Assembly: GCF_014203015.1 (NCBI RefSeq) | Contig: NZ_JACHIB010000009.1 | Span: 62,001-126,000, forward strand | Direction: 5' to 3' | DNA: 64,000 nucleotides | Source of the DNA: Castellaniella defragrans | GTDB taxonomy: Bacteria; Pseudomonadota; Gammaproteobacteria; Burkholderiales; Burkholderiaceae_B | Part shown: piece by piece, positions 1-64,000 of the stretch | How the letters are laid out: the number at the start of each line of letters is the position of its first letter | Numbering within the stretch: the stretch's first letter is position 1 | The notes under the pieces: model-generated | Seen by the model: the letters and a program-made list of their open reading frames with translations, nothing else | What the model was told of the DNA's origin: nothing | Database searches by the model: none | Position numbers and translations under genes: made by a program

Positions 1-1210
1 CGGCCGATTCCGCCCGCCCGCCCAGCAGCGGCGCCAGCCAGCGGGCCAGGGCCCGCACGCGCTCGGTGCGCTGCAGCTGGCTGCCGAGCTTGTTGTGGTA
101 GACGCTGTCGGCCAGGCCGGCCACGCGCTCGGCCAGCGGGGTCTTCAGGTCGGTCTGGTAGAAGAACTGCGCGTCGGCCAGGCGCGGGCGCACCACGCGC
201 TGGTTGCCCTGGATGATGTGGGCCGGATCGGCGGGCCGCATGTTGCTGACGATGAGGAAGCGGTGGGTCAGCGCGCCCGTGGCCGGATCGAACAGGGGGA
301 AGTATTTCTGGTTCAGCCGCATCGTCAGGATCAGGCATTCCGGCGGCACGGCCAGGAAGGCTTCCTCGAAGGCGCCGACGTAGACCGTCGGGTATTCGAC
401 CAGGGCGGTGACTTCGTCGAGCAGGGCTTCGACCTCGGCGCCCTGGCCGATGGTCGCGCCCACCGCGGCGGAGGACTCGGCCAGCTGGCGGGCGATGAGC
501 GCGCGCCGCTCGGCGAAGGACGGCACCACGCGGCCGTCGGCCGCCAGGCGATCGGCCCAGGCCTCGGCCGATTCGATGGTCAGCGGGCCGCTTTCCAGGA
601 AGCGGTGGCCCAGGGTGGTCCGATCGGCTTCCAGGCCCAGCGTGCGCACGGGCACGATGTCCGCGCCCCACAGGGCCAGCAGGCGCTGGGCCGGGCGTAC
701 GAATTTCACGCTGGTGCGGCCGTCGGCCAGCTGGTATTGCATGACCTTGGGGATGGGCAGGTGGGTCACGGCGTGATCCAGGGCCTGCTGCAGGCCGTCG
801 GCCAGCCGCGCGCCGGGGGCGGTGCCTTCGGCGTAGAGCACGTCCTGCTTGCCGTCGTGCCTGCGGACGAGGCCGTCCGCGCCCAGGTGCCCCAGGCCCT
901 TGGCCTGGAGCTTTTTCAGCAGCGCGGGCGTGGGCGCGCCGGCGGCGTCCAGGCCGATGGCCGCGGGCATGAGTTTTTCGGCGTAGGCCTGGTCGGGCGC
1001 CTGGTCCAGGACGGCGTCCAGCCGCACGGCCAGGCGCCGGGGCGTGGCGTAGGCGGTGCAGGCGCGGGGCTCGGCCAGCAGGCCGAGCCCATCGAGCGTC
1101 TTGCGGATGCCTTCGGCGAAGGCCCGGCCCAGGGCGTCCAGCGCCTTGGGCGGGAGTTCTTCCGTGACCAGCTCGACGAGCAGCGCGCGCGCGTTCGGAT
1201 TCGTGCTCAT
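1..1210 (-). CDS. glyS: Glycyl-tRNA synthetase beta subunit, 3' end outside window
   Basis: This is the beta subunit of the heterotetrameric bacterial glycyl-tRNA synthetase, which charges tRNA-Gly in the cytoplasm. The frame opens with MSTNPNARALLVELVTEELP, the usual GlyS N-terminus, and stays open to base 1, so about 400 N-terminal residues are present and the C-terminal part, including the anticodon-binding region, lies outside. Internal stretches such as YATPRRLAVR and VEYPTVYVG also fit the family. The ATG lies two bases after the glyQ stop, so the two subunits are co-transcribed and probably translationally coupled. Confidence 0.95.
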   Translation of the reverse strand, partial: MSTNPNARALLVELVTEELPPKALDALGRAFAEGIRKTLDGLGLLAEPRACTAYATPRRLAVRLDAVLDQAPDQAYAEKLMPAAIGLDAAGAPTPALLKKLQAKGLGHLGADGLVRRHDGKQDVLYAEGTAPGARLADGLQQALDHAVTHLPIPKVMQYQLADGRTSVKFVRPAQRLLALWGADIVPVRTLGLEADRTTLGHRFLESGPLTIESAEAWADRLAADGRVVPSFAERRALIARQLAESSAAVGATIGQGAEVEALLDEVTALVEYPTVYVGAFEEAFLAVPPECLILTMRLNQKYFPLFDPATGALTHRFLIVSNMRPADPAHIIQGNQRVVRPRLADAQFFYQTDLKTPLAERVAGLADSVYHNKLGSQLQRTERVRALARWLAPLLGGRAESA

Positions 1211-1212
1211 GA

Positions 1213-2106
1213 TCACGCGACCTCCCGCAGCATGGGAAAGCCCAGGCGTTCGCGCGCGTCGTAGTAGGCCTGCGCCACCGAGCGGGACAGGGCGCGGATG
1301 CGGCCGATGTAGGTGGCGCGCTCGGTGACGCTGATGGCGCCGCGCGCGTCGAGCAGGTTGAAGGTGTGGGCGGCCTTGAGGGTGGCCTCGTAGGCGGGCA
1401 GGGCGAGCGGGACTTCGATCAGGCGCCTGGCCTCGGCCTCGTAGTCGTTGAAGTGGGCGAACAGCATGGCGGTGGAGGCGATCTCGAAGTTGTAGGTGGA
1501 CTGCTCGACCTCGTTCTGGTGGAACACGTCGCGGTAGTACACGGGCGTGCCGTCCGGGCCCTGGGTCCAGACCAGGTCGTAGACCGATTCCACGCCCTGC
1601 AGGTACATGGCCAGGCGCTCCAGGCCGTAGGTGATTTCGCCCATGGTGGGGTTGCAGTCCAGGCCGCCGACCTGCTGGAAGTAGGTGAACTGGGTGACTT
1701 CCATGCCGTTGAGCCAGACTTCCCAGCCCAGGCCCCAGGCGCCCAGCGTGGGATTTTCCCAGTCGTCCTCGACGAAGCGGATGTCGTGCTGCTGCGGATC
1801 GATGCCCAGCGCGCGCAGGGAGCCGATGTACAGATCCAGGATGTCGAGCGGCGCGGGCTTGAGCACGACCTGGAACTGGTAATAATGCTGCAGGCGGTTG
1901 GGGTTTTCGCCGTAGCGCCCGTCCTTGGGGCGGCGCGAGGGCTGCACGTAGGCCGCGCGCCAGGGTTCCGGGCCGATGGCGCGCAGGAACGTGGCGGTGT
2001 GCGAGGTGCCGGCCCCGACTTCCATGTCGTAGGGCTGCAGCAGGGCGCACCCCTGGCGATCCCAATATTGCTGGAGCGATAAAATCAGTTGTTGGAATGT
2101 GAGCAT
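1213..2106 (-). CDS. glyQ: Glycyl-tRNA synthetase alpha subunit
   Basis: This 297-residue catalytic alpha subunit binds glycine and ATP and pairs with GlyS. The start [20 protein letters not shown] is the conserved GlyQ N-terminus. The frame remains open for almost 300 bases upstream, but that extension has no family similarity, so the start at 2106 is chosen. Motifs [20 protein letters not shown] and [19 protein letters not shown] line the active site. It is the first gene of glyQ-glyS and is transcribed away from the enoyl-CoA hydratase gene, sharing about 100 bases of upstream DNA with it. Confidence 0.97.
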
Positions 2107-2209
2107 GGCGTGGCGGGCCAGGCCCGCGATGGTTGTGTCGTCCGATGAACGCGGCCTGGGCCGCGTCCGGAACGGCCATTTTATCCACTTCTCTTTTTTC
2201 GGAGAAAAC

Positions 2210-2977
2210 ATGAGCGATTGCCTCGACGTGCAGCGCCTGGACGGCGTGCTGATCATGCAGCTCAACCGGCCCCAGGCGCGCAACGCGATCAACCTGGAGA
2301 CCGCCCAGGCCCTGGCGGCGGCCCTGGACACCCTGGACAGCGATCCGGACCTGCGCCTGGGCGTGCTGACCGGCTCCGGGGGAAACTTCTGCTCCGGCAT
2401 GGACCTGAAGGCCTTCGCCGCGACCGGCCAGCGCCCCTACGTGGGCAAGCGCGGCTTCGCCGGCCTGTGCGAACAGCCGCCCGCCAAGCCGCTGATCGCC
2501 GCCGTCGAAGGCTATGCGCTGGCCGGCGGCTGCGAGCTGGTGCTCGCCTGCGACCTGGTCGTGGCGGCGCGCGACGCGCGCTTCGGCCTGCCCGAGGTCC
2601 GGCGCGGCCTGGTGCCGGGGTCGGGCGGCATGCTGCGCCTGCCCTCGCGCATTCCCTACCACGTCGCCATGGAGGCCGTGCTCACGGGCGAGCCCTTCGG
2701 CGCCGAGCGCCTGCACCAGCTGGGCCTGGTCAACCGCCTGGCCGAGCCCGGCGCGGCGCTGGACGAGGCCCTGGCCCTGGCGCGCGCCATCGCCGCCAAC
2801 GGTCCGCTGGCGGTGCGCACGGCCAAGTCCATCATCGCGCAGTCGCGCAACTGGCGCCCCGACGAAATGTTCGAGCGCCAGCGCCCGCTGATCGCCCACA
2901 TCTTCACCTCCGAGGACGCCCGCGAGGGCGCGACCGCCTTCGCCGAGAAGCGCGCGCCGGCCTGGAAGGGACGCTGA
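2210..2977 (+). CDS. Enoyl-CoA hydratase/isomerase family protein (crotonase)
   Basis: A 255-residue crotonase-fold enzyme, of the usual length. It probably hydrates or isomerises a CoA thioester. Oxyanion-hole signatures are visible: [11 protein letters not shown] near residue 60 and [19 protein letters not shown] near residue 100, with the acidic catalytic position around [16 protein letters not shown]. The C-terminus ([13 protein letters not shown]) is typical. The start at 2210 follows GGAGA at a good distance; the open frame above it overlaps glyQ and is discarded. A CitE-like lyase follows 89 bases downstream, suggesting an acyl-CoA degradation unit. The substrate cannot be read from the sequence. 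Confidence 0.9.
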
Positions 2978-3066
2978 GGGCCGGGACAGCCGGGCGCGCG
3001 GCGCCCGGGGCCGTTTGCCGATATGATGAAACGATGAACGACGGAGTTGCACGAAGGGGGTTTTCC

Positions 3067-3885
3067 ATGCATGACACATCGATGCGTTCGGCGCTGTTCG
3101 TGCCGGCCAGCCGGCCGGAGCGCATACCCAAGGCGGTCGCCAGCAGCGCGGACGCCGTGATCGTCGACCTGGAGGATTCCGTCGCGCCCGAGGCCAAGGC
3201 CGGCGCGCGCGACGCGCTGGCGCGCCACGCCCAGGCGCATCCCGGCGACCGCCTGTGGGTGCGCATCAACGACGGCACCACGCCCTGGTTCGAGGACGAC
3301 CTGGCCCTGTGCCGCTCGCTGCCCTCGGTCGCCGGCATCGTCCTGCCCAAGGCCGAGGCGCCCGAGCACGTCTACAGCGTGTCCGGCGCGGGCAAGCCGC
3401 TGATCCCGGTGATCGAATCCGCCGCCGGGCTGCAGGCGCTGGACCGCATCGCCGAGGCCCACGGCGTGGCGCGGCTGTCCTTCGGCATCCTGGACCTGAT
3501 GGTGGAATTCGGCACCCGGCCGGGCACCGACGCGGCCCGCTTCGTGCTGGACCAGATCCGTTTCCGGATCCTCGCGGCCAGCCGCATGCACGGGCTGGGG
3601 GCGCCGCTGGACTGCGTGCACCCCGACTTCACCGACCTGGACGCCCTGGAGCGGTCGGCCGTGTTCGCACGCGACATGGGCTTCGGCGGGATGCTGTGCA
3701 TCCATCCGGCGCAGGTGCCCGTGGCGCATCGCATCTATCGGCCGCTGCCCGAGGAGATCGACTGGGCGCGCCGGGTGGTGGACCATGCCGACTCGACCGG
3801 CGAATACGCCTTCCGCCTGGACGGCCGCATGGTGGACCTGCCGCTGATCGAACGCGCCCGGCGCATCCTGGAACGCTCCGCATGA
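3067..3885 (+). CDS. HpcH/HpaI-CitE family CoA-ester lyase
   Basis: A 272-residue member of the CitE/malyl-CoA lyase-like family, TIM-barrel enzymes that cleave or form C-C bonds in hydroxyacyl-CoA esters with Mg2+. The N-terminus [17 protein letters not shown] and the following [16 protein letters not shown] are the family hallmark; the acidic residues of DLEDSV and a later E (VIESAAGL) would bind metal and substrate. The start at 3067 is preferred because an AGGGGG run sits about six bases upstream; an in-frame ATG at 3034 is an alternative. The stop overlaps the thyA start (ATGA), so the two are translationally coupled. Citrate lyase alpha and gamma subunits are absent nearby, so true citrate lyase function is unlikely. 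Confidence 0.85.
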
Positions 3886-4853
3886 AGGCCTACCTGGACC
3901 TGGTCCGCTCGATCTTCGAGCAGGGCGCCTGGCAGGAGAACCGCACCGGCGTGCGCACCCTGAGCCTGCCGGGCGCCTGCCTGCGCTTCGACCTGCGCCA
4001 GGGCTTTCCCGCCGTCACCACCAAGCGCCTGGCCTTCAAGTCGGCCATGGGCGAGCTGGTGGGTTTCCTGCGGGCGGCCGACAGCGCGGCGGACTTCCGC
4101 GCGCTGGGCTGCCGCGTCTGGGACCAGAACGCCAACGAGAACCGCGCCTGGCTGGACAGCCCCTGGCGCGACGGCCCCGACGACCTGGGGCCGGTCTACG
4201 GCGTGCAGTGGCGCCAGTGGCCGGCCTACAAGCTGCTGCCGGCCGACGCCGCCGCGCGCATCGAGGCCGCGCGGGCGCAGGGCTACCGCCTGATCGGCCC
4301 GGTGCAGGACCAGGGCCGGCCGCACGTGCTGCTCTACAAGGCCGTGGACCAGCTGCGCGCCTGCCTGGACGCGCTGATCCGCGACCCGGGCAGCCGGCGC
4401 ATCCTGTTCCATGGCTGGAACTGGGCCCAGCTCGATGAAATGGCCCTGCCGCCCTGCCACCTGCTGTACCAGTTCCTGGCCAATCCGGCCACGCGCGAAC
4501 TGTCGCTGTGCCTGTACATCCGCAGCAACGACGTGGGCCTGGGCACGCCGTTCAACCTGGCCGAGGGCGCGGCCCTGACGCACCTGGTGGCGCGCCTGAC
4601 GGGCTACGAGCCGCGCTGGTTCACGTATTTCATCGGCGACGCGCACATCTACGAGACCCACGTGGAGATGCTGCGCGAGCAGCTGCGCCGCGACCCGCTG
4701 CCGGCGCCGCGGCTGCGCCTGTCGGACCGCATCCCGGCGTACGCCGACACCGGCCGCTACGAGCCCGAATGGCTGGAGCGCCTGGAGCCGGGGGATTTCG
4801 CGCTCGAAGACTACCGCCACCATCCGCCGCTGACAGCGCCGATGGCGGTATAG
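3882..4853 (+). CDS. thyA: Thymidylate synthase
   Basis: This enzyme makes dTMP from dUMP using methylenetetrahydrofolate. The nucleophile is Cys192 in [11 protein letters not shown]; the folate and phosphate loops are recognisable ([46 protein letters not shown]). At 323 residues it is longer than the roughly 264-residue enterobacterial enzyme, with extra sequence at about residues 115-155, a form I associate with several betaproteobacteria. The start codon overlaps the stop of the CoA-ester lyase by four bases, an unusual operon partner. Confidence 0.95.
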
Positions 4854-4963
4854 GAGGGGCTTGCCTGCGGCGATCCCGGCCAACGGGCCCCCCCGCCGGA
4901 ACAGGCTGCGAACAGCCCAGCCGGGGGGTATCCACCGTCCTGACGAAAAGGGCCTGAACCGTC

Positions 4964-5386
4964 TCAGGCGGCGACGATCTCGATCGAGTGCGTGATCTCG
5001 GCCGTCTTTTCCAGCATGGCGATGGCCGAGCAGTATTTCGTGTGCGACAGCTCCACCGCCCGTTCCACCGCGGCGGCGGGCAGGTCGCGGCCCGTGATCC
5101 GGAAGGCGTAGTGGATCTTGGTGAAGACCTTGGGTTCGGTGTCGGCGCGCTCGGCCGTCAGGGCGACCTGGCAGCCCGTCACGGCATGGCGGCCGCGCTT
5201 CAGGATCAGCACCACGTCGTAGGCGGCGCAGCCGCCGGCGCCGGAGAGCACGGTTTCCATCGGCCGGGGGGCCAGGTTGCGGCCGCCGCCGTCAGGGGCG
5301 CCGTCCATGGCCAGGACGTGGCCGCTGCCGGTGCGGGAGATGAACAGCATGCCCTCGGGGCCCTGCCAGTCGATGGTGCATTCCAT
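4964..5386 (-). CDS. OsmC/Ohr family protein (YhfA-like)
   Basis: A 140-residue OsmC-superfamily protein; such proteins reduce organic hydroperoxides with a Cys pair or act as thiol proteins of unknown role. PMETVLSGAGGCAAYDVVLIL contains the first cysteine (about residue 53) and HTKYCSAIAMLEK the second (about residue 118), the expected positions for the redox pair. The arrangement resembles the YhfA branch more than classical Ohr. It converges with thyA across a 110-base gap and is divergent from the oxidase operon. Confidence 0.85.
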   Translation of the reverse strand: MECTIDWQGPEGMLFISRTGSGHVLAMDGAPDGGGRNLAPRPMETVLSGAGGCAAYDVVLILKRGRHAVTGCQVALTAERADTEPKVFTKIHYAFRITGRDLPAAAVERAVELSHTKYCSAIAMLEKTAEITHSIEIVAA

Positions 5387-5492
5387 GATGAGTCTTTTTC
5401 CTGTGGATGGCCTGGCGGACCGGCACCGCGGGACGGCGCGCCGGCGCCGCGGCCGGGCGTGATGTCCGTACCACGATTAGGGTAATTCAGGC

Positions 5493-5530
5493 TTGATATT
5501 CTCGCGTAGATTTATCATAGATCAAATCTA
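5493..5530. promoter_or_regulatory. Inverted repeat and candidate FNR-type half sites before ccoN
   Basis: In the gap between the OsmC gene and ccoN, TAGATTT (5507-5513) and AAATCTA (5524-5530) form a perfect 7-base inverted repeat around a 10-base spacer. TTGAT lies at 5493-5497 and ATCAA at 5521-5525; these match FNR half sites but are too far apart to be one canonical TTGAT-N4-ATCAA box. Oxygen-responsive control of cbb3 oxidases is common, so a regulatory site is plausible here. The assignment to a particular regulator is inference. Confidence 0.35.
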
Positions 5531-5602
5531 TGCCTACAATAGCGGGTTGCCGGGGCCGGTTTTCGGCCCTTGCGCGTCTTTTTGTCCTTCATCGGAAGCG
5601 CC

Positions 5603-7276
5603 GTGGATACCGTCACCGTTTTACTCCTGACCTTCATATTATCCGTCACCGGCCTGGGTGTCTTCATCTGGTCCCTCAGGCGGAACATGTTCGACAACAA
5701 TCCCGAGGCCGCCGGGGTGATCTTTTCCACCGGCGAGATCGGCCACGTCGAGGATCCCTCCGCCACGCCGGAGCAGCGGGCCGGCCTGCAGAAGGTCGTC
5801 ACCGACGGCGGCAAGGCCGTCGTCGATCCGTCCCTGGCCGACAAGCTGAAGAAAGAACTCGTCGACCGCCTGGAGGCCGACCAGTCGACCGCCTACGTCA
5901 CCTTCACCTTCCTGTGCTGTGCCATCGTCTGGCTGGTGCTGGCCTCGACCTTCGGCCTGATCAGCTCGATCAAGCTGCACAATCCCGAATTCCTGACGCA
6001 ATACGCCTGGCTCACCTTCGGCCGCACGCGCACGCTGCACCTGAACATGGTGGCCTACGGCTGGTGTCCGATGGCGGCCTTCGGCGTGGCGATCTGGATG
6101 CTGCCGCGCCTGCTGAAGACGCGCCTGTACGGCGGACGCTTCGCGCTGCTGGGCTGCATGCTCTGGAACGCCGGCCTGATCGCCGGCCTGGGCAGCATCG
6201 CCGTGGGCATCAACGACGGCCTGGAGTGGCTGGAAATCCCCTGGCAGATCAGCATCCTGCTGGTGCTGGGCGGCGCCCTGATCGCGCTGCCGCTGGTGTT
6301 CACCCTGCGCAACCGCAAGGTCGAGCACCTGTACGTGTCGATCTGGTACATGGGCGCGGCGCTGTTCTGGTTCCCGGTGCTGTACCTGGTGGGCAAGGTG
6401 CCCGGCGTGCACTTCGGCGTGGAGCAGGCCACCATGAACTGGTGGTTCGGCCACAACGTGCTGGGCCTGTACTACACGCCGATCGCCCTGGCCTCGGTGT
6501 ACTACTTCCTGCCGAAGATCATCGGCCGTCCGATCCAGTCCTACAACCTGTCGCTGATCGGCTTCTGGGCGCTGGCCTTCTTCTACGGCCAGGTCGGCGG
6601 CCACCACCTGGTCGGCGGCCCGGTGCCGCACTGGCTGATCACGCTGTCGATCGTGCAGTCCATGATGATGATCATCCCGGTTCTGGCCTTCTCGGTGAAC
6701 CAGCACCTGACGATGCGCGGCCACTTCAAGACCATGTACTACTCGCCCACGCTGCGCTTCATCGTGCTGGGCGCCATGATGTACACCCTCAGCTCCTTCG
6801 AGGGCTCCTTCGAGGCGCTGCGCAGCGTCAGCACGGTGGCGCACTTCACCCACTTCACCGTGGCGCACGCGCACCTGGGCCTGTACGCCTTCTTCTCCAT
6901 CGTGATGTTCGGCGCCATCTACTTCGTGATGCCGCGCGTCATGTCCTGGGAATGGCCGCATCCCAAGCTCATCATCGTGCACTTCTGGCTGGTGGCCCTG
7001 GGCATCGGCATCTATTTCGTCAGCCTGTCCATCGGCGGCTGGCTGCAGGGCCTGGCGATGCTGGACGCGACCAAGCCATTCATGGACTCCGTGCGGGTCA
7101 CGATGCCCTACCTCGAAGGCCGCACGGTGGGCGGCGCCATGATGACCCTGGGCCATCTGGTGTTCGCCGTCCACTTCGTGCAGATGGCCCTGCGCTACGG
7201 CACGCGCCGCGTGGGTCCCGCCCTGTTGCACAACCGCAAATCCTCGCCTGAGCCTCAGGCATTCGCAGGTGCCTGA
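5603..7276 (+). CDS. ccoN: cbb3-type cytochrome c oxidase subunit I with CcoS-like N-terminus
   Basis: This is the membrane haem-copper catalytic subunit, reducing O2 at a high-spin haem/CuB centre. Low-spin haem ligand region RTLHLNMVAYG, CuB His in WWFGHNVLG and GGHHLVGG, and the haem ligands in TVAHAHLG are all present; the tyrosine of the FFYGQVGGHH segment aligns with the cross-linked Tyr of cbb3 oxidases. The first ~35 residues (one helix, then FIWSLRRNMFDNNPEAAG) resemble the assembly factor CcoS, and about 60 polar residues separate them from the core. The GTG at 5603 has GGAAG four bases upstream; a TTG at 5570 is an alternative start. The sequence is divergent from classical CcoN. 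ccoO follows three bases later. Confidence 0.88.
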   Translation: MDTVTVLLLTFILSVTGLGVFIWSLRRNMFDNNPEAAGVIFSTGEIGHVEDPSATPEQRAGLQKVVTDGGKAVVDPSLADKLKKELVDRLEADQSTAYVTFTFLCCAIVWLVLASTFGLISSIKLHNPEFLTQYAWLTFGRTRTLHLNMVAYGWCPMAAFGVAIWMLPRLLKTRLYGGRFALLGCMLWNAGLIAGLGSIAVGINDGLEWLEIPWQISILLVLGGALIALPLVFTLRNRKVEHLYVSIWYMGAALFWFPVLYLVGKVPGVHFGVEQATMNWWFGHNVLGLYYTPIALASVYYFLPKIIGRPIQSYNLSLIGFWALAFFYGQVGGHHLVGGPVPHWLITLSIVQSMMMIIPVLAFSVNQHLTMRGHFKTMYYSPTLRFIVLGAMMYTLSSFEGSFEALRSVSTVAHFTHFTVAHAHLGLYAFFSIVMFGAIYFVMPRVMSWEWPHPKLIIVHFWLVALGIGIYFVSLSIGGWLQGLAMLDATKPFMDSVRVTMPYLEGRTVGGAMMTLGHLVFAVHFVQMALRYGTRRVGPALLHNRKSSPEPQAFAGA

Positions 7277-7278
7277 TC

Positions 7279-7908
7279 ATGGAAAGCGAATACAAACTCC
7301 TCAGCGGCGCGATGGTGACCCTCGCGCTGGCCACCGCCACCCTGGTCGTGCTGCCCTACATGCAGCTGTCCGACGTGCCGCCCTCCGAAGGCCTGAAGCC
7401 CTATACGGAGCAGCAGCTGCGCGGGCGCCAGGTCTACATCGAGATGGGCTGCGTCTATTGCCACTCGCAGCAGCCGCGCAGCCAGTCCCAGGCGCCGGAC
7501 TTCCAGCGCGGCTGGGGCCGCGCGCCGGTCGCGGGCGATTACTACTACGACCGTCCGCACCTGCTGGGCACCATGCGCACCGGGCCGGACCTGTTCAACA
7601 TCGGCGCGCGCCAGCCCAGCGTGGACTGGAACCTGGGCCACCTGTACGAGCCGCGCGCCTACACGCCGGGCAGCAACATGCCGTCCTTCCCCTTCCTGTT
7701 CAAGCTCAAGGACAAGGCCGAGCCGGGCGACAAGGTCGTCAACCTGCCGCCCAGCTTCGCGCCGGTCGGCAAGGTCGTGGTGGCCACGCCCGAGGCCCTG
7801 GATCTGGTGGATTACCTGATCGGCCTGGATCACACCTATCCGGTCAACCCCGGCTCGCAGTTGCCGGAACTGCCCAAGCAGGCCGGCGGTGAAGGAGCGA
7901 AGCAATGA
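7279..7908 (+). CDS. ccoO: cbb3-type oxidase monohaem subunit II
   Basis: A 209-residue membrane-anchored c-type cytochrome that passes electrons to CcoN. One N-terminal helix (about residues 10-28) is followed by a single haem-binding CVYCH at residues 58-62; GTMRTGPDLFNIGARQPS and the methionine in PGSNMPSFPF (axial ligand) are typical CcoO features. The start follows the ccoN stop by two bases and its stop overlaps ccoP by four bases (ATGA), so the three subunits are made from one transcript. Confidence 0.92.
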   Translation: MESEYKLLSGAMVTLALATATLVVLPYMQLSDVPPSEGLKPYTEQQLRGRQVYIEMGCVYCHSQQPRSQSQAPDFQRGWGRAPVAGDYYYDRPHLLGTMRTGPDLFNIGARQPSVDWNLGHLYEPRAYTPGSNMPSFPFLFKLKDKAEPGDKVVNLPPSFAPVGKVVVATPEALDLVDYLIGLDHTYPVNPGSQLPELPKQAGGEGAKQ

Positions 7909-8486
7909 GCGAGTCCCGATTCAACCAGCAGCGCCGCGAGCAGCCCGAGCCGCACGAGGGCAGCCGCCCGGTTCCCAAGATCGTCCTGACGGTCATCGGC
8001 CTGCTGCTGCTGTGGGCGGTGGTTCACCTGTATACCAGCTTCAATCCGATGCCCGCGTCCGTGGGCGACGATCGCGTCGCGGCCGACTTCGCCGTGCCGG
8101 CGACGGCCGACGGCGGCCAGCTCTACACGGCCAACTGCGTGGCCTGTCACCAGGCCAGCGGCGCCGGCGTGCCGGGCGTGTTCCCGCCGCTGTCCAAGTC
8201 CGAATGGGTGGACGCGGGCGATCCGGGCATCATGATCCGCATCCTGCTGCACGGCATCCACGGCCCGCTGACGGTCGAGGGCGCCCAGTACAACGGGGAA
8301 ATGCCGAACTTCGCCAAGTTCTCCGACGAGGAGATCGCCGCCCTCGTGACCCACGTGCGCTCCAGCTTCGGCAACGCCGCCTCGGCCGCCGACGCCAAGA
8401 CGGTCGCCCAGGTGCGCGAGGAAACCAAGGGTCAGCAAGGCCCCTGGAAGGGCGACGAGGACCTGCGGCCCCTGCTGGGCAAGTAG
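7905..8486 (+). CDS. ccoP: Short monohaem CcoP-like cytochrome c
   Basis: This gene takes the place of CcoP, the electron-entry subunit of cbb3 oxidases, but is only 193 residues and has one haem motif, CVACH at residues 78-82, with a likely Met ligand in GEMPNF near residue 133. Classical CcoP is about 300 residues with two CxxCH motifs. One membrane helix (about 25-43) is followed by a single cytochrome c domain and a polar tail. It could equally be called a membrane-anchored cytochrome c of a CcoN-CcoO complex. It overlaps ccoO by four bases. Confidence 0.8.
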   Translation: MSESRFNQQRREQPEPHEGSRPVPKIVLTVIGLLLLWAVVHLYTSFNPMPASVGDDRVAADFAVPATADGGQLYTANCVACHQASGAGVPGVFPPLSKSEWVDAGDPGIMIRILLHGIHGPLTVEGAQYNGEMPNFAKFSDEEIAALVTHVRSSFGNAASAADAKTVAQVREETKGQQGPWKGDEDLRPLLGK

Positions 8487-8504
8487 CCCGGGCGGAGAGC
8501 CGGT

Positions 8505-9191
8505 GTGCGCTGGATCCTCGCGCTGGCGCTGGCCCTGGCGGCCGGCCTGGGGGCGCTGTACGGCCTGACCGGCGGCTTCACCGTCCTGACGGCCGAGGCC
8601 GCGCGCCGCCAGGACGTGGCCCGGCATCCCCGGGCGATTCCGGCCGCCGAGGTGCTGACCGGGGACGGCCGGGTCCTGGACCTGGACCGGGAGCTGCGCC
8701 GCGACGGGCGCGTCGCCCTCGTCAATTTCTTCTACACCCGCTGCCTGGCCCTGTGCCTGGCGCAGGGTTCCCTGACCGAGCGCCTGCAGCAGGCCATCGA
8801 GGCGCGCGGACTGCAGGACCGCATCCGGCTGATCAGCATCAGCTTCGATCCGCGCGACCGGGCGCCGGACCTGGCGCGCTACGCGGCGCGCATGGGCGCC
8901 GATCCGGCCGTCTGGCAATTCCTGTCCTTCGCCCGCCCCGCGCAGCGCGATGCCGTGCTGGCGCTGTTCGGCATCACGGTCGTGCCGGCGCCCCTGGGCG
9001 AGTTCGAGCACAATGCCGCCTTCCACGTCGTGACGCCCGACGGCCGCCTGGCGCGCATCCTGGACCTGGACGATCCCGGCCTGGCCCTGCGCGCGGCAGA
9101 GGATGAGGCCGGACGCAGGCCGGCCCCCGCGGACCGGCCTGCGCCCGGCGAACCGGGGCGGCCCGCGGGCCGCGACGCGGGCGGCGTGTAG
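8505..9191 (+). CDS. SCO1/SenC family copper chaperone
   Basis: SCO proteins deliver copper to, or reduce thiols of, haem-copper oxidases on the outer face of the membrane. This 228-residue protein has an N-terminal helix that should anchor it, then a thioredoxin-like fold. The copper-binding pair is CLALC (Cys80 and Cys84), and the third ligand is His169 in GEFEHNAAFHVV. The GTG start is supported by GGAGAG six bases upstream. The last ~35 residues are Pro/Gly/Arg-rich and probably disordered. Its place directly after ccoNOP indicates a role in CuB insertion. Confidence 0.88.
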   Translation: MRWILALALALAAGLGALYGLTGGFTVLTAEAARRQDVARHPRAIPAAEVLTGDGRVLDLDRELRRDGRVALVNFFYTRCLALCLAQGSLTERLQQAIEARGLQDRIRLISISFDPRDRAPDLARYAARMGADPAVWQFLSFARPAQRDAVLALFGITVVPAPLGEFEHNAAFHVVTPDGRLARILDLDDPGLALRAAEDEAGRRPAPADRPAPGEPGRPAGRDAGGV

Positions 9192-9203
9192 CGAGGACGC
9201 ATC

Positions 9204-9872
9204 ATGAATACGCCTTCCCCGACGCCCATCGGCCCGGCCGGCCCGCCGGGCGCCGCCACGCCGCCCGGGGGCGGCCGGCGCCCGCCCGGGCCGCTGGCCT
9301 GGGGAATCGCCGCCCTGGCCTGCCTGGGCCTGGCCGTGGGGCTGCGCGCGCCGCTGACGGCGCTGATGAGCCTGCACATGCTGGTCCAGATCCCCCTGCT
9401 GGCGCTGGCGGGCCTGTTCGCCGAGCAGGCGTGGCGCGCCGGCCGTCCGCCGCCGGCCGGCGGCGCGGGCGCGCGTCCGGCCTGGTCCTATAATGAATAC
9501 GGCATGCCCGGCCTGCTGCTGGTCAGCCTGGTCGGGGCGGGCTGGATGATCCCCAAGGCGCTGGACGACGCCCTGACGGACTGGCGCGTGGCGGCGTTCA
9601 AGTACCTGGGCCTGCCGCTCTGCGGCTGGGTGCTGCGGGCCTCGCTGCGGCGCGCCAACGTGGTCATCAAGCTCTTTTTCCTGGGCAATTTCTGCTGGAT
9701 GAGCGCGATCGTGGGCATGGTCTACCTGGACCAGCCCATCCGCCTGTGCAACGCCTACCTCCAGGACGACCAGGACTGGTCGGGCCGGGGGCTGATCGCC
9801 CTGGCCATCGTCCTGCCGTCGTGCTGGCTGCTGGCCGAGCTCAAGCCGGTCTGGCGCTTCCTCAACCGTTGA
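9204..9872 (+). CDS. Multi-pass membrane protein of unknown function, oxidase-linked
   Basis: I do not recognise this 222-residue protein with certainty. After a Pro/Gly-rich N-terminus of about 30 residues it shows roughly five hydrophobic helices. [15 protein letters not shown] and a W[10 protein letters not shown] segment recall oxidase assembly proteins of the CtaG (caa3) type, but the similarity is judged by eye only. It lies 12 bases after the SCO gene, with its own ATG, so it probably belongs to the oxidase operon and may assist copper or haem-protein assembly. The function is inferred from context. Confidence 0.6.
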
Positions 9873-9886
9873 AAAAAGGATTTCTC

Positions 9887-10609
9887 ATGGAACAGGCGAC
9901 ATACGGGGCAGAGGGCATGGAGCCCGCCGCCGGCGCGGACGGCGGCCGTGGCGCGGCGCCGGGCTGGCGCCGCCGGATGGGCCGGCTGGACGCGGTCCTG
10001 GCCGAAGCCGGCCGCGCGCTGCGGGTGCTGGACGGTTCCGTCTCCCACGAGCGGGCCAATCCCGCGGGGCCGCCCGCGGCCGACGATCCCGCGCTGTCGG
10101 ACGCGGAATCGCGCCACACCGCCGGCCTGATGCGGGTCAACCACGTGGGCGAGATCTGCGCCCAGGCCCTCTACCGCGGCCAGGCGCTGCTGTGCCGCGA
10201 CGAAGGCATCCGCCGGGTGCTGCTGCGGGCGGCCGAAGAGGAAGTCGATCACCTGGCCTGGTGCCGGCAGCGGCTGGACGAACTCCACAGCCGCCCCAGC
10301 CTGCTCAATCCCCTGTGGTATGCCGGGTCCTTCGGCCTCGGGCTGCTGGCCAGCCGCGCCGGGATTCCCTACAACCTCGGCTTCATGGCCGAGACCGAGC
10401 GCCAGGTCGAGGAGCACCTGGACGGCCACCTGAGCGCCCTGCCGGACCGGGACCGGCGTTCGCGGCGGATCGTCACGCAGATGCGCGACGACGAGATCGG
10501 CCACCGCAACACCGCCGAGGACCACGGCGCGGTGCCCCTGCCCGCGCCGGTGCGGGGCGCCATGCGGCTGATGTCCAAGGTCATGACCACCACGGCCTAC
10601 CGGATCTAG
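9887..10609 (+). CDS. coq7: Demethoxyubiquinone hydroxylase Coq7
   Basis: A di-iron carboxylate monooxygenase that hydroxylates 2-polyprenyl-3-methyl-6-methoxy-benzoquinol in ubiquinone synthesis. Iron ligands are in [18 protein letters not shown] (E-x6-Y), [12 protein letters not shown] (E-x2-H), [14 protein letters not shown] and [16 protein letters not shown] (E-x2-H). It is 240 residues, with a variable N-terminal extension of about 75 residues. The ATG follows an AAAAAAGGA ribosome site and lies 14 bases after the preceding membrane gene. Coupling of quinone synthesis to an oxidase operon is sensible but may be coincidental. Confidence 0.93.
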
Positions 10610-10703
10610 CCAGGAAACCGGCGGATCCGGCTAGGGACTTACCCTTGTTTGTGATCGAAAAACGACAAAACACTGGGTATTGTCTATTGACAACAAATTG
10701 ATC

Positions 10704-10733
10704 TTGCAACGCAGCAAGTTTTTTCTATATAAT
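10704..10733 (+). promoter_or_regulatory. Sigma70-type promoter of the small RNA
   Basis: TTGCAA (10704-10709) and a perfect TATAAT (10728-10733) are separated by 18 bases within a markedly AT-rich stretch, unlike the surrounding DNA. A perfect TTGACA at 10687-10692 lies just upstream but has no -10 partner at a suitable distance. Transcription should start near 10740. Confidence 0.75.
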
Positions 10734-10740
10734 TTGCTTA

Positions 10741-10893
10741 TCGGATGTCGAAACGTGATTGCAGCGGGAAAACCCCTAATCACGGCGGCTCGGAACCCAG
10801 GTTCCTCGCAGCCCGACATGCCCCGGTTGTCTCCTCCACCCTCCTCCTTTGGTGGATTTAGCCCAGGATCTTCGGATCTTGGGCTTTTTTTTT
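10741..10893 (+). ncRNA. Candidate small regulatory RNA, about 150 nt
   Basis: This stretch starts just after a strong promoter and ends at a strong terminator, with no convincing coding frame. Three hairpins can be drawn by eye: GTGATT (10755-10760) with AATCAC (10778-10783), enclosing GGG/CCC; GGAAC with GTTCC around 10792-10804; and TCCACC with GGTGGA around 10835-10856, whose loop exposes CTCCTCC, complementary to Shine-Dalgarno sequences. The last element is the terminator. The layout matches a trans-acting, possibly Hfq-dependent sRNA. I cannot place it in a named family. The 5' end is inferred. Confidence 0.65.
10861..10893 (+). terminator. Intrinsic terminator of the small RNA
   Basis: GCCCAGGATC and GATCTTGGGC form a ten-pair stem (one G-T pair) closed by a C(TTCG)G tetraloop and followed by nine T residues. 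It acts on the plus strand only; marC arrives from the other side without an equivalent T tract. Confidence 0.9.
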
Positions 10894-10928
10894 ACCCGGA
10901 TGTCCGATCCCGCCGGCGCCTGGGGCGC

Positions 10929-11618
10929 CTAGGCCACGCCGTATTGCTGGATGATCTCCAGGACGCCGTTGATGACGAACTGGACCGCCATGCAGACCAG
11001 CAGGAAGCCCATGACGCGCGAGATGGCCTCGACGCCGCCCTGGCCGATCACGGCCACGATGCGTCCGGCCGAGCGCAGGCAGACCCAGAACAGCAGGCCC
11101 AGCAGGGCGAACACGAGGACCGGCGTGGCGGCCAGCACCCACGGCGCGAACCCCTGCCTCGCCGCCGCATCGACCGACGTCGCGCCGCTGATGATCATGG
11201 CGATGGTGCCCGGCCCGGCGGTGCCGGGCATGGCCAGCGGCACGAAGGCGATGTTGGGCACCTGCCGGCCGCCCTGCGCGCCGGCGGCGTCGGCGTCGGC
11301 CGCCGAGGGGCTGGTGCCGGTCGACGGGAGCACCATGCTGAAGCCGATGCTGGCCACGATCAGCCCGCCCGCGATGCGCAGCCCGGGAATCGAGATGCCG
11401 AAGGTATGCATGATCCAGGCGCCGGCGTAATAGGTCACCATCATGATGCCGACCACGTAGAACGCCGCCTGGGTGACCTGCCGCCTGCGTTCCTGATAGG
11501 GGATGTGCTGGCCCAGGGACAGCAGCAGCGTCATGGAGGTCAGCGGATTGGCCAGGGGGAGCATCAGGGCGAGACCCAGGCTCGTCAGCGTGGCCAGCTG
11601 GATCAGGTCGTCGATCAT
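10929..11618 (-). CDS. MarC family integral membrane protein
   Basis: A 229-residue inner-membrane protein of the MarC (UPF0056) family with six predicted helices. The function of the family is unsettled; an earlier claim of a role in multiple antibiotic resistance was not upheld. The start MIDDLIQLATLTSLGLALML fits the family and is chosen over a longer open frame. NPLTSMTLLLSLGQ near the N-terminus and the PLAMPGTAGPGTIAMII segment in the middle are diagnostic. It lies downstream of, and in the same direction as, the IclR regulator, with 193 bases between. Confidence 0.88.
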   Translation of the reverse strand: MIDDLIQLATLTSLGLALMLPLANPLTSMTLLLSLGQHIPYQERRRQVTQAAFYVVGIMMVTYYAGAWIMHTFGISIPGLRIAGGLIVASIGFSMVLPSTGTSPSAADADAAGAQGGRQVPNIAFVPLAMPGTAGPGTIAMIISGATSVDAAARQGFAPWVLAATPVLVFALLGLLFWVCLRSAGRIVAVIGQGGVEAISRVMGFLLVCMAVQFVINGVLEIIQQYGVA

Positions 11619-11668
11619 GGCGTGTCGTGTGGAACGGCGTGAGGCCCATTGTAGAAAAGAAACGGGCC

Positions 11669-11745
11669 GGCCATCGATGGCAGGGGTGGCCATCGACGGA
11701 AGGTGGCCATGGGAGGCGGCCATCCATGGGAGGCGGTTATCGACA
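11669..11745. repeat. Cluster of short direct repeats
   Basis: The gap between the IclR gene and marC contains four copies of GGCCAT followed by related sequence. GGCCATCGATGG (11669-11680) and GGCCATCGACGG (11688-11699) differ by one base, and CCATGGGAGGCGG occurs exactly at 11707-11719 and again at 11724-11736. No gene or terminator is evident. The cluster could be a decayed repeat or a binding region for marC control. Confidence 0.6.
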
Positions 11746-11811
11746 GGCGGCCGCCGGAGGGCGCCCGCCAAGGCCTCGCGCAGGCATCGCGCGCGAGGCC
11801 CGCCTCACCGG

Positions 11812-12612
11812 TCACGGCCTGCGCCAGGCTCCCAGGCGCTCGGACAGGCGGTCGGCCAGCTTGCGGATGGCCTGCCCGGCGCGTTCTTCGAGCGCCGGGT
11901 TGGCCTCCAGCGAACGGATGCTGACGGCCACGCCCGCCACGGCTTCGGGGTGGTGCGAATCGAAGACGGGGGCGCCGTAGCAGTACATGCCCTCGCGCAC
12001 CCATTCGCGGTCGGTCGAATACCGCCGCTGGCGGATCCGCCGCAGTTCGTCGATGACCGCTGCGGTGTCGCGCAGGCCGTGGTCGGTGAGGGGGACGGGC
12101 CAGCCCCCGGGCAGGCCGTCCAGCAGCTTGCGCACGCTGGCGTCCGGCAGGGTGCTGAGCATGGCCAGGCCGGTGGCGGTGTAGACCGCCGGCAGCCGCA
12201 TGCCGGCGTGGAACCGCAGCCCCAGGGGGTGCTGGCCGTTGCGGCAGGCGATGTACACGACCTCGGCGCCGTCGCGCACCGACAGCGTGATGGTTTCTTC
12301 CGGCAGGACGCGCATGTCGTCCCAGGACGCGAAGAATTCCTGCGTGATGTCTAGCCGCGCCATGAAGGCGTTGGCCCACATCATCACGTGCGGCCCCAGC
12401 GTCATCTGGCCGCCGTCCAGCCGCGTGATCAGGTTCAGCTGTTCCAGCGTGGCGCACAGGCCGTGCAGGCTGCTCTTGGGCAGCTGCAGCGCCCGGGCCA
12501 GTTCGGCCAGGGTGGCGGGACGGCCGCTGCGGGCCAGCAGATCCAGCACGGCGGAGGCGCGGGCGACGGCCGGCGCGAGGATGCGTTCGGGGGATGCTGG
12601 GTCGGCGCTCAT
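11812..12612 (-). CDS. IclR family transcriptional regulator
   Basis: A 266-residue regulator with an N-terminal winged helix (about residues 12-70: AVLDLLARSGRPATLAELAR, LPKSSLHGLCATLEQLNLI) and a C-terminal effector-binding domain (LRFHAGMRLPAVYTATGLAML, REGMYCYGAPVFDSH). It is divergent from the aldehyde dehydrogenase gene and probably controls it through the palindromes between them. The ATG at 12612 directly abuts a tract of 8-base repeats and has no Shine-Dalgarno sequence; an in-frame ATG at 12657 would place the repeats inside the coding region. Its effector is unknown. Confidence 0.9.
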   Translation of the reverse strand: MSADPASPERILAPAVARASAVLDLLARSGRPATLAELARALQLPKSSLHGLCATLEQLNLITRLDGGQMTLGPHVMMWANAFMARLDITQEFFASWDDMRVLPEETITLSVRDGAEVVYIACRNGQHPLGLRFHAGMRLPAVYTATGLAMLSTLPDASVRKLLDGLPGGWPVPLTDHGLRDTAAVIDELRRIRQRRYSTDREWVREGMYCYGAPVFDSHHPEAVAGVAVSIRSLEANPALEERAGQAIRKLADRLSERLGAWRRP

Positions 12613-12660
12613 GGGATCGGGAAATCGGGAAATCGGGGGCTCGGGAGATCGGGCCATCGG
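12613..12660. repeat. Six tandem 8-base repeats abutting the IclR start
   Basis: Six consecutive 8-base units end in TCGG: GGGATCGG, GAAATCGG (twice), GGGCTCGG, GAGATCGG and GCCATCGG. They touch the start codon of the IclR gene and lie in its leader or N-terminus, depending on which ATG is used. The array is 48 bases long. Confidence 0.9.
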
Positions 12661-12752
12661 CGCGGGAGGGGCGGTGGCCCCCCGCCGGGATGTGCCGGAC
12701 ACGGCCCGCCGGGGCGGATTGACGCCGGGCGACGTGGGCCGGTATGATCGAA

Positions 12753-12791
12753 TTTGTTCATTCCAACAAACACCGTTCATTATATTGAACG
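12753..12791. promoter_or_regulatory. Twin palindromic operator between IclR gene and aldehyde dehydrogenase
   Basis: TTTGTT-N6-AACAAA (12753-12770) and CGTTCA-N6-TGAACG (12774-12791) are two perfect 6-base inverted repeats with 6-base spacers. Their centres are 21 bases apart, two helical turns, so dimers would sit on the same face. Both contain GTTCATT. The second ends 18 bases before the dehydrogenase ATG. They are the obvious binding sites for the divergent IclR protein, an inference. Confidence 0.65.
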
Positions 12792-12809
12792 ATCAATCGG
12801 AGCACAAGC

Positions 12810-14264
12810 ATGCTGACATTGAAAAAGCCGGGCCTGCTTCGCCAGCAGGCCTATGTCAACGGTCAATGGTGCGACGCGGATTCCGCCGGCACCATCGACG
12901 TCCGCAATCCGGCCACGGGCGAAGTCCTGGGCACCGTGCCCCGCATGGGCGCGGCCGAGACGCGCCGCGCCATCGAGGGCGCCCAGGCCGCCTGGGGCGC
13001 CTGGCGCGCGATGACCGCCAAGGAGCGCGCGGCCATCCTGCGGCGCTGGTTCGATCTGATGACCGAGCACGCCCAGGACCTGGCCGTGATCATGACGGCC
13101 GAGCAGGGCAAGCCGCTGAGCGAGTCCCGGGGCGAAATCGCCTACGGCGCCGCGTTCCTGGAATGGTTCGCCGAAGAAGGCAAGCGCGCCTACGGCGACG
13201 TGATCCCCACCTTCGCCCGGGACCGCCGGGTGGTCGTCACCAAGGAACCCATCGGGGTCTGCGCCGCCATCACGCCCTGGAATTTCCCCTCGTCCATGAT
13301 CACCCGCAAGGCGGGCGCGGCCTTGGCGGCGGGCTGCCCGCTGGTCGTCAAGCCGGCCGAACAGACGCCCTTCTCGGCGTTGGCCCTGGCGGTGCTGGCG
13401 GAAGAGGCCGGGGTGCCGGCGGGCGTGTTCTCCGTCCTGACCGGGGATGCCGCCGCCATCGGCGGCGAGATGACCTCCAGCCCGCTCGTGCGCAAGGTCT
13501 CCTTCACCGGCTCCACCGAGGTCGGCCGCCTGCTGATGCGCCAGTGCGCCTCCTCGATCAAGAAGCTGTCCCTGGAACTGGGCGGCAACGCGCCCTTCAT
13601 CGTGTTCGACGATGCCGACCTGGACGCCGCCGTGGAAGGGGCCATCGCCAGCAAGTACCGCAATGCCGGGCAGACCTGCGTGTGCACCAACCGCTTCTAC
13701 GTGCAGGACTCGGTCTACGACGCCTTCAGTCGCAAGCTGGTGGAAGCCGTCGGCAAGCTGCGGGTCGGCAACGGCCTGGAGGACGGCGTCACCCAGGGCC
13801 CCCTGATCGACGAGGCCGCCGTGGCCAAGGTCCAGGAGCACATCGCGGATGCCGTCGCCCACGGCGGGCGTATCCTGGCCGGGGGGCGGCCCCATGCCCT
13901 GGGGCATACGTTCTTCGAGCCCACGGTGCTGGCCGATGCCCTGCCCACGATGAAGCTCGCCCGCGAGGAAACCTTCGGCCCGCTGGCGCCGCTGTTCCGC
14001 TTCGGCGACGACGCCGACGTCATCCGCATGGCCAACGACACCGAATACGGCCTGGCCGCCTATTTCTACAGCCGCGACATCGGCCGGGTGTGGCGCGTGG
14101 CCGAGGCGCTGGAATACGGCATGGTGGGCATCAACACCGGGCTGATCTCCAACGAGGCCGTGCCCTTCGGCGGGGTCAAGCAGTCCGGCCTGGGCCGCGA
14201 GGGCTCGCACTACGGGCTGGACGACTACCTGGTCGTCAAGTACCTGTGCATGGGCGGCCTCTGA
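12810..14264 (+). CDS. gabD: NAD(P)-dependent succinate-semialdehyde dehydrogenase family protein
   Basis: A 484-residue aldehyde dehydrogenase closest by eye to GabD, which oxidises succinate semialdehyde to succinate. The catalytic Cys is in NAGQTCVCTNRF near residue 289 and the general-base Glu in KLSLELGGNAPFIVF near residue 255; the cofactor loop is FTGSTEVGR and the Asn ligand is in ITPWNFPSSM. The C-terminal KQSGLGREGSHYGLDDYL is typical of GabD. AATCGGAG before the ATG supplies the ribosome site. Related semialdehydes such as glutarate semialdehyde are possible substrates. Regulation by the divergent IclR protein is likely. Confidence 0.88.
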   Translation: MLTLKKPGLLRQQAYVNGQWCDADSAGTIDVRNPATGEVLGTVPRMGAAETRRAIEGAQAAWGAWRAMTAKERAAILRRWFDLMTEHAQDLAVIMTAEQGKPLSESRGEIAYGAAFLEWFAEEGKRAYGDVIPTFARDRRVVVTKEPIGVCAAITPWNFPSSMITRKAGAALAAGCPLVVKPAEQTPFSALALAVLAEEAGVPAGVFSVLTGDAAAIGGEMTSSPLVRKVSFTGSTEVGRLLMRQCASSIKKLSLELGGNAPFIVFDDADLDAAVEGAIASKYRNAGQTCVCTNRFYVQDSVYDAFSRKLVEAVGKLRVGNGLEDGVTQGPLIDEAAVAKVQEHIADAVAHGGRILAGGRPHALGHTFFEPTVLADALPTMKLAREETFGPLAPLFRFGDDADVIRMANDTEYGLAAYFYSRDIGRVWRVAEALEYGMVGINTGLISNEAVPFGGVKQSGLGREGSHYGLDDYLVVKYLCMGGL

Positions 14265-14403
14265 CCCCCTGACCGCCCGCTCCGCGCCCGCGCCGGATGG
14301 CGCCGGGCGGGCCGCCGGGCCCTTTTGTTGCATCTGTATCCGCTGCGCCGCGCCACAAGTTACAAAATTGGCCGATAATCTCGTTTTGCCCAACGGGATC
14401 GAC

Positions 14404-15546
14404 TTGAACGCCGCCAATCTGTCCGCCACGCTCAGCTGGCCCCTCATCGGGATCGTGGCCTTCATGGTCGGCGGCCTGATCGTCGTGTCGGAGCGCTGGC
14501 ACGGCCGCCTGACCGGCGATACGGACATGCACAAGCCCCAGGCCATGCATGCCCACGCGGCGCCCCGGGTCGGGGGGCTGGCGGTGGTGGCGGGCAGCCT
14601 GGCGGGCCTGCTGGTGCTGGGCCCCAGCAACATGACCCTCACCTGGCTGTGGCCGGCGCTGTTCGTGTCGGCGCTGCCGGTGTTCGTCGCCGGCCTGCTC
14701 GAAGACATCACCAAGGACATCGGCTCCGGCAAGCGCCTGCTGGCGGCCTTCGTGTCGGCCGCCATCGCCTGGTGGCTGCTGGGCGGCGTCTCGCGCGTGG
14801 GCCTGTCGTGGGCCGATGCGCTGCTGTCGGCCTGGCCGATCATCTCGCTGCTGTTCACCATGGTGGCGGTGGGCGGCTGCACGCACGCCCTGAACATCAT
14901 CGACGGCATGAACGGCCTGGCGGGCATGATCGCCACCCTGATGGCGGTGTCGCTCGCCCTGGTCGCCTGGCAGGTCCAGGACATCCCCATCTTTCTCATC
15001 GCCACCTCGCTGGCGTCCGCGACCCTGGGCTTCCTGGTCTGGAACTTCCCCTTCGGCCGGGTGTTCCTGGGCGACGGCGGGGCGTATTTCGTCGGCTTCA
15101 TGCTGGCCGAACTGGCCGTGCAGCTGGTGGTGCGCAATCCGGGGGTGTCGCCCTTCTACGCCCTGGCCGTGCTGTTCTATCCGGTCTTCGAGACCCTGTT
15201 TTCCATCTGGCGCCGCAAGTTCAAGCGCGGCGTGCCGGTCGACCAGCCCGACGCGCTGCACCTGCACCAGCTCGTGTTCCGCCGCCTGGTGCGCGTCACC
15301 TTCAGCCGGGACCGCCGCCACGCGCTGCCGGCGCTGTGCAACGCCATGACCTCGCCCTACCTGTGGGTGCTGGCCCTGATCGGGCTGGTGCCCGCCACGC
15401 TGTGGTGGGACAACGCCTGGCTCCTGTGCCTGAGCATGGGGGTCTTCGCCGCGGTCTACATCTGGCTGTACATCCGCCTGGTCACCTGGCGGCGGCCGCG
15501 CTGGCTGCTGCTGCCGTCCCTGGGCCGGGGCGTGCGGCGCGACTGA
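14404..15546 (+). CDS. Polyprenyl-phosphate sugar-1-phosphate transferase (MraY/WecA family)
   Basis: An integral membrane enzyme that transfers a HexNAc-1-phosphate from a UDP-sugar to undecaprenyl phosphate, beginning glycan assembly. About ten helices are present. Family landmarks are HAHAAPRVGGLAVV, the Asp motif GLLEDITKDIG, NIIDGMNGLAGM and FLGDGGAYFVGF, followed by a HLHQLVFRRL loop. No ATG fits the start; TTG at 14404, with GGGAT four bases upstream, is chosen, while TTG at 14386 or 14368 is possible. It is first in a cluster of sugar-nucleotide and glycosyltransferase genes in the same direction and probably initiates that glycan. Confidence 0.85.
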   Translation: MNAANLSATLSWPLIGIVAFMVGGLIVVSERWHGRLTGDTDMHKPQAMHAHAAPRVGGLAVVAGSLAGLLVLGPSNMTLTWLWPALFVSALPVFVAGLLEDITKDIGSGKRLLAAFVSAAIAWWLLGGVSRVGLSWADALLSAWPIISLLFTMVAVGGCTHALNIIDGMNGLAGMIATLMAVSLALVAWQVQDIPIFLIATSLASATLGFLVWNFPFGRVFLGDGGAYFVGFMLAELAVQLVVRNPGVSPFYALAVLFYPVFETLFSIWRRKFKRGVPVDQPDALHLHQLVFRRLVRVTFSRDRRHALPALCNAMTSPYLWVLALIGLVPATLWWDNAWLLCLSMGVFAAVYIWLYIRLVTWRRPRWLLLPSLGRGVRRD

Positions 15547-15603
15547 GCGCGGCGCGATTAAAATTCCATCCTGTCCAATCGGCATGATGCCGGGGAGAAC
15601 CAA

Positions 15604-16878
<1,275 letters not shown>

Positions 16879-16887
16879 GGTTCCGGC

Positions 16888-17913
16888 ATGACATCCCGCT
16901 ACGAATCCGTCCTCGCCGAACTGCGGGCGCAGCCCCGCACCTGGCTGGTGACGGGCTGCGCCGGCTTCATCGGCTCCAACCTGCTGGAAGCGCTGCTGGG
17001 CCTGGACCAGGCCGTCGTCGGCCTGGACGACTTCTCCACCGGCTACCAGCGCAACCTGGACGAGGTCGAGTCCCGCGTCGGCCCCGCGCGCTGGGCGCGC
17101 TTCCGCTTCATCGAGGGCGACATCCGCGACCTGGACACCTGCCGGCAGGCGGTCAAGGGCGTGCGCCACGTGCTGCACCAGGCGGCGCTGGGCTCGGTGC
17201 CGCGCTCGCTGCACGACCCGCTCACCACCAACGCGGTCAACGTCGGCGGCCAGCTCAACATGCTGGTGGCGGCGCGCGACGCCCAGGTCGAATCCTTCGT
17301 CTACGCGGCCTCCAGCTCCACCTACGGCGACCATCCCGGCCTGCCCAAGGTCGAGGACCAGATCGGCAAGCCGCTGTCGCCCTACGCCGTCACCAAGTAC
17401 GTCAACGAGCTGTACGCCGACGTCTTCGCGCGCGCCTACGGCTTCAAGGCCGTCGGCCTGCGCTATTTCAACGTCTTCGGCCAGCGCCAGGACCCGGACG
17501 GCGCCTATGCGGCCGTGATCCCGAAATGGGTGTCGGCCATGATCCGCGACCAGGAAGTCGTGATCAACGGCGACGGCGAGACCAGCCGCGATTTCTGCTA
17601 CATCGACAACGTCGTCCAGGCCAACGTGCTGGCGTCCCTGGCCGGCCCGGAAGGCGTCAACCAGGTCTACAACGTCGCCTTCAACGCCCGCACCTCGCTC
17701 AACCAGCTCTTCGAGCTGCTGCGCGACATCCTGGGGCGCAACGGCGTGGCCTACGCGCGCGCGCCGCGCCACGGCGATTTCCGCGCGGGCGACGTGCGCC
17801 ATTCCCAGGCCGACATCGCCAAGGCGCGCGGCCTGCTGGGCTACGACCCCCAGTTCGACATCCTGCGGGGCCTGGAGGTCGCCATGCCCTGGTACGTCCG
17901 GTTCCTGCGTTGA
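16888..17913 (+). CDS. UDP-GlcNAc 4-epimerase (WbpP/TviC type)
   Basis: A 341-residue short-chain dehydrogenase-type epimerase. It contains the NAD-binding GCAGFIG, the catalytic YAVTKY (Tyr-x3-Lys) and the Ser region [25 protein letters not shown] and [20 protein letters not shown] are typical of the WbpP/TviC branch, which interconverts UDP-GlcNAc and UDP-GalNAc. The N-terminus carries about 15 residues before the Rossmann fold, as in that group. With the upstream dehydrogenase it reproduces the tviB-tviC pair of Vi-antigen clusters. Confidence 0.9.
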
Positions 17914-17953
17914 CCGGGGACGTGCGGACCGGATCCTCGTTTGCGAGGCTGAC

Positions 17954-19303
17954 GTGATCGCGCCGCTCAAGCGCCGGCTGGCGGGCCTGCACGCCGACCA
18001 CCGCCGCATCGCCCTGGGCGCGGCCCGCGTCGCCTTCTTCCTGCTGATGGGCAAGGCGGTGGGCGCGGTCAAGGAAATGGCGGTGGCCTACCGCTACGGC
18101 GTCAGCGACGCGGTGGACGCCTACCAGTTCACCCTGACGATCGCCAACTGGCTGCCGGTGACGCTGGTCGGGGCCTGTTCCGTGGTGCTGATCCCGGCCC
18201 TGGTGCGCAGCCGCCAGGGGGAACCGGCCCTGCACGGCCGCTTCCTGGGCGAGCTGCAGGCCTGGGCCTGGGCGCTGGGCGCCGCGGCGGCCGTCCTGCT
18301 GGGGCTCGCCTGGCCGATGGTCCTGGACGTGGCGGGGCAGGGCCTGTCGCCCGCGGTGCGCGACATGAGCCTGCTGCTGATCCTGGGCTTCGCGCCGGCC
18401 GCCTTCTTCACGATCTGGACCGGGCTGGGCGCGGCGCGCCTGCGGGCGCACGAGCGCCACATCAACACCCTGCTCGACAGCGTGCCGGCCCTGGCGATCC
18501 TGGTCTGCGTGCTGGCCGCGCCCGTGGGCGCGGGCATCCTGCCGCTGCTCTGGGGCACGCTGCTGGGCTACGCCATCCAGGCCGTCTGGCAGGACGCCCT
18601 GGCGCGGCGCGCGGACCGCGTCCCGATGCGGCCGCGCCTGAGCCGGCACGCGCCGCAATGGTCCAGCCTGGCCGCCGCCGCGGGCATCATGCTGGTCGGC
18701 CAGCTGGCCATGAGCTTCGTCGGCCCCATCGACCAGTACACGGCCGCCGGGCTGGGTGCCAACGCCAACGCCACCCTGGGCTACGCGGCGCGGCTGCTGT
18801 CGCTGATGATCGGGCTGGGGGCGGCCTCGGTCGGCCGCGCGGCCCTGCCGGTGCTGGCCGACATCCAGGCGCGCGGCGACGCGGCGCACGCCCGCGCCAT
18901 GGCGCTGAAATGGTCGTTCGTCCTGCTGGCGCTCGGCGCCTGCGTGGTGCTGGCCGGCTGGTGGCTGGCGCCGTGGCTGGTGTCGCTGCTGTTCGAGCGC
19001 GGCGCCTTCACGGCGCAGGACACGATCGCCGTGGCGCACGTGCTGCGCTGGGGCATGCTCCAGCTGCCGTTCTATTTCGGCGTGCTGATCCTGGTGCAAC
19101 TGCTGGCCAGCCAGAACCGCTACGGCTGGATGGCCGCGATCGCCGTCCTGAATTTCGGCCTCAAGGCCTGGATGAACACCGTGCTCGCGCCTTCCATGGG
19201 CGCGGCGGGCATCATGCTGGCGACCGCCCTGATGTACGCCCTGTCCTACGTCTGCTACCTGGGCCTGGCCTGGCGCGTGCGGCCGTCGGGGGAGGCGCCA
19301 TGA
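17954..19303 (+). CDS. MurJ/MviN-like lipid-linked oligosaccharide flippase
   Basis: A 449-residue membrane protein with about 12-14 helices of the MOP flippase superfamily. GKAVGAVKEMAVAYRYGVSD near the N-terminus and FERGAFTAQDT near residue 352 are MviN-like landmarks. In this setting it more probably flips an undecaprenyl-linked saccharide (a Wzx role) than lipid II, because it lies inside a glycan cluster and overlaps a glycosyltransferase gene by four bases. The GTG start at 17954 is preceded by GCGAGG. Essential MurJ is usually encoded elsewhere. Confidence 0.82.
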   Translation: MIAPLKRRLAGLHADHRRIALGAARVAFFLLMGKAVGAVKEMAVAYRYGVSDAVDAYQFTLTIANWLPVTLVGACSVVLIPALVRSRQGEPALHGRFLGELQAWAWALGAAAAVLLGLAWPMVLDVAGQGLSPAVRDMSLLLILGFAPAAFFTIWTGLGAARLRAHERHINTLLDSVPALAILVCVLAAPVGAGILPLLWGTLLGYAIQAVWQDALARRADRVPMRPRLSRHAPQWSSLAAAAGIMLVGQLAMSFVGPIDQYTAAGLGANANATLGYAARLLSLMIGLGAASVGRAALPVLADIQARGDAAHARAMALKWSFVLLALGACVVLAGWWLAPWLVSLLFERGAFTAQDTIAVAHVLRWGMLQLPFYFGVLILVQLLASQNRYGWMAAIAVLNFGLKAWMNTVLAPSMGAAGIMLATALMYALSYVCYLGLAWRVRPSGEAP

Positions 19304-20481
19304 ACGCGCCGGAGCGCCCCCTGCGCGAATCCGGCGGCGCGCCGCCCGCAGCCGGGCCGGCCGCCGACCGGATCGATCTGATGATCGTCATCCATTCGCT
19401 GCGCGGCGGCGGCGCCGAGCGCGTGGCCGTGGACCTGGCCGCCGCCTGGCGGGCGCGCGGCTGCCGGGTGATGATCGTGACCCAGACGGACGACCGCCAG
19501 GACGCCTATCCGCTGCCCGACGGCGTGCGGCGCCACGCCCTGGGGCTGGCCGGCGAGAGCGCGGGCCCGCTGGGCGCCCTGTGGGGCAACCTGCTGCGGG
19601 TCGCGGCGCTGCGCCGGCTGGTGCGCCGCCACCGTCCGGCCGTGGTGCTGGGCATGATGACCCGGGGCTCGGTGCTGGCCGTGCTGGCCGCGCGCGGGCG
19701 CAGCCGCGTGATCGCCACCGAGCACGCCCATCCGCCCAGCCTGCCGCTGCCGGCGTTCTGGGAACGGCTGCGCCGCTGGACCTACCCGCGCGCCGACGCG
19801 GTCATCGCCCTGACCCGGGGGACGGCGCAGTGGCTCGACGCGCACCTGCCCGGGGTGCGCGCCCAGGTCATCCCCAATGCCGTGCGCTGGCCGCTGGCCG
19901 ACGGCGAGCCCGTGCTGGAGCCGCCGCCCGCGCCTGGCCGGCGCCGGCTGCTGGCCGTGGGCCGGCTGCATCCGGTCAAGGGCTTCGACGGCCTGCTGCG
20001 GGCCTTCGCCCAGCTGGCGGGGCCGTTTCCCGACTGGGACCTGACCATCCTGGGCGAGGGCGAGCAGCGCGGGGAACTCGAAGCCCTGCGCGACGGACTC
20101 GGCCTGGCCGGGCGCGTCAGCCTGCCGGGGCGCGTGGGCAACATGGCGGCCTGGTACGGCGCCTCGGACCTGTACGTGCTCAGCTCCCAGGCCGAGGGCC
20201 TGTCCAACACCCTGATCGAGGCCATGGCCTGCGGCCTGCCGTGCGTGGCCACCGATTGCGACACCGGTCCGCGGGAAATCATCCGCGAGGGCCTGGACGG
20301 CCTGCTGGTCCGGCCGATCGACGATCCGGACGCCCTGGCGGCCGGCCTGGCGACGCTGATGGCCGATGCCGGCCTGCGGGCGCGGCTGGCCGGCCGCGCC
20401 GTCGATGCGCGCGACCGCTTCGGCACCGCGCGCATCATGGCCTTGTGGGAACAGGTGTTCCAGGGCCGGAGGGTGAACTAG
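19300..20481 (+). CDS. Glycosyltransferase family 4 protein
   Basis: A 393-residue GT-B retaining glycosyltransferase. The donor-binding C-terminal half has AVGRLHPVKGFDGLLRAFA, ILGEGEQRGELEAL and the E-x7-E signature SSQAEGLSNTLIEAMACGLP. The N-terminal half shows a family-typical HSLRGGGAERVAVDLA. No signal peptide is seen, so it acts on the cytoplasmic face. Its start overlaps the flippase stop (ATGA). The donor and acceptor sugars cannot be read from the sequence. The next gene is a paralogue, with the same SLHGGGAERVA-like start. Confidence 0.88.
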   Translation: MNAPERPLRESGGAPPAAGPAADRIDLMIVIHSLRGGGAERVAVDLAAAWRARGCRVMIVTQTDDRQDAYPLPDGVRRHALGLAGESAGPLGALWGNLLRVAALRRLVRRHRPAVVLGMMTRGSVLAVLAARGRSRVIATEHAHPPSLPLPAFWERLRRWTYPRADAVIALTRGTAQWLDAHLPGVRAQVIPNAVRWPLADGEPVLEPPPAPGRRRLLAVGRLHPVKGFDGLLRAFAQLAGPFPDWDLTILGEGEQRGELEALRDGLGLAGRVSLPGRVGNMAAWYGASDLYVLSSQAEGLSNTLIEAMACGLPCVATDCDTGPREIIREGLDGLLVRPIDDPDALAAGLATLMADAGLRARLAGRAVDARDRFGTARIMALWEQVFQGRRVN

Positions 20482-21701
20482 TGTCCCGTCCCGATGCGCA
20501 TGAATGCGTGTCCCGTTCCGGGGCCGATGCGCGCGCCGCCGGGCCGGGGCGCCCCCGGCGCATCCTGTTCCTCGTCAGCTCCATGCACGGTGGCGGCGCC
20601 GAGCGCGTGGCCGCCACCCTGGCCAACGCCTGGGCGCGGCGCGGCGACGAAGTCACCCTGGTGTGCTGCTATTCCGGACGCGGGCGCTGCGACCAGGTCC
20701 TGGACCCGGCCGTGCGCCTGCTGTGGCTGGCCGACCGGGTGCGCGGCCCGGCCTGGCTGCGGCCCGTCGCCAAGCTCGCCGCCCTGCGGCGCCTGGCGCG
20801 GGAATGCCGGCCGGACCGGGTGTTGTCCTTCCTGACCAACGTCAACGTGACGGCGCTGCTCGCCCTGCGCGGCCTGGGCCTGCCCATCGTCGTCGGCGAA
20901 CGCACCGATCCGGCCCACAGCGTCAACCTGGAACCCGTCCTGCGCCGGCTGCGGCGCTGGACCTATCCCTGGGCGCGCCGCGTCGCCGTGCAGACCCGCC
21001 GCGGCGCGGTCCACCTGCTGCGGGTCGCGCCGGGCGTGCGCCGCCTGGCGGTGATCCCCAATCCGCTGCCCGACGGCCTGCCCGCGTGCCGCGCCCGGGA
21101 GCCGGCGGGGCCGCGCTACACGCTGGCCGCGCTGGGGCGCTTCAATCCCGTCAAGCAGTTCGACCGGCTGATCGAGTGCTTCGCCGCGCTCGCCCCGCAA
21201 TGCCCGGACTGGGACCTGTGCATCTGGGGCGACGGCGCCCAGCGCGACGCCTGCCTGCGGCGCGTCCGCGAACTGGGGCTGGAATCCCGCATCCGGCTGC
21301 CCGGCTTCAGCCGGACCCCCTGGGAGGACCTGGCCGCGGCCCATGCCTTCGTGCTGAATTCCCGCGTCGAGGGTTTCCCCAACGCGTTGCTCGAAGCCAT
21401 GGCCCTGGGCCTGCCCTGCGTGGCGACGGACTGCCCCTCGGGGCCGTCGGAGCTGACGCTGGGCGGCCGCCTGGCCGAGCTGGTGCCCCTGGACGACGAG
21501 GCGGCCCTGGGCGCGGCCCTGCTGCGGGTGATGCGTGCCGCCCCCGCCGAGCGCGAGGCCCGCGGCCGGGCGGCGGCCGGGTCGGTGCGGTCCCGCTACG
21601 GGCTGGACGCCGTCCTGCGGGCCTGGGATGATGCCTGGACGGAGGCGGACGGGACGATCGGCGCGGCGGACGGGGACGATGCGCCCCGCCCGGCGCCTTG
21701 A
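20481..21701 (+). CDS. Glycosyltransferase family 4 protein
   Basis: A 406-residue GT-B enzyme related to the gene before it: SSMHGGGAERVAATLANAWA at the N-terminus, ALGRFNPVKQFDRLIECFA, and the E-x7-E motif NSRVEGFPNALLEAMALGLP. The first ~28 residues are variable. The GTG start at 20481 shares one base with the preceding stop and has GGAGGG about eight bases upstream. The last ~20 residues are acidic and Pro-rich. The pair probably arose by duplication and adds successive sugars to the lipid-linked glycan. Confidence 0.87.
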   Translation: MSRPDAHECVSRSGADARAAGPGRPRRILFLVSSMHGGGAERVAATLANAWARRGDEVTLVCCYSGRGRCDQVLDPAVRLLWLADRVRGPAWLRPVAKLAALRRLARECRPDRVLSFLTNVNVTALLALRGLGLPIVVGERTDPAHSVNLEPVLRRLRRWTYPWARRVAVQTRRGAVHLLRVAPGVRRLAVIPNPLPDGLPACRAREPAGPRYTLAALGRFNPVKQFDRLIECFAALAPQCPDWDLCIWGDGAQRDACLRRVRELGLESRIRLPGFSRTPWEDLAAAHAFVLNSRVEGFPNALLEAMALGLPCVATDCPSGPSELTLGGRLAELVPLDDEAALGAALLRVMRAAPAEREARGRAAAGSVRSRYGLDAVLRAWDDAWTEADGTIGAADGDDAPRPAP

Positions 21702-21736
21702 TGCCGCCCGATGGCTCCGATGGTCGAGGAAACCTC

Positions 21737-24166
21737 ATGAATGGAAACGAAGCGGGCCTGCCCGCCACTCCCTCGCCGGACGGCGAGTCCGCGCCCGCGG
21801 CGCAGCAGGCCTCTGCGGCGCAGCAGGCCCCCCTGCAAGTCATGCACGTGATTTCCGGCCTGCTGCACGGCGGCGCCGAGACCGTGCTGTTGCGTCTGGC
21901 CACGGCCCCGGGCGGCACGGTCCGGCACACGGTGGTGTCCATGCGCGGCGAAGGCGTCATGGGCGCGCGGCTGCGCGCGGCCGGCGTCGAGGTGGTCTGC
22001 CTGGACATGCAGGGCTGGGCCGGCGGCCTGCGGGGCCTGTGGCGGCTCTACCGGCTGCTGCGCGAGCGCCGTCCCGACGTGGTGCAGACCTGGATGTACC
22101 ACGCCGACCTGATCGGCGGCCTCGCGGCGCGCCTGGCCGGCATCCGCGCCGTGGCCTGGGGCGTGCGCAATTCGGGCGTCAGCCTGGGCGAGAGCAGCCG
22201 CTCCTCCCGTATCGCGGCCTGGGCCTGCGCGCGGGTGTCGGCCTGGGTGCCGGGCGTCATCGTCGCCTGCGCGCGCAAGGCGGCCGAGGTCCACCGGGCC
22301 TGGGGCTACCGCGCCGACCGGGTGCTGGTGGTGCCCAACGGCTACGACCTGGACGTCTGGCATCCGGATGCGGCAGGCGCCGCCGAACTGCGCGCCCGCT
22401 GGGGCGTGCCCGAGGGCGCGCCGCTGCTGGGCAGCGTGGCGCGCTGGAATCCCCTGAAGGACCATGAAAACCTGCTGGCGGCGCTGGCCCTGTGCGTGCG
22501 CGCCCATCCGGACCTGCGCTGCGTGCTGATCGGGCTGGGCATGTCGCGCGACAACGCCGAACTGATCGCCCTGGCGCGGCATTACGGCCTGCTGGACCAC
22601 CTGGTCTTCCTGGGGCGGCGCGACGACGTCCCGGAACTGATGCGGGCGCTGGACATCCACGTGCTGTCGAGCAAGGCCGAAGGCTTTCCCAACGTGGTCT
22701 CCGAGGCCATGGCCTCCGGCGTGGCCTGCGTGGTGACCGACGTGGGCGACGCGGCGGACATCGTGGGCGAACACGGCTGGGTGGTGCCGCCGGGCGACGC
22801 GGTGGCCCTGGCGGGCGCCATCGACCAGGCGGCGCGCGCCGTGCGCGAGCCGCAGTGGCCGGCGCGGCGCGACGCGGCGCGCGCCTCCGTCGAACGGCGC
22901 TACAGCCTGCAGGCCATGGTGGAGCGCTACGAGACCGTCTGGCGCCGGCTGGCCGCCGATTTCCCGGCGGGCGGGGCGGGGCGGGCGGCGGCCGGGGCCA
23001 GGACCCCGGCTCGCGCGGAGGTCGCGCCGGCGGGCGGCCCGCCCCCCCGGCTGCTCTTCTTCATCACCAATCCGGCGTTCCTGCTGTCGCACCGGCTGCC
23101 GGTCGCCCTGGCCGCCCGGGACGCGGGCTACGAAGTCCACGTCGCGTCCATGGGCGGGCCGGCGGTGGCGCAGATCGAGGCGCTGGGCCTCGCGCACCAC
23201 GTCCTGCCCCTGTCGCGCACCAGCATGCGGCCCTGGACCGAGGCCCGCAGCCTGTGGGCGGTCTGGCGCCTGTTCCGCCGGCTGCGGCCCGGCCTGGTGC
23301 ACGCCGTCACCCTCAAGTCCGTGCTCTACGGCGGCATCGCCGCGCGCCTGGCCGGCGTGCCCGCCTACGTCGCGGCGATTTCCGGCCTGGGCTACGTGTT
23401 CATCCAGGGATCGGGCGTGCGCGGCGTCCTCAAGCGCCTGGCCCTGGTCCTGTACCGCCTGGCCCTGGGGCACCCGAACAGCCGGGTGATCTTCCAGAAC
23501 ACCGCCGACCGCGACGTGCTGGAGCGGGCCGGCGCCGTGCGCCCCGGCCAGGCGGTGCTGGTGCGCGGCTCGGGCGTCGATCTGGACCGGTTCGCGCCGC
23601 GGCCCTGGCCCGCCGGGCCCGTGACCGTCGCGATGGCCAGCAGGCTGCTGCACGACAAGGGCGTGCGGGAATTCGTCGAGGCGGCCCGGATGTCCGCGGC
23701 GCGCGGCGACGGGCTGCGCTGGCGCCTGGCCGGCAGCCTGGATCCGGACAATCCCGCGTCGGTGACGGCCGGGGAGCTGGAAGCCTGGCGCGCGGAAGGC
23801 GCGATCGAGTACGTGGGCGAATGCGCGGACGTCGCCGGCTTCTACGCCCAGGCCCACATCGTGACGCTGCCGTCCTACCGCGAGGGCCTGCCCAAGTCCC
23901 TGATCGAGGCGGCCGCCTGCGGCCGGCCGGTGGTGACCACCGACGTGCCGGGCTGCCGGGACGCGATCGAGTCCGGCGTCAGCGGCGTGCTGGTGCCGCC
24001 CCGGGACGCGCGCGCCCTGGCCGACGCGGTCGCGGCCCTGGCGCGGGACGAGGCCTTGCGCGTCCGCATGGGCGCCGCGGGCCGGGCGCTGGCGGAGCGC
24101 GATTTCGGCCTGGACCGGATCGTCCGGGCGCACCTGGACGTGTACCGGGCACTGGCCGGACGGTGA
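21737..24166 (+). CDS. Double glycosyltransferase, two GT4 modules in one chain
   Basis: An 809-residue protein containing two complete GT-B modules. Module 1 (about residues 35-405) has HVISGLLHGGAETVLLRL, SVARWNPLKDHENLLAALAL and SKAEGFPNVVSEAMASG; module 2 (about 435-809) has FFITNPAFLLSHRLPVALA, ASRLLHDKGVREFVEAARM and PSYREGLPKSLIEAAACGRP. An Ala/Gly/Pro-rich linker (about 405-435) joins them. The second resembles PglA/WbnH-type transferases. The ATG at 21737 has GAGGA six bases upstream; an in-frame ATG at 21698 overlaps the previous gene. It would add two sugars in sequence. Confidence 0.87.
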   Translation: MNGNEAGLPATPSPDGESAPAAQQASAAQQAPLQVMHVISGLLHGGAETVLLRLATAPGGTVRHTVVSMRGEGVMGARLRAAGVEVVCLDMQGWAGGLRGLWRLYRLLRERRPDVVQTWMYHADLIGGLAARLAGIRAVAWGVRNSGVSLGESSRSSRIAAWACARVSAWVPGVIVACARKAAEVHRAWGYRADRVLVVPNGYDLDVWHPDAAGAAELRARWGVPEGAPLLGSVARWNPLKDHENLLAALALCVRAHPDLRCVLIGLGMSRDNAELIALARHYGLLDHLVFLGRRDDVPELMRALDIHVLSSKAEGFPNVVSEAMASGVACVVTDVGDAADIVGEHGWVVPPGDAVALAGAIDQAARAVREPQWPARRDAARASVERRYSLQAMVERYETVWRRLAADFPAGGAGRAAAGARTPARAEVAPAGGPPPRLLFFITNPAFLLSHRLPVALAARDAGYEVHVASMGGPAVAQIEALGLAHHVLPLSRTSMRPWTEARSLWAVWRLFRRLRPGLVHAVTLKSVLYGGIAARLAGVPAYVAAISGLGYVFIQGSGVRGVLKRLALVLYRLALGHPNSRVIFQNTADRDVLERAGAVRPGQAVLVRGSGVDLDRFAPRPWPAGPVTVAMASRLLHDKGVREFVEAARMSAARGDGLRWRLAGSLDPDNPASVTAGELEAWRAEGAIEYVGECADVAGFYAQAHIVTLPSYREGLPKSLIEAAACGRPVVTTDVPGCRDAIESGVSGVLVPPRDARALADAVAALARDEALRVRMGAAGRALAERDFGLDRIVRAHLDVYRALAGR

Positions 24167-24247
24167 TCCGCGCCGCGCCGGCCCGCGTGCCGCCGCCCCG
24201 CGCTGCGTGGCCCGGCGCGCCGCCGGCGGGGCGTGCGGCGCGCGGCT

Positions 24248-24721
24248 TCAGTCTTCCGTATCCAGCGGCGGCAGCTCGACGGCCGGAACCCGGTCCAGCG
24301 GCGCGCTCAGCAGGCGGTCGATCTGGGCGTAGGTCTGGTCGATGAGGTCGCGCCCGATGGCGGCCTCGATCAGCTGGTACTGGGCCTCGACCAGCGGGGC
24401 GATCCGGTCGTAGACCGCCTCGCCCTGCGGCGTCAGGCTGATGATGATCCGGCGCTGGTCGTGCGGCGCGCGCTCGCGCACCACCAGTTCCTGCATCTGC
24501 ATCCGGTTCAGCACGCCGACCATGCTCGGGCTGAGGATCTGGCAGGCGTCGCACAGCTGATTGGGTTCCAGGGGACCCTGCTCGCGCAGGCTGCGCACGA
24601 TCCGCCATTGCTGCTCGGTCAGGCCGTAGTGCGTCAGGATTCCCCGGAAATGCCCCAGCAGCGCATCGCGTGCCTTCAGCAGCAGTTGCGGCAGGTTGCG
24701 GTGGATTTTCGGTGTGCTCAT
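24248..24721 (-). CDS. hpaR: MarR-family regulator of homoprotocatechuate degradation
   Basis: A 157-residue winged-helix repressor matching HpaR/HpcR: LTEQQWRIVRSLREQGPLEP, the recognition segment CQILSPSMVGVLNRMQ and the wing region APHDQRRIIISLTPQG. HpaR represses meta-cleavage operons and is released by 4-hydroxyphenylacetate or homoprotocatechuate. It is divergent from the TRAP-hpa operon, and two palindromes lie in the 156 bases between, one inside the operon promoter. The acidic C-terminal tail is unremarkable. Confidence 0.9.
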   Translation of the reverse strand: MSTPKIHRNLPQLLLKARDALLGHFRGILTHYGLTEQQWRIVRSLREQGPLEPNQLCDACQILSPSMVGVLNRMQMQELVVRERAPHDQRRIIISLTPQGEAVYDRIAPLVEAQYQLIEAAIGRDLIDQTYAQIDRLLSAPLDRVPAVELPPLDTED

Positions 24722-24752
24722 GTGTCTCCCGTTCCCAGGGTGGTTTCCATAC

Positions 24753-24806
24753 TTGACTTGCTAATATGTTAGCTTTATAGTGGCTGAAAATAACAATAAC
24801 ATGTTA
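24753..24806 (+). promoter_or_regulatory. Promoter and HpaR operators of the hpa operon
   Basis: TTGACT (24753-24758) and TATAGT (24776-24781) with 17-base spacing form a good promoter. Exactly between them lies the perfect palindrome GCTAA-TATG-TTAGC (24760-24773), so a bound dimer would block RNA polymerase. A second perfect palindrome, TAACATGTTA (24797-24806), lies downstream, 35 bases centre to centre. Both share a TAA(C)ATGTTA-like core, as expected of MarR-family sites. Binding by HpaR is inferred. Confidence 0.7.
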
Positions 24807-24877
24807 GTGAATCCTTGGCTGTATCCAGCCGATGCTCATAGAACGTCCATAGAACCCGTTCCCTTCGGAGAAGACAC

Positions 24878-25897
24878 ATGCAACGACGACTCGCCGCACT
24901 GGCCCTGGCCTTGGGCGCTTCCATCGGCAACCCCGCCGCCGCCCAGGAAGTCACCCTCAAGATCGCCCATTTCCTGCCGTCGGCCGCCGCGGCACAGCAA
25001 ATGGTACTCGAACCCTGGTGCGCCACGCTGGCCCAGGAATCGTCCGGCCGCATCGGTTGCCAGATCTACCCCGCCATGCAGCTGGGCGGCACGCCGGGCC
25101 AGCTGGCCGACCAGGCCCTGCGCGGCGTGGCCGACATCGTCTGGACGGCGCCCGGCTATTCGGCGGGCCGCTTCCCGGCCATCGAAGCCATGGAGCTGCC
25201 CTTCGTCGTCAGGGATGCCGCCAGCGGCAGCCGCGCCGCCTGGAATTTCTACGAGCAGTACGCCCAGCAGGAATTCTCCAAGTACAAGGTGCTGGCCGTG
25301 CACGTGGACGGCGGCGTGGCCCTGCACACCTCCAAGCGGGCCATCGCCAGCCTCGGAGACTTCAAGGGCCTGAAGCTGCGCACGCCCACGCGCATGGCCT
25401 CCAAGACCCTGGCCGCCCTGGGCGGCGAGCCGGTCTCCATGCCGCCGGGCCAGGTCACCGAAGCCATTTCCAAGGGCGTGGTCGACGGCGCCATGGGCGC
25501 CTGGGAAGTCGTGCTGCCCACCAAGCTGGACGAGGTGACCAAATATCATGCGCAGCCGGCCGCCGGCCAGGCCTATCCCGCCGCCACGGTGCTGGTGCTG
25601 CTGATGAACCGGCAGAAGTACGATGGCCTGGCGCCCGACCTGAAGGCGGTCATCGACCGCAACAGCGGCCCGGCCCTGGTCGAGCGCTTCGGCAAGGTCT
25701 GGGATGACGTGGCCGCGCAGACGCAGGCCAAGGTGCGCGCCGCCGGCGGCCAGGTGGTCGACATCAGCGAAGCCGATCTCAGCGCCATGAAGAACGCCGC
25801 CCGCGCGGTCGATACCGAGTGGCGCGCGGAAATGGACAAGAAGGGCCTGGACGGCACGAAGCTGTCCGAAGCCGCGCACGCGCTGGCGCGCCAATAA
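24878..25897 (+). CDS. TRAP transporter solute-binding protein, DctP family
   Basis: A 339-residue periplasmic binding protein with a clear signal peptide (MQRRLAALALALGASIGN, cleavage near PAAAQ). Family marks are LKIAHFLPSAAAAQ, the conserved Arg in GLKLRTPTRMASKTL and MPPGQVTEAISKGVVDGAMG. Its position as first gene of the hpa operon suggests it binds 4-hydroxyphenylacetate, homoprotocatechuate or a related aromatic acid. CGGAGAAG precedes the ATG. Confidence 0.9.
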   Translation: MQRRLAALALALGASIGNPAAAQEVTLKIAHFLPSAAAAQQMVLEPWCATLAQESSGRIGCQIYPAMQLGGTPGQLADQALRGVADIVWTAPGYSAGRFPAIEAMELPFVVRDAASGSRAAWNFYEQYAQQEFSKYKVLAVHVDGGVALHTSKRAIASLGDFKGLKLRTPTRMASKTLAALGGEPVSMPPGQVTEAISKGVVDGAMGAWEVVLPTKLDEVTKYHAQPAAGQAYPAATVLVLLMNRQKYDGLAPDLKAVIDRNSGPALVERFGKVWDDVAAQTQAKVRAAGGQVVDISEADLSAMKNAARAVDTEWRAEMDKKGLDGTKLSEAAHALARQ

Positions 25898-25915
25898 CCG
25901 AACCGGGTTCAGATC

Positions 25916-26476
25916 ATGGACTACACCGGAACCGAACTGGCCCGCTGCAGCCGGGGCTGGCAGATCCTGAATCGGCTGGCCACGGGGCTGGCCCTGGGCG
26001 GCGGGATGCTGTTCATCCTGCTGGTGGGCATGTCGCTGGTTTCCATCGTCGGGCGCAAGCTGGGCTTCGGCTCGATCACCGGCGACGTGGAGATGATGCA
26101 GGTGGGCACGGCGGTGGCCGCCGCCGCCTTCCTGCCGTACTGCACGCTGGTGGGCGATCACCTGCGCGTCGATCTGTTCACCGAGCGGCTGCCGGCCACC
26201 ACCAAGAGCCGCATCGACGCCGCCTGCGAGTGCCTGCTGGTGGCGGCCATGCTGGTGCTGGCCTGGCGCACCGCGCTGTCGGCCGCGCACCTGCGCGAGA
26301 CGGGCGACTTCACCACCCTGCTGGGCCTGCCGATCTGGATTCCCGTGGCCGCCATCGTGCCCAGCCTGCTGCTGACGACGCTGTGCGCGCTGTGGCGCGT
26401 GCGCGCGGCGCTCGGACATGCGCGCTACCTGGGCCGGCGCGAGCAGATGGCCGTCGATCATGGGGTGTCGGCATGA
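25916..26476 (+). CDS. TRAP transporter small membrane subunit, DctQ family
   Basis: A 186-residue inner-membrane protein with four predicted helices (about residues 22-45, 60-80, 103-120 and 138-160), the usual DctQ layout. TGDVEMMQVGTAVAAAAFLP and the GDHLRVDLF loop are family features. It lies between the binding protein and the large permease and overlaps the latter by four bases (ATGA). Confidence 0.88.
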   Translation: MDYTGTELARCSRGWQILNRLATGLALGGGMLFILLVGMSLVSIVGRKLGFGSITGDVEMMQVGTAVAAAAFLPYCTLVGDHLRVDLFTERLPATTKSRIDAACECLLVAAMLVLAWRTALSAAHLRETGDFTTLLGLPIWIPVAAIVPSLLLTTLCALWRVRAALGHARYLGRREQMAVDHGVSA

Positions 26477-27798
26477 GCGGGATGGCGGTGGGCCTGAGCG
26501 GTCTCGCAGGGCTGTTGGTATTGCTGGTGTTCCGGGTGCAGATCGCGGTGGCGATGCTGCTGGCCGGGGCGGTGATCTATGTGGCCTCCAGCGACTGGGC
26601 CTTGAACGGGCTGCTGTACACGCTCAGCGACCTGGTCTATGCGCGCCTGTCGAACTACGACCTGGCGGTGGTGCCGCTGTTCATCCTGATGGGGCAGTTC
26701 GCCACGCACGGCGGGCTGTCCAAGGCGCTGTTCGATGCGGCCGGCAAGCTGATCGGGCACTGGCGCGGGGGCATGGCGATGGCCTCGGTGGCGGCGTGCG
26801 CCTCGTTCGGGGCGATCTGCGGCTCCTCGCTGGCGACCGCCGCCACGATGGGGCAGGTGGCGCTGCCCGAGCTGCGCGCGCACGGCTACTCGGGGCGCCT
26901 GGCCACGGGCACGCTGGCGGCCAGCGGCACGCTGGGCATCCTGATCCCGCCCTCGGTGCCACTGATCATCTACGCGGTGCTGGTGCAGGATTCCATCGGC
27001 AAGCTGTTCATGGCGGCGGTGATCCCGGGCATCCTGGCCGCGCTGGGCTACCTGATCGTGATCCGCATCCTGGTCACGCGCGATCCGGCCTCCGGTCCCA
27101 CGGGGACCAAGGCGCCGCGGGCCGAGGCGCTGGCCGCGCTGCTGCGCACGGTGCCGATCATGCTGGTGTTCGTGGTGGTGGTGGTGGGGATCTACGGCGG
27201 CTGGGCCAATCCGACCGAGGCGGCCTCGATCGGGGCGGGGGCCTGCGGGCTGATCGCGCTGGCCGGCGGCATGCGCTGGGAGGGCACGCGTCAGAGCCTG
27301 CTGGGCACGGCGCGGGTGACGGGCATGATCTTCATGGTGCTGATCGGCGCGGACCTGCTCAACTCCTCGCTGGCGCTGTCGCAGATGCCGCACGAGCTGG
27401 CGCAGTGGGTGATCGACAGCGGGCTGTCGCCGATGATGGTGCTGTTTGCGATCCTGCTGATCTACATTCTGCTGGGCTGCGTGATGGACTCGCTGGCGAT
27501 GATCCTGCTGACGATCCCGATCTTCTATCCGATGATCATGGGGCTGGACTTCTTCGGCCTGTCGGCGGGCGACAAGTCGGTGTGGTTCGGCATCATGACG
27601 CTGATGGTGGTGGAGATCGGGCTGGTGCACCCGCCGGTGGGCATGAACCTGTACATCATCAACAAGCTGGCCAAGGACGTGCCCATGAAGGAGACGGCGC
27701 TGGGGGTGATGCCCTTCCTGGCGTCCGATTTCCTGCGGATCATCGTGCTGGCGCTGTTCCCGGGCATCACCCTGTGGCTGATCCACGCGCTGGGCTAG
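26473..27798 (+). CDS. TRAP transporter large permease, DctM family
   Basis: A 441-residue sodium-coupled permease with about 12 helices. PLFILMGQFATHGGLSKALF, SFGAICGSSLATAATMGQVA, AASGTLGILIPPSVPLIIYA and VEIGLVHPPVGMNLYIINKL are characteristic DctM motifs. It completes the dctPQM set and is followed, after 46 bases, by hpaG1 in the same direction, so uptake and breakdown of the substrate are co-expressed. The third position of its codons is strongly G-rich, which gives the gene a distinct look from its neighbours. Confidence 0.92.
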   Translation: MSGMAVGLSGLAGLLVLLVFRVQIAVAMLLAGAVIYVASSDWALNGLLYTLSDLVYARLSNYDLAVVPLFILMGQFATHGGLSKALFDAAGKLIGHWRGGMAMASVAACASFGAICGSSLATAATMGQVALPELRAHGYSGRLATGTLAASGTLGILIPPSVPLIIYAVLVQDSIGKLFMAAVIPGILAALGYLIVIRILVTRDPASGPTGTKAPRAEALAALLRTVPIMLVFVVVVVGIYGGWANPTEAASIGAGACGLIALAGGMRWEGTRQSLLGTARVTGMIFMVLIGADLLNSSLALSQMPHELAQWVIDSGLSPMMVLFAILLIYILLGCVMDSLAMILLTIPIFYPMIMGLDFFGLSAGDKSVWFGIMTLMVVEIGLVHPPVGMNLYIINKLAKDVPMKETALGVMPFLASDFLRIIVLALFPGITLWLIHALG

Positions 27799-27844
27799 GG
27801 CGCATGCGCGCGGCTCCCGGCAAACCCGCATCCGTAGACGAGAC

Positions 27845-28510
27845 ATGATCGAAACCGAAACCCTCCTGCCTTCCGACGCCGCCGTGTACGGCGTCATCAT
27901 GAACGACTCCGCCAGCGTGTCGCGGCTGGGCGAGGCCGCGCTGCAGCCGCCCTACAAGGGCCTGCCCGCCGCCCCGGTCCTGTACATCAAGCCGCGCAAC
28001 ACCTGGGCGGCGGACGGCAGCGTGGTGCGCCTGCCGCGCGGCGAGTCCGCGGTCGAGGTCGGCGCCGTCGTCGGCCTGCGCATGGGCCGCGACGCCGCCC
28101 GGCTGCGGCCGGAATCGGCCCTGGAGGCCGTCGACGCCTGCCTGCTGGCCGCCGACCTGAGCCTGCCGCACGCCGACTACTACCGCCCGGCCATCCGCCA
28201 GAAATGCTTCGACGGATCCCTGCCCATGCGGCTGCTGCCGGCGCAGGCCGGCGCGCTGCAGTCCCTGACGCTCCAGACCTGGATCGACGGCGTCCGGTGC
28301 GACGAGCGCCGCCTGGCCGACCTGCTGCGCGCGCCGGCCCGGCTGCTGGCCGACGTGACCGAATTCATGACCTTGCGCCAGGGCGACGTGCTGCTGACCG
28401 GGGTCGTCTATCAATCGCCCGTGGCCCGCACGGGCTCCACCGTACGCGTCGAAGCGCCGGGCCTGGCCCGGCTGGAATTCACCGTGCGGACCGAGGAGGA
28501 ATCGGCATGA
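27845..28510 (+). CDS. hpaG1: HpaG1: N-terminal half of homoprotocatechuate isomerase/decarboxylase
   Basis: A 221-residue fumarylacetoacetate-hydrolase-fold protein corresponding to the first half of the fused enterobacterial HpaG/HpcE. It contains YKGLPAAPVLYIKPRNTWAA and the C-terminal MTLRQGDVLLTGVVYQ. The conserved acidic metal ligands seen in HpaG2 are less clear here, where VEVGAVVGLRMGR replaces an E-x-E motif. It may be the decarboxylase-side or a structural partner. Its stop overlaps hpaG2 by four bases, favouring equal amounts of both halves. Confidence 0.85.
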   Translation: MIETETLLPSDAAVYGVIMNDSASVSRLGEAALQPPYKGLPAAPVLYIKPRNTWAADGSVVRLPRGESAVEVGAVVGLRMGRDAARLRPESALEAVDACLLAADLSLPHADYYRPAIRQKCFDGSLPMRLLPAQAGALQSLTLQTWIDGVRCDERRLADLLRAPARLLADVTEFMTLRQGDVLLTGVVYQSPVARTGSTVRVEAPGLARLEFTVRTEEESA

Positions 28511-29277
28511 AACACGCACGCATCGCCTGGCAGGGGGCGGTCCGCCCGGCTACGGTCGAGGACGACGGCACGCTGCGCCTGGCCGACGGCCGCGCGGCGC
28601 CCGCGGAGGAAGTCATCTGGCTGCCGCCGGTGCGGATCTGCACGGCCTTCGCGCTCGGGCTGAACTACGCCGACCACGCCGCGGAGCTGGCCTTCAAGGC
28701 GCCCGAGGTCCCGCTGGTCTTCCTGAAGGGCCCCAATACCTTCATCGGCCACCGCGCCGCCACCCACCGGCCGGACGGGGTGAAAAGCATGCACTACGAG
28801 TGCGAGCTGGCCGTGGTCATCGGACGCGGCGGGCGCGGCATCCGCCGCGAGCACGCCTACGAGCACGTCGCCGGCTACACCGTGGCCAACGACTACGCCA
28901 TCCGCGACTACCTGGAAAACTGGTACCGCCCCAACCTGCGGGTCAAGAACCGCGACGGCTGCACGCCCATCGGGCCCTGGATGGTCGACCGCGACGACGT
29001 GCCCGATCCCATGGCCCTGAAGCTGTGCACGCGCATCAACGGCCAGGTCGTGCAGCAGGGCACGACCGCCGACATGATCTTCGACGTGCCGTTCCTGATC
29101 GAATACCTGTCGGCCTTCATGACCCTGTCGCCGGGCGACGTGATCCTGACCGGCACCCCGCAGGGGCTGGCCGAGACCCGGCCCGGCGACGTGGTCGAGA
29201 CCGAGATCGAATCCGTGGGCTGCCTGGTCAACACCATCGTGGGCGACGAGGCCGGCCATTCTCAAACCGCTGACTAG
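28507..29277 (+). CDS. hpaG2: HpaG2: C-terminal half of homoprotocatechuate isomerase/decarboxylase
   Basis: A 256-residue enzyme of the fumarylacetoacetate hydrolase superfamily, which decarboxylates 5-oxopent-3-ene-1,2,5-tricarboxylate and isomerises the product. The metal-binding E-x-E is in [15 protein letters not shown] near residue 98 and the Asp in VANDYAIRDYLENW near residue 130; the substrate loop TGTPQGLAETRPGD is at the C-terminus. It is translationally coupled to hpaG1 and followed by hpaE after 13 bases. Confidence 0.9.
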   Translation: MKHARIAWQGAVRPATVEDDGTLRLADGRAAPAEEVIWLPPVRICTAFALGLNYADHAAELAFKAPEVPLVFLKGPNTFIGHRAATHRPDGVKSMHYECELAVVIGRGGRGIRREHAYEHVAGYTVANDYAIRDYLENWYRPNLRVKNRDGCTPIGPWMVDRDDVPDPMALKLCTRINGQVVQQGTTADMIFDVPFLIEYLSAFMTLSPGDVILTGTPQGLAETRPGDVVETEIESVGCLVNTIVGDEAGHSQTAD

Positions 29278-29290
29278 GGATGAATCTTTC

Positions 29291-30745
29291 ATGATCAAGC
29301 ATCTGATCGCCGGGCGCGAAGTCGAAAGCGCCGACGTTTTTGAAACCCTGAATCCCGCGACGGGCGAAGTCCTGGCCGAAGTCGCCAGCGGCGGCGCCGA
29401 CGAGGTCGATCAGGCGGTGCGGGCCGCCCAGGAGGCGTTCCCGGCCTGGGCCGCGCGCCCGGCCGCCGACCGCGCGGCCATCATGCATCGCCTGGGCGAG
29501 CTGATCACGCGCGACGTGCCCGAGCTCTCCCGCCTGGAAACGCAGGACACCGGCCAGGTCATCGGCCAGACCGGCAAGGCGCTGGTGCCGCGCGCGGCCA
29601 ACAACTTCCATTTCTTCGCCGAGCAGGTCAAGCGCCTGGACGGGGAAAGCTATCCCTCGGACACGGGCCACCTGAACGTCACGATGTGGCAGCCGGTGGG
29701 CGTCTGCGCCCTGATCTCGCCCTGGAACGTGCCGTTCATGACGGCGACCTGGAAGCTCGCCCCCTGCCTGGCGTTCGGCAACACGGCCGTCATGAAGATG
29801 AGCGAGCTCTCGCCCCTGACCGCCGACCGCCTGGGGCAGCTCGCCCTGGAAGCCGGCGTGCCGCCCGGGGTGTTCAACATCGTTCACGGCTACGGCGCCA
29901 CGGCGGGCGAGGCGCTGGTGTCGCACGCCGGCGTGCGCGCCGTGTCCTTCACCGGCTCGACCGCCACCGGCCACCGCATCGTGCGCGCCGCCGGCCTGAA
30001 GAAGTTCTCCATGGAACTGGGCGGCAAGTCGCCGTTCGTCGTGTTCGACGACGCCGACTACGAGCGCGCGCTGGATGCCGCCCTGTTCATGATCTTCTCG
30101 AACAACGGCGAACGCTGCACGGCGGGCAGCCGCATCCTGGTCCAGCGCGGCATCTACGAGCGCTTCCAGGCCGACTTCGCCGCCCGGACGCAGCGCCTGA
30201 CGGTGGGCGATCCGCTGGATCCCAAGACCATCGTCGGGCCGATGATCTCGGCCGGCCACCTGGCCAAGGTCACGGGCTACATCGAGGCCGGCCGGCGCGA
30301 AGGCGCCCGCCTGCTGTGCGGCGGCGGCACCCCGGACGTGGGCGCGGCCTTCCGCGGCGGCAACTGGGTCCAGCCCACCGTCTTCGCCGACGTGGACAAC
30401 GCGATGAGCATCGCCCAGGACGAGATCTTCGGCCCGGTGGCCTGCCTGATCCCCTTCGACGACGAAGCCCAGGCCCTGGCCATCGCCAACGACACGGCCT
30501 ACGGCCTGTCGTCCTACGTCTGGACCGAAAGCACCGGGCGGGCCCTGCGCATGGCGCGCGGCATCGAGGCCGGCATGGTGTTCGTCAACAGCCAGAACGT
30601 GCGCGACCTGCGCCAGCCCTTCGGCGGCGTCAAGGCCTCGGGCACCGGACGCGAGGGCGGGCATTACAGCTACGAGGTGTTCTGCGAAGCCAAGAACATC
30701 TGCATCTCATACGGGGATCATCCGATCCCTCGCTGGGGCGTCTGA
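29291..30745 (+). CDS. hpaE: 5-carboxymethyl-2-hydroxymuconate semialdehyde dehydrogenase
   Basis: A 484-residue aldehyde dehydrogenase that oxidises the ring-cleavage product 5-carboxymethyl-2-hydroxymuconate semialdehyde with NAD+. The catalytic Cys is in NNGERCTAGSRILVQ near residue 276, the general-base Glu in FSMELGGKSPFVVF near residue 242, and the cofactor loop is FTGSTATGHRIV. NSQNVRDLRQPFGGVKASG near the C-terminus fits HpaE. Context decides the substrate: hpaG2 lies upstream and the dioxygenase hpaD downstream. Confidence 0.92.
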   Translation: MIKHLIAGREVESADVFETLNPATGEVLAEVASGGADEVDQAVRAAQEAFPAWAARPAADRAAIMHRLGELITRDVPELSRLETQDTGQVIGQTGKALVPRAANNFHFFAEQVKRLDGESYPSDTGHLNVTMWQPVGVCALISPWNVPFMTATWKLAPCLAFGNTAVMKMSELSPLTADRLGQLALEAGVPPGVFNIVHGYGATAGEALVSHAGVRAVSFTGSTATGHRIVRAAGLKKFSMELGGKSPFVVFDDADYERALDAALFMIFSNNGERCTAGSRILVQRGIYERFQADFAARTQRLTVGDPLDPKTIVGPMISAGHLAKVTGYIEAGRREGARLLCGGGTPDVGAAFRGGNWVQPTVFADVDNAMSIAQDEIFGPVACLIPFDDEAQALAIANDTAYGLSSYVWTESTGRALRMARGIEAGMVFVNSQNVRDLRQPFGGVKASGTGREGGHYSYEVFCEAKNICISYGDHPIPRWGV

Positions 30746-30790
30746 ACCCCGGCCAACGTTGCATCATGACCCCCTTACGGAGGAGACACC

Positions 30791-31642
30791 ATGGGTAAGC
30801 TCGCTTTGACCGCGAAAATCACGCACGTGCCGTCGATGTATCTGTCCGAGCTGGACGGACCGCACAAAGGCTGCCGCCAGGCCGCCATCGACGGCCACAA
30901 GGAGATCGGCCGCCGCTGCCGCGAACTCGGCGTGGACACGATCGTCGTCTTCGACACGCACTGGCTGGTGAATTCCGGCTACCACATCAATTGCGCGCCG
31001 CATTTCAAGGGCATCTACACCAGCAACGAACTGCCGCACTTCATCAAGGACATGGCCTACGAGTACGACGGCAATCCGGAACTGGGCCGGCTGCTGGCCG
31101 ATGCCAGCACGGCGGCCGGCGTGCGCACCCGCTCGCACGAGATCGCCAGCCTGGAACTGGAATACGGCACGCTGGTGCCGATGCGCTACATGAACGAGGA
31201 CCGTGCGTTCAAGGTGGTGTCGGTGGCGGCGCTGTGCACCGTCCACAACATGGAGGACTCCGCCAAAATCGGCGCCGCCATGCGCCGCGCGGTCGAGGAG
31301 CAGTACGATGGGACGGTGGCCTTCCTCGCCAGCGGCTCGCTGTCGCACCGCTTCGCCCAGAACGGCGTGGCGGAAGACTACCTCTTCAAGGTCTGGAGCC
31401 CGTTCCTGGAAACCGTCGATCACGCCGTGATCGACATGTGGCAGCGCGGCGACTGGGCGACGTTCTGCGACATGCTGCCCGAGTACAACGCCAAGTGCCA
31501 CGGCGAAGGCAACATGCACGACACCGCCATGCTGCTGGGCGCCCTGGGCTGGGACCAGTACCGCGGCAAGGCCGAAGTGGTCACGCCGTATTTCGGCAGC
31601 TCGGGCACCGGCCAGATCAACGTGGTCCTGCCGGTCCAGTAA
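30791..31642 (+). CDS. hpaD: 3,4-dihydroxyphenylacetate 2,3-dioxygenase
   Basis: A 283-residue extradiol ring-cleavage enzyme of the LigB-like type III class, opening homoprotocatechuate next to its hydroxyls with Fe(II). Candidate metal ligands are His in KITHVPSMYLSELDGPHKGC, His in VVFDTHWLVNSGYH and Glu in AKCHGEGNMHD. The ATG has a strong GGAGGAG site eight bases upstream. The 111-base gap that follows is GC-rich and contains no gene; the next gene hpaF lacks an obvious ribosome site. Confidence 0.93.
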   Translation: MGKLALTAKITHVPSMYLSELDGPHKGCRQAAIDGHKEIGRRCRELGVDTIVVFDTHWLVNSGYHINCAPHFKGIYTSNELPHFIKDMAYEYDGNPELGRLLADASTAAGVRTRSHEIASLELEYGTLVPMRYMNEDRAFKVVSVAALCTVHNMEDSAKIGAAMRRAVEEQYDGTVAFLASGSLSHRFAQNGVAEDYLFKVWSPFLETVDHAVIDMWQRGDWATFCDMLPEYNAKCHGEGNMHDTAMLLGALGWDQYRGKAEVVTPYFGSSGTGQINVVLPVQ

Positions 31643-31753
31643 ATCCCGGCGCTTCCGGCCCCGCGCGGACGGCCCCGGCCGGCCGCCGCGCGGGCCACCC
31701 CTCCGCCCTGCGAAGGCGGGGGGCCGACATTTCCGCATCCTGGGTCTCATACC

Positions 31754-32140
31754 ATGGCACATCTGATCTTTGAATATTCAGGCAATCTCGCCCAGGAAGG
31801 CGACATTCCCGGCCTGCTGCGCAAGGCCAACCACATCCTGATCGACACCGGCCTGTTCCCCCCGGGCGGCATCCGCTCGCGCGCCCTGCGCCTGGACGAA
31901 TACTGCGTGGCCGAGGGCGACCACGACGACGCCTTCGTGCACGCCACCGTCAAGATCGGCGCGGGCCGCGCGCCCCAGGCCGTGCGCGACACCGCCCAGG
32001 CGCTGTTCGACATGATGAAGCAGCATTTCGATCCGCTGTTCCAGCGCCGCACCCTGGCCCTGTCTCTGGAATTGTCCGAATTTTCCGAGGCGGGCACGCT
32101 CAAGCACAACAACATCCATGCCCGCTATGCCAAACACTGA
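31754..32140 (+). CDS. hpaF: 5-carboxymethyl-2-hydroxymuconate delta-isomerase with Ala in place of Pro1
   Basis: A 128-residue tautomerase-superfamily protein that isomerises 5-carboxymethyl-2-hydroxymuconate. It follows HpaF/HpcD along its length: [50 protein letters not shown] and [11 protein letters not shown]. The family normally begins Met-Pro, the amino-terminal Pro1 being the catalytic base. Here the second codon is GCA (Ala), so the mature protein would start with Ala. No start codon nearby restores Pro. No Shine-Dalgarno sequence is visible before the ATG. It overlaps hpaH. Confidence 0.88.
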
Positions 32141-32984
32141 TACCGCCACCGCCGACCGCCCGCGCGCGGCCGCCGCGGAGTCCCTGCCGCGCGACGCCAT
32201 CGCCCGCATCGCCGCTTCCCTGCACGAGGCCGAGCGCGCCCGCGTCCAGGTGCGCGCGCCGTCCCTGGACCATCCCGGCATCACCATCGAGGACGCCTAC
32301 GCCATCCAGAGCGAGGGCATCCGCCTGAAGCTGCAGGAAGGCCGGCGCATCATCGGCCGCAAGATCGGCCTGACCTCGCGCGCCATGCAGCGGTCCTCGC
32401 AGATCGAGGAGCCCGACTACGGCGTGCTGCTCGACGACATGCTGTTCGAGAACGGCCAGGACATTCCCTTCGACCGCTTCATCGTGCCCATGGTCGAGGT
32501 CGAGCTGGTGTTCCACCTGACCCGCGACCTGGCCGGGCCCGAGGTCACCCTGTTCGACGTGCTGGACGCCACCGACTACGTCATGCCCGCCATCGAGCTC
32601 ATCGACGCGCGCTGCCACCGCGTCGATCCGGCGAGCGGGCGGCCGCGCCTGGTGATGGACACGATCTCGGACAATGCCGCCAACGCCGGGCTGGTGCTGG
32701 GCGGGCGCGCCATCCGCCCCATGGACCTGGACCTGCGCTGGGCCGGCGCGCTGCTGATGCGCAACGGCGTGATCGAGGAGACCGGCGTGGCCGCCGGGGT
32801 GCTGAACCATCCGGCCAACGGCATCGTCTGGCTGGCGCGCAAGCTGGCCCGGCACGGCGCCGGCCTGGAGGCGGGGCAGCTGATCCTGGCGGGTTCCTTC
32901 ACGCGGCCGGTGGCCGCGCAGCCGGGGGACACCTTCCACATCGATTACGGCCCGCTGGGCAGCATTTCCAACCGTTTCGCCTGA
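32118..32984 (+). CDS. hpaH: 2-oxo-hept-4-ene-1,7-dioate hydratase
   Basis: A 288-residue (with this start) Mg2+-dependent hydratase of the pathway, FAH-like fold. Signatures: [53 protein letters not shown] (the E-x-E metal ligands) and [11 protein letters not shown]. The first ~25 residues are polar, Ala-rich and variable. ATG codons at 32118 and 32127 are both possible; either overlaps the end of hpaF (by 23 or 14 bases), implying coupled translation. Confidence 0.92.
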
Positions 32985-33018
32985 TTCGTCCGATTCATAC
33001 GATTCGTCCGATTTCTCT
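32983..33018. repeat. 9-base tandem repeats between hpaH and hpaI
   Basis: GATTCGTCC, GATTCATAC, GATTCGTCC and GATTTCTCT follow one another at 32983-33018, starting inside the hpaH stop codon. Units one and three are identical, the others differ at two or more places. The tract lies about 30 bases before the hpaI start. Confidence 0.85.
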
Positions 33019-33048
33019 CCGTCCGGCCCTTTCTTTCGGAGGATACGC

Positions 33049-33849
33049 ATGGCCGCGCTCCACAATTCGTTCAAGGCCGCCCTGCGCGGCGACCCGGTGC
33101 CGCGCATCGGCCTGTTCATGGGGCTGTGCGATCCCGGCGTGGCCGAGCTGCTCGGCGACACCGGCCTGGACTGGCTGCTGATCGACGGCGAGCACGGCCC
33201 GAACGACCTGCGCACCGTCCTCGCGCAACTGCGGGCGCTCGAAGCCTGCCGGGCCGACGTCCTGGTGCGCATCGTCGATCACGATCCCGCGCTCATCAAG
33301 CAGATGCTCGACATCGGCGTCCAGTCCCTGCTGGTGCCGATGGTGGAGTCGGCCGAACAGGCGCGCGCCCTGGTGCGGGCCACCCGCTATCCGCCCGCCG
33401 GCATCCGCGGGGTGGGCTCGGCGCTGGCGCGCGCGGCGCGCTGGAACGGCGTGCCCGACTACCTGAAGCGGGCCGACGACGAGATCTGCCTGATCGTCCA
33501 GGCGGAATCCCGCGCCAGCCTGGACGCGCTGGACGACATCCTGACGGTGGAGGGTGTGGACGCCGTGTTCATCGGCCCTTCGGACCTGGCCGCCTCGATG
33601 GGGCACCTGGGCCAGCCGGAGCACCCCGAGGTGCGCGCCGCCGTGCTCGGCGCCCTGGAGAAGGTCGTCCGCAGCGGCAAGGCCGCCGGCGTGTTCGCCA
33701 CCCGGCTGGACACCGCCCGCCTCTATTGCCAGGCGGGGGCCCGCTTCGTGGCCCTGGGTACGGACACTCTGCTGCTGCGCCAATCGGCCGCCGGCCTGGT
33801 GCAGGCCTTCCATGCCGGCGCCGCCCAGGCGGCCGGCGCCGGGTACTGA
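33049..33849 (+). CDS. hpaI: 4-hydroxy-2-oxoheptane-1,7-dioate aldolase
   Basis: A 266-residue class II pyruvate aldolase performing the last step, giving pyruvate and succinate semialdehyde. GLFMGLCDPGVAELLGDTGL, DWLLIDGEHGPND (catalytic His and acidic residues), VGSALARAARWN and VFIGPSDLAASMGHLG are HpaI motifs; the metal-binding Glu is in IVQAESRASL. TTTCGGAGG before the ATG is the ribosome site. The succinate semialdehyde formed could feed the GabD-type enzyme encoded at 12.8 kb. The 3' end contains half of an exact 18-base duplication. Confidence 0.93.
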   Translation: MAALHNSFKAALRGDPVPRIGLFMGLCDPGVAELLGDTGLDWLLIDGEHGPNDLRTVLAQLRALEACRADVLVRIVDHDPALIKQMLDIGVQSLLVPMVESAEQARALVRATRYPPAGIRGVGSALARAARWNGVPDYLKRADDEICLIVQAESRASLDALDDILTVEGVDAVFIGPSDLAASMGHLGQPEHPEVRAAVLGALEKVVRSGKAAGVFATRLDTARLYCQAGARFVALGTDTLLLRQSAAGLVQAFHAGAAQAAGAGY

Positions 33850-33867
33850 GCCGGCGCCGGGTACTGA
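33832..33867. repeat. Exact 18-base tandem duplication over the hpaI stop codon
   Basis: The 18-base unit at 33832-33849, beginning GCCGGCGCC and ending GGGTACTGA, is repeated without change at 33850-33867. The first copy ends in the hpaI stop codon TGA. A partial third copy (GCCGGCGCC) follows at about 33874. Confidence 0.95.
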
Positions 33868-33903
33868 GCTGGGGCCGGCGCCGCGGAGCCCGGCCGGCGG
33901 GGC

Positions 33904-35289
33904 CTAGAACGGCAGCGTCCGCCCGGGCAGGAGCTCGGCGAAGGCGGCGCGGAATTCGTCCTGGATGCGCGCCAGGGCTTCGGGCGTGTCGCCCTCGAAG
34001 CGCAGCACCACCACGGGCGTCGTGTTGGACGCCCGCGCCAGGCCGAAGCCGTCGGGGTATTCGGCGCGGACGCCGTCGATCGTGACGAGGTCCGTGGCGC
34101 CGGGGAAGCGGCCCTCGGACTGCAGGCGATGGATGAAGGCGTGCGGTTCGCCCTCGGCCATGGGCAGCTTCAGCTCCGGCGTGGAGAGGCCCTGGGGCAG
34201 GGATTCCAGCACCCGGCTCGGATCGTCGCTGCGCGACAGGATTTCCAGCAGGCGCGCGCCGGCGTAGAGGCCGTCGTCGAAGCCGTACCAGCGTTCCTTG
34301 AAGAAGATGTGGCCGCTCATCTCGCCGGCCAGCGGCGCGCCGGTCTCGGCCAGGCGCGCCTTGATCAGCGAATGCCCGGTCTGCGACATCAGCGGCGTCC
34401 CGCCGGCCTCGCGCACGGCCCGGCCCAGGTGGCGGCTGCACTTGACGTCGAAGATGATCGAGGCGCCCGGCTGGCGCTGCAGGATGTCGCGGGCGAACAG
34501 GATCATCTGGCGGTCGGGCCAGACGATCTGGCCGGAGCGGGTGACCACGCCCAGGCGGTCGGCGTCGCCGTCGAAGGCCAGGCCCAGTTCGCAGTCGGTG
34601 TCGCGCAGGTGCGCGATCAGGTCCTGGAGATTGGCCGGGTCCGCCGGATCGGGGTGGTGGTTGGGAAACAGGCCATCGACCTCGCAGTACAGTTCGTCGA
34701 CCGTGCAGCCCAGCGCGCGGAACAGGCGGGCGGCGGCCACGCCGCCCACGCCGTTGCCGCAGTCGATGGCGATGCGCATGGGGCGCGCGAGGCGGACGTG
34801 GCCGGCGATCTCGCGGATGTAGGCGTCCATCAGGTCGGTGGCGACGCTCAGGCCGGGGATCGTGCCCACGGGCGCCTCGATTCCGTCCATGGCCTGGCGC
34901 AGGGCCTGGATCTCGTCGCCATGGAGCGTGCGCCCCGCCATCATCATCTTGAAGCCGTTGTAGTCGGGCGGATTGTGGCTGCCGGTGATGGCGACCCCCG
35001 AGCCGCTGCCGTCGCGGTGGGCGGCGTAGTACACCAGCGGCGTGTGCGCCAGGCCCAGGTCCACCGTGTCGATCCCGCCGGCGTGCAGGCCGGTCTTGAC
35101 GGCGTGGGCCAGCCCGCGGCTGCTCAGGCGCCCGTCGTAGCCGACCGCCAGGCTGCGCACGCCCTCGCGCCGGGCCTGGGCGGCCAGGGCCAGCCCCAGG
35201 CGGTGGGCGAAGGGTTCGTTGATCTGTCCGGGCACGGTGCCGCGGATGTCGTAGGCTTTGAAGACGGCGGAAGGCAGGGGTGCGTTCAT
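33904..35289 (-). CDS. Phosphomannomutase/phosphoglucomutase
   Basis: A 461-residue alpha-D-phosphohexomutase of the AlgC type, interconverting mannose-1-P/-6-P and glucose-1-P/-6-P. The phosphoserine loop ITGSHNPPDYNGFK (Ser near residue 101), the Mg2+ loop AFDGDADRLGVV, the sugar-binding GEMSGHIFFKERW and the phosphate-binding RASNTTPVVVLRFEG give all four domains. It could supply sugar phosphates for LPS or the glycan locus at 14-24 kb. It is divergent from the FAD-linked oxidase across about 200 bases that show no further gene. Confidence 0.93.
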   Translation of the reverse strand: MNAPLPSAVFKAYDIRGTVPGQINEPFAHRLGLALAAQARREGVRSLAVGYDGRLSSRGLAHAVKTGLHAGGIDTVDLGLAHTPLVYYAAHRDGSGSGVAITGSHNPPDYNGFKMMMAGRTLHGDEIQALRQAMDGIEAPVGTIPGLSVATDLMDAYIREIAGHVRLARPMRIAIDCGNGVGGVAAARLFRALGCTVDELYCEVDGLFPNHHPDPADPANLQDLIAHLRDTDCELGLAFDGDADRLGVVTRSGQIVWPDRQMILFARDILQRQPGASIIFDVKCSRHLGRAVREAGGTPLMSQTGHSLIKARLAETGAPLAGEMSGHIFFKERWYGFDDGLYAGARLLEILSRSDDPSRVLESLPQGLSTPELKLPMAEGEPHAFIHRLQSEGRFPGATDLVTIDGVRAEYPDGFGLARASNTTPVVVLRFEGDTPEALARIQDEFRAAFAELLPGRTLPF

Positions 35290-35486
35290 GGAAGATTCCG
35301 GCGTAAAGATCGGCTAGGGAAGGTTTGAGCCGGTCGAGCGGAAAGCGGGCGCAGCAGACCGCCCGAGACCGCAGATGCACGCGGCGTGAGGACCGGTTCA
35401 GACCTTTCCTCATTATCGCCGATTACAATCGGAGGTTCTTTTCACTTCTTATCCGCGCCGCGGCACGCGGCGCAACGACGAAGGCC

Positions 35487-36902
35487 ATGGATCATCTGGA
35501 TGCTTTGCGCGCGACGGTCGGCGCCGCGCAGGTGCTGACCGGCGCGGACGCGCTGCCCTGGGAAACGGACTGGCGCGAGCGCTACCGCGGCCGGGCGCTG
35601 GCCGTGGTGCGGCCGGGCACGACCGACGAGGTCGCGGCGGTGGTGCGCCTGTGCGCGCAGGCCGGGCTGCCCGTGATCCCGCAGGGCGGCAATACCGGGC
35701 TGTGCGGCGGGGCCACGCCCGACGATTCCGGCCGGGCGGTGATCCTGTCGCTGCAGCGCCTGAACCGCGTCCGCGGCATCGACACCGACAACGACACGAT
35801 GGAGGTCGAGGCCGGCTGCGTGCTGCAGTCCGTGCAGCAGGCCGCGCGCGAGGCCGGCCGGCTGTTTCCGCTCAGCCTGGCGGCCGAGGGCAGCTGCACG
35901 ATCGGCGGCAACCTGGCCACCAACGCGGGCGGCACGCAGGTCCTGCGCTACGGCAACATGCGCGAACTCACCCTGGGGCTGGAGGTCGTCACCGCCCAGG
36001 GGGACGTCTGGCACGGCCTGCGCGGCCTGCGCAAGGACAACACCGGCTACGACCTGCGCGACCTGTTCATCGGCAGCGAAGGCACGCTGGGCGTGATCAC
36101 GGCGGCCACGCTGAAGCTGCATCCGCTGCCGGTGGCGCGCTGCACCGCGCTGCTGGCCCTGGATTCGATCGAGGCGGGCATCGCCATGCTGGGCCGCGCC
36201 CGCGCGGGGCTGGGTGCCTCGCTGACCGGCTTCGAGCTGATGGCCGGCAACTGCCTCCAGGACGTGGTGCGCTGCTTTCCGCAGCAGCGCCTGCCCTTCG
36301 AGGGCCCGTCGGCCGACAGGCCCTGGTACGCGCTGCTCGAACTGTCGGACAGCGAATCCGAGGCCCACGCCCGCGAGCGCTTCGAGGTCGTGGTGGGCGA
36401 GGCGATCGAGGCCGGCGTCGTCCTGGATGCCGTGATCGCCGAATCCATGGCGCAGAGCCACGCGCTGTGGCACCTGCGCGAAAGCATCCCCCTGGCGGAA
36501 AAGGAATCCGGCAAGAGCATCAAGCACGACGTCTCGATCCCGGTGTCGCGCATGGCCGAGTTCGTGCTGGGCACCAACGCCGCGCTGCAGGCCGCGTTCC
36601 CCGGCATCCGGCACGTGATCTTCGGCCACCTGGGCGACGGCAACCTGCACTACAACGTCGCGCGCGGGCCGGACTGGGCCGAAGGCCGGCTGCTGGCGTG
36701 CCAGGACGCGGTCTACGAGCTGGTGCATGACCGCGTGCACGCGGTGGGCGGCTCGATCAGCGCCGAGCACGGGGTGGGGCAGCTCAAGCGCGACGTGCTG
36801 CCGCGCTACAAGGACCCGGTGGAGATGGTGCTGATGCATCGCATCAAGGCGGCCCTGGATCCCCAGGGCATCATGAATCCGGGCAAGGTCCTGGTGGGGT
36901 AG
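35487..36902 (+). CDS. FAD-linked 2-hydroxyacid oxidase/dehydrogenase (GlcD/D2HGDH type)
   Basis: A 471-residue flavoprotein of the PCMH/VAO family. The FAD domain carries VIPQGGNTGLCGGATPDDSG, AAEGSCTIGGNLATNAGGTQ and IGSEGTLGVITAATLKLHP; the C-terminal cap has FGHLGDGNLHYNVA, SISAEHGVGQLKRDVLPRYK and PQGIMNPGKVL, whose His residues bind the metal and substrate carboxylate. The family oxidises D-lactate, glycolate or D-2-hydroxyglutarate; the substrate here is not evident. The ATG at 35487 is preferred over the open frame starting at 35325, whose first 54 residues lack similarity. No GlcE/GlcF genes are adjacent. Confidence 0.88.
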   Translation: MDHLDALRATVGAAQVLTGADALPWETDWRERYRGRALAVVRPGTTDEVAAVVRLCAQAGLPVIPQGGNTGLCGGATPDDSGRAVILSLQRLNRVRGIDTDNDTMEVEAGCVLQSVQQAAREAGRLFPLSLAAEGSCTIGGNLATNAGGTQVLRYGNMRELTLGLEVVTAQGDVWHGLRGLRKDNTGYDLRDLFIGSEGTLGVITAATLKLHPLPVARCTALLALDSIEAGIAMLGRARAGLGASLTGFELMAGNCLQDVVRCFPQQRLPFEGPSADRPWYALLELSDSESEAHARERFEVVVGEAIEAGVVLDAVIAESMAQSHALWHLRESIPLAEKESGKSIKHDVSIPVSRMAEFVLGTNAALQAAFPGIRHVIFGHLGDGNLHYNVARGPDWAEGRLLACQDAVYELVHDRVHAVGGSISAEHGVGQLKRDVLPRYKDPVEMVLMHRIKAALDPQGIMNPGKVLVG

Positions 36903-37024
36903 GGCGCGCGGCCGGTCCGCCCATCCCCCGCGGCCTGCCGCCCGGCCGCCCGCCGGCGCGGGGATCCGGCCCTGGTTCCGGGCTATGATGGCGCCTTCCT
37001 CCACTCCCTTTGGAAGCTGTCGTC

Positions 37025-37375
37025 ATGACCATCCAGCGCATCGAACCCGGCGCCCGCATGAGCGGCGCCGTCGTCCACGGCAACATCGTCTACCTGTCGG
37101 GCCAGGTGGGCCATGAGGGCGACGACGTCCAGACCCAGGCGCGCACGGCGCTGGCCGAGGTCGATCGCCTGCTGGAGAAGGCCGGCAGCCACAAGTCCCG
37201 CATCCTGCAGGCCACCCTCTGGCTGGCCGACATGGCCGATTTCCCGGCCATGAACCCGGTCTGGGAGGCCTGGATCGACCCGGCCAACCCGCCGGCCCGC
37301 GCCACGGGCGAGGCGCGCCTGGCCGCGCCCGGCCTGAAGTTCGAGGTGATCGTCGTCGCCGCCCTCAACGATTGA
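37025..37375 (+). CDS. RidA family protein
   Basis: A 116-residue member of the YjgF/YER057c/UK114 family. RidA proteins hydrolyse reactive enamine/imine intermediates; other branches have catabolic roles. The sequence shows GNIVYLSGQVGHEGDDVQTQ, QATLWLADMADFPAMNPVWE and PPARATGEARLAAPGLKFEV, containing the conserved Arg that binds the carboxylate. The C-terminal Glu of the canonical RidA active site is replaced here (KFEVIVVAALND keeps a Glu one turn earlier). TTTGGAAG precedes the ATG. Confidence 0.88.
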   Translation: MTIQRIEPGARMSGAVVHGNIVYLSGQVGHEGDDVQTQARTALAEVDRLLEKAGSHKSRILQATLWLADMADFPAMNPVWEAWIDPANPPARATGEARLAAPGLKFEVIVVAALND

Positions 37376-37463
37376 GATCCCGCGCCCGGGCTCGCCGGGC
37401 CGCGTTCCGGATTCTGGACGGCACGCCTCGCAGGCCGCGCCGGGCCGCAGGCCCGGCCCCGCG

Positions 37464-38291
37464 CTAGCGCTTCTGGCATCCCGGGCAGAAATAGGTCGCC
37501 CGCTGGCCCTGGACGATGCGCCGGATCGGCGTGGCGCAGCGCGGGCAGGGCTGGCCCTCGCGTTCGTAGACGGCCGCGTGCAGCGTGAAATACGCGCCCG
37601 GGGCGCCCTGAGCGTTGACGTAGTCGCGCAGCGTGCTGCCGCCCGATTCCAGCGCCTGGCTCAGGGTCTGCAGGATGGCCGCGTGCAGCCGGGCGCTGCG
37701 CGGGCGCGACAGGCGCGCGCCCGGCAGGCGCGGGTCGATGCCGGCCAGAAAGAGCGATTCGGATGCATAGATGTTGCCCACGCCCACGACGATCCGCCCG
37801 CCCAGCAGCAGCTGCTTGACCGTCTGGCGGCTGCCCCGCAGCCCCGCGTGCAGGAGCTCCGGGGTGAAGGCCGGGTCGAAGGGCTCGATGCCCAGCCCGG
37901 CAAGCAGCGGATGGGCCTCGATCGGGCCGGCGCCGGCCGGATGCCACAGGACGGCGCCGAAGCGGCGCGGGTCGTGCAGCAGGAAGCGCGCCTCGTCGAA
38001 CAGCCATTCCACGTGGTCGTGCTTGCGCGGCGGCTCGTCCATCGGCACCCGCCGCAGCGAGCCCGACATGCCCAGGTGCACGATCTGCGTGCCCCGCGGA
38101 AAGCGGATCAGCAGGTACTTACCCCGCCGCTCGCAGGCCAGCACCTCGGCGTCGCGCACCAGGGCGGGCAGGTCGGCCGGCACCGGCCAGCGCAGCCGGG
38201 ATTCGTGCACGATCAGGCGGCGCAGGACGCGTCCGGGCATGACCGTGGCAATTCCACGACGGGTTGTTTCGACTTCTGGCAGTTCCGGCAT
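37464..38291 (-). CDS. mutM: Formamidopyrimidine-DNA glycosylase
   Basis: A 275-residue Fpg/Nei-family base excision enzyme removing 8-oxoguanine. The N-terminus MPELPEVETTRRGIATVMPG supplies the catalytic Pro1 and Glu2; Lys in ERRGKYLLIRF contacts DNA; HDPRRFGAV and GNIYASESLFLAGI are family marks; the C-terminal zinc finger is CPRCATPIRRIV...FCPGC. A much longer open frame in the same phase starts at 39110 but overlaps the TPR gene and is not coding. It is divergent from the TPR gene. Confidence 0.96.
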   Translation of the reverse strand: MPELPEVETTRRGIATVMPGRVLRRLIVHESRLRWPVPADLPALVRDAEVLACERRGKYLLIRFPRGTQIVHLGMSGSLRRVPMDEPPRKHDHVEWLFDEARFLLHDPRRFGAVLWHPAGAGPIEAHPLLAGLGIEPFDPAFTPELLHAGLRGSRQTVKQLLLGGRIVVGVGNIYASESLFLAGIDPRLPGARLSRPRSARLHAAILQTLSQALESGGSTLRDYVNAQGAPGAYFTLHAAVYEREGQPCPRCATPIRRIVQGQRATYFCPGCQKR

Positions 38292-38316
38292 GGCAGGGTG
38301 ATAACATCCACTTTCG

Positions 38317-40152
38317 ATGACGCAATTTTGCCACCAGACGCGGTTTCTTCCTGCGTTCCGGCCATGGTTACCGCAAATGAGATTTCCCGCTTCCGTGATT
38401 CCCGTGGTGCTGGCGCTGGCCGCCGCACACGAGACGGCGTGGGCTGCGCCCCCCGCAGCCGCGCCGGCCGATCCGGTCGAAACCATCCATTTGCGTAGCG
38501 GCGAGCCGCCGGCCGTCACGCTCACTCCCGAACTGCTGTACCGCCTGCTGGTGGCCGAGCTGTCCGCCCAGCGCGGGCAGTACGACGATGCCGCCCAGGA
38601 GCTCCTGTCCCTGGCGCACGACACCCTGGATCCCCGGCTGGCGCGGCGCGCCTTCCAGATGTCCATGACCGGGCGCAACCTGGCGCTGGCGCTGCGCTCG
38701 GCCCGCGAATGGGCCGCCCTGGACCCGTCCAACCCCGAGGCGGTGGCCGCTTCCCTGGCGCTGTCGGCCTCCAGCGGCCAGACCGACGGCCTGGCCCAGA
38801 CGCTGGCGCGCCGCATCGCCTCGGCCGACGATCCCGACCAGGCCATCGTCCAGGCGGCCGGCATCGTGTCCAAGATGACCGACAAGCGCCTCGCCCTGGA
38901 CGTGCTGGACAAGGCGCTGGCGGGCGTGTCGGGCACCTCGGCGCTGGCCCGGCTGGCCCTGGCCGACGCCGCCTGGGCGGCGGGCGAGCCCGTGCGCGCC
39001 GTGGACGAGGCGCGCCGCGCCCAGGCGCTGGACCCGGATTCCCAGGACGCCGCCCAGCGGGTGCTCGAATACGGCCTGCGGGTCGAGCCCTCGCAGGCCA
39101 TCAAGGACACCTACGCCTACCTGGAGCGCCACCCGGACCGGCGCGGCCTGCAGCTGCTGCTGGTCAGCCGCCTGACGGGCCGGGGCGCGTTCGACGAGGC
39201 CCTGGGCCTGCTCGACCGCATGCGCCGCCGTGCCCCCGAGGACTTCGACCTGCTCTACACCGAGGCCGAGGTCAACGCCCGCGCCGGCCGCTACGATGCC
39301 GCCAAGGCGCTGCTGGGCCAGTACATCACGATCCAGCAGCAGCGGCGCCAGGCCGTGCGCGACGACGCCACCAACGCCCAGGCCGACGTGTCCGACGCGC
39401 GGCTGCTGCTGGTGCAGATCGCCGAACGCCAGAACGACCTGCGCGAAGCCATCCGCCAGCTGCGCAGCATCGACGAGCCGTCCCTGCAGTTCCAGGCGCG
39501 CACGCACGAGGCCGTGCTCTACGGCAAGCTGGGCGAGCTGAACCAGGCGCGGGCGATCCTGGACGCCATCAAGCCGGCCGACCGCCGCGAGCGCGTCGTC
39601 GTGCGCCTGACCCTGGCCTCCATCTACCGGGACGCGGGGCGCACCGACCAGGCGGTCGAGCTGCTCAAGGCGACCGACCTGGAAATGCCCGACACCCCGG
39701 AAATCAAGTACGACCTGGGCATGCTGCTGCACCAGCAGGGCAAGACGGCCGAATTCGAGGCCCTGATGCGCCGCGTGATCGAGCTCGATCCCGACAACGC
39801 CAATGCCTACAACTCGCTGGGCTACACCTTCGTCGAGCAGAACCGCAACCTGACCGAGGCGCGCGACCTGCTGGAGCGCGCGCTCGACCTCGATCCCGAC
39901 AACGCCTACATCCTGGACAGCGTGGGCTGGTACCTGTTCCGCATCCGCGACTACCAGGGGGCGCTGGAATACCTGCGCCGTTCCTACGACCAGATGCCCG
40001 CCGCCGACGTGGCCGCGCACCTGGGCGAGACCCTGTGGGCACTGGACCGCCGCGACGAGGCCCGGCGCATCTGGGCCGAAGGGCGCAAGGCCGATCCCGA
40101 CAACGCGACCCTGCGGGAAACGCTGAACCGCCTGGGGGTCAGGCTGCCATGA
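38317..40152 (+). CDS. Tetratricopeptide-repeat protein, exported
   Basis: A 611-residue helical repeat protein. A hydrophobic signal-like segment (about residues 21-43, ending AHETAWA) indicates export to the periplasm; if translation starts at 38377 (MRFPASVIPVVLALAAA) the signal peptide has the normal length, so that start is a real alternative. TPR-like units are clearest near the C-terminus, for example ELDPDNANAYNSLGYTFVEQ and LDLDPDNAYILDSVGWYLFR. Similar proteins sit next to lolB in many proteobacteria. The stop overlaps lolB by four bases, suggesting an envelope function linked to lipoprotein sorting. Confidence 0.85.
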   Translation: MTQFCHQTRFLPAFRPWLPQMRFPASVIPVVLALAAAHETAWAAPPAAAPADPVETIHLRSGEPPAVTLTPELLYRLLVAELSAQRGQYDDAAQELLSLAHDTLDPRLARRAFQMSMTGRNLALALRSAREWAALDPSNPEAVAASLALSASSGQTDGLAQTLARRIASADDPDQAIVQAAGIVSKMTDKRLALDVLDKALAGVSGTSALARLALADAAWAAGEPVRAVDEARRAQALDPDSQDAAQRVLEYGLRVEPSQAIKDTYAYLERHPDRRGLQLLLVSRLTGRGAFDEALGLLDRMRRRAPEDFDLLYTEAEVNARAGRYDAAKALLGQYITIQQQRRQAVRDDATNAQADVSDARLLLVQIAERQNDLREAIRQLRSIDEPSLQFQARTHEAVLYGKLGELNQARAILDAIKPADRRERVVVRLTLASIYRDAGRTDQAVELLKATDLEMPDTPEIKYDLGMLLHQQGKTAEFEALMRRVIELDPDNANAYNSLGYTFVEQNRNLTEARDLLERALDLDPDNAYILDSVGWYLFRIRDYQGALEYLRRSYDQMPAADVAAHLGETLWALDRRDEARRIWAEGRKADPDNATLRETLNRLGVRLP

Positions 40153-40823
40153 GGCCGTCCGGTCCTGCCCGGCGATCCGGGCGGATGCCCGCGGCGGCGT
40201 CCCCGGCGGCATCCTTCCGCGCGCGCGGCACCGCGGCGTCGCGCGGCCTCGCGGCGTACCTCGTGCGCCTGCGGCACGTCTGGCTGACGCTGGTCCTGGC
40301 GGGCCTGCTGGCCGCCTGCGCCGCGCCCCAGCGCATTGGCGGCGCCGGCCCCGCCTTCGAGCGGCAGGGCCGCTTCGCCGTCAACCTGCAGCCGGCGGGC
40401 GCCGCGCCCACCGCGGCCCAGGGCGGCTTCTCCTGGCGCGACGACGGCCGCGTCCTGCGCCTGGATCTCGTCTCCCCGCTGGGCAGCGTGCTGGCGCGGA
40501 TCCGGGTGGAGCCCGGCCGCTCCGAGCTGGAGCGCGCCGACGGTAGCCGCGAATCGGCGCCCACGCCCGACGACCTGCTGGCCCTGGTCTGGGGCCATCC
40601 CATGCCGGTGTCCGGGCTGCGCCGCTGGATCCGTGGCGAGGCCGCGCCCGGCCTCGTCGTCGATGCGCAGCGGGACGCGCAGGACCGGCTGACGGCGCTG
40701 CGCCAGGACGGCTGGGAAGTCAGCCTGTCGGCCTACGACGCCCAGGGTCCCGGGCGCGTGCGCCTCTCGCGCCTGGACAGCCAGGGGCAGTGGCGCCTGC
40801 AGCTGATCGTGGACCGGCCCTAG
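40149..40823 (+). CDS. lolB: Outer-membrane lipoprotein insertion factor LolB
   Basis: LolB accepts lipoproteins from LolA and inserts them in the outer membrane. This 224-residue protein has a long N-terminal region, then a hydrophobic segment and lipobox LLAAC (Cys near residue 57) leading to AAPQRIGGAGPAFERQGRFA. GGFSWRDDGRVLRLDLVSPL and the QDGWEVSLSAY segment fit LolB. The ~40 residues before the signal sequence are unusually long and Arg/Ala-rich; a start nearer the hydrophobic stretch (a GTG near 40263) is possible. It is followed by ispE, as in many proteobacteria. Confidence 0.85.
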   Translation: MRPSGPARRSGRMPAAASPAASFRARGTAASRGLAAYLVRLRHVWLTLVLAGLLAACAAPQRIGGAGPAFERQGRFAVNLQPAGAAPTAAQGGFSWRDDGRVLRLDLVSPLGSVLARIRVEPGRSELERADGSRESAPTPDDLLALVWGHPMPVSGLRRWIRGEAAPGLVVDAQRDAQDRLTALRQDGWEVSLSAYDAQGPGRVRLSRLDSQGQWRLQLIVDRP

Positions 40824-40841
40824 GCCCATGCACCGGCCCTG

Positions 40842-41759
40842 ATGCGCATGGCGGCCCTGTACGACGTGCCGGCCCCGGCCAAGCTCAACCTGTTCCTGCA
40901 CGTGGTGGGGCGGCGTGCGGACGGCTACCACCTGCTGCAGACGGTCTTCCGCTTCGTGGACCTGTGCGACACCCTCGATTTCGACGCCACGGCCGACGGC
41001 TCGCTGGCGCGCGAAGGCGAGGGCCTGGCGGGGCTGGCGCCGGACCAGGACCTGGTGCTGCGCGCCGCGCGCGCGCTGCAGCGCGCCACGGGCGCGCGCC
41101 AGGGCGCGCGCATCCGTTACCGCAAGCGCATCCCGGCCGGCGGCGGCCTGGGCGGCGGCTCCAGCGACGCGGCCACCACCCTGATCGCCCTGAACCGCCT
41201 GTGGGGCACCGGCCTGACGCGCGCCGAGCTGATGCGCCTGGCCCTGCCGCTGGGGGCCGACGTGCCGGTCTTCGTCTTCGGCCGCGCCGCCTTCGCCCAG
41301 GGCGTCGGCGAGGATCTCACGGCCGTGGACCTGCCCGAGCGGGCCTACTGGATCGTGCGCCCGCCCGCGCACGTGGCCACGGCGGACGTTTTCCGCGATC
41401 CCGATTTGACAAGAAATTCCGAATCGGTAAAAATTGCGGTCTTTACTGATTGGCAGACAGGGCAGCGCGCCGGGCTGTTATTTGGCCGCAACGACCTGGA
41501 AGCCGTGGTCTTTCGGCAGCATCCGGATATCGCCGCGCTTGCGCGGGCGATACGAGGCACAGAGGGCGCGGGGGTTGAAGTCCGCATGACGGGTTCGGGT
41601 TCGTGCCTGTTCGCGGAATTCCCCGACCTGGCCCAGGCCGGGATGCATCGGGACCGAATAATCGGTAAAATGGAAAACCCGCCCGATGGGGCGATCGAAG
41701 GGTCCTGGATCTGCCGGGGCCTGGCGGATCACCCCTTGCTTGGCTGGGTCGCAGATTGA
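40842..41759 (+). CDS. ispE: 4-diphosphocytidyl-2-C-methyl-D-erythritol kinase
   Basis: A GHMP kinase of the non-mevalonate isoprenoid pathway, phosphorylating CDP-methylerythritol. The N-terminal PAPAKLNLFLHVVGRRADGYH holds the catalytic Lys, the ATP loop is PAGGGLGGGSSDAATTLIAL and the substrate loop MTGSGSCLFAEF. It has 305 residues. The last ~150 bases, including the last ~50 codons, are closer to average GC than the rest. Only four bases separate the stop from tRNA-Gln. Confidence 0.94.
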   Translation: MRMAALYDVPAPAKLNLFLHVVGRRADGYHLLQTVFRFVDLCDTLDFDATADGSLAREGEGLAGLAPDQDLVLRAARALQRATGARQGARIRYRKRIPAGGGLGGGSSDAATTLIALNRLWGTGLTRAELMRLALPLGADVPVFVFGRAAFAQGVGEDLTAVDLPERAYWIVRPPAHVATADVFRDPDLTRNSESVKIAVFTDWQTGQRAGLLFGRNDLEAVVFRQHPDIAALARAIRGTEGAGVEVRMTGSGSCLFAEFPDLAQAGMHRDRIIGKMENPPDGAIEGSWICRGLADHPLLGWVAD

Positions 41760-41763
41760 ATAT

Positions 41764-41840
41764 TGGGGAATCGCCAAGCTGGTTAAGGCACCGGATTTTG
41801 ATTCCGGCATGCGAAGGTTCGAATCCTTCTTCCCCAGCCA
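41764..41840 (+). tRNA. tRNA-Gln (anticodon TTG)
   Basis: The 7-base acceptor arms TGGGGAA (41764-41770) and TTCCCCA (41830-41836) pair fully. The anticodon arm is CCGGA-TTTTGAT-TCCGG, giving anticodon TTG for CAA codons; the T arm contains GGTTCGAATCC. The discriminator G is followed by an encoded CCA (41838-41840). The ispE-tRNA-Gln-prs order is common in proteobacteria, and the tRNA is probably processed from an ispE-prs transcript. Confidence 0.97.
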
Positions 41841-41942
41841 TCCTTTCCGCGCCGGCGCGCATGCTACCAGGCTGTTGAACCGCCCCGCTTCCCGCGGGAA
41901 GGCTGTCAACAGCCTTGTCATTTGACACATTGGTTCGACACC

Positions 41943-42893
<951 letters not shown>

Positions 42894-42916
42894 CGGCGGC
42901 CGCGACGTTTTTTTGT

Positions 42917-42992
42917 GGCCCCGCGCTGGTCGCGGCGCGGGGCCGTTTCGCAGCTTCGGCTGCTGTGCTGTCAGGGGCCGTCCGTAGGCCCC
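42917..42992 (+). promoter_or_regulatory. Paired GC hairpins in the rplY leader
   Basis: GGCCCCGCGC (42917-42926) pairs with GCGCGGGGCC (42935-42944), and GGGGCC (42974-42979) pairs with GGCCCC (42987-42992). Because both hairpins use the same six-base core, the arms can also pair with each other in alternative ways. The second hairpin ends about 15 bases before the rplY start and could influence its translation. A simple terminator is less likely, since no T tract follows either hairpin. Confidence 0.5.
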
Positions 42993-43007
42993 GTTTTGGA
43001 GTTTTCC

Positions 43008-43613
43008 ATGAAATTCACCGCCACTTCGCGTAGCGTCCAGGGTTCGAGTGCGAGCCGCCGCCTGCGCCGCGCCGGTCGGGTGCCCGCCATCGTCTACGGC
43101 GGCAAGTCCGCCCCGGCCAATATCGAGCTCGACCACAACGAGATCTACCACGCCCTGAACAAGGAAGAGTTCCACGCCTCCATCCTGGACATGGTCCTGG
43201 ACGGCAAGACCGAGCCGGTCCTGGTGCGTGCCGCCCAATGGCACCCCTACAAGCCCCTGGTCCTGCACGTCGACTTCCAGCGCGTGGACGCCTCCCAGGC
43301 CGTCACCACCAAGGTCCCGGTGCACTACCTGAACGCCGACATCAGCCCGGCCGTCAAGCTGGCCGGCCAGATCGTCACCCACGGCCCGACCGAACTCGAC
43401 ATCACCTGCCTGCCGGCCAACCTGCCGAAGTTCATCGAAGTCGACCTGGGCGGCCTGGTGGGCAATGCCCGCCTGCACCTGTCGGACGTCACCCTGCCGA
43501 TGGGCGTGAAGTACGTCCCCCACGGCGAGGACACCAACCCGCTGCTGGCCCAGGCGTCCGCGCCCAAGGGCACGGCTGCCGAAGGCGCCGCCGACGCGCC
43601 GGCCGCCGAATAA
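43008..43613 (+). CDS. rplY: 50S ribosomal protein L25/general stress protein Ctc
   Basis: A 201-residue long-form L25 that binds 5S rRNA with its N-terminal domain; the C-terminal TL5-type domain is the extra part relative to the 94-residue enteric protein. GSSASRRLRRAGRVPAIVYG, LDMVLDGKTEPVLVRAAQWH and VLHVDFQRVDASQAVTTKVP identify it. The tail is Ala-rich. TTTGGAG precedes the ATG at 43008; the open frame upstream runs through the leader hairpins and is not coding. Confidence 0.95.
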   Translation: MKFTATSRSVQGSSASRRLRRAGRVPAIVYGGKSAPANIELDHNEIYHALNKEEFHASILDMVLDGKTEPVLVRAAQWHPYKPLVLHVDFQRVDASQAVTTKVPVHYLNADISPAVKLAGQIVTHGPTELDITCLPANLPKFIEVDLGGLVGNARLHLSDVTLPMGVKYVPHGEDTNPLLAQASAPKGTAAEGAADAPAAE

Positions 43614-43647
43614 GCCGCCGTCCGCAAGCCCCGGCAAGACCCTACGG

Positions 43648-43682
43648 AACCCCCGCGCGGCCGCAAGGCCGGCGGGGGTTTT
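43648..43682 (+). terminator. Intrinsic terminator after rplY
   Basis: CCCCCGC (43650-43656) pairs with GCGGGGG (43672-43678), with an inner GGCC/GGCC pairing around a GCAA loop, and is followed by TTTTG. AA before the stem can pair with the first T residues. It ends the prs-rplY transcript before pth. Confidence 0.8.
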
Positions 43683-43721
43683 GTCGTATGATGGGTGCTT
43701 TTCTTCGGACCACCCCTCCCG

Positions 43722-44321
43722 ATGACGACAGCGCCCATCCGCCTCATCGTGGGGCTGGGCAACCCCGGCCCCGAATACGAAGCCACGCGCCACAACGCCG
43801 GATTCTGGCTGGCGGACCATTTCGCCGACGACCTGCGGGCCTCCTTCACCCTGGAAAAGCCGTTCTTCGCCTGGGTCGCGCGCGCGCGCCACGCGGGCCA
43901 GGCGGTGATCCTGGCCAAGCCGGTCACCTTCATGAACAAGTCCGGCCAGGCGGTCGGCGCGCTGGCGCGCTTCTACAAACTGCGGCCCGAGGAAATCCTC
44001 GTCCTGCACGACGAGCTCGACCTGCCGCCGGGCGCGGTCAAGCTCAAGCTGGGCGGCGGCCATGCCGGCCACAACGGCCTGCGCGACATCCAGTCCGCGC
44101 TGGGCAGCCCGGACTTCTGGCGCCTGCGCATCGGCATCGGCCACCCGCGCAGCCTGGGCCTGGCCCAGCAGGTGGTCAACTTCGTGCTGCATCCGCCGCG
44201 CAAGGACGACATGCCCGGCATCGAGGACGTCATCAACCGCTGCCGCGTGATCCTGCCGCAGCTGCTGGATGGCGCCTTCGACCGCGCCACCGAACGCCTG
44301 CACCAGGCCAACCACTCCTGA
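43722..44321 (+). CDS. pth: Peptidyl-tRNA hydrolase
   Basis: A 199-residue enzyme that frees tRNA from stalled peptidyl-tRNA. [22 protein letters not shown] contains the conserved Asn and catalytic His (near residue 23); [31 protein letters not shown] (the Asp of the catalytic pair) and [13 protein letters not shown] complete the active site. The ATG at 43722 is favoured by the family N-terminus over an upstream in-frame ATG at 43695. Confidence 0.96.
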
Positions 44322-44331
44322 CGCGGCGGCC

Positions 44332-45120
44332 ATGCCCCTTTTCCAGCGTCCCGCCGGCCTGCCCACCATGGGCCAGGAAATCGTCGATTTCCTGCGCTTC
44401 GTCGTGCGTCCGCGCCCCGGTCCGCGCCTGGGCGGGCGGCGCGCCGGCTCCGGCATGCGGGTGGACCTCAGCCTGAACGCGCCCTGGTGGCGCCTGGCCC
44501 ACTGGGCCGTGCTGCTGTGGACGGTGAACGTCTTCGTGTTCGCTCCGCTGGCCCTGTCGGCAGCGGACGCGGGCGGGGCGCAGCACCGGCTGGACATCCA
44601 CAACCTGCCCTGGATGACGGCCCTGATCTGGGCGCCCATCGTCGAGGAACTGACCTTCCGCCACGCGCTGCGCCGCCCGGCCATGCTGTGGTGGTTCGTT
44701 CCCCTGATGGCCGCCATCCTGGTCCAGGGCGCCGGCATCGCCTCGGGCCTGATGGCCGCCGCCGCGGCGCTGCTGGCGCTGGCGCCGGCCTGGTACCCGG
44801 CCGACCACCGCTGGCGGGCCGGCTGGCGCACGTCCTGGCGCGGCCGGCGCCTGGCGCGGCGCGCCTACCCCTGGCTCTTCCACGGCGCCGCGCTGGCCTT
44901 CGCCGCCGTGCACCTGTTCAATTTCCGCCTCAACGCCATAGCGCTGGTGCTGCTGCCGCTGCTGGTGCTGCCGCAGTGGGTCACCGGCCTGGTGCTGGGC
45001 TGGATGCGCGTGCGCCGGGGCCTGGGCGCCTCGATCGCCCTGCACGCCATCTTCAACGGCGGGCCGCTGCTGCTGATCGGCCTGGTGCTGCACTGGGCGC
45101 CGGAGCTGGCGGTGGGCTGA
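44332..45120 (+). CDS. CPBP family intramembrane metalloprotease
   Basis: A 262-residue membrane protein with five to six hydrophobic segments and the three CPBP (Abi) motifs: APIVEELTFRHALRR (E-E-x3-R), FAAVHLFNF and SIALHAIFNGG, whose Glu and His residues coordinate the metal. Family members cleave membrane substrates or serve bacteriocin immunity; the role here is unknown. It starts 10 bases after pth and ends before a convergent amidase gene. The pth-to-ychF order is widespread, so this gene and the amidase look like insertions into a core block. Confidence 0.82.
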   Translation: MPLFQRPAGLPTMGQEIVDFLRFVVRPRPGPRLGGRRAGSGMRVDLSLNAPWWRLAHWAVLLWTVNVFVFAPLALSAADAGGAQHRLDIHNLPWMTALIWAPIVEELTFRHALRRPAMLWWFVPLMAAILVQGAGIASGLMAAAAALLALAPAWYPADHRWRAGWRTSWRGRRLARRAYPWLFHGAALAFAAVHLFNFRLNAIALVLLPLLVLPQWVTGLVLGWMRVRRGLGASIALHAIFNGGPLLLIGLVLHWAPELAVG

Positions 45121-45144
45121 GCCCGCCGCCGCGCCGCGCCCGGC

Positions 45145-46512
45145 TCAGCGCGCGCCCAGGATGCGCTCGATTGCCAGGCCGGCGTCCAGGATGCGCGCGT
45201 CGGCGTGGGCGGGGCCCGCGACCATCAGGCCGACCGGCGCCTCGCCCGGGGCGTGGCAGGGCAGGCTCAGGGCGCAGCCGTCCAGGAAATTGATCAGGGT
45301 GGGATTGCGCAGGATCAGCCCGTTCGCGGCGAAATAGGCCTCGTCCGAGGCCTGCAGCGATTCGATGGTGGGGGCGATCACCGGCACGGTGGGCAGCAGC
45401 AGTGCGTCGTAGCCCTGCAGCCGGGCCTCGACGGCGGCGATCCAGCGCGCGCGCCGGGCGTGCAGTTCGATGTAGTCGGCGGCGTCGATGTCGCGGCCCC
45501 GCAGGATGCGCGAGGACACCCGGGGATCGTAGCGCTCGATCTGCCCGTCCAGCAGGTCGCGGTGGACGGCGTAGGCTTCCGCGCAGACCAGGCCGCCCTT
45601 GCGGTTGATGTGCGCCAGTTCCTGGAATTCCGGGATCTCCAGCGTGTCGATGGCGATGCCGGCCGCGCGCAGCCGCGCCACCGCGGCGCCGAAGGTGCCG
45701 CGCACGGTGTCGTCGGCGCCGTCCAGGACCAGGGTGTCCGTCACGGCCAGCCGCAGCCGGGCGGGCGGCGGGGCGGCCGGCAGCCGGCGCGCCTCGTCGC
45801 CCGCAAGAATGCCGTCCAGGATCGCGCAGCACGTCACCGAGGCCGCCAGCGGCCCCACCGAGTCCAGGCTGGTCGCCAGCGGGAAGGCGCCGGCGGCGGG
45901 CACCCGCGCGGCGGTGGGCTTGAAGCCCGTCAGCCCGCAGAACGCCGAAGGGATGCGGATCGAGCCGCCCGTGTCCGTGCCCAGGGCGGCCACCGCCATG
46001 CCGTCGGCGACCGAGACCCCCGCGCCCGAGGACGAGCCGCCCGGAATCCGGCGGCGGGCGCGGTCCCAGGGACTGCTGGGCGTGCCGTAGTGCGGGTTGA
46101 GGCCCAGGCCGGAGAAGGCGAATTCCGTCATGTTGGTGTGCCCGACCAGCACGGCGCCGGCCCGCGCCAGGCGCCGCACCGGCTCGGCATGGCGCGCGGC
46201 GGGGGCGGCGTGTTCGCGGATCCGGGAACCCGCGCGCGTGACGTGTCCGGCGACGTCGAACAGGTCCTTGATCGAGACGGGCAGGCCCTCCAGCGGCGAG
46301 CGGGCCTGTCCGGCCGCACGCAGGGTGTCGGAAGCCCGGGCGGCGGCCAGGGCCTGCTCCGCCCAGACCGCGGTGAAGGTGCGCGCGCCTTCGCCGTCCG
46401 GGTCGGCGATGCGCGCCAGGGCGGCCCGCGTCAGGTCGACGGACGTGGTCTCGCCCCGGTCCAGGGCGGCTTGCAGTGCGGTGAGGGTGGGCAGCATGGG
46501 ATGTCCGGGCAT
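45145..46512 (-). CDS. Amidase signature family protein
   Basis: A 455-residue amide hydrolase with the Ser-cisSer-Lys triad: Lys in [16 protein letters not shown] (near residue 81), cis-Ser and nucleophile in [20 protein letters not shown] and [16 protein letters not shown]. Related enzymes hydrolyse aliphatic or aromatic amides, or act as GatA; the absence of gatB/gatC makes GatA unlikely. An in-frame ATG at 46497 ([16 protein letters not shown]) could be the true start, as it matches the family N-terminus. It is divergent from ychF. Confidence 0.88.
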
Positions 46513-46689
46513 GGCGATGGGTGGAAGGAGGGTGGAAGGATCGGGGAAGGGTCAGGCGATTTCGGGCAGCACTTCGACGCGGCCGGAACCCCCTGCCTTC
46601 AGAGGGGGGGCCGATGGGCGGGGTACAATCGCAGTTTCCTCCGGGCCGGACCCCGATCCCGCCTTCCGAACACAAGGATAATCGAATTC

Positions 46690-47781
46690 ATGGCACTGCA
46701 ATGCGGCATCGTTGGCCTGCCCAACGTCGGCAAATCCACCCTGTTCAACGCCCTGACCAAGGCCGGCATCGCGGCGGAGAACTATCCGTTCTGCACCATC
46801 GAGCCCAACGTCGGCGTGGTCGAGGTCCCGGATCCGCGCCTGGCGCAGCTGGCCACCATCGTCAAGCCTGAGCGCATCGTGCCTGCCGTGGTCGAATTCG
46901 TCGACATCGCCGGCCTGGTGGCGGGCGCGTCCAAGGGCGAAGGCCTGGGCAACCAGTTCCTGGCCAACATCCGCGAGACCGACGCCATCGTCCACGTCGT
47001 GCGCTGCTTCGAGGACGAGAACGTCGTCCACGTCGCCGGCCGCATCGACCCGATCTCCGACATCGAAGTCATCAACACCGAGCTCGCCCTGGCCGATCTG
47101 GCCACCGCCGACAAGGCCCTGCAGAAGAACCGCAAGCTCGCCAATTCCGGCGACAAGGAAGCCATCCGCCTGGTCGCCCTGCTGGAGCGCATCGTGGCCG
47201 CCCTGGACCAGGGCAAGTCCGTGCGCGGCCTGGGCCTGGACGAGGACGAGCAGGCCCTGATCAAGGGCTACTGCTTCATCACCGCCAAGCGCGCCATGTA
47301 TGTCGCCAACGTGCGCGAAGACGGCTTCACGGGCAATCCGCACCTGAAGGCGGTGCAGGACTACGCCGCGGCGGAGAACGCCCCCGTGGTCGCCGTCTGC
47401 GCCGCCATCGAGGCCGAGATCGCCGACCTGGACGACGAGGACAAGGCCGTCTTCCTGGAAGACATGGGCATGACCGAGCCCGGCCTGGACCGCGTCATCC
47501 GTGCCGGCTACCAGCTGCTGGGCCTGCAGACCTACTTCACCGCCGGCGTCAAGGAAGTCCGCGCCTGGACCATCCCCGTCGGCGCCACCTCCCCCCAGGC
47601 GGCCGGCGTCATCCACACCGACTTCGAGCGCGGCTTCATCCGCGCCCAGACCATCGCCTTCGACGACTTCATCGCCTGCAAGGGCGAGCAGGGCGCGAAG
47701 GAAGCCGGCAAGATGCGGGCGGAAGGAAAGGAGTACGTGGTGAAGGATGGGGATGTGATGAATTTTTTGTTTAACGTGTGA
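46690..47781 (+). CDS. ychF: Redox-regulated ATPase YchF
   Basis: A 363-residue Obg-related P-loop protein that hydrolyses ATP and associates with ribosomes. The P-loop is [20 protein letters not shown]; the switch region is [21 protein letters not shown]; a coiled-coil and the C-terminal TGS domain ([36 protein letters not shown]) follow. The length is normal. The final ~17 codons use AT-ending codons (GAT GGG GAT GTG ATG AAT TTT TTG TTT) unlike the rest of the gene, at the exact point where the accessory island begins. Confidence 0.96.
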
Positions 47782-47783
47782 AG

Positions 47784-47858
47784 GGGGTAATCGGGTGGGT
47801 TTAATGGGGAATTTTCAGAGACAATGCCCCATTTGAGGCTATGATTACCCCATTTGGG
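47784..47858 (+). promoter_or_regulatory. Repeated CCCCATTTG elements before fic
   Basis: GGGGTAATC (47784-47792) and GATTACCCC (47843-47851) are exact inverted repeats. CCCCATTTG occurs at 47827-47835 and again 21 bases on at 47848-47856, and the complementary ATGGGG lies at 47804-47809. This cluster fills the 97-base gap between ychF and fic and looks like an operator region. The regulator is unknown; the C-terminal winged helix of the Fic protein itself is a candidate. Confidence 0.5.
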
Positions 47859-47878
47859 TGGCTTGGGGTTACAGGTAG

Positions 47879-48922
47879 ATGCACTCGCTTACCGTCGAGC
47901 ATCTTGCTGCGCCTCGCTTTGACAGCACTCAGGTAGCCACATTGCGCTCACTGGGTGAGTGCCGGGGTAAGCAGTTGCTCTATGCCGCGCAGTCTCCTGA
48001 AGTCCTCAAAGGTTTGCGCCAGGCTGCTGCGGTCGAATCCACCGAGTCATCCAACCGGCTGGAAGGCGTTGTGGTTGCGCCTTCGCGGTTGAAGTCTCTG
48101 GTCATCCGCAACGCAACGCCAAAGGGCCGTTCCGAACAAGAGATCGCCGGCTACCGTGATGCCCTGGCGCTGATCCAGGAGTCCGCCACACACATGCCCT
48201 TCAACGAAGGCGTGGTGCTGCAACTGCACACCCTGCTGTACCGCTACATGCCGCAGACGGGCGGGCGCTGGAAGGCGACCAACAACGACATCATCGAACG
48301 CCATTCCGACGGCACGTCGCGGTTGCGCTTCCGGCTGGTCGCTGCGCACCTCACGTCCATGGCCATGACCGATCTGGCCGGGCGCTACGCCACCGCATTG
48401 GACCAGCACCTGGCTGACCCGTTGGTGCTGGTGCCACTGGCGATGCTCGACTTCCTGTGCATCCATCCGTTCCCCGACGGTAACGGTCGCATGTCTCGCC
48501 TGTTGACCTTGCTGCTCTACCAGTTCGACTATGCCGTGGGCCGCTACATCAGCTTGGAACGCATCTTCGAGGATACCAAGGAAGGCTACTACGAGACGCT
48601 GGAAGCCAGTTCGCAGGGAGGGCACCAGAGGCAGCACGACGTCAAACCCTGTCTCGACTACTTCTGGGGTGCCTTGCTACGGGCGTACCGCGAGTTCGAG
48701 GGGCGTGTCGGCACCATCGAGCGGAGACGCGGCAGCAAAGGCGACCGGGTGCGCGCGGAAGTCCTGGGACGCACTCTGCCGTTTTCGATTTCGGAAATTG
48801 AACAGGCCTACCCAGGCGTGAGCCGGGATATGGTGCGACTAGTGTTGCGGACGATGAAATCAGAGGGGTTGATCGAGTCGACAGGCAAAGGACGGGGAGC
48901 GAAATGGATCAAGCAGGCGTAA
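47879..48922 (+). CDS. Fic family protein with C-terminal winged helix
   Basis: A 347-residue Fic enzyme, which transfers AMP (or related groups) onto target proteins. The core motif is complete: HPFPDGNGRMSRLL (near residues 197-210), with the catalytic His and phosphate-binding GNGR. An N-terminal inhibitory helix of class II type is present: ESTESSNRLEGV (S-x3-E-G form) around residues 53-64, so activity should be self-restrained. The C-terminal ~70 residues (FSISEIEQAYPGVSRDMVRL) look like a winged helix. It is the first gene of the island. A toxin, regulator or defence role is possible. Confidence 0.85.
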   Translation: MHSLTVEHLAAPRFDSTQVATLRSLGECRGKQLLYAAQSPEVLKGLRQAAAVESTESSNRLEGVVVAPSRLKSLVIRNATPKGRSEQEIAGYRDALALIQESATHMPFNEGVVLQLHTLLYRYMPQTGGRWKATNNDIIERHSDGTSRLRFRLVAAHLTSMAMTDLAGRYATALDQHLADPLVLVPLAMLDFLCIHPFPDGNGRMSRLLTLLLYQFDYAVGRYISLERIFEDTKEGYYETLEASSQGGHQRQHDVKPCLDYFWGALLRAYREFEGRVGTIERRRGSKGDRVRAEVLGRTLPFSISEIEQAYPGVSRDMVRLVLRTMKSEGLIESTGKGRGAKWIKQA

Positions 48923-48929
48923 GGGGATC

Positions 48930-49076
48930 ATGATGAAATTGGTCGGCAACATCAGTCGCTTGCCGGGGGCCAACCTCCAACAAGCCATCTGCCTAGGAGT
49001 GCGGCCAGAGGTCGGAGTCTTGTGCTTTGAATCGCCCCGAAACAGCAGCCCAAAAAATCAGGGGGCAAAGAAGTGA
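48930..49076 (+). CDS. Small ORF of 48 codons, coupled to the restriction gene
   Basis: From the ATG at 48930 an uninterrupted frame of 48 residues begins MMKLVGNISRLPGANLQQAI and ends in PKNQGAKK. AAGGGG lies three to four bases before the start. The stop TGA overlaps the GTG start of the restriction gene (GTGA), the same four-base junction used elsewhere in the window. No family is recognised; it has no clear signal peptide or membrane segment. It may be a leader or accessory peptide, or only a coupling device. Confidence 0.45.
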   Translation: MMKLVGNISRLPGANLQQAICLGVRPEVGVLCFESPRNSSPKNQGAKK

Positions 49077-52000
49077 GTGACCAGTTTTTCAACCAGCCAA
49101 TCCTCAATTCGCCATACGACTACCCGTCTCGGCACTGGGAGCTGGACGACAGTGGACAACCTACGCAGCAAATCGTCGAGTCACGTCGAGCTTCCAGTTT
49201 CATCAGTCCGATTCCAAAGCCCCGCCGGCATCGCGGCGAGCAGGCTACTCTGGCGTTGGATGAAGTTGAGAACCTGGCTGATGACGGGCAGCGTTACCGC
49301 CACTCTGAACTGATCAATTCGGTGCGGCGCGAGGTCGATGCCTGGCGACGCTTGCCGCCGTCGCAATGGCGTGTCACCCCCGAAACGGCCCGTCTGCTGG
49401 AGCACTGGCGCAACCACAAGTTCGCTGGGGTGCGCCCGTTCTTCTGCCAGGTCGAAGCGGCCGAAACCGCGATCTGGTTGACCGAGGTCGTCCCGCAGCT
49501 CGGCAAAAGTGGGGAACGCTTCCTCGATCACCTGAAGAAGGTCAGCAACGACGCCAACCCCGGCCTGATGCGCCTGGCGCTGAAGCTGGCCACCGGTGCT
49601 GGCAAGACCACGGTCATGGCCATGCTCATCGCTTGGCAGACGGTCAATGCCGTGCGCCATCCGCAGAGCAAGAAATTCACTCGTGGTTTCCTGCTGGTCG
49701 CCCCTGGCCTGACCATCAAGGATCGTTTGCGCGTGCTGCTGCCCAATGACGCCGACAGCTACTACGCCAGCCGCGAGATCGTGCCACGCGACATGCTGGC
49801 GGATCTGGACAAGGCCAAGATCGTCATCACCAACTACCACGCTTTCAAGCTGCGCGAGCGCCTGGAGTTGTCCAAGGGCGGCCGTCGCTTGCTGCAAGGC
49901 CGCACCGGCAGTGAGCCGGACACGCTCGAAACCGAGGGTCAGATGCTCCAGCGGGTCATGCCGGAATTGATGGGGCTGAAGAACATCCTTGCCATCAACG
50001 ACGAGGCTCACCATTGCTATCGCGAAAAACCCGCTTCCGACGACGACTTCGTTGACGGCAAGGGCAATCCGCTGACCGGCGATGAACTCAAGGCTGCCAA
50101 GGAACACGTCAAGGACGAGAACGAAGCCGCACGGCTGTGGATTTCCGGCCTGGAAGCAGTCAACCGCAAGCTGGGCCTGCAGCAGGTGATCGATCTGTCG
50201 GCCACGCCATTCTTCCTGGCCGGCTCCGGCTACGTGGAAGGCACGCTTTTTCCCTGGACGATGAGCGACTTCTCGCTGATGGACGCCATCGAATGCGGCA
50301 TCGTCAAATTGCCGCGCGTGCCGGTGGCCGACAACATCCCCGGCGCGGAAATGCCCATCTACCGCGAGCTATGGAAGCACATCGGCAAGAAGATGCCGAA
50401 GAAGGGGCGTGGCAAGAACGCCCAACTTGATCCGTTGGCCATTCCGGTGGAGTTGCAGACCGCGCTGGAAGCCCTGTACGGCCACTACCTCAAAACCTAC
50501 GAAGCCTGGAAGCAGGCAGGCATCAATGTGCCACCGTGCTTCATCGTGGTATGCAACAACACCGCCACTTCCAAACTGGTGTTCGATTACATCTCCGGTT
50601 TCGAGCGCACGAATGAAGATGGCTCTGTTACGCCCGTGGAGGGGCGTCTGCAACTGTTCCGCAACTTCGACGAGCACGGCAACCCGTTGGCGCGCCCGAA
50701 AACCTTGCTGATCGACAGCGAGCAGCTCGAATCCGGCGAGGCGCTGGACGATAACTTCCGGGGCATGGCCGCCGACGAGATCGAACGCTTCAAGCGCGAA
50801 ATCATCGAGCGCACCGGCGACCGCCGCCAGGCTGAAAACCTGAGTGACAGCGAACTGCTGCGCGAGGTGATGAACACCGTTGGCAAGCAGGGCCGCCTGG
50901 GTGAGCAAATCCGCTGCGTGGTGTCGGTGTCCATGCTCACAGAAGGCTGGGATGCCAACACCGTGACCCACATCCTCGGTGTGCGTGCGTTCGGCACCCA
51001 ATTGCTGTGCGAACAGGTGATTGGCCGAGCCCTGCGCCGCCAATCCTATGAGTTGAACGAGCAAGGCCTGTTCGACGTGGAGTACGCCGACGTATTCGGC
51101 ATTCCTTTCGACTTCACAGCCAAGCCGGTCGTTGTCACGCCGCCCAAGCCCCGCGAAACCATTACGGTCAAGGCATTGCGCCCGGAGCGCGACCCTCTGG
51201 AAATCCGGTTCCCTCGCGTGCAGGGCTATCGCGTCGAACTGCCAGAAGAACAACTCGAAGCCGAATTCAACGGTGACCACCACCTCACCCTGACGCCAGA
51301 CATGGTTGGCGCAACCCAGACCCACAACGCCGGCATCATCGGCGAGGCGGTAGTGCTGGACATCAAGCATCTGCAAGATGTGCGGCAGTCCACTCTGTTG
51401 ATGGAGTTGACCAAGCACCTGCTGTTCCAGCATTGGCGCGACCAAGGTCAGGACGCGCCGATTGCATTGTTTGGGCAGCTCAAGCGCATCGTGCGCCAGT
51501 GGCTGGACGAGTGCCTGGAATGCAAGGGAGGCACCTGCCCGGCGCAATTGATGTACCGCGAACTGGCGGACATGGCCTGCCAGCGCATCACCAAGGGCAT
51601 TACCGCGAAGGAGCTGCAGAAAGGCCGGCAGGTCAAGGCCATCCTCGACCCGTTCAACCCCACCGGCAGCACCGCGCATGTGCGCTTCAACACCTCTCGC
51701 CCGGGCAGCGAACGCTGGGAAACCCTCGGCGTGGAGAACCAGCCGAAGAACCAGGTCAACTGGGTCATCCTGGACAGTGGCTGGGAAGGCGAATTCTGCC
51801 GCGTCGCCGAGTCCCACCCCAAGGTGCTGGCCTACACCAAGAACCACAACCTCGGCCTGGAAGTGCCCTACCGCTTCGGCTCGGCCAACCGTATTTACAT
51901 CCCGGACTTCATCGTGCAAGTGGATGACGGTCATGGCAAGAACGACCCGCTGAACCTGATCGTTGAAATCAAGGGCTACCGGCGCGAGGATGCGAAGGAA

Positions 52001-52186
52001 AAGAAGTCCACCATGGACACCTACTGGATTCCCGGCGTGAATCACCTCGGCACGCACGGCCGCTGGGCCTTTGCCGAGTTCGGCGATGTGTACGAAATGC
52101 AGGAAGACTTTGCCAAAGAGGTCGAGGCGAAGTTCAACCAAATGATTGAAACGGCTGCACCTGCACCGGGCAACAAGGGACACTGA
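49073..52186 (+). CDS. res: Type III-like restriction enzyme subunit (superfamily 2 helicase with PD-ExK nuclease)
   Basis: A 1037-residue protein. Residues ~165-660 form a superfamily 2 helicase: ATGAGKTTVMAML (~173), INDEAHH (~310), DLSATPFFLAG (~375), and QVIGRALRRQ (~648). The C-terminus has a nuclease core, IYIPDFIVQVDDG (~943) and LIVEIKGYR (~965), i.e. P-D...E-x-K. It resembles the family that NCBI names BPTD_3080 restriction endonuclease (from memory). It would cut DNA lacking the partner modification after ATP-driven translocation or switching. The GTG start overlaps the small ORF; the methyltransferase ATG follows immediately. Confidence 0.88.
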   Translation: MSDQFFNQPILNSPYDYPSRHWELDDSGQPTQQIVESRRASSFISPIPKPRRHRGEQATLALDEVENLADDGQRYRHSELINSVRREVDAWRRLPPSQWRVTPETARLLEHWRNHKFAGVRPFFCQVEAAETAIWLTEVVPQLGKSGERFLDHLKKVSNDANPGLMRLALKLATGAGKTTVMAMLIAWQTVNAVRHPQSKKFTRGFLLVAPGLTIKDRLRVLLPNDADSYYASREIVPRDMLADLDKAKIVITNYHAFKLRERLELSKGGRRLLQGRTGSEPDTLETEGQMLQRVMPELMGLKNILAINDEAHHCYREKPASDDDFVDGKGNPLTGDELKAAKEHVKDENEAARLWISGLEAVNRKLGLQQVIDLSATPFFLAGSGYVEGTLFPWTMSDFSLMDAIECGIVKLPRVPVADNIPGAEMPIYRELWKHIGKKMPKKGRGKNAQLDPLAIPVELQTALEALYGHYLKTYEAWKQAGINVPPCFIVVCNNTATSKLVFDYISGFERTNEDGSVTPVEGRLQLFRNFDEHGNPLARPKTLLIDSEQLESGEALDDNFRGMAADEIERFKREIIERTGDRRQAENLSDSELLREVMNTVGKQGRLGEQIRCVVSVSMLTEGWDANTVTHILGVRAFGTQLLCEQVIGRALRRQSYELNEQGLFDVEYADVFGIPFDFTAKPVVVTPPKPRETITVKALRPERDPLEIRFPRVQGYRVELPEEQLEAEFNGDHHLTLTPDMVGATQTHNAGIIGEAVVLDIKHLQDVRQSTLLMELTKHLLFQHWRDQGQDAPIALFGQLKRIVRQWLDECLECKGGTCPAQLMYRELADMACQRITKGITAKELQKGRQVKAILDPFNPTGSTAHVRFNTSRPGSERWETLGVENQPKNQVNWVILDSGWEGEFCRVAESHPKVLAYTKNHNLGLEVPYRFGSANRIYIPDFIVQVDDGHGKNDPLNLIVEIKGYRREDAKEKKSTMDTYWIPGVNHLGTHGRWAFAEFGDVYEMQEDFAKEVEAKFNQMIETAAPAPGNKGH

Positions 52187-52187
52187 G

Positions 52188-55055
52188 ATGGCAACCAAGA
52201 AAACACAGAAGCCCGGCAAGAGCATCGAGCAGATCACGCATACCGAGGCCAAACGCAAGAACATCCCGACGGTGGAGCATCAGTCGGTGATGCAACACCA
52301 CGAGCAAGCGCCGGTGCAGGTGGCGTACCCGCGCGCCAATCGGCAATGGCTGGAGGAGCTGTGCGCCCTGCATGATGCAGGCAAGGTATCCCCGGAATTC
52401 CAGCAGCGGCTGAACCGTGACCTCGACCCGCAGCTCATCTGGCGTGGCAAGGACCAGCAGGACTGGTCAGACCTGGTCGTCAATGCGCCGCCGCTCTACA
52501 TCCAGGAGAAGGTCAAGCCCAAGGCGCTGATCGACAACCTGCGGCGCCAGACCGAGGAACGACGCGGAGCTGCCACGCCGCAGCAGGACATACCGGATCT
52601 GTTCGGCGACTTCAATGGTTTGCCCACAGGTGCGGATCGGACTGAGTTCTACCAGCACGAAGGCCATTGGCAGAACCGGATGATCCTGGGCGACAGCTTG
52701 CAGGTGATGGCGAGCCTGGCCGAACGCGAGGGGTTGCGAGGCAAAGTGCAGTGCATTTATTTCGATCCGCCCTATGGGATCAAGTTCAACAGCAATTTCC
52801 AGTGGTCAACCACCAGCCGCGACGTAAAAGATGGCAATGCCGACCACATCACCCGCGAGCCGGAGCAGGTGAAGGCATTTCGGGATACCTGGCGTGATGG
52901 CATTCATTCGTATCTGACGTATTTGCGCGACCGGTTGATGGTGGCGCGGGATTTGTTGACCGAATCCGGGTCTATTTTTGTGCAGATTGGCGATGAGAAT
53001 GTGCATCGTGTGCGTACTCTAATGGATGAAATTTTTGGTGACGAAAATTTCGTTAGTCAGATCGCAGTAAGAAAAACAGGAGCGGTCAGTAGCCCCGATG
53101 CAAAATTGAACTCCCTCGGAACTATATCAGATCATGTTGTCTGGTATGCGAGACGAAAGGATTTTCTCAAGTATCGCCAACTCTACACAAGAAAGGCAGA
53201 CACAAACACTGCAGAGCAGTATCGGCTTACCGACGAGGGCGGTCAATATCAGTCCGTAACGATTGAGTCGAACGGCTATGCAGAGAATTTTCACTTTCCG
53301 ATTCGGATCAGGGGCAAGGATTTTTATCCCGCAAGGACTCGGCATTGGAGTACCACGGAAAAGGGCATCTATCGTGTGGCAAACGCCGGCCGAGTAATCG
53401 CTACCGAAAAAAAACTTCGTTTCAAGAAATATATGGAAGATTTTCCGGTAAGTCCAATTGCAAATATCTGGGCGGACGTTATGGGGTCGTCGGGGCTGAT
53501 CTATGTTGTGCAAACTAATGAGCGTATTGTCGAACGGTGCTTGTTGATGGCAACCGATCCTGGCGACTTAGTGCTTGACCCCACCTGCGGTTCCGGTACG
53601 ACGGCCTATGTCGCCGAACAATGGGGACGTCGCTGGATAACGATTGATACTTCGCGCGTTGCACTTGCACTAGCACGCGCCCGTATCATGGGCGCACGTT
53701 ATCCTTTTTACCTACTCGCCGATTCCCGCGAAGGCCAACAGAAAGAAGCCGAGATCACCCGTGGCGCACTTTCTAGCCATGTCACCTACGGCAACATCAC
53801 CCAGGGTTTCGTGTATGAGCGCGTGCCGCATATTACCCTAAAATCCATCGCCAACAATGTCGAGATTGATGTCATCTGGGACGCCTTCCAGTCTAAGCTA
53901 GAGCTACTGCTCGAACAACTTAATGCGGCGCTGAAAAAGAACTGGCAGGAATGGGAAGTTCCGCGTGAAGCCGATGCAAAGTGGAGCGACAAAGCCAAGA
54001 AGCTGCACGCCGACTGGTGGCAGCAGCGCATCGCCCGACAAAAGGAAGTCGACGCATCGATCTCCGCCAAGGCCGAGTTCGAGTACCTCTACGACAAACC
54101 CTACGAGGACAAGAAGAAGGTGCGCGTGGCCGGCCCCTTCACCGTTGAATCGTTGTCGCCGCATCGCGTGCTGGGCGTGGACGAGGAAGACAACCTGATC
54201 GACCACGTGGCCGAGGCTCAAGCGGAGTACGGCCAGGACTTCGCCAGCCTGATCCTGGCCAATTTGCGCACCGCAGGCGTGCAGCAGGCACACAAGGCCG
54301 ACAAGATCGAGTTCACCTCACTGGAAGCGTGGCCGGGCGACTTGATTTGTGCCGAAGGCCGCTATCTGGAGAACGGGCAGGTGAAGCGTGCCGGCATCCT
54401 GGTCGGTCCCGAATTCGGTACCGTCACTCGCGCTGACCTGGTCGATGCTGCCCGCGAGGCGGGTGATGCCAATTTCGACGTACTCATCGCCTGCGCCTTC
54501 AACTACGACGCACCGGCCAGCGAATTCAGCAAGCTGGGCCGCATCAACGTGCTCAAGGCACGCATGAACGCCGACCTGCACATGGCCGAAGATCTGAAGA
54601 ACACCGGCAAGGGCAACCTGTTCGTGATCTTCGGCGAACCGGATGTAGATGTGCTGGACACCCAGGGCCGCAGCATCCGCCGCTACGACGGCAAGCGCGA
54701 CGTCATCGAGGTGCCCGCGGACGGACAACTGGTGGTCAAGATCAACGGCGTGGACGTGTTTCACCCCAGCACCGGCGAAGTGCGCAGCGACGGCGCAGAC
54801 GGCATCGCCTGCTGGTTCCTGGACACCGACTACAACGAGGAATCCTTCTTCGTCCGCCATGCCTACTTCCTTGGTGCGAGCGATCCGTACAAGGCGCTGA
54901 AGATCACCCTCAAGGCCGAAATTGACCCCGACGCCTGGGCAACACTCAACAGCGATACCTCACGCCCATTCCCGAAACCCAGCACCGGGCGGTTCGCTGT
55001 GAAGGTCATCAATCATCTCGGGGATGAAGTGATGAAGGTTTTCAGGGTAAGCTAG
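52188..55055 (+). CDS. mod: Type III-like DNA methyltransferase
   Basis: A 955-residue beta-class amino methyltransferase (N6-adenine or N4-cytosine) that should protect host DNA. The catalytic DPPYGIKF is at ~193 and the AdoMet motif LDPTCGSGTTAYVAEQWG at ~463, the order expected for the beta class. The segment between them (about bases 53000-53560) is markedly AT-richer than both sides and should contain the target-recognition domain. The ~400 residues after the motifs are unusual for length and may bind the restriction subunit. The ATG at 52188 follows the res stop by one base. Confidence 0.9.
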   Translation: MATKKTQKPGKSIEQITHTEAKRKNIPTVEHQSVMQHHEQAPVQVAYPRANRQWLEELCALHDAGKVSPEFQQRLNRDLDPQLIWRGKDQQDWSDLVVNAPPLYIQEKVKPKALIDNLRRQTEERRGAATPQQDIPDLFGDFNGLPTGADRTEFYQHEGHWQNRMILGDSLQVMASLAEREGLRGKVQCIYFDPPYGIKFNSNFQWSTTSRDVKDGNADHITREPEQVKAFRDTWRDGIHSYLTYLRDRLMVARDLLTESGSIFVQIGDENVHRVRTLMDEIFGDENFVSQIAVRKTGAVSSPDAKLNSLGTISDHVVWYARRKDFLKYRQLYTRKADTNTAEQYRLTDEGGQYQSVTIESNGYAENFHFPIRIRGKDFYPARTRHWSTTEKGIYRVANAGRVIATEKKLRFKKYMEDFPVSPIANIWADVMGSSGLIYVVQTNERIVERCLLMATDPGDLVLDPTCGSGTTAYVAEQWGRRWITIDTSRVALALARARIMGARYPFYLLADSREGQQKEAEITRGALSSHVTYGNITQGFVYERVPHITLKSIANNVEIDVIWDAFQSKLELLLEQLNAALKKNWQEWEVPREADAKWSDKAKKLHADWWQQRIARQKEVDASISAKAEFEYLYDKPYEDKKKVRVAGPFTVESLSPHRVLGVDEEDNLIDHVAEAQAEYGQDFASLILANLRTAGVQQAHKADKIEFTSLEAWPGDLICAEGRYLENGQVKRAGILVGPEFGTVTRADLVDAAREAGDANFDVLIACAFNYDAPASEFSKLGRINVLKARMNADLHMAEDLKNTGKGNLFVIFGEPDVDVLDTQGRSIRRYDGKRDVIEVPADGQLVVKINGVDVFHPSTGEVRSDGADGIACWFLDTDYNEESFFVRHAYFLGASDPYKALKITLKAEIDPDAWATLNSDTSRPFPKPSTGRFAVKVINHLGDEVMKVFRVS

Positions 55056-55069
55056 GAGAACGAGGGCAT

Positions 55070-56170
55070 ATGAAAATCGACTTCTCCCAACCCAAGTTCA
55101 CTGGCGCACGCTTTGACGAGCATACGTTACCCGTCGACGTGGCTCGTGACCTTGCTGCTTATGAACGCCTGATTGTCGAGCTGGCCAAGCATCTGTATTT
55201 GCAGGAGCACCCAGGGAGGCAGCGCGTGCCCAAGGGGTTTGAAGCCGGTTTCCGCCTGGACATTGAGCGCATCGATGAAGGTAGTACCAAGCCCATGCTG
55301 GCGCTGGTCATGGCTGGCGCGCTTGCTCTGCAAGGCGGCGAGAGAGATTATTTCGAGCGTGCCCGCGACTTGGTGGCCGAATGCATCGCAGCGCCGATTA
55401 CTGCATTGCCAGAAGCATTTCCGAAAGAGCTGTTGGGATACTTCAATCAGTTCGGCCGTTCTTTGCGTGCCGATGAGGCTTTGGAGTTGCCGCTTCAAAG
55501 CGGCAATCCGGCCCGTTTGACACAGGACAAACGCAAGCAACTGGTATTGGCCGCTGATCAGGTCTATGAACGAGAAATTTCGCTCAATGGTTACATTGAA
55601 GAAGTAGATTTCGCCAAATCTTCGTTTCGCCTGAAGCCGGCAGACAACAGCCCGGCCGTTGTTATTCCTATGTCGGATTCGTTTCATAACACGGCTCGCA
55701 CCTATGGGGGGCGTGAGCGTCATCAGATTAGCGTAGCGGGTGTAGGTGCCTATGACTCTTACGAACGCCTTCAAAAAGTAATATCCATCGAGTCGCTGGA
55801 AGTCACCAAAAACTACGCCATCTCGGCGCGGTTCGACGAAATCTCCCAGCTCGAAAATGGCTGGTTCGAGGGTGGTGGGCTGGCGCCCAATGCCGACAGG
55901 CTGTCTCGTGTTTCTGAGAAACTGATCGCTGATTACCCGGATAAATTACCCATACCCCTGATTGTTTCAAAGCAAGATGGCAATCTTTTGCTCGAATGGA
56001 AAGTCGAAGGCGACCCATCGCTGGACATCGATTTGACCAATTTGCAAGCCAGTTACCATGCGTTCGGAGCCAATGATGAGGACGTGGAGAGAGACTTCAA
56101 TCTCGATGCTGCTGGCTGGCAGTCCCTGTTCGCGTTCTTGAATGAAAATATCAAGGTGCAACAGGCATGA
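55070..56170 (+). CDS. Unknown island protein, 366 residues
   Basis: I do not recognise this protein. It has no signal peptide, membrane helix or nucleotide-binding motif. The N-terminal half is rich in helix-forming stretches (RDLAAYERLIVELAKHLYLQ, ALALQGGERDYFERARDLVA); the middle shows beta-type alternation (EISLNGYIEEVDFAKSSFRL, AVVIPMSDSF), and the C-terminal part (LPIPLIVSKQDGNLLLEWKV) is reminiscent of small all-beta modules. A CGAGGG site precedes the ATG. It overlaps the next gene by four bases, and both lie between the methyltransferase and the helicase fusion, implying a joint role in the same system. Confidence 0.75.
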   Translation: MKIDFSQPKFTGARFDEHTLPVDVARDLAAYERLIVELAKHLYLQEHPGRQRVPKGFEAGFRLDIERIDEGSTKPMLALVMAGALALQGGERDYFERARDLVAECIAAPITALPEAFPKELLGYFNQFGRSLRADEALELPLQSGNPARLTQDKRKQLVLAADQVYEREISLNGYIEEVDFAKSSFRLKPADNSPAVVIPMSDSFHNTARTYGGRERHQISVAGVGAYDSYERLQKVISIESLEVTKNYAISARFDEISQLENGWFEGGGLAPNADRLSRVSEKLIADYPDKLPIPLIVSKQDGNLLLEWKVEGDPSLDIDLTNLQASYHAFGANDEDVERDFNLDAAGWQSLFAFLNENIKVQQA

Positions 56171-56541
56171 ACGAACAGATTTTGCTGCTGCGCCAGGTGC
56201 ATCCGAATTTCTTTCCCGATGGCGAGGTTTCCAGCCAAGCTTTCTTTCCTTTCCCGAAGGATGACGGAAAACTGTCCGTTTACGATGGCAATCAGACTAC
56301 TGCGGAGGCATCGCATCAGCACTACACCGTGGAGCTCGGTCTGGAATCCGTTGGCGTGTGGGCTGTCAGTGGCGCGGAGACCGTATCGATTGGTTTGACC
56401 CACCAGCCGGATCCTGTCGCCGGGAACCCAGCGCACGCGATCATTAATTTCGGCGCGTTCACCGAAAAGGAATGCCGGAAGTTGGCGAAGAAGCTGAAGA
56501 AGTTCGCGGTGGATCGCGGTAGTCAGTATCGCGTAGCGTAA
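56167..56541 (+). CDS. Unknown island protein, 124 residues
   Basis: This small soluble protein is not recognised. It starts MNEQILLLRQVHPNFFPDGE and contains FFPFPKDDGKLSVYDGNQTT and a basic C-terminus (ECRKLAKKLKKFAVDRGS). Its ATGA overlaps the stop of the 366-residue gene, so the two are probably made in equal amounts and may bind each other. No catalytic motif is evident. The basic tail could contact nucleic acid, which is a guess. Confidence 0.72.
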   Translation: MNEQILLLRQVHPNFFPDGEVSSQAFFPFPKDDGKLSVYDGNQTTAEASHQHYTVELGLESVGVWAVSGAETVSIGLTHQPDPVAGNPAHAIINFGAFTEKECRKLAKKLKKFAVDRGSQYRVA

Positions 56542-56563
56542 TTGCCATCGTTGAGAGGAACTG

Positions 56564-58648
56564 ATGGAATTCCGCATTGCAGACACCTTTACCACCAGCC
56601 TGGCCCGCCTGACCGGCGATGAACAAAAGTCCGCGAAGACCACTGCCTTCGATTTGCAGATGGATCCTGCCGGCAACGGCATGAGCTTTCACAAGCTCGA
56701 CAGAGCCAAAGACCCGAACTTTTGGTCGGTGCGTGTCAGCCGCGACATTCGCCTGATCGTCCACAAGACCGCTGGCAGTCTGCTGCTCTGCTACGTCGAT
56801 CACCACGACAAGGCCTATCAATGGGCCGAGCGGCGCAAGCTGGAAGTGCACCCGACCACCGGCGCGGCTCAGCTTGTCGAGGTCCGCGAGCGTGTCGAGG
56901 AGATCCTCGTTCCGAAGTATGTCGAGGACAGCAGGCCGGCCACGCAGCAGAAGCCGAAACCGTTCGCAAAATATGGCGACGCCCAACTGCTGGCCTATGG
57001 TGTGCCGCAGGAGTGGCTGGCCGACGTGAAGGCTGCCGACGAGGATTCGCTGCTGGAACTGGCCGACCACCTGCCCGGTGAGGCGGCCGAAGCCCTGCTT
57101 GAACTGGCGACCGGCGGTACGCCGGCGTTGCCGGAAGTGGCAACCAAGGGGGCGGACCCATTCCAGCACCCGGACGCGCAACGCCGTTTCCGCATCATGT
57201 CCGATATGGACGAGTTGGCCCGCGCCCTGGAATACCCGTGGGACAAGTGGACGGTGTTCCTCCATCCGGCGCAGCGTCAGCTGGTCGAACGTCATTACAA
57301 CGGAGCGGCGCGTGTGTCTGGCTCGGCGGGCACGGGCAAGACCGTGGTTGCCTTGCACCGGGCTGTACATCTGGCGCACCAGGACGAAGATGCGCGCGTT
57401 CTGCTTTCCACGTTTTCGGACACATTGGCCAATGCCTTGTGCGGCAATTTGTATCGGCTGATCTGGAACACTCCCAAGCTCGGTGAACGTATCGACGTGG
57501 CCGCCATGGATGCTCTCGGCATCCGCTTGTATGCGGCGGAATTCGGTAAACCGGTATTTGCCAGCCGTGATGAAATTTCCACGCTGCTGAAGGCGACTGC
57601 CACGCAGGTGGATGGCCTGAAAGCCAACGTCGCGTTTTTGCTGTCCGAATGGGAAGGCGTGGTGGACACCTGGCAAGTGGAAAGCTGGGAGGCTTACCGC
57701 GATGCCAAGCGTCTGGGGCGCAAGACGCGCCTGCCGGAGGCGCAGCGCGCTTTGTATTGGCAGGTATTCGCCGAGGTGAAGAAGCAATTGAAGCAGGCCG
57801 GCAAGATCACTGCGTCCGAGATGTTTGCCAAGCTGGCTGAGGCGATGTCCAAGCGCAAGCATCCGGTATTCGATTACATCGTGGTGGACGAGGCACAGGA
57901 CATCGGTGTGCAGCAATTGCGCTTCCTTGCGGCGATCGCTGGCGACCGCGCCAATGCCCTGTTCTTTGCCGGCGATCTTGGCCAGCGCATTTTCCAGTCT
58001 CCGTTCTCGTGGAAAGCTCTGGGGGTAGATGTGCGTGGCCGCTCGCGCACGCTCAATATCAATTACCGCACCTCGCATCAGATTCGCTCGCAGGCCGACC
58101 GGCTTCTCGGCCCCGAGGTATCCGATATGGACGGTAATGTCGAAAGCCGCAAGGGCACGATTTCCGTATTCAATGGGCCAGAGCCGACCATCCGTAGCTA
58201 CGCCGATGCCGAGGCGGAGTGCCAAGCAGTCGGCGTGTGGCTGCAGCAATGCAGTACCAGCGGTGTACTGCCGCAGGAAATTGGAGTCTTCGTTCGATCA
58301 GAAAGCGAGCTATCACGCGCACAGGCGGCAGTCAAGGCCGCAGGCTTGCAGGGGCGCGTACTCGGCAGGGACATGGCAACGGAAGAGGGCTTCGTCAGTA
58401 TCATCACCATGCATCTGGCCAAGGGGATGGAATTCCGCGTGGTTGCAGTGATGGCCTGCGATGACGAAATCATTCCTTCTCAGGTACGCATTGACACTGC
58501 TGCTGACGAGGCCGAGTTGACCGAAATCTACAACACCGAGCGCCAGTTACTGTATGTGGCTTGCACCCGTGCCCGCGACCAATTACATGTCTCAGCAGCG
58601 AAACCGGCGTCGGAATTTTTGGGGGACATAGACTTACTGCAGAAGTAG
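56564..58648 (+). CDS. RelE/ParE-like domain fused to UvrD/Rep-type helicase
   Basis: A 694-residue fusion. Residues 1-92 look like a RelE/ParE toxin fold: FHKLDRAKDPNFWSVRVSRD, IRLIVHKTAGSLLLCYVDHH and AYQWAERRKL follow the strand pattern and basic positions of that family. After a linker (~93-230) comes a superfamily 1 helicase: SGSAGTGKTVVAL (~253), YIVVDEAQDIG (~442), LNINYRTSHQIRS, TMHLAKGMEFRVV and LLYVACTRARDQL. No antitoxin gene of the usual small type precedes it. GAGAGGA is the ribosome site. It may remodel DNA or RNA as part of the defence module. Confidence 0.85.
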   Translation: MEFRIADTFTTSLARLTGDEQKSAKTTAFDLQMDPAGNGMSFHKLDRAKDPNFWSVRVSRDIRLIVHKTAGSLLLCYVDHHDKAYQWAERRKLEVHPTTGAAQLVEVRERVEEILVPKYVEDSRPATQQKPKPFAKYGDAQLLAYGVPQEWLADVKAADEDSLLELADHLPGEAAEALLELATGGTPALPEVATKGADPFQHPDAQRRFRIMSDMDELARALEYPWDKWTVFLHPAQRQLVERHYNGAARVSGSAGTGKTVVALHRAVHLAHQDEDARVLLSTFSDTLANALCGNLYRLIWNTPKLGERIDVAAMDALGIRLYAAEFGKPVFASRDEISTLLKATATQVDGLKANVAFLLSEWEGVVDTWQVESWEAYRDAKRLGRKTRLPEAQRALYWQVFAEVKKQLKQAGKITASEMFAKLAEAMSKRKHPVFDYIVVDEAQDIGVQQLRFLAAIAGDRANALFFAGDLGQRIFQSPFSWKALGVDVRGRSRTLNINYRTSHQIRSQADRLLGPEVSDMDGNVESRKGTISVFNGPEPTIRSYADAEAECQAVGVWLQQCSTSGVLPQEIGVFVRSESELSRAQAAVKAAGLQGRVLGRDMATEEGFVSIITMHLAKGMEFRVVAVMACDDEIIPSQVRIDTAADEAELTEIYNTERQLLYVACTRARDQLHVSAAKPASEFLGDIDLLQK

Positions 58649-58816
58649 TTATGCGCGCCTCGGATGCTTCGGGTGGTTACCGAATGCACAGGCTTTGTCA
58701 CCCCAGCTGCTTGCTCGACGTCCGGCTTTCTCTTCCCGGATAGGCCGCTGTCTGGGCACGTCTTGTATCACGCTATCGTTCTTTAGAATACGTTGTTCCG
58801 GCAGAAGGCTAAGGAA

Positions 58817-59137
58817 ATGGACCAGATATTAAAAAGGTTGCGCCAGTTTCGCGATGATCGCGACTGGAAGCAGTTTCATAACCCCAAGGACCTGGCAGTG
58901 GCCCTGAGCATTGAAGCCAGCGAGCTGCTGGAGGCCTTTCTCTGGAAGGCACCCGAAGATGCCGATCCCGAGAAGGTCAGGGAGGAACTGGCGGACGTGC
59001 TGGCCTACGCGCTGCTTCTGTCGGATGCCTACGGCTTTGACATCCAGCAAATCGTCCTGGATAAAATCGAACGAAACGAGGAAAAATACCCGGTCGACAA
59101 AGCCCGGGGCAGCGCAAAGAAATACAACGAACTATGA
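58817..59137 (+). CDS. MazG-like nucleotide pyrophosphohydrolase
   Basis: A 106-residue all-alpha NTP pyrophosphatase of the MazG/dCTPase type, converting NTPs or dNTPs to monophosphates. The Mg2+-binding pattern is clear: ALSIEASELLEAFLW (Glu33, Glu36) and REELADVLAYALLLSD (Glu56/57, Asp60). The ATG has AAGGA directly upstream. Its last four bases overlap the start of the 728-residue fusion gene (ATGA). A weak promoter-like pair, TTGTAT (58763) and TAGAAT (58784), lies before it in the 168-base gap, which holds no other feature. Confidence 0.85.
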   Translation: MDQILKRLRQFRDDRDWKQFHNPKDLAVALSIEASELLEAFLWKAPEDADPEKVREELADVLAYALLLSDAYGFDIQQIVLDKIERNEEKYPVDKARGSAKKYNEL

Positions 59138-61320
59138 GTCAGCCGGACCTTGTTGAAGTCAACCGATACGGGTTTTCAACAGAAGCCCTGGCAGGCATAC
59201 AGGCCAATGCTTACGCCGCCGGTCATTGGCCGCTGGTCTACATCCTCAGCGACGGTGCCACGAGCAATGCCTATGTCGGTGAAACCACCGACACGCTCAC
59301 CCGGCTGAATACCCACCTCAAGCACCCGTGCAAGAAACAGCTGACCACGGTGCACCTCATCAGCAGCGAGCGCTTCAATAAATCCGCAACGCTTGACATC
59401 GAATCCTCGTTGATCAAATATATGGCGGCCGACGGCTGCTTCAGGCTGCTGAACGGCAACCTGGGTCTGGTCGATCATAACTACTTCCAGAAGGATGAAC
59501 TTTATTCGGCGATCTTTCGGGAGACCTGGGACAAGCTGCGGACACAAGGCGTTGCCTCGCGTTCTTTGGAGGCCATCGACAACTCCGATGTCTTCAAGTA
59601 TTCGCCCTACAAATCCCTGTCATCCGACCAGCGCCAGAGCTTGATTGAAATCATGCGGGCGCTGCTGGATCCGGGACTGAAGAACCTGGTGGTGGAAGGC
59701 GGCGCAGGCACCGGAAAGTCCGTTCTGGCCATATTTCTGTTCAAGCTGATCCACACCGACGATACCGGACTGGATCTGCGTGAGTTTTCCGAAGAGGAAA
59801 CCGAGCTGCGGGAACTGCTGGCGCAGTTCAAGACTCTTTGCTCCCAGCCGCGCATGGCCCTGGTCGTGCCGATGGCATCCTTCCGGGAGACCCTGAAAAA
59901 GGCATTCGGACACATCGTCGGCCTGCACCCGGACATGGTCATCAGCCCTTCAGAACTGGCACGGCAGCCCTACGATGTCGTGCTGGTCGATGAATCGCAC
60001 CGGCTGCGCAAACGGGTCAATCTGGGGTCTTACTACGGCGCCTTCGACAGGGTCTGCGCAACCTTGGGACTGGACAAGCACACGTGCAGCGAGGTCGACT
60101 GGGTCACCCGACAGTCGAAAAAGGCTGTCTTTTTCTACGACGCGGACCAGACCATCAAGCCGTCCGATGCCAACGCCAGCGATTTCCAGGCCATCAAATC
60201 GTCGCCCGGCTCGAGGGTCATGATGCTGGTTTCCCAGTTCCGGGTCCAGGGGGGACGGCACTATGTGAAATTCCTCGACGACCTTCTGAACCTGCGCCTG
60301 ACCGGTACCGGGAAATTCCATTCAAAGAAATATGAGTTCCTGGCGTTCGATGGCATATCGGACATGGTGCGGGAGATCGACCGGCGGAATCAAACCCACG
60401 GCCTTGCACGCCTCATTGCCGGCTATGCCTGGCCGTGGGTGTCGAGAAAAAATCCGAGCGCATACGATATCGAGATCGCGGATGTCCGACTGCGCTGGAA
60501 CCGCACCAACATCGACTGGATCAACACCCCAGGAGCCGAGCACGAGGTTGGCTGCATCCATACCACCCAAGGCTATGACCTGAACTATGCGGGCGTCATC
60601 TTCGGCCACGAAATCCGCTATGACGCGCAGCGGAACCAGATCGTCATCGACAAAGGCAACTACCATGACCGCACCGGCAAGCAAACCATACATGACCCGG
60701 ATGAGCTGAAGCGGTACATCCTCAATATCTATAAAACCATCATGCTGCGGGGCATCAAGGGAACCTTCGTCTACGCTTGCGATGAAGGCCTGCGCAACTA
60801 CCTGAAGCGGTACATAGCCACCTACGAGACCAACGTCATCCCGCTGGCCAGGCCGGCAGAAAAGCTGGAACCTTACGTCAATGCGGTTCCTCTCTACGAC
60901 TTGCAGGCCGCCGCAGGCGGTTTCAGCGGGCTTCAGCATGTCGAGCATGAAAACTGGGTCGCCGTGCCGCAGGGCTTGCCGGTGGGAAGAGATATTTTCG
61001 CCTGTCGGGTGGTCGGAGAGTCGATGAACAAGATCATTCCGAACGGTGCCATCTGCCTTTTCCGTCTGAACCCTGGCGGCAGCCGGAACGGAAAGATCGT
61101 GCTGGTCGAGTGCGCCGAGGTCCAGGATGATGATTCAGGTTCACGATATACCGTCAAGGAATATCAGAGCCTCAAGATTGACACCGAAGATGGATGGCAG
61201 CACCAGAGAATTCTCTTGAAACCCCGCTCATACAATCCCAACATGGCGACGCTCGAGATCAGCAGCGACGACGAACATCGTTATCGTGTGGTCGGAGAGT
61301 TCTTGGGCGTGATCGATTGA
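59134..61320 (+). CDS. GIY-YIG nuclease, DUF2075 P-loop ATPase and LexA/S24-type peptidase in one chain
   Basis: A 728-residue, three-part protein. Residues ~34-116: GIY-YIG nuclease, with LVYILSDG, AYVGETTDTLTRLNTHL (Tyr36, Tyr47, Arg57) and Glu90 in LDIESSLIKY. Residues ~155-560: DUF2075 helicase-like ATPase with VEGGAGTGKSVLAI (189-196) and DVVLVDESHR (281-290). Residues ~582-728: S24/LexA-type peptidase, with VVGESMNKIIPNG (Ser630), RYTVKEYQSL (Lys675) and a likely Ala594-Gly595 cleavage point, 36 residues before the Ser as in LexA/UmuD. No DNA-binding repressor domain is attached. Translation is coupled to the MazG-like gene. Functions of the parts are established; their combined role is unknown. 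Confidence 0.85.
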   Translation: MSQPDLVEVNRYGFSTEALAGIQANAYAAGHWPLVYILSDGATSNAYVGETTDTLTRLNTHLKHPCKKQLTTVHLISSERFNKSATLDIESSLIKYMAADGCFRLLNGNLGLVDHNYFQKDELYSAIFRETWDKLRTQGVASRSLEAIDNSDVFKYSPYKSLSSDQRQSLIEIMRALLDPGLKNLVVEGGAGTGKSVLAIFLFKLIHTDDTGLDLREFSEEETELRELLAQFKTLCSQPRMALVVPMASFRETLKKAFGHIVGLHPDMVISPSELARQPYDVVLVDESHRLRKRVNLGSYYGAFDRVCATLGLDKHTCSEVDWVTRQSKKAVFFYDADQTIKPSDANASDFQAIKSSPGSRVMMLVSQFRVQGGRHYVKFLDDLLNLRLTGTGKFHSKKYEFLAFDGISDMVREIDRRNQTHGLARLIAGYAWPWVSRKNPSAYDIEIADVRLRWNRTNIDWINTPGAEHEVGCIHTTQGYDLNYAGVIFGHEIRYDAQRNQIVIDKGNYHDRTGKQTIHDPDELKRYILNIYKTIMLRGIKGTFVYACDEGLRNYLKRYIATYETNVIPLARPAEKLEPYVNAVPLYDLQAAAGGFSGLQHVEHENWVAVPQGLPVGRDIFACRVVGESMNKIIPNGAICLFRLNPGGSRNGKIVLVECAEVQDDDSGSRYTVKEYQSLKIDTEDGWQHQRILLKPRSYNPNMATLEISSDDEHRYRVVGEFLGVID

Positions 61321-61354
61321 GGCACATCATGAACCGCAGTGACCATGCCTCCCC

Positions 61355-61978
61355 TCAAGCCACCCCATTCCCCCCATGTTCCCTGAACCCGGGCCGCTCC
61401 CCCAGCCGCCGGCAGTACGCCTCGACCGCCGGCAGCGAAGGATGGTCGAAGGGCGTCTCGAACCAGCGGTTCACGGACAGGCCGATGGCGATGTCGGCCA
61501 GGCTGAAATCGGTGCCGGCCACGAAGGCTCCAGTCTCGGCCAGGCGGCCGTCCAGGATTTTCATGAAGCCGGTCCAGGCTTGCAGGGATGCCTCGACCTG
61601 ATCGGCATCCGTATGGCTGGGCGATCGCCGGCCCAGCGCCATGAACGCATAGCTCCAGGACCGGTTCAGGTCGGACGCCTGCCAGTCCAGCCATTGGTCC
61701 ACCCGGGCGCGCGCCCGGGCCTCGCGCGGGTACAGGGCCTCGTCGCCCTGGCGGTTGGCGAGATAGCGGATGATGCTGTTCGATTCCCAGAGCACGAAAT
61801 CCCCGTCGAGCAGCACCGGCACCATCGCGTTGGGGTTGAGCGCCCTGAATTCATCGACATGGGTATCGCGGAACCCCGCGCCCCAGTCTTCCTGCCGCCA
61901 GTCCAGGCCGAGTTCGTCGCAGGTCCACATGACCTTGCGGACATTGATGGAGGCGCGTTTTCCGAGAATGGTCAGCAT
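61355..61978 (-). CDS. Glutathione S-transferase family protein
   Basis: A 207-residue GST with an N-terminal thioredoxin-like domain ([42 protein letters not shown], ending SIIRYLANR, with the glutathione-binding cis-Pro and E-S pair) and an alpha-helical C-terminal domain ([22 protein letters not shown]). The substrate is unknown. High GC and codon bias are back to the core level, so this is the first gene beyond the island. It converges with the island's last gene, with only 34 bases between. Confidence 0.9.
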
Positions 61979-62148
61979 GGCATGTCGGTCCGGGCGGGGC
62001 GGGGTGGTTGCGGGATGTCGAGCATGAGCTTACCCCGGGCCGCGGGCGTCAGGGTGTCGTCAGCGATCGGGCCGCGCCAACTGTTAATCTAACGGTCCAA
62101 GGGCTGCGGGCGAACGAACCCGCGCCCGCATTCCCAGGCCCTTTCTCC

Positions 62149-63393
62149 ATGCCCGCCTCTCCATCCCCCGACGCCGACGACCACTATCGCCTCACCGTGC
62201 CCCTGCTGCTGACCGTGGCGCTGGTGGGCGTGTTCGCCTTCATCCAGGTGTACTCGGTGCAGTCGATCCTGCCCGAATTGCAGCGGGACCTGAACGCCAC
62301 GGTGGTCGAGATCGGCAATGCCGTGGGGATGACGGTGCTGGCGGTGGCGCTGATCTCGCCCTTCATCGGCATGCTGTCCGACGCCTTGGGGCGCAAATGG
62401 CTGATCACGGTGTCGGTGTTCGCGCTGGCCGTGCCCACGGCGCTGATGACGCAGGTGCAGTCCGTGCACGGATTGCTGGTGCTGCGCTTCCTGCAGGGGC
62501 TGGCGGTGCCGGGCGTGTCGGTGGTGGCGATCGCCTACATCGGCGAGGAGTTCCGCGGCGCCGCGATGGTGCGGCTGGTCACCGGATACGTCACCGGTTC
62601 GGTGCTGGGCGGTTTCCTGGGGCGTTTCCTGATGGGGCACCTGACCGAGTTCATGGCCTGGCGCACGGCGTTCGGGGCGATGACGGCGATCAATCTGGTG
62701 GGCGCCTGGCTGGTGTGGCGCGGCCTGCCGCCTTCGCGCCATTTCGTGGCCAATGTCCGGATCGCCGACAACCTGGCGTCGCTGGGCCGGCTGCTGCGCA
62801 ATCCCGCGCTGCAGGTGGCGTGCGCGCTGGGCTTCACGGTACTGTTCGCGCTGGTCGGGCTGTTCACCTTCGTCAACCTGCACCTGGCGGCGGCGCCTTA
62901 TCGTTTCAGCCCGGGCGACCTGGCCAACATCTTCAGCGTCTATCTGCTGGGGGTGGTGATCACGCCGCTGGCGGGGCAGGTGATCCCGCGCATCGGCTCG
63001 CGGCGCACGGTGCTGGCGGCGGTGGCCGTGTCGGCGCTGGGCGTGCTGGGCTCGCTGGCGGCGCCGGTCTGGGCCATCGTGGCTGCGCTGGCCGTGACGG
63101 CCTGCGGGGTGTTCGTGACGCAGTCGGCGACGATGAGCTTCATCGCCCACCGGGTCACCAGCGGCCGCTCGCTGGCCAGCGGCCTGTACTACGGGGCGTA
63201 TTACTGCGGCGGCTTCGCGGGCGCCTGGAGCTGCGGCGTCGCCTATACCCTGGGGGGCTGGCCCGGCACCGTGGCCACGCTGTGCGCGGTGCAGGCGCTG
63301 GGGTGGCTGATCGCCTGGCGCTTCATGCCCGGACCCGCGCCGTCGCCTGTGGCGAGCGGGGCGCCTCGCCCCGGATCCTCCACCGACCGTTGA
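62149..63393 (+). CDS. Major facilitator superfamily transporter (DHA1-like)
   Basis: A 414-residue inner-membrane transporter with 12 predicted helices. The loop GMLSDALGRKWLITVSVFAL is motif A of the superfamily, and QSILPELQRDLNATVVEIGN in the first helix pair resembles the DHA1 drug-efflux (YnfM-like) group. The start at 62149 is chosen because the protein then begins with a short cytoplasmic tail; the longer frame to 62008 overlaps GC-rich non-coding sequence. The substrate is unknown. It is divergent from the GST gene and 14 bases before miaE. Confidence 0.88.
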   Translation: MPASPSPDADDHYRLTVPLLLTVALVGVFAFIQVYSVQSILPELQRDLNATVVEIGNAVGMTVLAVALISPFIGMLSDALGRKWLITVSVFALAVPTALMTQVQSVHGLLVLRFLQGLAVPGVSVVAIAYIGEEFRGAAMVRLVTGYVTGSVLGGFLGRFLMGHLTEFMAWRTAFGAMTAINLVGAWLVWRGLPPSRHFVANVRIADNLASLGRLLRNPALQVACALGFTVLFALVGLFTFVNLHLAAAPYRFSPGDLANIFSVYLLGVVITPLAGQVIPRIGSRRTVLAAVAVSALGVLGSLAAPVWAIVAALAVTACGVFVTQSATMSFIAHRVTSGRSLASGLYYGAYYCGGFAGAWSCGVAYTLGGWPGTVATLCAVQALGWLIAWRFMPGPAPSPVASGAPRPGSSTDR

Positions 63394-63407
63394 ATCCCGA
63401 GTCCCGG

Positions 63408-64000
63408 ATGAACCTGCCCGAACTGCCCGCCGATCTGATTGAATTCCTGCCGTGCCCCACGCCCGCCGCCTGGGTCGAGGCCGCCCTGGCGCAGCAGGAT
63501 GTGCTGCTGCTGGACCACCGCAACTGCGAGCTGAAGGCGGCCGCGACCGCGATGAGCCTGATCGCGCGCTACGGCCAGGACGCCGAGCTGTCGGCGGCGC
63601 TGTCGAAGCTGGCCCGCGAAGAACTGGTGCACCACGAGCAGGTGCTGCGCATCCTGAAGCGGCGCGGCATCGCGCTGCGGCCGCTGACGGCCAGCCGCTA
63701 TGCGTCGGGCCTGCGGGCGGCGGTGCGTACGCACGAGCCGGCGAAACTGATCGATACGCTGATCGTCGGGGCCTTCATCGAGGCCCGCTCCTGCGAGCGC
63801 TTCGCCGCGCTGGTGCCGCACCTGGACGAGGGACTGGCCGCGTTCTACGCCGGGCTGCTGCAATCGGAAAGTCGCCACTACCAGGGCTATCTGCGGTTCG
63901 CCCGCCGCTTCGGCGAGGCGCGCGACGTGGAGCGCGCGGTGCTTCGGATCCGCGCGGTGGAACAGGAGCTGATCGAGTCGCCGGACGCGGAATTCCGCTT
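63408..64000 (+). CDS. miaE: tRNA 2-methylthio-N6-isopentenyladenosine-37 hydroxylase, 3' end outside window
   Basis: The frame starts at 63408 (MNLPELPADLIEFLPCPTPA) and is open to the window end, giving the first ~197 residues. MiaE is a di-iron protein that hydroxylates the ms2i6A37 modification of tRNAs reading U-starting codons. Metal-ligand motifs are visible: DHRNCELKAAATAMSL, KLAREELVHHEQVLRILKRR, IVGAFIEARSCERF and LQSESRHYQGYLRFA. The two missing ends cannot be judged. TCCCGG just before the ATG is a weak ribosome site. Confidence 0.93.
   Translation, partial: MNLPELPADLIEFLPCPTPAAWVEAALAQQDVLLLDHRNCELKAAATAMSLIARYGQDAELSAALSKLAREELVHHEQVLRILKRRGIALRPLTASRYASGLRAAVRTHEPAKLIDTLIVGAFIEARSCERFAALVPHLDEGLAAFYAGLLQSESRHYQGYLRFARRFGEARDVERAVLRIRAVEQELIESPDAEFR

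Follow-up and report, generated by a model that had tools for sequence, protein, structure and literature searches.

The main new finding of this analysis is that a LexA-type S24 peptidase domain occurs repeatedly on DNA-translocating nucleases. LexA-type self-cleavage is known from repressors and from a polymerase subunit. In the window (the whole 64,000-nucleotide stretch of Castellaniella defragrans DNA that was analysed), the domain ends a 728-residue nuclease-helicase whose gene overlaps that of a MazG-like protein by 4 nt, and the relevant features are as follows.

47879..61320, + strand: low-GC island, 53-61% GC compared with 71% in 1-47 kb
58817..59137, + strand: gene for a MazG-like NTP pyrophosphohydrolase of 106 aa, read from ATG 58817 (PF12643, E 1.2e-20)
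59134..61320, + strand: gene for a GIY-YIG, SLFN-g3 (DUF2075) helicase and S24 peptidase protein, 728 aa
59233..59415, + strand: GIY-YIG nuclease domain, residues 34-94 (PF01541, E 5e-4)
59683..60783, + strand: SLFN-g3 SF1-type helicase/ATPase, residues 184-550 (PF09848, E 7e-57)
60820..60876, + strand: variable linker, residues 563-581 (mean column conservation 0.30)
60880..61317, + strand: LexA-type S24 peptidase domain, residues 583-728 (PF00717)
60913..60918, + strand: predicted self-cleavage site Ala594-Gly595 (AAG invariant, 43/43)
61021..61023, + strand: Ser630, predicted nucleophile, in GESMN (43/43)
61156..61158, + strand: Lys675, predicted general base, in TVK (43/43)

The sequence-only reading had described 59134-61320 as a nuclease, a DUF2075 ATPase and an S24 peptidase joined in one chain, and Pfam matches were found for all three (SLFN-g3_helicase is the present Pfam name of the former DUF2075). 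Its placing of Ala594, Gly595, Ser630 and Lys675 was confirmed codon by codon, and its statement that a repressor domain is missing agrees with a Pfam scan of the 728-aa protein, which shows only GIY-YIG, helicase and S24 and no HTH domain. It omitted the overlapping MazG-like gene, which has an alternative longer start at TTG 58793 and whose product contains an ExxE...ExxD motif (read in the sequence). The GIY-YIG domain of the 728-aa protein scores 20.7 bits, just below the Pfam cut-off of 22.6; the assignment stands because the catalytic residues are invariant (Y36, Y47, R57, E90 and N107 across 7 full-length homologues, with N107 just past the GIY-YIG match) and because a homologue of identical architecture, L070, passes the cut-off with 29.1 bits. 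The helicase part contains a Walker A motif (GGAGTGKS, 189-196) and a DESH motif (286-289) whose residues are invariant, and its fold resembles those of SF1 helicases and of human SLFN11 (7zel), a Schlafen group 3 protein that works in the DNA-damage response. Unlike SLFN11, which has a Schlafen nuclease core, this protein begins with GIY-YIG, and no Pfam match to the Schlafen core nuclease (AlbA/SLFN) domain was found. Peptidase_S24 matches residues 586-721 (E 9.5e-7, 29.0 bits against a cut-off of 23.3), and a comparison of the full 728-aa sequence with solved structures gave no match at E 0.1.

Conservation of the S24 part was analysed in a set of 43 SLFN-helicase homologues with an S24 domain, drawn from Pseudomonadota and Bacteroidota; this set was chosen by a G[ED]SM regular expression and is circular for Ser, and in all 43 proteins A593, A594, G595, F597, S630, M631 and K675 are invariant and the Ser-Lys spacing is 45. 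The retention of Ser630 and Lys675 throughout this set upholds the earlier reading of the peptidase part, which had made their persistence among homologues a point on which its claim turned. The G[ED]SM motif occurs in every homologue longer than 700 aa, and none of the homologues without it exceeds 669 aa; a decayed S24 domain was therefore not seen in any long protein. In addition, mean column conservation is 0.74 in the cleavage segment, as against 0.30 in the linker that precedes it, and dN/dS of the S24 part (0.11-0.18) is similar to that of the helicase part. As these sequence comparisons indicate, the dyad and the cleavage site are under purifying selection.

The model of the S24 domain (pLDDT 78, pTM 0.76) has LexA (3k2z) and lambda CI (2hnf) as its top Foldseek matches, superposes on LexA 3k2z with Z 12.5 and on lambda CI 8gmu with Z 12.2, and gives Z values of 10-12.5 over LexA, a hyper-cleavable lambda CI fragment and UmuD'. 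It also matches the RecA-filament complexes 8gmu and 8trg. The sequence-only reading had proposed a comparison of the predicted structure with LexA and UmuD, and this came out in its favour, as the predicted domain superposes on LexA and lambda CI with the cleavage-site segment included (the alignments to both begin upstream of the site) and UmuD' is matched as well. Its account of the spacing was also right: Ala-Ser and Ser-Lys distances are 36 and 45 residues, compared with 35 and 37 in the host's own LexA, which corresponds to the 8-residue insertion it had described. The domain shares with LexA, UmuD and lambda CI the fold, the Ser-Lys dyad, an upstream Ala-Gly site and a near-identical Ala-Ser spacing, and differs from all three in its Ser-Lys spacing, longer by 8 residues, in an inserted stretch besides, and in being fused to a nuclease-helicase, neither an HTH repressor nor a polymerase subunit. 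On this combination of conserved residues and predicted fold, the S24 domain is very probably a functional LexA-type self-cleaving switch.

The same domain is found on other enzymes. A second type of SLFN-helicase homologue retains the helicase and S24 parts and replaces GIY-YIG with a PD-(D/E)xK-like N-terminus (ELKQW, recognised by eye; no Pfam match). Between the GIY and PD types, identity is higher in S24 (44%) than in the helicase (31%), and within types the order is reversed; the domain has probably been exchanged between enzymes, given that its cross-type identity is the higher of the two despite its lower identity within types. When an S24 profile was applied to 342 genomes of one order, 22 carriers were found, comprising 20 SLFN fusions, one type I HsdR and one DruE-like helicase of 1981 aa with S24 at its C-terminus. 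Among 146 Bacteroidota genomes there were 5 carriers, two of which are PLD-SWI2/SNF2-DUF3427 enzymes, an architecture classed by PADLOC as type IV restriction, and a second viral collection yielded one type III Res fusion in addition to HTH-S24 repressors. The dyad and the Ala-Gly site are retained together in the HsdR (site SA|G), DruE-like and DUF3427 versions; the type III Res keeps Ser and Lys, and its site reads VA|T, with Thr in place of Gly. In the S24 tree, the HsdR, DruE-like and Res versions nest within the PD-SLFN group (98/85), and the defence S24 domains lie far from LexA and the HTH repressors, with long outgroup branches that leave the deepest order unsure. The helicase tree is a quick one with long branches, from which counts of S24 gain or loss are not claimed. 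Together, these occurrences suggest that the S24 subfamily is a portable module that extends beyond GIY-SLFN proteins to at least five other helicase-nuclease architectures.

Several of these loci have features of their own. The S24-bearing HsdR belongs to a complete type I restriction-modification locus (L101), where a gene for a CARF-sigma54 (RtcR-like) activator lies directly upstream of the operon (L101:5868-7379, - strand). The type III Res fusion, on a viral contig (L103:3289-6447, + strand), has its S24 domain at the C-terminus, with Mod upstream and a Fic-like gene (assigned by eye) downstream. The DruE-like protein found here may be compared with Druantia DruE (PMC13192584), and the DruE/YprA and BREX literature examined does not mention S24.

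Homologues of the gene pair indicate which of its neighbours belong with it. The MazG-like gene adjoins every GIY-type homologue examined, mostly with the same 4-nt overlap, and most PD-type homologues, and it is equally common beside S24-bearing and S24-less proteins. At loci with long flanks, other neighbours mostly vary. S24-less prokaryotic SLFN-g3 helicases, with GIY-YIG or PD-(D/E)xK-like N-termini, have the same nuclease-helicase and MazG-like partner; they differ in lacking S24, and the complete ones found here are 563-669 aa long. The S24-less GIY homologues (563-568 aa) stop close to the position matching residue 563, at the start of the S24 part; L038, which ends at its contig edge, was left out of this count. 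A locus in Algoriphagus (L024:7288-11477, + strand) contains one MazG-like gene followed by tandem GIY-SLFN and PD-SLFN helicases, both S24-less. The gut phage MT836409.1 encodes at 7049-8710 a GIY-SLFN helicase relative that apparently has no S24 domain, as it matches query residues 31-574 only. A first viral collection contained only distant relatives that match the helicase part, E. coli genomes gave no DNA-level match, and the sole plasmid match was to Halomonas p_unnamed1, which is unannotated.

In the window, the pair stands at the end of the low-GC island, following genes for Fic, a BPTD_3080-type Res, type III Mod, PDC-M32A/B and a UvrD-type helicase. The last of these (56564-58648) has a first stretch of ~95 residues that by eye resembles a RelE/ParE toxin fold, with no Pfam match there. 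The type III restriction-modification, UvrD and Fic genes were considered as system partners and set aside as local company, since they are mostly missing at homologue loci while MazG stays. The MazG-like protein and the nuclease-helicase are probably a compact, horizontally moving two-gene unit directed against phages or plasmids; the local context and the nature of the fused enzymes make a defence role for the pair likely. A search for the LexA box consensus (CTGT-N8-ACAG) found none above chance in the window or upstream at 20 loci. Transcriptional SOS control is unsupported, at least by this consensus, so control would be post-translational. The host genome encodes RecA, LexA and ClpX.

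The best explanation as a whole, offered tentatively and with a little less than an even chance, is a two-gene defence unit with a damage-triggered OFF switch. In this mechanism, the intact nuclease-helicase would be active or ready. RecA filaments formed on single-stranded DNA, as a result of host damage or collapsed forks, would cause the S24 domain to cut itself between Ala594 and Gly595, yielding fragment 1-594 (the complete nuclease-helicase with a 30-residue tail) and fragment 595-728. The first fragment would end in ...QAAA-COOH, a tail like the one that marks cleaved LexA for ClpXP. It would be destroyed or disarmed, so that the outcome would be a built-in restriction alleviation that spares damaged host DNA. 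That RecA is the trigger is reasonably probable by analogy with LexA, UmuD and CI. The OFF direction, which may be right or wrong with about equal chance, fits slightly better than ON because the fragment ends in Ala-Ala in all 43 homologues, as in LexA, and because type I enzymes are alleviated through ClpXP; it also fits the presence of the same S24 domain on type I, type III and PLD/DUF3427 restriction enzymes. LexA-like proteins expose degrons upon autocleavage (PMC7101444), and two accounts describe type I restriction alleviation as degradation of HsdR by ClpXP (PMC4231737, PMC11109961). Compared with the type I system (PMC4231737), the likeness proposed here is that a DNA-translocating nuclease is disarmed when host DNA is at risk, and the difference is that type I alleviation uses an external protease alone whereas the proposed enzyme carries its own self-cleaving sensor. 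Ala-Ala at P2-P1 is also found in several HTH-S24 repressors, so it may mark ancestry rather than a degron; before the cut, the HsdR and type III versions read SA and VA instead. In addition, residues 1-594 would, by sequence, form a complete enzyme like the natural S24-less homologues, which argues against an OFF switch in that it equally fits activation by release.

Activation by release is what the sequence-only reading favoured. In such a mechanism, the S24 domain would keep the nuclease-helicase inactive, by dimerising or by masking it, until RecA filaments arising from infection or damage led to cleavage, which would free the enzyme to attack phage DNA or kill the cell, much as UmuD is converted to UmuD'. 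The S24-less homologues stop where S24 starts, so the cleaved fragment resembles a stand-alone enzyme, and the matches of the S24 fold to UmuD' and of the helicase fold to human SLFN11 are also consistent with an ON switch. However, the S24-less enzymes must be controlled without S24, which implies that autoinhibition is no general need, and the new ...AAA C-terminus would favour proteolysis. The HsdR protein bears on the same question. Its S24 domain is inserted after the N-terminal helix and ahead of the ADY...EAK nuclease motif, so cleavage would detach an N-terminal segment only; S24 would remain attached to the remaining nuclease-helicase, and release of a free enzyme would not be a common theme. 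On balance, an ON switch is somewhat unlikely.

It is rather unlikely that a cue other than RecA, such as a phage protein, the MazG-like partner or nucleotide state, drives cleavage, an explanation that overlaps with either direction of switching. A precedent exists in IrvR, a LexA-like protein that cleaves without RecA (PMC7101444), and the defence S24 domains form a divergent subfamily, in which the stretch that precedes the catalytic Lys is longer and an extra WxH-bearing stretch, absent from host LexA, is present. However, nothing in these data ties the MazG-like gene to cleavage, as it is equally present beside S24-less homologues. It is more improbable still that the domain serves mainly for docking, as a dimerisation or DNA-damage platform through which the enzyme would reach RecA filaments or replication forks of phages, with self-cleavage incidental or slow. 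Docking alone would not require the dyad and Ala-Gly to be retained jointly, as they are in 43/43 SLFN fusions and in the HsdR, DruE-like and DUF3427 proteins. In favour of docking, LexA and UmuD have S24 domains that form dimers and bind RecA, and the type III Res has kept its dyad with Thr in place of the site Gly.

An S24-nuclease switch is probably new to the literature. No relevant account of DUF2075-S24, MazG-Schlafen or S24-nuclease fusions was found in open-access papers, and the novelty is probable rather than proven as the literature search was confined to these. PADLOC-DB 2.0.0 gave only partial, weak matches to the helicase and nuclease, none to the MazG-like protein and no near full-length system match, and NCBIfam contains no model that covers the full 728-aa protein.

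Returning to the OFF switch and its place in the wider family, the S24 subfamily may be a portable post-translational DNA-damage switch carried by at least six architectures of defence helicase-nucleases (GIY-SLFN, PD-SLFN, type I HsdR, type III Res, PLD/DUF3427 and DruE-like), through which RecA filaments would directly inactivate or activate restriction or abortive enzymes by making them cleave themselves, with no transcriptional step; the chances that this generalisation holds are evenly balanced. If self-cleavage gates these nucleases directly, the SOS signal would be wired straight into bacterial defence enzymes. This would provide a simple answer to how DNA-cutting defences spare damaged host chromosomes, or sense invasion via single-stranded DNA, and one module would link restriction alleviation, the SOS response and phage defence.
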